Shown here: positions 1 to 38,106 of the stretch, one piece after another | Layout: every line of letters starts with the position of its first letter | How positions within the stretch are numbered: position 1 is the stretch's first letter | Source of the DNA: Verrucomicrobiia bacterium | GTDB taxonomy: Bacteria; Verrucomicrobiota; Verrucomicrobiia; Limisphaerales; UBA11358 | Length of the DNA stretch: 38,106 nucleotides | Direction: 5' to 3' | Assembly: GCA_030038175.1 (NCBI GenBank) | Contig: JASHPN010000399.1 | Coordinates: forward strand, 1-38,106 | Made by a program: the position numbers and the translations under genes | Notes under the pieces: model-generated | The model's input: only the letters and a program-made list of their open reading frames with translations | What the model was told of the DNA's origin: nothing | Databases searched by the model: none

Positions 1-684
1 GCTTTCCAAATGCGGTCCGGTCAAAAAATCGCGCCTTACAAAATCATATTCCACGTCTTCGGCGCGCCATTTTTCAAGCAGTTTGCCCGCGTCTATCTTC
101 AGTGTATTGGGGCGGGCAAAGGTCTTTGGCGGCGTATTGTTCCATTCCAGCAGTTCGCGCGTGCGCTCGGGGCCAAACCGCTTTCGCCATCGATCCACCA
201 GCCATTCCGGATGCGAATGCCCGATCGCCGGATTGGACGTTTTCAAATCCGCCAGGGCGCGCCGGGTCGCCTCAAATTCCCGCAGGCAGCCGCGGAGCAC
301 GGCGTTTACAAAACCCGCCTTTGGGCCGTACCCTTCCCGTTTGGCCAGTTCCACTGTCTCGTGAACGGCGGCGTGCGGCGGAATGCGGTCGAGCCAGAAA
401 ATCTGGTAAAGGCCCAGGCGTATCAGGTTTTGCAAGGCCGGCTTTTGCTGGCGTCCGGCGGTTTTTTTCGCAATCAGCCAATCCAGCGCTGCACGTTGGC
501 GGACCACCCCATAGACAAGCTCCTGGCAAAGGCCCCGGTCGGACGGGGACATTTTTCGGTCGCCGGCTTGCTCTTTAGAGGCTGGATTAAGGGCCTTTTC
601 CAGCAGATTTTCAGTAAATTCGCCATTTTCCCGCCGGGCCTGCAAAACCTGTAACGCGATTTGTCTTGGATTTTTCCCGTTCAC
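1..684 (-). CDS. rsmB: 16S rRNA (cytosine-C5)-methyltransferase RsmB/Sun, N-terminal NusB-like part, truncated by window edge
   Basis: Reverse-strand frame from GTG at 684 reads VNGKNPRQIALQVLQARRENGEFTENLLEKAL...DRGLCQELVYGVVRQRAALDWLIA...LQNLIRLGLYQIFWLDRIPPHAAVHETVELAKREGYGPKAGFVNAVLRG, a typical NusB/RsmB N-terminus. Absent from the ORF track (GTG start, open at the edge). Confidence 0.88.
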   Translation of the reverse strand, partial: MNGKNPRQIALQVLQARRENGEFTENLLEKALNPASKEQAGDRKMSPSDRGLCQELVYGVVRQRAALDWLIAKKTAGRQQKPALQNLIRLGLYQIFWLDRIPPHAAVHETVELAKREGYGPKAGFVNAVLRGCLREFEATRRALADLKTSNPAIGHSHPEWLVDRWRKRFGPERTRELLEWNNTPPKTFARPNTLKIDAGKLLEKWRAEDVEYDFVRRDFLTGPHLES

Positions 685-731
685 CACCTTTAATAATGTC
701 ACTCATTTTCGGAGACGCGAGTTAAAACGTT

Positions 732-2621
732 ATGAAACAGGAATTTGAAAAATTAGCGGCCGCGGGTAAAATCGAACCCCGTCATATCCAGCAACTCGTA
801 TTGTTGACGGAAAGCGGCTGCTGCGTTCACCGGAGTTGGGGTTTTGGCAAAATCAAGGCGGTGGACACTGTGTTCGCCCGGTTCACGATCGATTTTCCCG
901 GCAAACCCGGCCACACGATGGACCTCGCGTTCGCCGCCGAGAATCTCAAAGCCATCCCCAAAAATCATATTTTGGCCCGCAAAGTCAATGACCTGGAAGC
1001 CGTGCGCCAAATGGCCGCCCACCATCTTGATTTGGTCCAATTGGTCCTCAACAGCTTCGGCGGAAAGGCGACGGTGGACCAGATCCATCAGGTCCTGGTG
1101 CCCGACGTCATTAGCGATGACTGGAGAAAATGGTGGGAAGTGGCCCGCCGCGAGATGAAGAAGGACGGCCACTACGTCGTACCGGTCAAAAAGACCGATC
1201 CGATCGTTTACCAGGCCCAGGAAACCACGCCGGCAAATCGCGCCCGCGCCGATTTTCGGGCCGCTAAAGGCTTGAAAGCCCGGGTCGCGATTGTGACCGA
1301 GATCCTTAAAATTGTTTCCGAATTGCCGGACAAGGCCGCCGTGGCCGGCGACATTATTTCCGCGTTAAACGCGGACATCGCCTCTTACCAGCGCACGCAA
1401 CCTGCGGTCGCCCTGGAAGCGATATTTGCCCGTGACGATTTGCGCGAGGCCGCCGGCTTGCCGCCGGCCGATGGTGAAGTGACCGCTTCGCAGATCTGGC
1501 GCCAGGATGGCATCAAGTTCGGCGCGCTGCTGGACACCGTGCCGGCCGCCAAACATCATCGCGCCCTCGAGTCGTTCAAGCAGGCAAACTCCGACCAGTG
1601 GCAGGAGATTTTGCGCAACTCGCTCAACCTGGTTTCCGCCAAACTGGCGAAGGAATTTGCCGCCATGCTCGTTCGCGAAGGCAAACTCGGTTTGCTCAAG
1701 GAAACGCTCGCCCGCCTGATTAGCCAGCATTCCGCCGGAAGCGAATTGCTGCTCTGGTTTGGGCGCGAGCGCAACGAGGATTTCGTGGATATCCTCGGTC
1801 CGGAGGTCTTCCGCGCCATGCTGACCGCCATGGAACGCGACCAGTTCGCCGAGAAACGCTCCAATCGGCTCCGCGACTTTATCCTCGAAGACCAGGAGCT
1901 GATCGGCGAATTGACCGCCAGCGCCGATATTGAAGTCATCAAAGATCTGATGCGCGCGCTGCAGCTTTCGCCCGTGTTTGACGACATGGACAAGCGGTCG
2001 CTCCTGGCCCGCCTCGTCAAAGCGCATCCCGCCGTCCAATCGCTCGTCAGCGGCGAACAGACCCGGCAGGATACATCGCTTTTGGTGTCCTGGGAAAGCC
2101 TGGAACGGCGCCGCGTGGAATACGAAGATCTCGTCCAGAAAAAAATCCCCGCCAATTCCAAGGAAATTGCCGTCGCCCGCAGTTACGGCGATTTGCGCGA
2201 AAACCACGAATACAAAGCCGCCAAGGAAATGCAAAAAGTCCTCATGCGCCGCAAAGACGAATTGGAGAACCAACTCGCCCGCGCGCGCGGGTCGGATTTT
2301 TCAAATGCGAAAACCGACGTCGCCGGCATTGGCACGATCGTGGAAACCACGGATTTGGCAACCAGCCACCGCGAGTCCTTTACCATCCTCGGCGCCTGGG
2401 ATTCCGACCCGGACAAAGGCATCATCAGTTATCTTTCGCCGGTGGGCGCCTCGCTGCTCAATCACAAGGCGGGTGACGAAGTGGAATTTGAACTGCACGG
2501 CGCAAAACACCGCCATCGCGTCGAAAAAATCGAAGCGTGGAAATCGGCGGCCCCGGCGGAGGCGCCCGCCGCCGAATCGCCGGCTCCGTCGCCCGAGCCG
2601 CCTGCGTCAACATCTGCGTGA
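732..2621 (+). CDS. greA: GreA/GreB-family transcript cleavage factor with long N-terminal extension
   Basis: C-terminal third contains the Gre coiled-coil motif SYGDLRENHEYKAAKEMQKVLMRRKDELENQLARA and a GreA C-terminal domain (GDEVEFELHGAKHRHRVEKIE); about 450 aa extra N-terminal region. Confidence 0.85.
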   Translation: MKQEFEKLAAAGKIEPRHIQQLVLLTESGCCVHRSWGFGKIKAVDTVFARFTIDFPGKPGHTMDLAFAAENLKAIPKNHILARKVNDLEAVRQMAAHHLDLVQLVLNSFGGKATVDQIHQVLVPDVISDDWRKWWEVARREMKKDGHYVVPVKKTDPIVYQAQETTPANRARADFRAAKGLKARVAIVTEILKIVSELPDKAAVAGDIISALNADIASYQRTQPAVALEAIFARDDLREAAGLPPADGEVTASQIWRQDGIKFGALLDTVPAAKHHRALESFKQANSDQWQEILRNSLNLVSAKLAKEFAAMLVREGKLGLLKETLARLISQHSAGSELLLWFGRERNEDFVDILGPEVFRAMLTAMERDQFAEKRSNRLRDFILEDQELIGELTASADIEVIKDLMRALQLSPVFDDMDKRSLLARLVKAHPAVQSLVSGEQTRQDTSLLVSWESLERRRVEYEDLVQKKIPANSKEIAVARSYGDLRENHEYKAAKEMQKVLMRRKDELENQLARARGSDFSNAKTDVAGIGTIVETTDLATSHRESFTILGAWDSDPDKGIISYLSPVGASLLNHKAGDEVEFELHGAKHRHRVEKIEAWKSAAPAEAPAAESPAPSPEPPASTSA

Positions 2622-2718
2622 CCGATTTCCGGCACACAGGGAAAATGATTGCGGATTGCGGATCTCGGATTGCGGATTAAATCTTCCGATGCGGGATATT
2701 CCGCAATCGGCAATGGCT

Positions 2719-3168
2719 TCAGGGTTTTCCCCCAAAGCTGACGTAATCGTCCACATCCAGCAGGTCGAAAAACGTGAAAATGTCCTCGCGTTTGGGCGCG
2801 GATTTCGATTGCAGTTCGTTGAAATAACCGCGCGTCTCGGTGTCCCCCGGCGCGCGTTGTTCAGCCGCGTGGGCAAAGGCCGCAATTTCAATTGGCGAGC
2901 GCCGGAATCTGGCATTCTTGTCAATCCATTCCATCATTTCACTGTCGCTCTTGTTCGCTGCCAATTCTTTTTTCAACGCTTCGGGGTCAATTCCCACAAA
3001 GTCCAGAAAGCGCATGTCCATAGGACAGGCGTAATGATATTCGCCATTTTTTCCAGCGAGGGTAGCGCGGCCTTTGTCGAGGCAGCGGGGAAGAATGGGG
3101 TAGCCGCCAAGCTTCACCCGCGCGCTACGCGGCGGATGTTGGGTCAAATCGGGAGCATTGTATGTCAT
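2719..3168 (-). CDS. DUF5069 domain-containing protein
   Basis: MTYNAPDLTQHPPRSARVKLGGYPILPRCLDKGRATLAGKNGEYHYACPMDMRFLDFVGID resembles the DUF5069 family. Confidence 0.8.
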   Translation of the reverse strand: MTYNAPDLTQHPPRSARVKLGGYPILPRCLDKGRATLAGKNGEYHYACPMDMRFLDFVGIDPEALKKELAANKSDSEMMEWIDKNARFRRSPIEIAAFAHAAEQRAPGDTETRGYFNELQSKSAPKREDIFTFFDLLDVDDYVSFGGKP

Positions 3169-3253
3169 CGTTATTCCTTTCGTTTTTAACAGTCACAAGT
3201 TGCACCGAAAATGCCGAATTGCAAGCGCGTCGAAAAATTTTTATCGTGAGGGC

Positions 3254-3940
3254 GTGAAACATTCCGGGAAAGCCATGCTCGCCGCGCTCAAGCTCATCAT
3301 TCTGGGGCTTGTCACGGTCATTGTGCTGCTTATTGTCGCCTGGCTCGCGACGCATATCGCCGCCTTCATCCTCGAATTTTACGGTGCGCTTTTCGGTCTG
3401 TGGCTGCTCTTTGCGCTTTTTACCCTCTATTTTTTCCGCGATCCCGAGGCTTTGACGCCCACCGGCCCAAATCTCGTCGTCTCACCGGCGCACGGCAAGG
3501 TGGACGTCATTGACACGGTCACCGAACCCGATGTCATGGGTGGTGAATGCAAGCGCATTTCCATCTTTCTTTCTGTCATTGATATCCACGTCCAGAACGC
3601 GCCCGTTACCGGCCGGATCGCCTTATTCAAGCATACGCCCGGCCAATATCTCAGCGCCACCCGCAGCAATTGCGCCCAGTTCAACGAAAACGTGCTGGTG
3701 GGAATAGATTCCGTGGAACCGCGCGGCGAAAAGATCGGCCTGCGATTGATCGCCGGCCTGATTGCCCGGCGCATTGTGCCGTGGATTTCGCAAAATGATC
3801 CGGTGCAGCGGGGCGAACGCATCAGCCTTATCCAATTTGGCTCCCGCGTGGAAGTGTATCTGCCCATTCGCGCCAAAATCAAAGTGGCCCTGGGCCAGAG
3901 AGTGGTCGGCGGCGAAACCGTCCTGGCTTCATTTGATTAA
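3254..3940 (+). CDS. psd: Phosphatidylserine decarboxylase family protein
   Basis: N-terminal TM helices, SPAHGKVDVID and C-terminal LIQFGSRVEVYLP (FGSR pyruvoyl processing site). GTG at 3254 or ATG at 3275 preferred over the upstream ORF-track start (3158), which overlaps the divergent DUF5069 gene. Confidence 0.87.
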   Translation: MKHSGKAMLAALKLIILGLVTVIVLLIVAWLATHIAAFILEFYGALFGLWLLFALFTLYFFRDPEALTPTGPNLVVSPAHGKVDVIDTVTEPDVMGGECKRISIFLSVIDIHVQNAPVTGRIALFKHTPGQYLSATRSNCAQFNENVLVGIDSVEPRGEKIGLRLIAGLIARRIVPWISQNDPVQRGERISLIQFGSRVEVYLPIRAKIKVALGQRVVGGETVLASFD

Positions 3941-3945
3941 CCGTT

Positions 3946-4788
3946 ATGGATGACCCGGCCAAAAACCCGCCCGAAAATTCGGAAGAAAAGCTGAAGATTT
4001 ATTTCCTGCCCAACCTTCTGACGGCGGGCAATTTGTTCTGCGGCTTTGTCGCGCTCACCAAAATCGTGGACGCCGATCCGTATTCGGAAGATTATTTCAA
4101 CCAAATCAAAATGGCGCTGGCGTTCATTTTGCTGGCCTGTATTTTTGATTTGCTCGATGGCCGCGTGGCGCGGATGGGCGGCGTGGAAAGCCCCTTCGGG
4201 CGCGAATTTGATTCGCTGGCGGATTTGATTTCCTTTGGCGTGGCCCCGGCGTTTCTGGTCCAGCGGGTGGTGCTGGCCGATGTGTTTGGCCAATACCGTT
4301 CCATCAGTTGGTTCATCGCGTCCATTTATTTGCTCTGTGGCGCGTTTCGGCTGGCGCGATTCAATTGCCTGGCCATTATGGGCGGCAGCGGGAGCAAGGA
4401 TTTTCTCGGGTTTCCAATTCCCTCCGCGGCGGGCCTGGTGGCGTCCCTGACGCTGCTGATCATCCATCTCAACACCAAAGGAAGAAGCCTGGGCCCCGGA
4501 AACTACGTCATTGCGGCCGTCCTGGTTTTTCTCTCGGCCATGATGGTCAGCACCGTCCGCTATCCGAGTTTCAAAACGCTCGGCCTGCGCTCCACCAGCA
4601 CGTTTGCCAAGGCCATTGGCGCGGCGATCTTTATCGGCGCACTTTTCATTCTGCGCGAGAAGATCCTTTATTATGTTCTTCCCGCGTTTTTCACGCTGTA
4701 TCTCATTTATGGATTTGTGCGTCCCAGCCTGTCACGCGCCTGGCGCAGGGAAATCGAGGAGGAAGACGACGAGCACGAGACCAGTTGA
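3946..4788 (+). CDS. pssA: CDP-diacylglycerol--serine O-phosphatidyltransferase
   Basis: CDP-alcohol phosphatidyltransferase motif DLLDGRVARMGGVESPFGREFDSLAD; directly after psd. Confidence 0.92.
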   Translation: MDDPAKNPPENSEEKLKIYFLPNLLTAGNLFCGFVALTKIVDADPYSEDYFNQIKMALAFILLACIFDLLDGRVARMGGVESPFGREFDSLADLISFGVAPAFLVQRVVLADVFGQYRSISWFIASIYLLCGAFRLARFNCLAIMGGSGSKDFLGFPIPSAAGLVASLTLLIIHLNTKGRSLGPGNYVIAAVLVFLSAMMVSTVRYPSFKTLGLRSTSTFAKAIGAAIFIGALFILREKILYYVLPAFFTLYLIYGFVRPSLSRAWRREIEEEDDEHETS

Positions 4789-4794
4789 GCGCCG

Positions 4795-5505
4795 ATGCCT
4801 GAACTTTCCCCCATTTTCCTTGCCGTGCTTACGGGCTTTGTTGCCGGCATGTTGCTCTCCATGCCCGTAGGGCCTGTCAACCTGACGATTATCAACGAAG
4901 GCGCGCGAAAAGGGTTTTTCTGGGCCGCCCTAATCGGTCTGGGCGCCGCGTCAATGGAAACCATCTATTGTTTCATTGCTTTCACGGGGTTTTCCTCTTT
5001 ATTTGGCAGCCCAATTGTCAAAGCCTCTATGGAAGTGTTCAGCTTCGCATTTTTTTTGTTCCTCGGCATAAGATTTTTGACGGTCAAAACAATCAAGCCA
5101 CAAACCACGATTGGGGTTGCCGCTGAAAAAATAGGGTCACGCCTGGACCAAAAATTTCATCCCCACTCAGCCTTCATGATCGGCTTCATCCGCGTCTTTG
5201 GCAATTTCGGCGTCCTTTTATTTTGGATTGGCCTGGCGGCTTACCTGATGTCCCACCAGGCTTTTTTTACAAACCAGGAATTTGTGGCCGACAACCTCCG
5301 GGCAAAAGTTGCATGCGTCGTGGGTGTTTGGTTCGGCGCCAATCTCATTTTCTGTCTGCTCAGTTTTGGGGTATCACGAGGCAAAGGCCAGTTCAACGAA
5401 TCCACGCTTTGGCGGATGCAGGTCATTTCCGGAATTTGCCTGCTGGCAATTGGCATCTTCGACGGCATCCACATCGGGTGGCAACTGGCCCGGCACAGGA
5501 TGTGA
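4795..5505 (+). CDS. LysE family transporter
   Basis: Multi-TM protein starting FLAVLTGFVAGMLLSMPVGPVNLTIINEGARKGFFWAALIGLGAASMETIYC, LysE/RhtB-like. Confidence 0.8.
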   Translation: MPELSPIFLAVLTGFVAGMLLSMPVGPVNLTIINEGARKGFFWAALIGLGAASMETIYCFIAFTGFSSLFGSPIVKASMEVFSFAFFLFLGIRFLTVKTIKPQTTIGVAAEKIGSRLDQKFHPHSAFMIGFIRVFGNFGVLLFWIGLAAYLMSHQAFFTNQEFVADNLRAKVACVVGVWFGANLIFCLLSFGVSRGKGQFNESTLWRMQVISGICLLAIGIFDGIHIGWQLARHRM

Positions 5506-5512
5506 CTGGATT

Positions 5513-5860
5513 ATGGCTCAACTGGATCGAATTAATGAGGCTGCCGTTCCGCAAAGCAAAATTGAAAATTATTTACTTAACCCGGAACATCCAATCGGGG
5601 CGGGAAAGGCGAAGTTCTTTGTTCATTTCGGATTTTGCCGTGAAAACCGGGGTGTCCTGGCAGATGCTTTGCGCCGACATCTGCAGGAAAACGCCGTAGC
5701 GAGTTCGTTGTCTGATACTGATGGAATGTAATACGTTGTGGAGGGGCCGTTGGAGACTCCGTCGGGACGACGTCCACGTGTGAGATCCGTCTGGTTGGTC
5801 GAGGCGGATGGACTTGCGCCACGCTTCATCAGCGCGTATCCTTTAGCTGATGATCGCTGA
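5513..5860 (+). pseudogene. DUF6883-like protein interrupted by one in-frame TAA (5729..5731)
   Basis: MAQLDRINEAAVPQSKIENYLLNPEHPIGAGKAKFFVHFGFCRENRGVLADALRRHLQENAVASSLSDTDGM*YVVEGPLETPSGRRPRVRSVWLVEADGLAPRFISAYPLADDR; the same frame continues after the stop with family-like sequence. Confidence 0.72.
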
Positions 5861-6086
5861 ACTCGATTGCGTTGCGTTGAACGTTAATCTCCCCGAACAC
5901 GGCCTTGCGGTGGATGACGTGGGGGCGGTCGTGCATGTTTTTAATAGCGGTCGCGCTTACATGGTTGAATTTACGACGTATGATGGCGATACGGTTGCGC
6001 TCGTCAAACTTCCGGCGGAACAAGTTCGGCGCCTTGCACCGAATGAAATCCATCATGCCCGACCCGACGAAATGGCCAGCCACTAA
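5850..6086 (+). CDS. DUF4926 domain-containing protein
   Basis: MIAELDCVALNVNLPEHGLAVDDVGAVVHVFNSGRAYMVEFTTYDGDTVALVKLPAEQVRRL; overlaps the end of the DUF6883-like frame. Confidence 0.8.
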   Translation: MIAELDCVALNVNLPEHGLAVDDVGAVVHVFNSGRAYMVEFTTYDGDTVALVKLPAEQVRRLAPNEIHHARPDEMASH

Positions 6087-6169
6087 GTTCCCGGGACATG
6101 TGGGCTTGTCCGTGCACTTAAATTTCCGACTGCGTATGTTTTTCATAACGTCGTCACTTTAATATATAT

Positions 6170-7273
6170 ATGCTCAAAGCCGGAATCGTCGGTCTTCCCA
6201 ACGTGGGAAAATCCACCCTGTTCAACGCCGTCACGCGCACCCGCAAAGCAGAGGCGGCCAATTATCCCTTTTGCACCATTGACCCCAACGTCGGCGTTGT
6301 CACCGTGCCTGATGCGCGGCTCGAACCCCTCGCCAAAATCGCCAAAACTCAAACGATCATCCCCGCCGCCGTCGAATTTGTGGACATCGCCGGCCTCGTC
6401 AAGGGCGCTTCCCAGGGCGAAGGCCTCGGCAATAAATTCCTTTCCCACATCCGCGAAGTGGATGCCATCGTCCAGGTCGTGCGCTGCTTCGAGGACCCGG
6501 ATATCCATCACGTGACCGGCAGCGTGGACCCCGTGCGCGACATCGAAATCATCAATACTGAACTGGCCGTCGCCGATCTCGACAACGTCAAAAAGCGGCG
6601 CGAAAAAGTCGCCAAGGACGTCAAACGCGGCGATAAAATCGCCGTCGCCGAAGACGCCGTTCTTTCCAAACTGGAAGCGGCCCTGGATGCCGGCAAACTC
6701 GCCCTGACCGTTGAATTGACGCCCGAGGAACGGCACGTCGCCAAAAGCTTCTTTCTCCTTACCGACAAGCCGACCATTTTCGCCTGCAACGTCAAAGAAA
6801 ATGAATTAGCGGGGGCCGATAAAAATCCGTTCGTTCAAAAAGTGTCCGACTACGTCAAGCAGCATCTGGCCTGCGAAGCCGTCGTCATCAGCGCGCAAAT
6901 CGAGAGCGACCTCAGCGATTTATCTCCGGATGAAGCCGCGCAATTTCTCAAGGAGTTGGGGGTAAACGAATCCGGCGTGGGCGCGCTCATCCGCGCCACG
7001 TATCATCTTCTGGGCTTGCGCACCTATTTCACCGCCGGCGAAAAGGAAGTCCGCGCGTGGACCATCCATGTGGGCGATACCGCGCCCAAAGCCGCGGGAG
7101 TCATTCATTCGGATTTCGAGCGCGGCTTCATCAAAGCCGAGACCGTGGCCTATGATGATCTTATCAATTGTGGGTCCATTGCGGCCGCTCGCGACCGCGG
7201 CCTCTACCGCATGGAAGGCAAGGAATACGTGGTGAAAGACGGAGATGTCATGTTGTTCAAGTTTAATGTGTAA
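6170..7273 (+). CDS. ychF: Redox-regulated ATPase YchF (Obg-family)
   Basis: [51 protein letters not shown]-like C-terminus. Confidence 0.96.
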
Positions 7274-7310
7274 TTCGTTTAATGTCCGAATTGCATTGAT
7301 AGACTATGCC

Positions 7311-7775
7311 TCACCGGCGGTTCCTGGATTTCTGCTTTTTGCTTTTCTTGTTTCGCTTTTTCGGCGCGCTTTCGTTCCGCATGGACGGAGTAATAGTGAG
7401 CCCCACCAAAATGCCTTCCGGACTGAGAAGGCGTGTCACGGTTTGCCCCCATGGCTCGATCCGTCCTTCAACCAAAAGCTTGCAGCCTTTGGCTTTCAGT
7501 TCTTTCGACGCAGCGGCAACATCTTCGACGTCAAATTCCAGCCAGGACGTCGGAGCGGGCACATCATCGGGCCATTTATCCACGCCAAAGCACGACTGAG
7601 CCGCCTGTGAAAGCGGCCACAAGGCAAAATGTTTAACGCCATTGAGCTTGCCGGTGTGGACGTATCCATTCGGTTCTACCTCAAAAGACACGCCCAGCCG
7701 GTCTCGATAGAAAGCAATGCTTTCCTTCGAGTCAACCGTAATCGGCCCAAAGCCTACAGCAAACAGAACTTTCAT
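7311..7775 (-). CDS. VOC family (glyoxalase/bleomycin-resistance-like) protein
   Basis: VDSKESIAFYRDRLGVSFE...WLEFDVEDVAAASKELKAKGCKLLVEGRIEPWGQTVTRLLSPEGILVGL. Confidence 0.82.
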   Translation of the reverse strand: MKVLFAVGFGPITVDSKESIAFYRDRLGVSFEVEPNGYVHTGKLNGVKHFALWPLSQAAQSCFGVDKWPDDVPAPTSWLEFDVEDVAAASKELKAKGCKLLVEGRIEPWGQTVTRLLSPEGILVGLTITPSMRNESAPKKRNKKSKKQKSRNRR

Positions 7776-7799
7776 ACGTGTCCTTTTTAATTTTCCGCG

Positions 7800-8336
7800 T
7801 CACCCGACGCGGTACCGCCTCACCTTCGGATCCACCTCTTGCGCCCACGCGTCAATGCCGCCGCGCAAACATCGCACATTTTGCAATCCGTGCCCGATAA
7901 AATATGCCGCCGCGTCCAGCCCGTTTTTTCCCTGATGATCCACCACCACGATCGGCTCCGTGTTCGACCCGCTTGCCATTAAACCGCGCATCACGTCCTG
8001 TGACAGAAGCGCCGAGCCGGCGATGTGCACCGCCTCAAACTCCTCGCGCGAGCGCACGTCCACCAGCTTTACCGATTTATCCCGCTCCAACAGCCCCGCC
8101 AGATCCTTTGGTTCGATCAGAATCTTTGCGTCCTGCTCGTGGCTTTCCCTGATATGCGCCATGACTTCGGTTGTGTTCAGGTTGCCATTGCGCGCGCACA
8201 CTTGCGCCAGGGTTTCGTCCGGGCTGAATCCGCAACTGCTGCATCCGCCGATATGATAACGCCGGAACAACGCCCTTTGCGCGCCCGGATAGACCTCCAG
8301 CACTTCGCGCATCGCCGATTCAGGAGTGATGCTCAT
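7800..8336 (-). CDS. Rhodanese-like domain protein with N-terminal DUF1858-like CxxC domain
   Basis: LFRRYHIGGCSSCGFSPDETLAQVC followed by a rhodanese fold (LVDVRSREEFEAVHIAGSALL...VVVDHQGKNGLDAAAYFIGHGLQNVRCLRGGIDAWAQEVDP). Start MSITPESAMREV at 8336 preferred. Confidence 0.78.
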   Translation of the reverse strand: MSITPESAMREVLEVYPGAQRALFRRYHIGGCSSCGFSPDETLAQVCARNGNLNTTEVMAHIRESHEQDAKILIEPKDLAGLLERDKSVKLVDVRSREEFEAVHIAGSALLSQDVMRGLMASGSNTEPIVVVDHQGKNGLDAAAYFIGHGLQNVRCLRGGIDAWAQEVDPKVRRYRVG

Positions 8337-8468
8337 CACCCCATTTTCGCCGCAAACGCGCAACGACGCCACCGATTTTTTAGCGCCAAATTCCTTATGC
8401 TTTTAGGTTATAGTGACCCAAGAAAGATGGTATTTTCCGAGTCGCGTTTAGCAAGGTACGGTGATTGC

Positions 8469-9557
8469 ATGACGGAAACTTTAAAGATGAATGAGCCGGT
8501 CACGGAAAAACGTGAAGAACCCAAAATGCGGCGCCAGGCGCTCCAACTCGGGGCGGACAGTTTCGCCGCCAAGACCAATGACGTCAGCGCGTCGGACAGC
8601 ATCCGCAATCTGGTTCGGCGCATTGAACTGGCCGACCAGGCGGGCCTGGACGTTTTTGGCGTCGGCGAACATCATCGCAAGGAATATCTCGATTCCGCGC
8701 CCTCTTTGATCCTGGCCGCAGCCGCCACTCGAACGCGACGCATTCGCCTGAGCAGTGCAGTCACTGTTTTAAGCGCAGCGGACCCCGTCCGCGTGTTTCA
8801 ACAATTTGCCACGCTTGATTTGCTTTCGGAAGGACGCGCAGAAATGGTCGTTGGCCGCGGCTCGTTCGTTGAGTCATTTCCTTTGTTTGGTTTGAAGCTC
8901 GAAGATTACGACGACGTCTTTGCGGAAAAATTGGATTTACTCCTGAAGTTGCGGGAAAACGAATTTGTCCATTGGTCGGGGAAATTTCGCCCCGCGCTGA
9001 CCGGACAGGGCGTCTATCCGCGCCCGATCCAGAATCCACTGCCGATTTGGGTGGGCGTGGGCGGTACGCCGGAATCGTTCGCCCGCGCCGGAATGCTGGG
9101 ATTGCCGCTCATGGTTGCGATCATTGGCGGCGAGACGCGGCGGTTTCGTCCGCTGGTGGACCTTTACCGGGAATACGGCCGGCGCGCCGGGCATTCGCCG
9201 GAGAAATTGAAAGTGGGCGTCCATGCCGTCGGCTACGTCGCTGACACCACCCAAAAGGCGATTGACGATTTCTTCCCGGGTTACGCGAAGACGTTTACGA
9301 AGATCGGCAAGGAGCGCGGCTGGCCGCCGGTTACGCGCGCTCAATTTGACGCGCTGCGGGGCGAGCACGGCTCCTTTCTGGTCGGCAATCCGGAGGAAGT
9401 CGCCGAAAAGCTCTTGCGCCACAGCGACGCGCTGGGCGGAATCTCGCGGCTGACGTTCCAAATGGACGTCGCGGAATTGTCGCAACTGAACTTTCTGCGC
9501 GGCATCGAACTGCTGGGGACAAAAGTCGCGCCCATTGTGCGCAAGGAAACGGCGTGA
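8469..9557 (+). CDS. LLM class flavin-dependent oxidoreductase (luciferase-like)
   Basis: LVRRIELADQAGLDVFGVGEHHRKEYLDSAPSLILAAAATRTRRIRLSSAVTVLSAADPVRVFQQFATLDLLSEGRAEMVVGRGSF. Start set at ATG 8469 because the 8025 ORF start overlaps the antisense rhodanese gene. Confidence 0.88.
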   Translation: MTETLKMNEPVTEKREEPKMRRQALQLGADSFAAKTNDVSASDSIRNLVRRIELADQAGLDVFGVGEHHRKEYLDSAPSLILAAAATRTRRIRLSSAVTVLSAADPVRVFQQFATLDLLSEGRAEMVVGRGSFVESFPLFGLKLEDYDDVFAEKLDLLLKLRENEFVHWSGKFRPALTGQGVYPRPIQNPLPIWVGVGGTPESFARAGMLGLPLMVAIIGGETRRFRPLVDLYREYGRRAGHSPEKLKVGVHAVGYVADTTQKAIDDFFPGYAKTFTKIGKERGWPPVTRAQFDALRGEHGSFLVGNPEEVAEKLLRHSDALGGISRLTFQMDVAELSQLNFLRGIELLGTKVAPIVRKETA

Positions 9558-9578
9558 AGCCGATTCAGCCGCGCATGA

Positions 9579-10511
9579 TTAGTGACCGCTGACCATTGGA
9601 TGCGCACCGGCGCCCACGCCATACCACTCATTAATCAGCGCCGCCAGGTCATTCATTACCCGGCGTTTCCGGCCCATCGTCCAGAGACCCTCCACGTGCA
9701 ATCGCATTTGACGGACAGTTCCATCTTCCGTGCGCACATGCAAAATCACATGAGCGATGCCCGCCAGGGCGGTTGTGCTGCGGCCATGCGCCCGCCGCTC
9801 GATTTGGACGATGTGATCGCGCGCCAGGTCAAATTGTTCCACGTCCCCGCGAAACGCCAGCCGTTCCGGCGTCACCCACAGCGCGCCCATGTCCTCTTCG
9901 ATCGCCCCAAATTGTTTTTTCGCCCCCGGGTCCGCATTTGAAACGCCGATCAAGGTCGCGCCTTTCAATTGCTCTGCCGCAATGCCCATCGTTTTCAGCC
10001 GCCGGGCAATTACCAGCCTTTCCACCGGCGACCAGATCAGCACCCACAATTGCAGCATCTGAACGCCAATCAAAACCCCGATCACCGGCAAAATATCCGC
10101 CTGGACGCCGATCAGGCCCAACGCCCGCAGGAATGGCGACAACAATCCTGCCACCATAAACCCGATGCCCAACCCGAGGGTCAGCAGGACCAGGATATTG
10201 GCGAAAAAAACTTTTACTTTCACTGAAGACCAGACCGGCCGCTGATAATTAAACGTGAGACAACAAGTGAGGATGGCAATTAAATATCCCACCACCCCCG
10301 GCGCCAGGAACAATGCGCCCACAAAGAAAAGAATGAACATGCGAACGATGGCCGGCGCCGACTCGGCCGCAGAGTTTTCGGGCCGCTGAGTTTGATATCC
10401 CGGGTGGATGGCGCACCAGTATCCGATGCCGCTGAAGAAAATGATGACCCCCAACATCATCGCCCATTTCAGGACGATGCGCGGCGTCGAAACCGGTTTG
10501 GCTGGTTCCAT
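9579..10511 (-). CDS. Hypothetical multi-pass membrane protein with soluble C-terminal domain
   Basis: About four TM segments then a soluble domain (ALWVTPERLAFRGDVEQFDLARDHIVQIERR). Confidence 0.65.
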   Translation of the reverse strand: MEPAKPVSTPRIVLKWAMMLGVIIFFSGIGYWCAIHPGYQTQRPENSAAESAPAIVRMFILFFVGALFLAPGVVGYLIAILTCCLTFNYQRPVWSSVKVKVFFANILVLLTLGLGIGFMVAGLLSPFLRALGLIGVQADILPVIGVLIGVQMLQLWVLIWSPVERLVIARRLKTMGIAAEQLKGATLIGVSNADPGAKKQFGAIEEDMGALWVTPERLAFRGDVEQFDLARDHIVQIERRAHGRSTTALAGIAHVILHVRTEDGTVRQMRLHVEGLWTMGRKRRVMNDLAALINEWYGVGAGAHPMVSGH

Positions 10512-10641
10512 AGGCTTGTGCAATCCATCGACGGAGTGCGTTCATGATTCCCCTTGCGCGCCAAAATGCAATCGTAAACTATACGTTTTCTTTGGTCAAA
10601 TATTTCTGTTTTCTTCATTCTTTTTCTGTATCCTTTAGAAG

Positions 10642-11964
10642 ATGATGACGAACCATCCCAACGAGTCGCGGGTAATTGAATCGTTTCGGAAGGCCCCTGC
10701 GCCCTCTGGACAGCCTAAATGGCTGGCGCCTCTGCGCACCGCCGGCCTTGCGAATTTTACCGAACTGGGCTTTCCCACGCTCCGCGACGAGGACTGGCGG
10801 TTCACCAACGTCGCGCCCATCGCCGGATTGCCGTTTACCCCCGCCCGTCCGGTGATCGTCAATGGCGCGGAAAGCAAAATCCTAGGCGCCGCCCCGTTTT
10901 CCCAATTGCCCGGCTGCCGGCTCGTCTTCGTCAATGGCTTCTTTTCGCCGGAATTGTCGCGGCTGACCGCTCTTCCCGGCGGCGTCAGGGTCGAGAGCAT
11001 TTCCCGGGCGCTGGGCGCCGACGCGGCTCTCATTGAAAAGCACCTCGGCAAATATGCCCGCACGGCCGACAATGCCTTTGCAGCTCTTAACCAGGCCTTT
11101 TTCGCGGACGGCGCGTTCATTTCCATTCCCGATGGCGTCGCATTGGCCGAACCCGTTCAACTCGTTTATATCTCGTCAGCCAAAGAGAACGGCGAAACCT
11201 TCCAGCCGCGCAATCTCGTCATCGCCGGCGCGAACAGCAAGGCCACCATCGTGGAAAGCTATTTGTGCACGCGCAACGCCGCCTATTTTACCAATGCTGT
11301 CACCGAAATTATCGCCGGCGACAACGCGGTGCTCGAGCACTTGAAATTCCAGGACGAAGCCGCCACCGCATTTCATATGGCGACGCTTGCCGGCGAATTT
11401 GGCCGCGCGTGCAATGTGACTCTTCATTCCTTTGCGCTGGGCGCAAAGCTTTCGCGCAATAACATCCGCACCCGCCTGGCCGGCGAAGGGCTCGAGTGCA
11501 TCCTGAATGGGCTCTACCTCACCCGGGATGAACAATTGGCGGACCATCACATGGTGGTCGAGCACGCGCAGCCGCATTGCGCCAGCCACGAATATTTCAA
11601 CGGCATCCTGGACGACAAATCCAAAGGCGTGTTTCATGGCCGCATTTACGTCCATCCCATCGCGCAAAAGACCGACGCCAAACAGACTAACAAAAACCTT
11701 TTGCTCTCCGACGACGCCACCGCGGACACCAAGCCGCAGTTGGAAATTTACGCCGATGACGTCAAATGCACGCACGGCGCGACCGTGGGGCAATTGAATG
11801 AGGAAAGCATTTTCTACCTGCGCGCCCGGGGCATTCCCCAGGCCACCGCCCGGAGGATGCTGATTCACGCGTTTGCCGGGGAAATCGTCGAACGCATCCG
11901 GTGCGAACCCGTTCGCGAAGAACTGGACAAACTCGTCTGGGACCGGCTGGAAAACAGGCTTTGA
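10642..11964 (+). CDS. sufD: Fe-S cluster assembly protein SufD
   Basis: EDWRFTNVAPI at N-terminus; SufBD core YVHPIAQKTDAKQTNKNLLLSDDATADTKPQLEIYADDVKCTHGATVGQL. Confidence 0.94.
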   Translation: MMTNHPNESRVIESFRKAPAPSGQPKWLAPLRTAGLANFTELGFPTLRDEDWRFTNVAPIAGLPFTPARPVIVNGAESKILGAAPFSQLPGCRLVFVNGFFSPELSRLTALPGGVRVESISRALGADAALIEKHLGKYARTADNAFAALNQAFFADGAFISIPDGVALAEPVQLVYISSAKENGETFQPRNLVIAGANSKATIVESYLCTRNAAYFTNAVTEIIAGDNAVLEHLKFQDEAATAFHMATLAGEFGRACNVTLHSFALGAKLSRNNIRTRLAGEGLECILNGLYLTRDEQLADHHMVVEHAQPHCASHEYFNGILDDKSKGVFHGRIYVHPIAQKTDAKQTNKNLLLSDDATADTKPQLEIYADDVKCTHGATVGQLNEESIFYLRARGIPQATARRMLIHAFAGEIVERIRCEPVREELDKLVWDRLENRL

Positions 11965-12035
11965 ACGGTTTTGAGGGAGAAAGCCGGGTCCGCGACGCTC
12001 TGGCTTAAATTCCCAGCCTGGAGTAGAATGCCAGC

Positions 12036-12491
12036 ATGTTCGACGACATCAATGACCTCTATCAGCAGGTCATCCTTGATCATTGCAAAAAGCCGCGCAA
12101 TTTCCATGAAATGGCGCAAGCAACGTGCTCCGCTCAAGGCCATAACCCCCTCTGCGGGGACCAGCTCAAACTCTTTCTTTCGCTCGAGGGCGATAAGATT
12201 TCCGATGTCAGCTTTGTCGGCTCAGGGTGCTGCATTTCCAAGGCCTCGGCCTCCCTGCTCACGGAATTTGCCAAAGGCAAAACCAGGGCGGACGTGGAAA
12301 CGATGTTTGAGCGCGTTCACGAAATGGTGACGACCGGCAAAGTGCTGGGCGACGTCGGCAAACTTGCGGTCTTTGCCGGCGTCCACAAATATCCCGCCCG
12401 GGTCAAATGCGCCATTCTTTCGTGGCACGCCCTGATGGCCGCCCTCAAAGGCGATCAAAAACCGGTCACCACCGAGAACGAACAGGCCTGA
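12036..12491 (+). CDS. sufU: SUF system NifU-like Fe-S cluster assembly protein
   Basis: LYQQVILDHCKKPRNF...HNPLCGDQLKLFLSLEGDKISDVSFVGSGCCISKASASLLTEFAKGK...RVKCAILSWHALMAALKG. Confidence 0.93.
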   Translation: MFDDINDLYQQVILDHCKKPRNFHEMAQATCSAQGHNPLCGDQLKLFLSLEGDKISDVSFVGSGCCISKASASLLTEFAKGKTRADVETMFERVHEMVTTGKVLGDVGKLAVFAGVHKYPARVKCAILSWHALMAALKGDQKPVTTENEQA

Positions 12492-12494
12492 GCC

Positions 12495-13859
12495 GTGAAA
12501 TCCGTCGCGATCATCGGCGCGGGCATTACCGGTTTGACCACGGCCTTTTGCCTCAAGCGCAAAGGCATTCCGGTGACGCTCTATGAAGCCGGCGCGCGGG
12601 CGGGTGGCGTCATTGAATCCGTGCGCCGGGAAGGGTTCCTGGCCGAGTCCGGCCCCAACACCATTCTTGAAACGTCGCCGGAAGTTTCCCAACTCATCGC
12701 CGATTTGAATTTGCAATCGCGCCGTCTTTACACGGACCCGGGCGCGGAAGCCCGATACGTTGTGCGGGCCGGGCGGCCGGTCGCGATGCCCTCGTCCCAA
12801 CTCGGCCTCTTCACGTCCCCGTTGTTGAGCGTCCGGGCGAAACTGGCGCTGTTGCGGGAGCCCTTTGTGCCGCGGCGGCGCGATGGCAGGGAGGAGAGCG
12901 TGGCGGACTTTGTGGCACGCCGTTTGAATGCGGAATTTCTCGAACGCCTTGTGGACGCGCTGGTGGCCGGGATTTACGCGGGCGATCCGCGCCGGCTCTC
13001 CGTGCAACAGGCGTTGCCCCGGCTGGCGCAGCTCGAAACCCAATATGGTTCGCTCATCAAGGGACAAATTCGCGGCGCGCGCGAACGGCGGAAATCCGGG
13101 CAGACGGCCCGGGACCGCGCCCCAAAATTCTCTTTTGACGAAGGATTGCAAGTGCTGCCGGACACGCTGGCCACGCAACTGGGCAGTGCGCTGAAACTCA
13201 ATGCCCCGGTCGGGCGTCTCGCCAAAAATGGAAACGTCTGGCGTGTCAGCGCCGCCGGTGGCGAAGGAGATTACGCCGCGGTGATTTATTGCGGCACGGC
13301 CTTTCGGCTGGCGGAATTGCAGGTGGCAGCGCCCGCGCCGGTGGATTTGTCGCTCTTCGCGCAAATCCGCTACGCGCCCGTGGCGAGCGTCGTCCTGGGT
13401 TTTCGGCAGGCGGACGTGGCGCACCGCTGCCAGGGATTTGGAATGCTCATCCCGGGAATGGAAGGGTTCAAAATTCTCGGAACGATTTTTTCCTCGGCGC
13501 TTTTTCCGAATCGCGCGCCGGCCGGCCATGTCTTGCTGTCCAGCTACCTGGGGGGCGAACGTCATCCGGAACTGGCCGCGCTTCCGGCGGAGGAACTGAC
13601 ACGGCTGACGCGGGAAGATTTGCGCGCGCTGCTTGGCGCGAATGGCAGCCCGGTCTTTCAACATACCGCGCTTTATCCCAGGGCCATTCCCCAATACAAT
13701 CTTGGTTACGGGCAATTCAAAGATTTGATGAACCAAATCGAGTCCACGGCGCCCGGCCTGTTTTTCGCCGGCCATTTTCGCGACGGCGTTTCGCTGGGCG
13801 ACTCCATTACCGCCGGCTGCAAGATGGCCGGCCGCGTTGAGAAATTTTTATTCCAATGA
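12495..13859 (+). CDS. hemY: Protoporphyrinogen oxidase (HemY type)
   Basis: FAD motif VAIIGAGITGLTTAFCLKRKGIPVTLYEAGARAGGVIES; C-terminal LFFAGHFRDGVSLGDSITAGCKMA. Confidence 0.9.
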   Translation: MKSVAIIGAGITGLTTAFCLKRKGIPVTLYEAGARAGGVIESVRREGFLAESGPNTILETSPEVSQLIADLNLQSRRLYTDPGAEARYVVRAGRPVAMPSSQLGLFTSPLLSVRAKLALLREPFVPRRRDGREESVADFVARRLNAEFLERLVDALVAGIYAGDPRRLSVQQALPRLAQLETQYGSLIKGQIRGARERRKSGQTARDRAPKFSFDEGLQVLPDTLATQLGSALKLNAPVGRLAKNGNVWRVSAAGGEGDYAAVIYCGTAFRLAELQVAAPAPVDLSLFAQIRYAPVASVVLGFRQADVAHRCQGFGMLIPGMEGFKILGTIFSSALFPNRAPAGHVLLSSYLGGERHPELAALPAEELTRLTREDLRALLGANGSPVFQHTALYPRAIPQYNLGYGQFKDLMNQIESTAPGLFFAGHFRDGVSLGDSITAGCKMAGRVEKFLFQ

Positions 13860-14869
13860 ACAAAGGCATCCTGTTGGTCAACCTCGGTTCGCCGGATTCC
13901 ACCACCGTCGGCGATGTCCGGCGTTATTTGCGCGAATTTCTGATGGACGGGCGGGTTTTGGATGCGCCGTGGCCGGTCCGTTTTTGCGTCGTTCATTTTG
14001 GAATCCTGCCCTCGCGTCCCAAAGCAACGGCGCACGCCTACGAAAAGATATGGACGCCGGAAGGCTCGCCCCTGATCGTGACCAGCCGGCGGGTGCAACA
14101 GAAATTGCAGGCGGTGGTGAACGTTCCGGTGGAACTGGCCATGCGTTATCAAAATCCGTCCATTGAGAGCGCACTCCGGAACCTGCGCGGCCTCCAGGTG
14201 GATGATTTGCTCCTGATTCCGCTCTTTCCGCATTACGCGATGTCCAGTTATGAATCGGCGGTCGCGCGCGTGCAGGAGGTGGCGGAGCAGGTATCGCCCG
14301 GAATGAAAGTGACCGTCCAGCCGCCCTGGTACGATCTGCCCGATTACATCGCGGCCCTCGTGGCGAGCGCGGAAAAGGATTTAAAGGGCGGTTACGATCA
14401 TTTGCTGTTTAGTTTTCACGGAATACCGGAGCGGCATTTGCGGAAATCCGACCCCTCCCATAGCCACTGCCTGGCCAGCCCCAATTGTTGCGAGGGGTCC
14501 GGCCCGGCGCACGCGACCTGTTACCGCGCGCAATGTTTCAAAACCGTCGCGGCCTTCGTCGCGAGGGCAAATGTGCCGCCCGACCGCTATTCGGTTTCAT
14601 TTCAGTCGCGCCTGGGAAAAGACCCATGGTTGAAGCCCTACACGGATTATGTGCTGGCCGAATTGCCGAAGCGCGGCGTGAAAAAACTCCTGGTCATCTG
14701 CCCGGCATTTGTCTCGGATTGCCTTGAAACCATTGAAGAAATCGGCCTGCGCGGCCGGGACACGTTCATGGAAGCCGGCGGCAAAGAATTTGCGCAAATA
14801 CCATGCCTGAACGAACATCCCGCCTGGATTTCCACCCTGGAAAGAATGGCGCGCGGTTTTCTTTCCTGA
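13856..14869 (+). CDS. hemH: Ferrochelatase
   Basis: KGILLVNLGSPDSTTVGDVRRYLREFLMD; FSFHGIPERHL; SFQSRLGKDPWLKPYTD. ATGA overlap with hemY. Confidence 0.95.
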   Translation: MNKGILLVNLGSPDSTTVGDVRRYLREFLMDGRVLDAPWPVRFCVVHFGILPSRPKATAHAYEKIWTPEGSPLIVTSRRVQQKLQAVVNVPVELAMRYQNPSIESALRNLRGLQVDDLLLIPLFPHYAMSSYESAVARVQEVAEQVSPGMKVTVQPPWYDLPDYIAALVASAEKDLKGGYDHLLFSFHGIPERHLRKSDPSHSHCLASPNCCEGSGPAHATCYRAQCFKTVAAFVARANVPPDRYSVSFQSRLGKDPWLKPYTDYVLAELPKRGVKKLLVICPAFVSDCLETIEEIGLRGRDTFMEAGGKEFAQIPCLNEHPAWISTLERMARGFLS

Positions 14870-14870
14870 A

Positions 14871-15905
14871 CTATTCGACCGCTTGCGCGTCGTGATTCGT
14901 TTCGATTTTGGAACTGCGTCCGGCGCGCTCGGCCCTCGCCTCTTTATAGCATTCGGGACAAATGCCGTGGGTGAAGACGGCGTCCGAGTGCTCGGAAATG
15001 TAGGCTTCCACCTGCTGCCAGTAGCCCTGATCGTCCCGAATGCGCTTGCAACTGGCGCAAATCGGAAGCAACCCCGCCAGAGTCTTGGCGCAGCTCAGCG
15101 CCTCCGTAAGTTCCTGGATTAATTTGAGCCGCTCGTTTTCCTGCCGCTTTCTGAAGGTGATGTCCCGCCCAATCACGGAAGCGCCGCTGATTTTATTTTC
15201 GCCGTTCTTCATGGGCGATATCGTAACCGAAACCGGAACCTGCATTCCGCCCTTGCGGACCCGTGTCGTTTCGGAACGGCCCACGTGGTCGCCACGCTTG
15301 ATCCGCTCCATAGTGTCAATCAGTTCATCCAACCGCTCGTCGGGATACAAAATGGACACGTTGCGCCCGATAATCTCACCCGCGCGAAAGCCATAGACGC
15401 GTTCGGCCGACCGGTTCCAACTGACCACCGTGCCGTCCAGTTTGACGCCGTAGATCGCGTCGTCGCTGGATTCGACAATGTTGGCCAGAAAGCGCACCAG
15501 GATTTCGGCGTGCGCGCGGGCGCGGCGCGTCTGGGCCGATTCGATTTCGCGTTCGACCGCCGGGACCAGCCGCGACAGGTTCGATTTGACCAGATAATCG
15601 CTGGCGCCGGCCTTCATCATGGCAACGGCGGTTTCTTCGCCAAAAACGCCGGAAATGATAATGAAAGGGACATCGGAGTTTTTCTCGCGAACGATTTTGA
15701 GGGCATCCGGGCCGCTGAACTGGGGCATGACGTAATCCGAGAGAATCACGTCCCACGCATGCCGGGGAAGCGCAGCCCGCAATTCCTCGGCCGTCTGGAC
15801 CCGCTCAGACAATGGCTCGTACCCGCCCTCTTTTAACCGTTCCAATAGAAGTGCCGCATCGTTTTCCGAATCTTCTATCACCAAAATATGTAGTAATCTT
15901 CCCAT
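14871..15905 (-). CDS. Response-regulator receiver + PAS protein with C-terminal Cys motif, no kinase or HTH output visible
   Basis: REC domain (LHILVIEDSENDAALLLERL...DVILSDYVMPQFSG), PAS domain (DAIYGVKLDGTVVSWNRSAERVYGF), then LLPICASCKRIRDDQGYWQQVEAYISEHSDAVFTHGICPEC. Confidence 0.85.
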   Translation of the reverse strand: MGRLLHILVIEDSENDAALLLERLKEGGYEPLSERVQTAEELRAALPRHAWDVILSDYVMPQFSGPDALKIVREKNSDVPFIIISGVFGEETAVAMMKAGASDYLVKSNLSRLVPAVEREIESAQTRRARAHAEILVRFLANIVESSDDAIYGVKLDGTVVSWNRSAERVYGFRAGEIIGRNVSILYPDERLDELIDTMERIKRGDHVGRSETTRVRKGGMQVPVSVTISPMKNGENKISGASVIGRDITFRKRQENERLKLIQELTEALSCAKTLAGLLPICASCKRIRDDQGYWQQVEAYISEHSDAVFTHGICPECYKEARAERAGRSSKIETNHDAQAVE

Positions 15906-16030
15906 AACGTCTAAATGCCATTGCAAATTGCAGCGAAATACCCGCCGTATGTATGTTTTAGCAAATACCGTTCCCGCAAATAGTTCCAGACAAACTTTGA
16001 TATTTTTTCATCAGCAGCTAAACTGGAAGT

Positions 16031-16210
16031 GTGGAAATTTCAGAAACCATCTCGTGCCCGTTTTGCGGGCAATTCAATGAAATCGGACTCGACACCAGTC
16101 TGGACCGGCAGACTTTTATCACCGATTGCGAGGTCTGTTGCCGGCCATTCGAAGTCACCGCCGAATGCGAGGCTGGTGAAATTCTGAACTTGGAGACCAT
16201 TGCAAATTGA
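16031..16210 (+). CDS. CPXCG motif-containing cysteine-rich mini-protein (59 aa)
   Basis: GTG-start ORF reads (M)EISETISCPFCGQFNEIGLDTSLDRQTFITDCEVCCRPFEVTAECEAGEILNLETIAN*. Absent from the ORF track (GTG start, short). Confidence 0.82.
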   Translation: MEISETISCPFCGQFNEIGLDTSLDRQTFITDCEVCCRPFEVTAECEAGEILNLETIAN

Positions 16211-16225
16211 GGCAGGCTTTGCATC

Positions 16226-16537
16226 ATGCAATTTGAGAATGCAGTATTCTGGATTTATATTGTGCTGCTGCTGATCGGCGGGCTCATCGGCTTTTTTAAA
16301 GCCCACAGCAAGATTTCCCTGACCACCTCGGCAGTAGCCGCCGCCCTTTTGATTTTGACCCGTATCGGAATTTTTGAACCTTCCTTCGGGCGCAAACTGG
16401 CGGACGTCATCATGGTGATTCTTCTGATTGTATTCGCCATTCGTTTGGGGAAAACCAAAAAATTCATTCCCAGCGGTTTGATGCTCATCCTCACCGTCGT
16501 GGTGCTCGCACTGTTGAATTTTAATAGAACCTGGTAA
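16226..16537 (+). CDS. TMEM14-like small membrane protein
   Basis: IYIVLLLIGGLIGFFKAHSKISLTTSAVAAALLILTRIG...PSGLMLILTVVVLALL; size and GFxKAxSxxSL pattern typical of TMEM14/UPF0136. Confidence 0.72.
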   Translation: MQFENAVFWIYIVLLLIGGLIGFFKAHSKISLTTSAVAAALLILTRIGIFEPSFGRKLADVIMVILLIVFAIRLGKTKKFIPSGLMLILTVVVLALLNFNRTW

Positions 16538-16540
16538 TTC

Positions 16541-18061
16541 ATGCCTAAAAGAAACGACATCCATTCCGTCCTCATCATCGGCGCCGGCCCCATTATCATC
16601 GGCCAGGCCTGCGAATTTGATTATTCAGGCACACAGGCCTGCAAAGCGCTCAAAGAGGAGGGCTATCGCGTGGTGCTGGTCAATTCAAACCCCGCCACCA
16701 TCATGACCGACCCGGAATTTGCCGACCGCACCTACATTGAGCCGATCACGCCCGAGACCCTCGAAAAAATCATCGTGCGGGAAAAAGACGCCGTGCAGAA
16801 GTCTCTCGCCAAAAACGGCAAGGGAAAGGCGAATAAACTGGTTTTGCTTCCGACCCTGGGCGGCCAAACGGCCCTCAACACGGCCATGTCCCTCCATCGT
16901 TCCGGCATTCTGCAAAAACATGGCGTTGAAATGATTGGCGCCAAGCCCGAGGCCATCCACAAAGGCGAAGACCGCGAGGCTTTCAAGCAGTTGATGCTCT
17001 CCATCGGCCTGGACGTCCCCATTTCCGGCACCGCGCACGACATGAACGAAGCGCGGGCCGTCGCCGAGAAAATCGGCCGCTTTCCGCTCATCATCCGGCC
17101 CGCCTTCACCCTGGGTGGCACCGGCGGCGGCATTGCCTATAATCGCGACGAATTTGAGGAAATTGCCCGGCGCGGAATGGACCTTTCCCCGGTTTCTGAA
17201 ATTCTCGTTGAGGAATCTCTGCTGGGCTGGAAGGAATATGAAATGGAAGTGATGCGGGACAAGGCCGACAATTGCGTCATTATCTGCTCCATCGAAAACT
17301 TTGACCCGATGGGCGTGCATACCGGCGACAGCATCACCGTCGCCCCCATTCAAACGCTCACGGACAAGGAATACCAAATTATGCGGGACCAAAGTTTTGC
17401 CGTGATTCGGGCGGTCGGTGTGGAAACGGGCGGTTCGAACATCCAGTTTGGCGTCAATCCCGAAAATGGCCGGATGGTCATCATCGAAATGAACCCGCGC
17501 GTGTCCCGAAGCTCGGCCCTGGCGTCGAAGGCCACCGGTTTTCCCATCGCAAAAATCGCCGCAAAACTGGCCGTCGGTTATCTGCTCGATGAAATCAAAA
17601 ACGATATTACCCGCGAAACCCCGGCCAGTTTTGAGCCGACCATAGATTATGTCGTCACGAAAATTCCGCGGTTTGCCTTTGAGAAATTTCCGCAGGCCGA
17701 CCCGACGCTAACCACGCAGATGAAGAGCGTGGGTGAAGCCATGGCGATTGGCCGGACATTCAAGGAAAGCCTTCAGAAATGCCTGCGTTCGCTGGAAATC
17801 GGCCGGGCCGGCCTGGGCGGGGACGGCAAACCCTGGCGCGTCGGCGCCGACGTCTATGGTGACCGGGACATTTTGCCGCGCGATCTGATCTCGCGGAAGC
17901 TGTCGGTCCCCAATGCCGAGCGGATCTTTTTCATTCGCCACGCCTTGCGGGCCGGTTTCAGCATCGAGGAGATTTTCAATCTTACGAAGATTGACCCCTG
18001 GTTTTTGGCTCAGATCAAGGAAATCGTGGATTTTGAAGAAGAACTGGCGTCGGTCGGATGA
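16541..18061 (+). CDS. carB: Carbamoyl-phosphate synthase large subunit, N-terminal half only (506 aa)
   Basis: [61 protein letters not shown]; ends [24 protein letters not shown], about mid-length of a normal ~1070-aa CarB. Confidence 0.95.
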
Positions 18062-18065
18062 ATAC

Positions 18066-18443
18066 TTAATTCAGAACGGTTACTCCATATTCCTCAAACC
18101 GTTCGTCTGCAGTCACGACGGCCAAGTCATTTAACTTCGCCGTTGCGATGATAAGCCGGTCAAATGGATCATCATGAACCGGCGGCAATTTCGACGCCGC
18201 AATGCAAACATCCAGTTCAAGTGGAAGAATGGTCAGTCCGTGATGTTCCGTAATCTTCCCAAGCCATTCCTCAATTGGAAGCGGAAGTTCCAGTTTGCCG
18301 TTGGCCGCTTTGAGCCCGATTTCAAAACCGCTGATGGCTGAAACATAGACGATTGGAACCTCATTGATCTTTTTCAGCACAGAGCGGCTCAATTGTTTGC
18401 TGCCGGCGGCCAGCCAAAGCAAAGCGCAAGTATCAAGAATCAT
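18066..18443 (-). CDS. vapC: PIN-domain toxin (VapC-like)
   Basis: MILDTCALLWLAAGSKQLS...YVSAISGFEIGLKAANGKLELP...HDDPFDRLIIATAKLNDLAVVTADERFEEYGV; ATGA overlap with the upstream antitoxin. Confidence 0.9.
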   Translation of the reverse strand: MILDTCALLWLAAGSKQLSRSVLKKINEVPIVYVSAISGFEIGLKAANGKLELPLPIEEWLGKITEHHGLTILPLELDVCIAASKLPPVHDDPFDRLIIATAKLNDLAVVTADERFEEYGVTVLN

Positions 18444-18679
18444 CGGAACTTCTTTGGCCACTCTGTCTCGGAGGCCGGTTCAATGGGATTGTACTGGATG
18501 CGGATCCGGCTCAACTCGGGATGCACTCTTAACCGGTTCGCGCACTTGTGGGGAACCAGGTCGGCAACAGGCTCGCCGTTCCGGCAGATGATAAACGATC
18601 CGCCGGCAGTCTCCACTGCGGCAAGGAGACTTGAAAAATTGGTTTTGGCTTCATGCACGTTGACCGTCTTCATAAGCAA
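18440..18679 (-). CDS. Phd/YefM-family antitoxin
   Basis: MKTVNVHEAKTNFSSLLAAVETAGGSFIICRNGEPVADLVP; directly upstream of the PIN toxin. Confidence 0.88.
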   Translation of the reverse strand: MLMKTVNVHEAKTNFSSLLAAVETAGGSFIICRNGEPVADLVPHKCANRLRVHPELSRIRIQYNPIEPASETEWPKKFR

Positions 18680-18735
18680 ACGTTAGTCCAGCTAGTCCAC
18701 TGAGTCAACATTTTCCATCCGCAGGGGCGCCTATA

Positions 18736-19521
18736 TCAAACTGCTTTACCCACCGTTCCACACAACGGCACAATTCGAATCGCACGGTCGTTCAGGTTCG
18801 TCGTGGCGGCATAACGGCGCCAAAGCCACGCCGCGACGACTGAATTGCGGGCCTGAATTAATGCGACTGTCTCCGGAAAAATGACATTCATTGATTCGAT
18901 TTCCGACGCACTCGGCTCGTTTGAACTATTTTCCTCTGAATCAATAGGATCCTCCCGACCGGCGTCCAGTTCATCATCGGGATTTGGCGGCGGGGCCGGC
19001 AAGGAAAGAACATTGAGAAGGAAGAAAAACTTTTTGTCCGTCCAGTTCAGGCCCGAGCGGATGTCCTCCGGCACGTCCGATTGGAGTGTGCCAATGCTGA
19101 AGCTGAATTTGTCCGGGCGAACCGCCTGGTCCACGTCCACCCAATAGCCTTGCTCGAAATCGTCCATGGGCGTGGATTCCACGAGGGATCCCGCCTCGTC
19201 CAGGATCTTTGGCCAATTCAGGGGCAAATTCGCCGACTCGGTCACTAATTGGCCAACCACCGGCGCGACATGCATTTTTCGCATAACAATTTCCCTGGGG
19301 TTTTCTCCCTCCGGTTGTGCCCGCAACGCGGCGTCAAAAAGCTTTTGGGCTTCGTCCGGCGATTCAGCAAAAACAAGCGCGCTGGAAGAAGCATCCCAAA
19401 TTTGAATGGAATCGCGCGGACCGGATCGTCCACTGCTCTCGCGAACCTGAGTGCAGGTGTAGATGCCCGTCACGTGATGTGCAACAATGGCCACGAGCAA
19501 TTCTTGCGATTTCAGGCTCAA
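18736..19521 (-). CDS. Hypothetical protein (261 aa)
   Basis: Long ORF with balanced composition and an acidic low-complexity segment (PPPNPDDELDAGREDPIDSEENSSNEPSASE); no family recognised. Confidence 0.55.
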   Translation of the reverse strand: MSLKSQELLVAIVAHHVTGIYTCTQVRESSGRSGPRDSIQIWDASSSALVFAESPDEAQKLFDAALRAQPEGENPREIVMRKMHVAPVVGQLVTESANLPLNWPKILDEAGSLVESTPMDDFEQGYWVDVDQAVRPDKFSFSIGTLQSDVPEDIRSGLNWTDKKFFFLLNVLSLPAPPPNPDDELDAGREDPIDSEENSSNEPSASEIESMNVIFPETVALIQARNSVVAAWLWRRYAATTNLNDRAIRIVPLCGTVGKAV

Positions 19522-19669
19522 TTACAAAGCAGAAAATGTGAATAGCGGTGAATAATGCGAATAATTTTTGGTATCCAACGTGCGGGGAGCACGCAAATAT
19601 GAAGGCCATGCATCGGGAAAATGGACCAATAATATCATCCGCCGTTTCAAACCACCGGCCGATAATTCC

Positions 19670-19720
19670 CCCTCTCCCAGCCTGCCGCGCCGAAGCAGTG
19701 CGAAGGCGGGCGGGAGAGGG
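19670..19720. repeat. Palindromic element CCCTCTCCC...GGGAGAGGG carrying a 30-nt inner palindrome (19681..19710)
   Basis: 9-bp perfect outer arms at 19670..19678 and 19712..19720; inner CCTGCCGCGCCGAAGCAGTGCGAAGGCGGG. Confidence 0.85.
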
Positions 19721-19809
19721 CAGGGGTGAGGGAGAGTCGTTCAAACGAGAATCCCTTGCGTCTCATGAAAATCCTTCATTCGATCATATCTCCATTCGCA
19801 AGGGCGCCC

Positions 19810-20556
19810 ATGAAAAACTTTGAACTGATTTCGTTTGCCGGCCCGGATCTGTTGGCCAATGCCGCAGCCAGCGCGTGGCTGGATGAAATCGAAGCGGCTG
19901 CCCGCGCGGGCAAAACACATTGTGCCGCCCTGGCCGGCGGGCGCATCACGCAAAAATTTTACGTGGCCACGGCGGAAAAGGCGTCGGCCCGGAAAACCCC
20001 CTTCGGTCACGTCCATTTTTTTTGGTCGGATGAACGCTGCGTTCCGCCGTCAGACCCGGAAAGTAACTTTAAACTGGCGGCGGATCTTTTGTTTGCGCCA
20101 CTCAAAATCCCCAATGAACAAATCCATCGGATTCTCGGCGAATTGGCGCCGGAAAACGCAGTTATCCAGGCAAATAAGGATGCGCGAAGTTTTTGTCAGC
20201 CCGGTGATGAAAAAACCGACGGGGCGCCGGTTTTTGACCTGGTTTTTGGGGGTCTGGGCGAGGATGGCCATGTGGCTTCTCTCTTTCAAAATGCACGGTT
20301 TGAACCGCAGGAAAGTGCGAAATGCAATGATCCATTTTTCTTCGTGCCAAATTCTCCTAAACCGCCGCCGCGGCGGATTTCCTTGAATTACAACGCGTTT
20401 GCCGTTGCAACTCAGGTCTGGATCTTGGCATCAGGCAAGGGCAAAGAAGCTGCTCTGCAACAATCGCTCAGCGGAGAAGGAAAAACGCCACTGGGTCGGG
20501 TCATTGACAGTCGGCGGAAGACAAAAATTTTTGTGGACATACCGCTTCGGATGTAG
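19810..20556 (+). CDS. pgl: 6-phosphogluconolactonase
   Basis: HFFWSDERCVPPSDPESNFKLAADLLF...VFDLVFGGLGEDGHVASLFQ; start ATG 19810 chosen from homology pattern. Confidence 0.88.
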   Translation: MKNFELISFAGPDLLANAAASAWLDEIEAAARAGKTHCAALAGGRITQKFYVATAEKASARKTPFGHVHFFWSDERCVPPSDPESNFKLAADLLFAPLKIPNEQIHRILGELAPENAVIQANKDARSFCQPGDEKTDGAPVFDLVFGGLGEDGHVASLFQNARFEPQESAKCNDPFFFVPNSPKPPPRRISLNYNAFAVATQVWILASGKGKEAALQQSLSGEGKTPLGRVIDSRRKTKIFVDIPLRM

Positions 20557-20704
20557 TAATTAAGTAACCAGATGGTTATTAGCCATCATCGTTGGGGAGT
20601 TTGAAGGGATTTGGGACGAAATTTCGCGGTATTCGCGGTAAAAACAATTTGAAAAAAGTTTGAACCGAATGAATGTTTGTGACGTCTTAATTAGTGAACG
20701 ATTT

Positions 20705-20866
20705 GAATTTCGCTGTCCGTTTAGGGTTGGCAGAGAGGTTTTGCTCGCGGCGCGGCTCGGACAGCGACCCCCAAGTTGGTCGCGTCGCCCTTCTGAGCGC
20801 CGTAGTGACGGCGTATAAACCTCATCACTAAGAGAGGCCGGACGAAAGTCCGGCCTTTCGTTTTGT
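20705..20866 (+). ncRNA. Candidate structured RNA / leader ending in an intrinsic-terminator-like hairpin, upstream of accA
   Basis: GCTGTCCG/CGGACAGC, GAGGTTT/AAACCTC, GCGACC/GGTCGC, GCGCCG/CGGCGT pairings, then AGGCCGGAC-GAAA-GTCCGGCCT-TTCGTTTTG. Confidence 0.5.
20835..20865 (+). terminator. Intrinsic-terminator-like hairpin
   Basis: Perfect 9-bp stem AGGCCGGAC/GTCCGGCCT with GAAA loop, followed by TTCGTTTTG. Confidence 0.7.
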
Positions 20867-20896
20867 CCGGAGATCGGGTATAACAACAGGAACATT

Positions 20897-21898
20897 ATGA
20901 AACATCAGCTCGATTTCGAAAAACCGATCATCGAACTGCAGAATAAACTGAATGATTTGCGGCAGCATCCCGAAAAGCATTCTTTAGGCGTCAGTTTTGA
21001 GGAGGAAATCCAGCTAATTGAGAAAAAACTGGAAGAGACGCGCCGGCACATTTTCTCCAACTTGACGCCGTGGCAGCGCGTGCAATTGGCCCGGCACCCT
21101 CACCGCCCCTACACCCTGGATTACCTCAAACTCGCCTTTTCGGATTTTCAGGAATTGCATGGCGACCGCTGTTTTGCCGAAGACCGCGCCATGGTCGGCG
21201 GGTTTGCGCGCCTCGGAGGCCATCGTGTGGCGGTGATTGGCACGCAAAAAGGCCGTGACACAAAGGAAAACATTTTGAGGAATTTCGGTTCGGCCCACCC
21301 TGAAGGATATCGCAAGGCGCTGCGTCTCATGCGCCTGGCAAACAAGTTCTCCCTCCCTATTATCACTTTGATTGACACCCCCGGGGCGTTTCCGGGAGTG
21401 GCAGCCGAAGAACGGCATGTGGCGGAGGCCATTGCGGTTAACCTGCGCGAAATGATGCTTTTGGAAGTGCCCATTATCGCCGTCGTCATCGGAGAAGGCG
21501 GAAGCGGCGGCGCCGTGGGTATCGGCGTGGCTGACCGGGTTTTGATCCTCGAAAACGCGTATTATTCGGTCATCTCGCCGGAAGGTTGCGCCGCAATTTT
21601 ATGGAAAGACCGCGCCGCCGCTCCCAAAGCCGCCGCCGCCCTCAAGATTACCGCGCGCGATTTGCATGGTCTCAAGCTCGTGGACGAAATCGTTTCCGAA
21701 CCTCCGGGCGGCGCACACACCAACCCGGCCGCCGCCGCCGAGAATTTAAAAGCGCATTGCCTGAAACATCTTGAGGAACTCCTCGCCCTGCCCGCTGCCA
21801 AACGTCTCAAACAACGGTACGAAAAGTTCCGCGCCTGCGGTCATTTTGCCGAAAAAACCAGCGTTCCGGCAGACGAAGTGCCCCAGGCAGCCGCCTGA
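20897..21898 (+). CDS. accA: Acetyl-CoA carboxylase carboxyltransferase subunit alpha
   Basis: [44 protein letters not shown]-type core [43 protein letters not shown]. Confidence 0.96.
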
Positions 21899-21902
21899 TC
21901 CT

Positions 21903-22877
21903 GTGGTTTATCCCTTCGTTTTCCATCCCCTTTTCAAGGAGCGCGTCTGGGGCGGACGCGAGTTGCAAACGCTTTTCAAAAAGAATTTGCCTCCCGGCCG
22001 GCCCATCGGCGAATCCTGGGAAATTTCCGATCGTCTCCGCGATGAAAGCGTGGTTGCCAATGGGCCGTTGGCCGGGAAAACCCTGCGATGGTTGATGGGA
22101 AATTGCTCGCGGGAAATCCTGGGTGATGCCCGCCCGGCGGCCGAAAATCGTTTCCCCTTCCTTTGCAAAATCCTGGACGCGCGGGACAAATTGTCGCTGC
22201 AGGTCCATCCGCCCCCGGCCCGGGCCGCCGAATTGAACGGTGAACCCAAAACCGAAATGTGGTTCATTGCCGACGCCGCGCCGAACGCGGAATTGTTCGT
22301 CGGACTGAAGCGCGGCGTCACGCGCGCCGAATTTGAAAAACGCATCGCGGACGGCACGGTGGCGGACTGCTTCCACCGCGTGCCGGTCCGCGCCGGAGAC
22401 GCGATGTTTTTACCCAGCGGCCGCGTTCACGCCATCGGCGCAGGGCTGGTTATTTTTGAGATCCAACAAAATTCCGACACGACCTATCGGGTTTTTGACT
22501 GGAACCGCGTGGGACTGGACGGCAAGCCGCGCCAGCTTCACATAGCCCAATCGCTGGCCAGCATTGATTTCAACGATTTTGAACCGAAAACGGTTTCCGC
22601 ACCGTTTTCCGGGGATGATCGCGTCAAGTCCGCGCCCATCGTGCGCGACCCGTTGTTTAATGTGGACTGCGTGACCATCGCGGAGGGTGCGCGCCATCGC
22701 CTGGCGGACGGGAAATTGCGAATTGTCGCCGCAGTGCGGGGGAAACTGGATGTGCAAAGCGGGTCGGATGTCGTGCCATTGGCCGCCGGCCAATTTTGCC
22801 TTCTTCCCGCGGGCCTGCAAGACACTGTACTGGTGGCCATCACTGACGCCGAGTTTCTCCGGGTCGAGGCCAATTAG
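21903..22877 (+). CDS. manA: Mannose-6-phosphate isomerase, class I-like
   Basis: VYPFVFHPLFKERVWGGRELQTLF...GESWEISDR...FLCKILDARDKLSLQVHPPP...PSGRVHAIGAGLVIFEIQQNSDTTYRVFDWNR. GTG at 21903, 5 bp after the accA stop, preferred over the ORF-track start at 21771. Confidence 0.88.
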   Translation: MVYPFVFHPLFKERVWGGRELQTLFKKNLPPGRPIGESWEISDRLRDESVVANGPLAGKTLRWLMGNCSREILGDARPAAENRFPFLCKILDARDKLSLQVHPPPARAAELNGEPKTEMWFIADAAPNAELFVGLKRGVTRAEFEKRIADGTVADCFHRVPVRAGDAMFLPSGRVHAIGAGLVIFEIQQNSDTTYRVFDWNRVGLDGKPRQLHIAQSLASIDFNDFEPKTVSAPFSGDDRVKSAPIVRDPLFNVDCVTIAEGARHRLADGKLRIVAAVRGKLDVQSGSDVVPLAAGQFCLLPAGLQDTVLVAITDAEFLRVEAN

Positions 22878-23749
22878 AGCGTTTCATTATCAATCAGACG
22901 CGTCTTCCCGACCACCACGGCCAGCGCCATCCGGACACCCGTTGAAACGTCCGCAACCGGCGCGAGTGTCTCCGGCTCAAAGAATTCGACATAATCCAGC
23001 CGGGCATCCGGTTCGCTTTCAATCAATTTCCTGGTGTCCGCTTTGAGCCGGGCCGCTGAAATCTTCTTCGATCTTTTCAAAGCCGCGTGCGCTGCGTCCA
23101 TCGCGCGCCGGAGGACCGTTGCCTGCCGGCGCAAGTCGCCCTCCAGATATTTGTTGCGCGAACTCATCGCCAGACCGTCTGCCTCCCGCACCGTGGGCGC
23201 GACGATCACGCGGACCGGAAAATTCAGGTCCCGCACCATGCGCCGGATAATGGTTGCCTGCTGAAAATCCTTTTGGCCAAACACCGCAACATCCGGCAGC
23301 ACAAGATTGAACAGTTTGGCCACCACCGTCGTGACGCCCCGAAAATGCGCCGGCCGTGAAACCCCTTCCATTGCTTTTGACAGCTTCTCTTCAACCACAT
23401 ACGTGCTGAATAAAGTTGCTTCGCCGCCCGTCGATCCTGCCGGATACATTTCGCCATCGGTGGGCGCGAACACAACATCCACGCCTTCTTTCCGCAGCAT
23501 GGCGCAATCGCGTTTTAAATCGCGCGGATACTTTGAAAAATCCTCCGCGGGCGCGAACTGGGTTGGGTTGACGTAGATGCTGACGGTTACCTTGCCCTTT
23601 TTGCCGACGCGCTTGCGCGCCTCGCGCACGAGGCTCAAATGTCCTTCATGCAGATAACCCATCGTCGGCACCAGGCCCACATGCGCACCGTCCCGATGCC
23701 ATTTCTTTGTCAGCCGCTGCATCGCCGCAATGGATGAAACAATTTTCAC
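22874..23749 (-). CDS. panC: Pantoate--beta-alanine ligase
   Basis: GLVPTMGYLHEGHLSLVREARKR; VSIYVNPTQFAPAEDFSKYPR; VFGQKDFQQATIIRRMVRDLNFPVRV; LAMSSRNKYL. Confidence 0.96.
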   Translation of the reverse strand: MKIVSSIAAMQRLTKKWHRDGAHVGLVPTMGYLHEGHLSLVREARKRVGKKGKVTVSIYVNPTQFAPAEDFSKYPRDLKRDCAMLRKEGVDVVFAPTDGEMYPAGSTGGEATLFSTYVVEEKLSKAMEGVSRPAHFRGVTTVVAKLFNLVLPDVAVFGQKDFQQATIIRRMVRDLNFPVRVIVAPTVREADGLAMSSRNKYLEGDLRRQATVLRRAMDAAHAALKRSKKISAARLKADTRKLIESEPDARLDYVEFFEPETLAPVADVSTGVRMALAVVVGKTRLIDNETL

Positions 23750-23829
23750 GGGAACAAAATTAATGGCGAAATAACCGTGCTAAAAGGAAATTGCTTGAAT
23801 TTCGCCGTGAAGTAAGATAGCGTCTTACC

Positions 23830-24063
23830 ATGACAACGGTTTTGAGCAGCAAAGGGCAAATCGTGATACCTGCTGCGATTCGCCAAAGGCACCAGTTTCG
23901 CATCGGCGATAAACTCCTGATTGAGGAACGGGATGATGAAATCGTGCTAAAAAAGGCTCGCCGCACCCGAAAGAAAACGCTCGCTCAGTGGATGCTCGAC
24001 TGCCCGGTTGATGATTTCAAAATTGAGCGTCTTCGTGACGGGCCAAAAAATATTAAACTTTGA
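23830..24063 (+). CDS. AbrB/MazE/SpoVT-type antitoxin (VapB-like)
   Basis: MTTVLSSKGQIVIPAAIRQRHQFRIGDKLLIEERDDEIVLKKA. Confidence 0.88.
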   Translation: MTTVLSSKGQIVIPAAIRQRHQFRIGDKLLIEERDDEIVLKKARRTRKKTLAQWMLDCPVDDFKIERLRDGPKNIKL

Positions 24064-24473
24064 TGTTCCTGGCCGATACTGATTTGATTTCCGAGCCGCG
24101 GCTAATATCACCGCACCCCAGGGTGATGGAGTGGCTGCAAGCTCACGATGATGAGCTGTTCTTGAGCGCAATTTCGATTGGTGAAATCCGGAAGGGTATT
24201 GAACTGTATCCGGACAGCCGAAAAAAAGCCGAATTATCCGAGTGGTTCGACGGCTTGTTGGACGATTTTGAAGACTGTATTCTTGGTTATTCCCTGGAGG
24301 AAGCGATGATTTGGGGAATGCTATACGTCAAAGCGCAAAAAGCCGGCCGCAAGCCTCCCGGCTTCGATAGCCTGAACGCCGCCATCGCATTGCGAAATGA
24401 CCTGACTCTGGTCACGCGCAACGAAAACGATTATGCGGGCATGAATATTAAAATCCTGAATCCCTGGAAATGA
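24063..24473 (+). CDS. vapC: PIN-domain toxin (VapC-like)
   Basis: MFLADTDLISEPRL...LFLSAISIGEIRKGIELYPDSRKKAELSEWF...GFDSLNAAIALRNDLTLVTRNENDYAG; overlaps the antitoxin stop by 1 bp. Confidence 0.9.
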   Translation: MFLADTDLISEPRLISPHPRVMEWLQAHDDELFLSAISIGEIRKGIELYPDSRKKAELSEWFDGLLDDFEDCILGYSLEEAMIWGMLYVKAQKAGRKPPGFDSLNAAIALRNDLTLVTRNENDYAGMNIKILNPWK

Positions 24474-24502
24474 TCGGGACCGACCTGCTGGCTAAAATTG
24501 AA

Positions 24503-24532
24503 AAGACGCGAAGACTCTCGCCTTCGCGTCTT
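24503..24532. terminator. Hairpin between convergent vapC and glutaredoxin genes
   Basis: Perfect 11-bp stem AAGACGCGAAG/CTTCGCGTCTT with 8-nt loop; no strong U-tract. Confidence 0.6.
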
Positions 24533-24572
24533 GAAAACCTTTAATTAGCGTCAATTCGCGAAATTCGCGGAT

Positions 24573-24914
24573 TCACCTCTGCCCAAAGTTCACCGGCGCG
24601 TTTTGCGGCATCTCATGGGCGCAGGGCTGGTTGATGGGCGCGTCGGGCGCGCGATTGTTTTGCGTTACGACATTGTTGGCCAGCATCCAGGCTTCAACTT
24701 CCTCGCCGCTCACGTCGGCGAGCATGCGGCCGTTGATTTCAACGCAGGGACTTAACATCTGGCCGCTCTTTTCGATCATTTCCTGCCGCTGCAAGGGGTC
24801 GTTGATGATGTCGCGGTCTTCGTATTCCAGCTCGTATTTGCGAAGCACGGCGCGCACGCCCTGGCTCCAGCCGCAGGTCGGTTTCAAATAAGCGATAATT
24901 TTTGGTTTGCTCAT
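24573..24914 (-). CDS. Glutaredoxin-like protein with CGWS active-site motif
   Basis: MSKPKIIAYLKPTCGWSQGVRAVLRKYELEYEDRDIINDPLQRQEMIEKSGQMLSPCVEINGRMLADVSGEEVEAWM. Confidence 0.82.
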   Translation of the reverse strand: MSKPKIIAYLKPTCGWSQGVRAVLRKYELEYEDRDIINDPLQRQEMIEKSGQMLSPCVEINGRMLADVSGEEVEAWMLANNVVTQNNRAPDAPINQPCAHEMPQNAPVNFGQR

Positions 24915-25018
24915 AATCTTGTAAAAATTGTCTTTTCGATAACAATAGAATGCCATAGCGGCATGCCGGGCGCAAATGTTTTAGCCACGACCAGCCAATG
25001 GGAAAAATTCTCGGTTTT

Positions 25019-27901
25019 TCACGTTCCGCGCGCTTCTCGCCTCGACAAACGAATCGGCGATTCATTGAATTGATAACTTCCCGCGTTCACCAGGCAACAA
25101 ACAGACGAATCTTCACCCGAAACGGCCAGCACTCCCGGATCGGTGATCCCGGGTTTTGGAGGCCAAAGTTCTCTTCCGGATTCCGTGACGATAAAATCGC
25201 CGTTAGTCAGTTTGGGAACATAGACGGAAGCCCGTGTGTTGGGGGGAACCATCACCGAAAGATCAAACGCTCCGTCCGCTTTCTTTTCCCACCGTGTCTT
25301 AATGAGTCCTTTCACCGTGGGAACTGTGCCTTCGGCGAAAGTGAGGCCGCTCGTATCGGGCCGGATATCAAACGTGGCAAATCCCCCGCTGGTGGGTTGA
25401 ATGCCGCTGATATATTTCAGAAAGAGATAGCCCGGGTAGGCGGTCCAGGCGTGGTTCACTTCTCCCCGGCCGGGAACGAAGCTTTCGCCATTGGCCTGGT
25501 TCCCCTCCAGCATGAAACGATAGCGTTCCAGGTCGCGAACCACCAAAGCCCCTCCACCCGCATTCAACATCCCGCTGTAAAACGCGTCACCGCCGTAGCC
25601 GCCGAGATTTGGTCGTCCCGCTCTTTCCATCGCGGCGAGAACCGCCGGTTTGGCCGCCTCCGGAACAAGGTCAAAACGCATTGCCCATGCCGAGGCCAGC
25701 GGAAACATTTCTTTGCGATCCGTGCTGGCAAGATAAAACGTGCCGTTAAAAAGACGCGAGTTGATGCCGGCTTTGACTGCCTCAGCCTGCCGCAGATAAT
25801 CGTAACTTTGATTCTTCTCTCCCAACACGGCGGAAATATGGGAGGCGATGCAAAGGTTTTCATAATACTGGCAGGCCGTGGCAATGTTGTAACCGCCGCC
25901 GGGCATGTTGCCGCCGGCGTATTCGGAAATGCGCCAGCCGGGAGGATCGATTAACTTTGTCTCCGGATCCTGATAGCGCCTGAGCCATTCCATAAAGCGC
26001 GCCAGGCGCGGCGCCATCTCTCGGAGGAGTGTTTCATCTCCGGAAAACAGGTACTGTTGCCAAAGCAACATGGGCCAATACATGGACCATTCCGGTATGC
26101 AACGCGATCGCTGCGCCGGGCAGCAGGCCGGGAAATCTCCGTTTGGCAATTGTTCGGCGGCATAATCCCGGACAATTTTATCCAGCATCATGGTATCGCG
26201 ATCATTGTAGAGCAGCACATTCCCGATGTTCCAGCTGTCGGCCGTCCATTGCGACTGCTCGCGGTTGGCGTCCACGCTGATTATTCCCTGTTGGACGTTT
26301 TGCCGCGCGCTTCGCTCGCACATTTTATAAATTTGATTGAGTAAATCGCTGGAACAGCGGAAGCGCCCGGCCACGTCAGCGTCGCTGTAAGCCCAAATTC
26401 CCCGCACATCCGCCGTCTGCAAAACGCCGGCATAACCTGTAATTCTGATGACTTCAAAGGACGTGTGCCGTCCGAAATCCGGCTTCCAGGTTTCCTCGCC
26501 GCCGCGGCAGTGATATTCGTCCCAGCCGGCGGGATATTGTTCTCCGGCCATTTGAAAATATTCCAGGCGCACGACATCGCCCGGATGGTTTGCATGCATC
26601 GTCAACTTGGGCCAGCCGTTGATGCATCGCCCGAAGTCCACGAGCCATGCCCCGTTTGTTGCTGTAAGATTGACCGGTTTAAGCTCGGCCTGTTCGTGTT
26701 CCATCGGCGCCACTTGGGCAAATAGATGATAATTGGACAGGCCCATCACCGTAGCGGGCGCCCAGCCGGAATCGTCAAAATCTGCTTTCTGCCAGCCCGC
26801 CGGTTCACGGCGCGCGTCGAATTGGATAGCCGGACGATTAGTCGAACCGGTGGCTCCGCCATAATTCTCAAAGGTTGTGTGAACATCGGTCCTGACGACC
26901 ACGGTGGCCGATGCCAGGCGCGGATCGTCCAAATCGCTGGCGGCCACAGTTCCCGTGCTCGTTGGACGGAGTCCTGGCCGGGTCCGTCTCCGCCGTCCGG
27001 CGCTGGAGCTGAAATACATCGCGTTGGTTTCGATAAATCCCGTGCGCGCCAGAACTTTCCAGGAACTATCGCTGGCAATCGTGGCCGACGAGCCGTCCGG
27101 GTACGAAAGCCGCGCTTCGAGCAAAAACGCCGGCCGGCCAATCACGCCGCCGTTATTCCAAATGCCCTGCCAATGTCCGATGGCCGCAAACACATTCGTC
27201 CCGGTTTCGATCAGTTTGGTGATGTCATAGGCATTATATTGCCCGTGAAAATACGGATCACATCGGGCCGGTCCCTGGCCGAGAAGCCGGCCGTTGCAAT
27301 ACAGCTCATATTCGTCGTGCGCGGTGACATAGACCTTGGCCAACCCGGGCCTCTGGCCAACTACGAATGTTTTTCGAAAATAAGCAAAGTTGTTCAAATT
27401 CGTGGTTCCATCCCAGATATATTGCGCCGTCCAATCGTTGCGGTTGAGCCCGGTATCAAAATAAGCCGAAAAGCTATAAGGACCGGGCCGGCCATCCTGG
27501 TTCCAGATTCTCACCTTCCACCAAAATCGGGTTGCTGCGGGCAATGCTTTGCCCGTGTACGGAACGGAAGCAGATTGGTCCGAGGCCACCTTGCCGCTGT
27601 CCCACCAAATGGATGGCGAAACCGCCGAAGCGTCCGGACGGTTCGAAGAGATAACGATTTGATAAGCCGTCTGTCTCTCTTGCCGGCCACTGTCCGGAGA
27701 CATCCAGGTAAACCGCGGCGTGTCTCGATCAATGGCCGCCGGATGATTCACGCCATTAACGAGAAGCCCCACCGGAGCCGGCGGCTTCGGATACGGGTTT
27801 TGTGGAAGGGTCGCGTGGCCAACCTGGCTGGAAAGGGCAATGCCGTTCAGAAAAAGCGCAGCCAGGACAAAATGGCGGCTGAGGCGTGCCGTTAAATTCA
27901 T
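25019..27901 (-). CDS. Alpha-L-rhamnosidase-like protein (GH78-like) with signal peptide
   Basis: PVGLLVNGVNHPAAIDRDTPRFTWMSP; AATRFWWKVRIWNQDG; (alpha/alpha)6-type region SVDANREQSQWTADSWNIGNVLLYNDRDTMMLDKIVRDYAAEQLPNGDFP. Start MNLTARLSRHFVLAALFL at 27901 preferred. Confidence 0.85.
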   Translation of the reverse strand: MNLTARLSRHFVLAALFLNGIALSSQVGHATLPQNPYPKPPAPVGLLVNGVNHPAAIDRDTPRFTWMSPDSGRQERQTAYQIVISSNRPDASAVSPSIWWDSGKVASDQSASVPYTGKALPAATRFWWKVRIWNQDGRPGPYSFSAYFDTGLNRNDWTAQYIWDGTTNLNNFAYFRKTFVVGQRPGLAKVYVTAHDEYELYCNGRLLGQGPARCDPYFHGQYNAYDITKLIETGTNVFAAIGHWQGIWNNGGVIGRPAFLLEARLSYPDGSSATIASDSSWKVLARTGFIETNAMYFSSSAGRRRRTRPGLRPTSTGTVAASDLDDPRLASATVVVRTDVHTTFENYGGATGSTNRPAIQFDARREPAGWQKADFDDSGWAPATVMGLSNYHLFAQVAPMEHEQAELKPVNLTATNGAWLVDFGRCINGWPKLTMHANHPGDVVRLEYFQMAGEQYPAGWDEYHCRGGEETWKPDFGRHTSFEVIRITGYAGVLQTADVRGIWAYSDADVAGRFRCSSDLLNQIYKMCERSARQNVQQGIISVDANREQSQWTADSWNIGNVLLYNDRDTMMLDKIVRDYAAEQLPNGDFPACCPAQRSRCIPEWSMYWPMLLWQQYLFSGDETLLREMAPRLARFMEWLRRYQDPETKLIDPPGWRISEYAGGNMPGGGYNIATACQYYENLCIASHISAVLGEKNQSYDYLRQAEAVKAGINSRLFNGTFYLASTDRKEMFPLASAWAMRFDLVPEAAKPAVLAAMERAGRPNLGGYGGDAFYSGMLNAGGGALVVRDLERYRFMLEGNQANGESFVPGRGEVNHAWTAYPGYLFLKYISGIQPTSGGFATFDIRPDTSGLTFAEGTVPTVKGLIKTRWEKKADGAFDLSVMVPPNTRASVYVPKLTNGDFIVTESGRELWPPKPGITDPGVLAVSGEDSSVCCLVNAGSYQFNESPIRLSRREARGT

Positions 27902-27908
27902 ACCGGGC

Positions 27909-28958
27909 TTACTTGTCCGACAATTCTTTTTGAATCCGTCCGGCGATTTCAATAAAGGCCTTTCCCGCGGGATGATTCGGCGCGGAAACCACGATGGGCA
28001 TCCCGGCGTCGCCGCCTTCGCGGATTTCAGTGAAAATCGGCACTTCGCCAAGAAATGTCAGGGCCTGCCGCGATGCTTCCTGTTTTCCGCCGCCGTGCCC
28101 GAAAATTTCTACGCGCTCCCCGTTCGGCGTGGTAAAATAACTCATGTTCTCAACAATCCCCAATATCGGCACATTGACCTTTTGAAACATCGCCACCCCT
28201 TTACGCACGACTCCCAGGGACGCTTCCTGCGGAGTAGTCACAATGATCCCGCCGTGCAAAGGGACCGTTTGGCAAAGTGAAAGTTGCGCATCCCCCGTTC
28301 CCGGCGGCAAATCCACCAGCAGAAAATCCAGTTCGCCCCATTCAACCGCGTGTAAAAACTGCTGGATTGTCTTGGTAATCATCGGTCCACGCCAGATGAC
28401 CGGCTGGTCATCGTCCAGCAGCAGGCCGATGCTCATGACTTTTACGCCATGTCCAACGGGCGGAACGAGTTGTTCCGCCGGACTGACCGCAGGTTTCTCA
28501 TGAACCCCCATCATCAAAGGAATGCTGGGACCGTAAATATCGCAATCCAACAGGCCGGTTTTTGCGCCTAAATGTTGCAAAGCGCACGCCAGATTGGCCG
28601 CGCACGTGGATTTGCCCACGCCGCCTTTGCCGCTGGCCACGGCGATGACCCGTTTAACGCCTGGAACCCGCGCCTGGTTGGCAAAGGGATTGGTCGTTCC
28701 CGGCGCCGGACCGGCTGCGGGGACTTTTATTTCAACGTGGACCCGCTGGACCCCGGGCAAATCTTTTAGCGCCAGCTCGGCATCCGTCCGGATCTGCTGC
28801 GCTGCTTCGCCATTGGCGGAAGGCAGTTGCAGCGAGACGCTCACCGCGCCGTTTGCGGCGGAAATCTCCTTCACCAGCCCAAACGAGACAATATCGCGCG
28901 AATAACCGGGATATCTGACCGTCTTGAGCGCATCCAAAATCGTTTCTTGCGAAAGCAT
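27909..28958 (-). CDS. apbC: Mrp/NBP35 family ATP-binding protein (ApbC) with DUF59 N-terminal domain
   Basis: VIAVASGKGGVGKSTCAANLACALQHLGAKTGLLDCDIYGPSIPLMMG; FLLVDLPPGTGDAQLSLCQTVPLHGGIIVTTPQEASL; N-terminal DUF59-like region. Confidence 0.95.
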   Translation of the reverse strand: MLSQETILDALKTVRYPGYSRDIVSFGLVKEISAANGAVSVSLQLPSANGEAAQQIRTDAELALKDLPGVQRVHVEIKVPAAGPAPGTTNPFANQARVPGVKRVIAVASGKGGVGKSTCAANLACALQHLGAKTGLLDCDIYGPSIPLMMGVHEKPAVSPAEQLVPPVGHGVKVMSIGLLLDDDQPVIWRGPMITKTIQQFLHAVEWGELDFLLVDLPPGTGDAQLSLCQTVPLHGGIIVTTPQEASLGVVRKGVAMFQKVNVPILGIVENMSYFTTPNGERVEIFGHGGGKQEASRQALTFLGEVPIFTEIREGGDAGMPIVVSAPNHPAGKAFIEIAGRIQKELSDK

Positions 28959-29153
28959 CCGGCAACCAAAATGCCACTCATGCAGGCGGACGCCAATTCT
29001 ATTTCACCATGAGAATTGCAATGTCTTTTTGCAAATCGCCCGGCATTGCCATGACCATGATTCGAGTTCCTTTGCAAAATTCAATGATTGAACGCGGCAT
29101 TTCTTATGCTGGAGGTTCGCCACACATATTAAAGGCACAAATCCGGCGATACT

Positions 29154-29336
29154 ATGACAAAACAAGAGACGCAATCAGCGGAAGACCTGGACCGCATCGA
29201 ACAGGTAAATTTACAGCACAACATCAACATTTTTGAAATTAAAGCAGATGTGTGGGAAGCGCCCCCCCTGGTCGCGCCGATACTCGTTCATCACCAGATG
29301 ATCCACCGTCAGCAGTATTACACCGGCGACGCCTGA
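29154..29336 (+). CDS. Small hypothetical protein (60 aa)
   Basis: ATG ORF MTKQETQSAEDLDRIEQVNLQHNINIFEIKADVWEAPPLVAPILVHHQMIHRQQYYTGDA; no family recognised. Confidence 0.3.
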   Translation: MTKQETQSAEDLDRIEQVNLQHNINIFEIKADVWEAPPLVAPILVHHQMIHRQQYYTGDA

Positions 29337-29354
29337 CTTATGCGCGGGGAGCAT

Positions 29355-29393
29355 ACGCGCCCGCGCGTGTGCCCGAACGCGCCCGCGCGTTCG
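29355..29393. repeat. Two copies of the self-complementary 14-mer ACGCGCCCGCGCGT
   Basis: Copies at 29355..29368 and 29377..29390; the second sits in a 20-nt palindrome CGAACGCGC-CC-GCGCGTTCG (29374..29393). Confidence 0.8.
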
Positions 29394-29402
29394 AGAATCT
29401 GG

Positions 29403-31157
29403 TTACTTCTTAAAATAAAGCTCTTCCGCGTTCCATGTGACTTGATAATAGCTCAGCGCGGTTGGGCGCACGTTTCCGATGTCCGGCCGGATGGCCGCGT
29501 AATAAATAGGCGTAACGGTAAAGATCAGCGGTTGTTCGTCGGCCATAATCTCCTGGACTTCATTGAAATCCTTTTCGCGCGCGGCCAGGTCGAGCGTTTG
29601 CATTTGCGCGTCCATCAAATAATCCATCCGCGCTTCCCAGGAGGTTGAAGGAGTTTTCTGTTGGGGAAACCAATAATGGTCATAACCGCTGGATTTGAGG
29701 TTATTCATCAATCCGTAAGGGTCCGTTCCGGTGTCGGAATAATTGCCCATCAAAACGCACTCATAATCGAACGTGTCGTCAATTTTGGTAATGAGCGTGT
29801 CGAAATTGATTGGCTGGAAGATAACCTGGAGGCCGAGTTTTTGAAGTTCCGAAGTAATCAGAACGCAGGTCTTAATCCGCTCGTTGTTCTCGATGTCGGT
29901 ATTGAAAACAAAAACGATTTTATTGCCGTTGGAATCGGTCAAAAACGCGTCGCCATTTCGCCTTTCGATCCCGATTTCTTTCAACAGTTCCAGCGCCTTC
30001 GCCGGGTCATAGGGATAGGTCTTTGTTTTGGGATCATACCAATTCTGATAGCCGGAGGTCATCAATCCGTATTGCGGAACGCCGCGATCGTCGTCAACGG
30101 CCTTGAGAATCGCGTTGCGGTCAATCGCATAGGAGACCGCCTGGCGAAATTTTTCGTTGCGAAACCATTTTAATTTGACCGGGTCCACGTAAGGTTTTCC
30201 CGTGTGAGGATTAATGCTGGTGTTTTCGTTGAACCAAAAAAACGTGGTCATCAGTCCGATACCCGGTTCGAGGAGATTGATTTTGCCTTGAGCGGAAGCG
30301 GCCTTGAACTCGTCGTAATCGTACGGATAAATGGAATCAACCGCGTCGCTTTCACCGGCCAAAAAATTGAGATCCTGCGCGTTATAATCCGGCACGGTGG
30401 AAAAGATGATTTCATCAAAATAGGGAAGCCGCGTGCCGTTTGTGTCCACTTCAATGAAGTAGGGATTGCGTTGCAGCACGGCGTATTGGCCCTGTTTATA
30501 TTCCTTAAGGCAATACGGCCCCTCACCCACGATGTCAGCCGGCTTCCAATCCACTCCATAAGCCGCCGGGAAACTGGCATTCGCATATTTCGCCAGAACG
30601 TGTTTGGGGTAGATCGGTACCGTGCTGGCAAACGCCTGCAAAAAAGGCGCGAAGACTTCCGGAGTGACGACTTGAACCGTCAGGTCATCGAGCTTGCTCA
30701 CCACAAACTTTTTGCCATCCACAATAAATTCGTCCCGCACCCAGTTCGGGATTTCCGGGTTATAGATGATATCGTTCCACGTAAAGACCACATCGTCGGC
30801 CGTGAGCGGCGACCCATCGCTCCAATAGAGGTTCTTTCGCAGTTTAAACGTCCAGGTTTTGCCGTCGGGCGAATTGGTCCAGGATTCCGCCAGGGCCGGT
30901 TTGACCGTCTGGGTGGGCACGTCGAAGTTCAGCAGCCCCCAAAACATGAACCGTCCGATATAGCGCGAGGCCAATTCGTCGGCCACGAGATAATTAAAAG
31001 TTTTTGGTTCGCGAAGTTCGCACACGACAAACCGGCCGCCGCGATTGCCCGGCGGACAATTAACCACCACCGGCGGATCCGGAAGCGGATAGTTTGCCTC
31101 AGGTTTTTGCGGAGAAGTCGATTGCCTGCCGCACCCCGCCACGCAAAACGCCGCCAT
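29403..31157 (-). CDS. Extracellular solute-binding lipoprotein family 5 (peptide ABC transporter), paralog 1; true start uncertain
   Basis: Lipobox VAGC; NSPDGKTWTFKLRKNLYWSDGSPLTADDVVFTWNDI typical of SBP_bac_5. Frame is open upstream to 31424 through repeat DNA; 31157 is the nearest in-frame ATG and may not be the real start. Confidence 0.88.
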   Translation of the reverse strand: MAAFCVAGCGRQSTSPQKPEANYPLPDPPVVVNCPPGNRGGRFVVCELREPKTFNYLVADELASRYIGRFMFWGLLNFDVPTQTVKPALAESWTNSPDGKTWTFKLRKNLYWSDGSPLTADDVVFTWNDIIYNPEIPNWVRDEFIVDGKKFVVSKLDDLTVQVVTPEVFAPFLQAFASTVPIYPKHVLAKYANASFPAAYGVDWKPADIVGEGPYCLKEYKQGQYAVLQRNPYFIEVDTNGTRLPYFDEIIFSTVPDYNAQDLNFLAGESDAVDSIYPYDYDEFKAASAQGKINLLEPGIGLMTTFFWFNENTSINPHTGKPYVDPVKLKWFRNEKFRQAVSYAIDRNAILKAVDDDRGVPQYGLMTSGYQNWYDPKTKTYPYDPAKALELLKEIGIERRNGDAFLTDSNGNKIVFVFNTDIENNERIKTCVLITSELQKLGLQVIFQPINFDTLITKIDDTFDYECVLMGNYSDTGTDPYGLMNNLKSSGYDHYWFPQQKTPSTSWEARMDYLMDAQMQTLDLAAREKDFNEVQEIMADEQPLIFTVTPIYYAAIRPDIGNVRPTALSYYQVTWNAEELYFKK

Positions 31158-31220
31158 CAATAATACTGCGTGGAAAACCCACTTTACCGGCGAAAATTTT
31201 TCGGCGCAGCCGCAAACTGA

Positions 31221-31291
31221 AAACCCCGGAGGGGTGACGGAAAGTAGCCCGGGGTAAGCGAGTCTTCGAGCGCCACCCCGGGTCTGTGACG
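31221..31291. repeat. Dispersed-repeat-like palindromic element AACCCCGGAGGGGTGACGG...AGCCCGGGGT...ACCCCGGGTCT
   Basis: CCCCGGAGGGG mini-palindrome and long inverted repeat CCCGGGGT/ACCCCGGG, in the gap between two tandem SBP genes. Confidence 0.65.
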
Positions 31292-31450
31292 TCCCATATT
31301 CCGCCGCTAATTGCGAAGCCGCGCGATAGCGCGAGTCTGATCTGCGGTAAAATTCATAAACGCCGTCCCGTTCCGCCGAAGGCACAAAGGCACAGCGGTC
31401 AAAGATCCTCTGGATTTTTAACATATTTTTCTCTGCGCCTCGATTGCCAA

Positions 31451-33271
31451 TTATTTTTTATAGTACAATTCTTCCGCATTCCAGGTGGCAATATTGCCGC
31501 CCAACGCCGCTGGCCGCACGTTGCCGACATCCGAACGGATCGCCGCGTACAAATCGGGAATGACCAGAAAGATCATGGGTTGTTGTTCGGCGAGGATTTT
31601 CTGGACTTCATCGTAATCTTTTACGCGCTCCGCCATGTCCAGCGTTTCACTCTGGGCATCCATCAAATAATCAATCCGGGCTTCCCACGGTGTTGAAGGC
31701 GTCTTTTCGCGCGGGAACCATTCATGCGTATAACCGCTCGATTGCAGGATATTCATATTGTCGCAGGGATCGGCAACCTGCTGTGGGCCCATGGTGATCA
31801 GGGCGCAATCGTAATTGAAAGTATCGTCCAGCCTCGACATGAGCGTATTAAACTCAATCGGTTGAAAAATGACTTTCATCCCGAGTTTTTGCAGGTCAGC
31901 CGCAATGAGCACCCCGGTTTTTTCTTTCGAACTGTTGCCGGTATTGGTGTTGAGCACAAATTCAATTCGGTGCCCGCCGGCGTCAGTCAAAAAAGTATCG
32001 CCATTCCGCCTTTCGATTCCGATTTCCTTCAATAACTCAAGGGCCATTTGAGGGTCGTAGGGATAGGTTCTGGTATTCGGGTCGTACCATTGTTTGTCGC
32101 CCGGAGTTTCCGGCCCGAACTCAGGCAGCCCGCGGCCCGAATAGACCGATTGGAGGATGGCCTGGCGGTTTATTCCACAGGAAACAGCCTGCCGAAACTT
32201 CGCATTTCGAAACCATTGCAATTTAACCGGATCCACATACGGCTTGCCGTTCTGATCCATGTTGGTGTTCTGGTTGAAACACAAAAAGCGCATTTCCAGG
32301 CCGACGCCCGGATCAAGAAAATTGAATTTGCCCTGGTCCGCCCCCGACTTGAAGGTGTCATACGCGTAAGGATAAATCCATTCATCCACGTCGCCTTCCC
32401 CGCTTAAAAAGCGCAGCGACATGGCGTCAAAGTCGGGCACGACTGGAAAGATCAGATCGTCAAAGTAAGGCAGGCGGGTCCCGTTGGTGTCCACTTCGAG
32501 AAAATAAGGATTCCGTTCCAGAATCGTGTATTGCGCGGCCTTATATTCTTTCAAACAATACGGACCGCTGCCGACGATGTCTGCCGGTTTCCAATTGACG
32601 CTATACGCCGACTCAAAGGCTCCATCGGCGACCGATTTTTCCAAAATATGCTTTGGCAAAATTTTGGTGGTCCCAAATTCGGACAAAAACGGCGCATAAA
32701 CTTCCGGCGTCTCCACCTGGACCGTCAAATCATCCACTTTGCTGACCTTGAATGGCTTGCCATTGATGATGAACATGTCACGCGTGACATTATTGATGGC
32801 GGGGTTGAAAATAACGTCATTCCAGGTAAACACCACGTCATCCGCCGTCAGCGGCGCCCCGTCGCTCCAACGCAGGTTTTTCCGCAAACGTAACGTCCAT
32901 GTTTTGCCGTCAGGCGAATTGGTCCAGAAATCCGCCAAACCGGGTTCCACCGTCTGGTTCTGCTGATCAAAATTCAGCAGCCCCCAAAACATGAACCGGA
33001 TAATCTCATAGGAGGACTGCTCGTTTTGAGTAATCGGATTGAAGGTCTTGGGATCGCCAATCTCGCTGATAATAAACTTTCCCCCGCGGATCCCTGGCTG
33101 GCAATTCGCCACCACCGGCGGGTCCGGAAGCGGATAATTTGCCGCCGGCTTGGGCGATGAAGCCGATTGCCTGCCGCATCCGGCCAGGCAACCCGCCGCC
33201 ATCAGCAATAAAACTGCGTAAAAAGTCCCCTTTCTTTTTGAAAATACCTTGGGACCCTGAACCTTCGCCAC
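31451..33271 (-). CDS. Extracellular solute-binding lipoprotein family 5, paralog 2; true start uncertain
   Basis: Lipobox LAGCGRQ; TNSPDGKTWTLRLRKNLRWSDGAPLTADDVVFTWNDVIFNP. ORF extends to 33589 through repeat DNA; an in-frame GTG at 33271 is one possible start. Confidence 0.88.
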   Translation of the reverse strand: MAKVQGPKVFSKRKGTFYAVLLLMAAGCLAGCGRQSASSPKPAANYPLPDPPVVANCQPGIRGGKFIISEIGDPKTFNPITQNEQSSYEIIRFMFWGLLNFDQQNQTVEPGLADFWTNSPDGKTWTLRLRKNLRWSDGAPLTADDVVFTWNDVIFNPAINNVTRDMFIINGKPFKVSKVDDLTVQVETPEVYAPFLSEFGTTKILPKHILEKSVADGAFESAYSVNWKPADIVGSGPYCLKEYKAAQYTILERNPYFLEVDTNGTRLPYFDDLIFPVVPDFDAMSLRFLSGEGDVDEWIYPYAYDTFKSGADQGKFNFLDPGVGLEMRFLCFNQNTNMDQNGKPYVDPVKLQWFRNAKFRQAVSCGINRQAILQSVYSGRGLPEFGPETPGDKQWYDPNTRTYPYDPQMALELLKEIGIERRNGDTFLTDAGGHRIEFVLNTNTGNSSKEKTGVLIAADLQKLGMKVIFQPIEFNTLMSRLDDTFNYDCALITMGPQQVADPCDNMNILQSSGYTHEWFPREKTPSTPWEARIDYLMDAQSETLDMAERVKDYDEVQKILAEQQPMIFLVIPDLYAAIRSDVGNVRPAALGGNIATWNAEELYYKK

Positions 33272-33351
33272 CGCGCCTGCGTTCCTTATTGCGTAGGAGC
33301 CGACGCCCGCCGCGCCATAGCCTGGCGAAGGCGGGTGAGGAGGCTCTGACT
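33267..33351. repeat. Dispersed element GCCACCGCGC..GCGTAGGAGCCGACG[30-nt palindrome]TGAGGAGGCTCTGACT
   Basis: Matches the copy at 37913..37963 except for an extra 30 nt (33306..33335). Confidence 0.85.
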
Positions 33352-33412
33352 GATCTGGTCCATGATCTCTCGATTGCGCTTGCGTTTTGGAGTGCGGCGG
33401 CAAGCAAAGCGC

Positions 33413-33490
33413 GACGCCGCTTTTGAACGACATGCGCTCTTTGAGAACGAATTTGTCGGCGGACGAGCAGCAGCATTCCAAAGCGGCGTC
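33413..33490. repeat. Inverted repeat GACGCCGCTTT (33413..33423) / AAAGCGGCGTC (33480..33490)
   Basis: Perfect 11-bp arms with 56-nt spacer; the left arm is part of the imperfect palindrome GTGCGGCGGCAAGCAAAGCGCGACGCCGC. Confidence 0.7.
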
Positions 33491-33560
33491 ACAGCCACCG
33501 CGGTCCAGGACCTTCGGCGATCCAATCGGCTTATTGAAAAATCGAAATTTCACTGCCGAT

Positions 33561-35366
33561 TTATTTTTCGAAATAAAGCTCCTCGGCATTCCAGGTCGCG
33601 GGCGAATCGCTCAAGACCGTCGCGCGCACATTGCCGATTTTGGGATTGATTGCCGCGTACGTGTTCGGCGTTATCGTAAAGACAAGGGGCTGCTGTTCGG
33701 CAATGATTTCCTGGACTTCGTCGTAGTCCTTTTTTCTTTGGTTTTCATCAAGCGTTTGCATTTGGTCGTTCATTAAATCATCCATCCGCGCCTCCCACGG
33801 CGTCGAAGGCGTCTTTTCCTCGGGGAACCATTCGTGCGTAAAACCGCTGGATTCGATCACGTTCATACCGCTGCTGGGGTCGGCCAAACCTCCGGAACCC
33901 AATGCGCCCAAAATACAATCAAAATCGAAGGTGTCGGATAATTTGTCCTCCAACGAATTAAATTCAACGGGTTGGAAAATGACTTTGATTCCGAGCTTCT
34001 GCAAATCTTTCGTGATCAATAGCGCCTGACTTTCCGCCGAAGAACTGCCGGTCATGGAATTCATGACAAACTCGATCCTGTTTCCGTCTGAGTCGGTCAA
34101 ATTATCGTTGCCGTTCCGTTTTTCAATCCCGATTTCCTTCAACAACTCCAGCGCCTTTTGCGGGTTGTAAGGATAAGTCGCGATTTTTGGGTCAAACCAC
34201 TTTTTGTTCGCCGGCGACTCCATGCCATAGGACGGAATTGCCCGGCCGAAATAGATGGACCGGACCATCTCCTGGCGGTCAATCGCATATGAAATGGCCT
34301 GGCGGAATTTGGTGTTGCGGAACCATTTCAACTTCGCCGGATCCACGTCGGGTTTGCCCGTTTTGGCGTTCACATTCGTGTTTTCATTGAAACACAGAAA
34401 TTCCCTCATCACGCCCACACCCGGCTCCAGCAATGTGCACTTTCCCTGGGCTTCCGCGGCTTTGAACGAGTCGTATTGTGATGGTATAACCTCGTCATCC
34501 ACGTCGCTCTCACCGCTGAGCATGCGCAAAGACATCGCGTTAAAACTTGGGACGACGGTGAAAATAACGTCGTCAAAGTAAGGCAGGCGCGTGCCGTTGG
34601 TGTCCACTTCCAGAAAATACGGATTTCGTTCAGCAATGGTGTATTGGGCGGTCTTGTATTCTTTCAGGCGATACGGGCCGCACCCAACAACTTGTGCGGG
34701 ATCCGAATTAACGCTGTAGGCCGAGGTGAAAGTTCCGTCGGCCACGGACTTTTCAAGAATATGTTTCGGGATGATTGGGACATTTCCAAAGGTCACTAAA
34801 AACGGAGCATAGACCTGCGGGGTGACCACTTGAACGGTTAAATCGTCCAATTTGCTGATCGTAAACTTCTTGCCGTTGATGATAAACTGGTCGCGTGTGA
34901 CATTATCAATCTTTGGGTTATAAATAACGTCATTCCACGTGAACACCACGTCATCGGCCGTGAGCGGCGCGCCGTCGCTCCAACGCAGATTTTTTCGCAA
35001 TCGCAACGTCCACGTTTTGCCGTCGGGCGAGTTGGTCCAGAAATCGGCAAGCCCTGGCTCGATCGTTTGGTTTTGCTGATCAAAATTGAGCAGCCCCCAA
35101 AATAGAAACCGGTTAATGTCAATGGAAGACTGTTCATTCTCGGTGATCGGATTGAAGGTTTTGGGGTCGCCGATTTCGCTGATGATAAACCGTCCGCCGC
35201 GGATCCCCGCATGGCAATTGGCCACCACGGGCGGATCAGGCAGTGGATAGTTCGTCGCCGAGTTTTCCGATACAGCGGTTCCGGACTTTGAACCGCAACC
35301 GGAGAGACAAAACGCCGCGGCGCCGAAAACGGCCACCGCCTGGAGCAGCTTCATATTCATCCTCAT
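33561..35366 (-). CDS. Extracellular solute-binding lipoprotein family 5, paralog 3
   Basis: MRMNMKLLQAVAVFGAAAFCLSGCGSK signal peptide/lipobox; SBP_bac_5 motifs as in paralogs 1 and 2. Confidence 0.92.
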   Translation of the reverse strand: MRMNMKLLQAVAVFGAAAFCLSGCGSKSGTAVSENSATNYPLPDPPVVANCHAGIRGGRFIISEIGDPKTFNPITENEQSSIDINRFLFWGLLNFDQQNQTIEPGLADFWTNSPDGKTWTLRLRKNLRWSDGAPLTADDVVFTWNDVIYNPKIDNVTRDQFIINGKKFTISKLDDLTVQVVTPQVYAPFLVTFGNVPIIPKHILEKSVADGTFTSAYSVNSDPAQVVGCGPYRLKEYKTAQYTIAERNPYFLEVDTNGTRLPYFDDVIFTVVPSFNAMSLRMLSGESDVDDEVIPSQYDSFKAAEAQGKCTLLEPGVGVMREFLCFNENTNVNAKTGKPDVDPAKLKWFRNTKFRQAISYAIDRQEMVRSIYFGRAIPSYGMESPANKKWFDPKIATYPYNPQKALELLKEIGIEKRNGNDNLTDSDGNRIEFVMNSMTGSSSAESQALLITKDLQKLGIKVIFQPVEFNSLEDKLSDTFDFDCILGALGSGGLADPSSGMNVIESSGFTHEWFPEEKTPSTPWEARMDDLMNDQMQTLDENQRKKDYDEVQEIIAEQQPLVFTITPNTYAAINPKIGNVRATVLSDSPATWNAEELYFEK

Positions 35367-35462
35367 CGCGAAAACAGTCGCCTTTTCGGCCCTAAATGTC
35401 GAGTCTTTGGTTTTAACTCGCGCATACTGTCTTTTCTGCCAAAATTGCGCGATAATTTTGCG

Positions 35463-36428
35463 ATGTGGCAATATATCTTAAAGCGGCTTCTGCATATGAT
35501 TCCGCTTTTGCTGGGCGTGTCGTTGCTGACGTTTCTGCTCATGGCCCTTTCGCCCGGGAATTATTTTACGGCCCTCCAGCAGAATCCCCAGATTTCGCCC
35601 CAAACCATTGCGCAACTCAAGGCGGAGTTTCATCTCGATAAGGCCTGGTACGTGCAATACATCTTCTGGCTCAAAAATGTGTTGTGCGGAAATTTCGGTT
35701 ATTCCATGGCCTATAAAATCTCCGCGACCTCCCTCATTATGGCGCGACTTTGGAATACGTTCGTCCTCGCTTTTTGCGCGCTCATTATTGCGTGGGGCAT
35801 CGCGATACCGCTGGGCATCTGGGCCGCCGTCAAGAAAGGTTCATGGGTGGACCATGCCTGCTCTTTGTTTGCGTTCGTGGGTTTGTCGGTGCCCGATGTC
35901 CTGCTTTCGCTCCTGGCCTTGTGGTTTGCCGCCTCAACCGGCTGGTTTCCCGTGGGCGGGGCGGAAAGCCCGCTCTACGATTTCATGACTCCATCCCAAC
36001 AATTCTGGGACCACGTGCATCATCTCATCCTCCCGGCGATCGTCCTGGCCGCCTCGGACCTGGCCGGCATCATGCGCCGGATGCGGTCGTGCCTGCTCGA
36101 TACGTTGCGCGCCGAATACGTCACCGCCGCGCGGGCGCGCGGCCTGGGAGAAGGCTGGGTCGTGTATAAACACGCGCTCCGCAATGCCATCAACCCGCTG
36201 CTCACGATTTTTGGTTATTCGCTGGCCTCCCTGCTCAGCGGGGCTTTCATCGTGGAAAATATCATGGCCTGGCCGGGCCTGGGACGGCTCACGATTGAGG
36301 CGTTTTTTGCGAAAGATTCCTACCTGGTGGTGGATACCGTGGTCATGGCCACCGCGCTGCTGGTGATGGGCAATTTCATTGCGGACTTGCTGCTGGCATG
36401 GACCGATCCCCGAATCCGTCTCAAATAG
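35463..36428 (+). CDS. Peptide/oligopeptide ABC transporter permease (DppB/OppB type)
   Basis: MWQYILKRLLHMIPLLLGVSLLTFLLMALSPGNYF; EYVTAARARGLGEGWVVYKHALRNAINPLLTIFG. Confidence 0.95.
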   Translation: MWQYILKRLLHMIPLLLGVSLLTFLLMALSPGNYFTALQQNPQISPQTIAQLKAEFHLDKAWYVQYIFWLKNVLCGNFGYSMAYKISATSLIMARLWNTFVLAFCALIIAWGIAIPLGIWAAVKKGSWVDHACSLFAFVGLSVPDVLLSLLALWFAASTGWFPVGGAESPLYDFMTPSQQFWDHVHHLILPAIVLAASDLAGIMRRMRSCLLDTLRAEYVTAARARGLGEGWVVYKHALRNAINPLLTIFGYSLASLLSGAFIVENIMAWPGLGRLTIEAFFAKDSYLVVDTVVMATALLVMGNFIADLLLAWTDPRIRLK

Positions 36429-36438
36429 CCATATAACC

Positions 36439-37527
36439 ATGGAAACCGCCCAGCCCACTCCCGTCATCGTCATGCAGCCGGCCCTGTCGCCGTGGCGATT
36501 GTTTTGGCAGCGGCTGAAACATCGGAAGATCGCCATGACCGGTGCGTGGATCCTGGCGGTGCTTTACACGGTCGCCATTTTTGCCGGATTCATCTCGCCC
36601 TATCGGTACGATACGATCCACGACAACGCCTTTTTTCATCCCCCGGTTTGGCCGGCCTTTCACGGTTTGCGCCTGGCCGTGCCGCGTTCGCAAACGCTGC
36701 CGGGAGAATTTGCCTATCGGAACGTGCGGAGCGATACCAAACCGCTTCATTTTTTTGTTCGCGGCGGCGAGTATAAATTATTCGGTGTGATTCCGTGTTC
36801 AGTCCATTTGTTTGGCACGGGGGACGATAATTATCCGGTTTACCTCTTCGGCGCGGACCAATTCGGGCGGGACATTTTTTCGCGATTGCTTTACGGCTCG
36901 CAGATTTCGCTTTCGATCGGCATTGTGGGTATTTTGCTCTCATTCAGTGTGGGCATGATCGTCGGCGGCATTGCGGGCTATTTTGCCGGGCCGACGGACA
37001 CCGTCATCATGCGCCTGTGCGAACTGATTATGTCCATCCCGGCGCTGTATCTCATTATTTCGCTGCGCAACACGTTTCCGCCGGGCATGAGTTCTTCACA
37101 GGTGTATGCGATGATCGTAGTGATTTTAAGTTTCATCGGCTGGGCGAGCATGGCGCGGGTGATTCGCGGCATGGCCCTTTCGCTGCGGGAACAGCAATTC
37201 GTCCTGGCGGCGCGGGCGCTGGGGCAATCGCATTTGAAAGTCATTGTGCGGCACGTGCTGCCCAACACATTTTCCTATGTCATTGTGGCCGCGACCCTGA
37301 GCGTGCCGTATTACATCCTGGGCGAGGTAGTCCTCAGCTTTTTGGGCGTGGGAATCCAGGAACCGCAGGCGAGCTGGGGCAACATGTTGACGGCCGCGCA
37401 AAACACCGAATATTTGAAAAATTATCCATGGCTGCTCGCGCCGGGCGCGGCGATTTTTGTCACGGTCCTGGCCTTTAACTTTCTCGGGGACGGTCTAAGA
37501 GACGCGGCCGATACAAAGTCGGATTAG
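36439..37527 (+). CDS. Peptide/oligopeptide ABC transporter permease (DppC/OppC type)
   Basis: FGADQFGRDIFSRLLYGSQISLSIGIVGILLSFSVG; FVLAARALGQSHLKVIVRHVLPNTFSYVIVAATLSVPYYILGEVVLSFLGVGIQEPQASWGNML. Confidence 0.95.
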   Translation: METAQPTPVIVMQPALSPWRLFWQRLKHRKIAMTGAWILAVLYTVAIFAGFISPYRYDTIHDNAFFHPPVWPAFHGLRLAVPRSQTLPGEFAYRNVRSDTKPLHFFVRGGEYKLFGVIPCSVHLFGTGDDNYPVYLFGADQFGRDIFSRLLYGSQISLSIGIVGILLSFSVGMIVGGIAGYFAGPTDTVIMRLCELIMSIPALYLIISLRNTFPPGMSSSQVYAMIVVILSFIGWASMARVIRGMALSLREQQFVLAARALGQSHLKVIVRHVLPNTFSYVIVAATLSVPYYILGEVVLSFLGVGIQEPQASWGNMLTAAQNTEYLKNYPWLLAPGAAIFVTVLAFNFLGDGLRDAADTKSD

Positions 37528-37723
37528 GTGCGGCTTGTCGGGACTTGCGCCCCAGCAACCGCCAGCCGGCAAAGAGCAGCAAGCCAATGGTGATCAAGGC
37601 CATGACGCCCGGCTCAGGCACCGCGTCCGGGTCCGTAGGATCCGGAAATCCCGTCGTATCAGCATGGGCCGATAAAGAAAGCCCGATGACGAGCGCGGCC
37701 ATCCACCATTTAGCAGTTCTCAT
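37475..37723 (-). CDS. PEP-CTERM sorting-domain mini-protein (82 aa)
   Basis: MRTAKWWMAALVIGLSLSAHA signal peptide, DTTGFPDPTDPDA linker, VPEPGVMALITIGLLLFAGWRLLGRKSR PEP-CTERM-like anchor. Confidence 0.75.
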   Translation of the reverse strand: MRTAKWWMAALVIGLSLSAHADTTGFPDPTDPDAVPEPGVMALITIGLLLFAGWRLLGRKSRQAAPNPTLYRPRLLDRPRES

Positions 37724-37758
37724 ATAGAAACAGGTCTCACAATAAGCTGCCTCAAACT

Positions 37759-37794
37759 ATGCATTTTTGGGACGCCTGAATGCATATTTGGGAC
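37759..37794. promoter_or_regulatory. Two direct repeats ATGCATTTTTGGGAC / ATGCATATTTGGGAC
   Basis: 37759..37773 and 37780..37794, 14/15 identical, centre spacing 21 bp, upstream of the PEP-CTERM mini-gene start (37723, minus). Confidence 0.5.
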
Positions 37795-37912
37795 AGAAAC
37801 TAAGCGCTTCCAGGCAAAATGTCAATCCATCTCAAGATTGGGCGCATCCACAAACTGTTCTTGACCGCATCCTTTCGAAATTCTCATGCCTCGGGGCGAT
37901 GAACCCTAGCCA

Positions 37913-37963
37913 CTGCGCTTGCGCCCTCCAGTGCGCAGGAGCCGACGTGAGGAGGCTCTGACT
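37913..37963. repeat. Dispersed element, copy without the 30-nt palindrome: GCCACTGCGC..GCGCAGGAGCCGACG|TGAGGAGGCTCTGACT
   Basis: Matches 33267..33351 across the junction with the 30 nt absent. Confidence 0.8.
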
Positions 37964-38106
37964 TAAAGCCGGTTCATGGAGAGAGAGTCGCTCCAGCGCG
38001 TTCCCTGCCGAAATCAAGAACCGTGCGTGGATGCACCCTCTGCTTTAACTGCTCCCACTTTCGTCTTGCCATGGTCCGGATTTTATTGTTACATTTTTGT
38101 TTCAAA

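Follow-up and report, generated by a model that had tools for sequence, protein, structure and literature searches.

A dispersed 30-nt palindrome lodged in several palindromic repeat families of a Verrucomicrobiia genome

The SDRs of Nostoc and its relatives, the subject of a 2008 report by Elhai et al., are said to be dispersed hairpins of 21 to 27 nt which reportedly lie inside other repeats and palindromes, some of them often nested in their own copies. Copying through RNA or by a replication-based route is said to have been suggested for them, and we know of no enzyme assigned to them.

REPs lodged in palindromes have been reported briefly (Di Nocera et al. 2013; PMC3733652): GTAG-23 of T. 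roseum sits in the motif CCGSSCC(n3,4)GGSSCGG, which has hundreds of further copies in that genome, and GTAG-15 dimers of A. variabilis and CGTC-1 dimers of H. neapolitanus belong to the same report. The GC clusters of yeast mitochondria are short GC-rich palindromes (e.g., 42 nt) which merge with one another and are present or absent at the same sites (PMC4478555). REP palindromes are also a specific insertion target of IS elements (Tobes and Pareja 2006; PMC1525189), and the REPIN/RAYT system has been described by Bertels and Rainey (2011; PMC3116915).

Here, we analyzed a window of 38,106 nt, the whole stretch of DNA under study, together with the draft genome it comes from, and found a 30-nt palindromic unit in the loops and arm junctions of several palindromic repeats (hosts A to F). 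Like the Nostoc SDRs, the unit is a dispersed hairpin which lies within other repeats and within itself; compensatory changes backing the fold, a further SDR-type trait, were not in excess over shuffles in it. The unit differs from the SDRs in phylum, in sequence and in its length of 30 nt, and it occurs in several unrelated palindrome families with one fixed position and orientation in each. With the GTAG and CGTC REPs it has in common that a short palindromic repeat lies inside other palindromes, but those REPs carry a tag and have one target palindrome per family, whereas the unit lacks a tag at its ends, has more than one target palindrome and also lies within its own copies. GC clusters are mitochondrial and have an AG target duplication, while the unit is bacterial and has no visible duplication. 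The IS elements that target REPs are complete insertion sequences which encode a transposase, whereas the unit is 30 nt long and non-coding. Likeness to the REPIN/RAYT system belongs to the hosts, namely to A, with GTAG 5' of its hairpin and head-to-head pairs, and to C, which flanks a RAYT-like gene; the 30-nt unit, by contrast, is a single hairpin, not tagged with GTAG and not a REP doublet. The closest precedents are thus the cyanobacterial SDRs, the palindrome-lodged REPs of Thermomicrobium and Anabaena, and the yeast mitochondrial GC clusters. A literature search of partial coverage returned no report of such a unit in Verrucomicrobia. What is new here is how many unrelated palindromes serve as targets, together with the clear step of 0, 30 and 60 nt in the gaps between their arms.

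The unit and its host sites in the window

The unit, CCCGCCGCGCCATAGCCTGGCGAAGGCGGG, lies at 33306-33335 on the forward strand and was annotated as an inserted element on the basis of its fold and its genome family. It stands between the arms GGAGCCGACG (33296-33305) and TGAGGAGGCTC (33336-33346) of host repeat A, with GTAG just 5' of the arm. The occupied copy of host A spans 33258-33365 (forward strand, end points approximate), which is about 77 nt minus the insert, and ends in TGAACC...GGTCCA. In the empty copy at 37900-37976 on the same strand, the two arms are directly joined in a hairpin at 37938-37958. The first-pass annotation had placed a hairpin-forming block of 30 nt between these flanks and an empty site in the same window, and its coordinates and letters were right.

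As single-stranded DNA, the 30-mer folds at -13.1 kcal/mol (z -4.0), with stems of 6 bp and 5 bp and a 1x2 internal loop, and 0 of 200 shuffles folded equally well. The unit is an inverted repeat from end to end, which starts with C(C/T)TGCC and ends with GGCGGG; GTAG, where present, is in the inner loop. The occupied host A reaches -19 kcal/mol, and the empty hairpin alone is a weak fold (-4.1 kcal/mol, not better than shuffles). When the arm pattern was searched with a gap of 0 to 30 nt, there were two matches in the window and none in 100 dinucleotide-preserving shuffles. The full host A is about 77 nt long with imperfect ends TGAACC...GGTTCA, and the left parts of its two copies (33244-33305 and 37886-37947) are 74% identical, so that the similarity goes beyond the 31 nt noticed earlier. 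An Rfam search of 33100-38106 returned no relevant family.

The second 30-nt unit of the window, CCTGCCGCGCCGAAGCAGTGCGAAGGCGGG, is at 19681-19710 on the forward strand, flanked by CCCTCTCCC and GGGAGAGGG. It occupies host palindrome B1 (CCCTCTCCCAG / unit / CGGGAGAGGG; 19670-19720, forward strand). Host site B2, GAGAGGGCAGGGG|TGAGGGAGAG, follows at 19714-19736 on the same strand and is empty in the window; elsewhere, seven other copies of B2 hold the 30-nt unit and three hold a 60-nt nested pair.

Other repeats and genes surround these sites. Right after the occupied host A is another dispersed repeat (33373-33520, TTGCGCTTGCGTTTTGGAGTGCGGCGGCAAGC...GCGACGCCGC), with about 80% identity to copies on other contigs of this genome and a core (33384-33429) that is about 78 to 96% identical in many genomes of the genus. 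This repeat and host A have a common head, (C)GCGCTTGCGTT, and therefore look like mosaics. Three tandem paralogous genes for apparent extracellular peptide-binding proteins of an ABC transporter (29403-35471; 61 to 81% DNA identity) adjoin two permease-like genes, and an empty host F (CCGGGGTAAGCGAGTCTTC g AGCGCCACCCC) lies at 31249-31279, upstream of a peptide-binding ABC transporter gene.

Family size, hosts and gap lengths

Using a search pattern built from four copies, we found 97 matches to the unit (two mismatches or fewer) in the 5.39-Mb genome and none to the reversed-pattern control. Across the genus, 24 of 49 genomes carried the unit, with 1 to 70 matches each (one mismatch or fewer), and the control gave a single match overall. 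The block is thus not confined to host A: at least six other palindrome families, itself included, hold it in the loop or where the arms join, and it also lies in places outside any recognised palindrome. Many units, and most of those read in relatives, are unhosted in this sense.

The hosts were studied in about 1.0 Mb of stretches from this genome picked around unit matches, so that the occupied fraction is biased upward while the gap lengths are unbiased. The sites are GAGCCGACG|TGAGGAGGCTC in host A, AGAGCCGCG(ACC/CGC)G|TGAGNNAGCG in host C, GGAGCGCGACTG|TGTCCCG...CCAGTCGCAGC in host D, CCTGCCTTGCCGTAGCTCTG|AGCGAAGGCAGG in host E (which is related to the unit) and CTGGGGTAAGCGAGTCTTCG|AGCGCCACCCC in host F. 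Every host (A, B1, B2, C, D, E and F) has both empty and occupied copies, the unit is usually exactly 30 nt long, and in the contexts read its ends are identical across unrelated hosts.

With relaxed arms, the gaps of host A in this megabase were 0 nt (n=10), 30 nt (n=9) or 29 nt (n=1), plus one 43-nt match whose content was not the unit. There is no continuum of lengths, which bears out the reading of discrete occupied and empty sites in the first-pass annotation. Of the two findings which that annotation had named as fatal to discrete insertion, a continuum of lengths and a block restricted to this host repeat, neither was observed. The gaps of the other hosts in the sampled megabase follow the same step: 0 nt (n=7), 30 nt (n=7) and 60 nt (n=3) in B2; 0 nt (n=32), 30 nt (n=10) and 62 nt (n=3) in C, with a few of 33 and 42 to 43 nt; 0 to 1 nt (n=9) and also 30 nt in E; 1 nt (n=2) and 31 nt (n=4) in F; and 0 and 30 nt in B1, plus a variant of 41 to 42 nt. 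The 60-nt gap of B2 and the 62-nt gap of C each hold a unit within a unit. In host D, the unit stands before an intact inner hairpin in about 8 of 71 two-armed copies. The 41- to 42-nt variant (L054, L051, L235 and L229 of this genome) has a longer inner stem, GTCCCGCTCCGAGCGGGAC, takes the same positions in B1 and C as the 30-nt unit, and is perhaps itself a nested hairpin.

Inspection of the contexts showed one constant orientation relative to the host for all units in A, C, D, E and F. Orientation was read by eye from the asymmetric core, as the palindromic ends of the unit made an automatic count ambiguous. The insertion point is often G|TGAG. No target duplication was evident in the host-borne copies, in agreement with what had been noticed in the window; at L269, where TCAACGCT stands on either side of the unit, a possible 8-nt duplication was discounted, since the tandem word was probably there beforehand. 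When the unit flanks were scored for stems in general, the score was weakly raised (13 of 133 exceeded the 99th percentile for random positions); the signal is weak because stems are short and loops large in the host hairpins.

Across 45 units, a single base pair showed a double change, with no excess over shuffles, and the sequences are perhaps too alike for such a comparison. Examined pair by pair, covariation lends no support to selection acting on the fold.

It is extremely improbable that the pattern is a chance resemblance or an artefact of assembly. The genome is a draft of 431 contigs and probably metagenome-assembled, but the sites number in the dozens on different contigs with exact lengths, shuffles and reversed controls gave none, and the family recurs in nearly half of the genus genomes surveyed.

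Several further contexts were recorded. In host D, the outer stem (GGAGCGCGRCTG...CCAGYCGCAGC) is fixed and encloses many differing small hairpins, among them TGTCCCGTCTGCGGGA, TGTCTCCCGATTTATCGGGAGA and TGTGCGATAGCA; this host is often arrayed at a spacing of about 150 to 160 nt (e.g., L050 8674-8996 and L229 12530-12690). At L047 10134 and at L294, the unit abuts or overlaps the 5' end of a putative tRNA gene (GCGGGTGTAGYTYAATGGTA...), its GGCGGG overlapping the tRNA start. Units inside reading frames were located at L293, L295, L069 (2095-2131) and L269; in two relatives and in this genome such units lie directly before a prepilin cleavage motif (AFSLLEVM / GFTLVEIL), and the unit at L269 is in frame within an apparent membrane protein gene. 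An in-frame unit of 30 nt adds 10 codons and keeps the frame, which recalls the Rickettsia palindromic elements. In another member of the Verrucomicrobia (H5_VER1, L168 146-250), a 26-nt A palindrome lies in reverse orientation in the loop of CCCTCTCCCAG...CGGGGGAGGGG, which suggests that the insertion of palindromes into palindromes extends beyond the 30-nt unit.

Insertion, deletion and spread with the host

An occupied and an empty site may arise by insertion of the block or by its loss. If the 30-nt hairpin were ancestral in host A, replication slippage could have removed it from the copies that look empty, and hairpins are indeed prone to deletion and both forms coexist in this genome, where exact arms gave 10 empty and 3 occupied copies and arm variants 20 and 10. 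However, empty host A was found in 27 of the 49 genus genomes, this one included. With exact arms, the A copies of the other genus genomes were all empty except for one with a 3-nt gap, and the unit-occupied form was confined to this genome. When relaxed arms were searched in relatives' loci totalling about 1 Mb, the empty form was the one seen across the order, with 180 empty and no unit-occupied copies; the few longer gaps held other sequence, several of them in unrelated phyla. The empty form of host A is therefore probably ancestral. Deletion also leaves unexplained a block with identical ends in unrelated hosts, and the short direct repeat that slippage requires is absent from the junction. 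Precise deletion, which the first-pass annotation had kept as its alternative, is thus very unlikely.

The host sequences point the same way. With the insert removed, occupied copies of host A resembled one another no more than they resembled empty ones (0.763 and 0.758; permutation p 0.42; 10 occupied and 20 empty copies), and the nearest relatives of the occupied host in the window are empty copies (95% to L012). Since the occupied hosts are unclustered and the A copies of relatives are empty, repeated independent insertion is favored over deletion. Identical 30-mers were found in different hosts (C and B1, E and B1, and E and C), which suggests that the unit moves independently of its host. 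In a DNA search of the genus, no orthologous site that differs in the presence of the unit was found, the relatives being too distant; at this locus the search matched only the flanking gene (66 to 73% identity) and other dispersed repeats. Taken together, we consider it very probable that a dispersed 30-nt palindrome has been inserted repeatedly.

Few entries of the unit per host family, followed by multiplication of host and unit together or by ectopic gene conversion between hosts, could also have filled the sites. Unit subtypes partly follow the host, with a CCTGTC...GGCGGA subtype in B2 and a ATAGCGAAGCGACGG subtype in D, so that some occupied copies probably spread as composites of host and unit. 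One identical unit is common to four A copies, and neighboring D copies mix occupied and empty members. On the other hand, the occupied A hosts do not cluster, the A copies at L027 and L039 have identical units while their flanks beyond the hairpin share little, and movement between unrelated hosts would still require insertion. As a full account, such spreading is unlikely; it is likely to be a contributor to the pattern rather than a replacement for insertion.

Candidate movers and significance

A search for RAYT-type genes, which the first-pass annotation had suggested, gave nine Y1_Tnp (Y1/HUH, RAYT-like) matches at eight or nine loci in this genome. At one of them, on contig C251, host family C stands on both sides of the gene, and a unit-bearing C copy is about 0.4 kb away; this arrangement supports REP-like hosts more than the identity of the mover of the unit. 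Units lie within 1.5 kb of three of the nine Y1 matches, and at least one of these is there as cargo of another repeat. Across the 49 genomes, the numbers of Y1 and unit matches were weakly correlated (rho 0.23, p 0.11), and one genome had five unit matches and no Y1 match.

A RAYT-mobilised REP or REPIN would carry a terminal GTAG (or GTRG) tag 5' of its stem, which the unit lacks, and in the contexts read the units were single in their hosts. The first-pass description of a REP/MITE-like unit calls for a caveat: its ends carry no GTAG tag, it shows no target duplication, and no transposase is tied to it. Host A itself looks like a REP: it has a GTAG tag 5' of its hairpin (GCGTAG-GAGCC...GGCTC) and forms head-to-head doublets, with about 45 +/- neighbor pairs at 32 to 115 nt, mostly 32 to 70 nt, among 209 copies. 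When three Y1 proteins of this genome were used as tblastn queries, no RAYT gene was found near host A in the A-bearing loci of relatives.

The fuller explanation, which we favor with some reserve, is that the unit would be one copy of a very small, non-coding and non-autonomous mobile palindrome that has been inserted many times in this genome. It would land by preference where a resident palindromic repeat has an unpaired tip or where the arms of such a repeat meet, its own copies included, and insertion into the latter would produce hairpins nested two and three deep. Insertion may act on single-stranded or hairpin DNA, on the lagging strand or in an extruded cruciform, and catalysis may be provided in trans by an HUH/Y1 (RAYT or IS200-like) transposase. 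The HUH/Y1 enzymes of the IS200/IS605-RAYT group act on single-stranded DNA (PMC6006769), and the unit resembles their products in its absent target duplication, its fixed orientation and its loop or junction sites (often G|TGAG). We propose the Y1/HUH route tentatively, because enzymes of this kind act on hairpins, leave no target duplication and insert with fixed polarity beside a short target, and because this genome encodes them. A more doubtful proposal is that an enzyme in these Verrucomicrobia would place the 30-nt hairpin, always in one orientation and precise to the nucleotide, at the tips of several unrelated hairpins, recognizing the target partly by its hairpin shape and also by a short motif such as G|TGAG. 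At the site in the window, the unit most likely has no selected function and is a neutral or selfish repeat.

Copies could instead be made through RNA by a reverse transcriptase, or during replication by template switching at stalled forks, and then be pasted into loops. Palindromes are expected to stall replication forks, the unit is small, no transposase is tied to it and the correlation with Y1 genes is weak, all of which would fit such copying; the constant ends, length and orientation of the unit, however, are not readily given by template switching. We regard this route as possible but rather unlikely. RNA-mediated or replication-based copying has been suggested for the yeast mitochondrial GC clusters (PMC4478555).

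How palindromes of 20 to 40 nt without genes of their own multiply in genomes is an old open question. Whichever enzyme or copying process moves it, the 30-nt unit resembles in its behavior a mobile element of about the smallest size known, and this genome offers a clean set, with a unit of fixed length and several independent target palindromes in empty and occupied copies. The self-nested copies give the relative order of events, and the set makes the choice of target (by sequence or by hairpin shape), the strand bias and the enzyme requirement testable. If hairpin shape is indeed recognized, this would be a shape-guided insertion system whose cargo is among the smallest known. The unit also explains part of the intergenic repeat mosaic in Pedosphaerales-type Verrucomicrobia.
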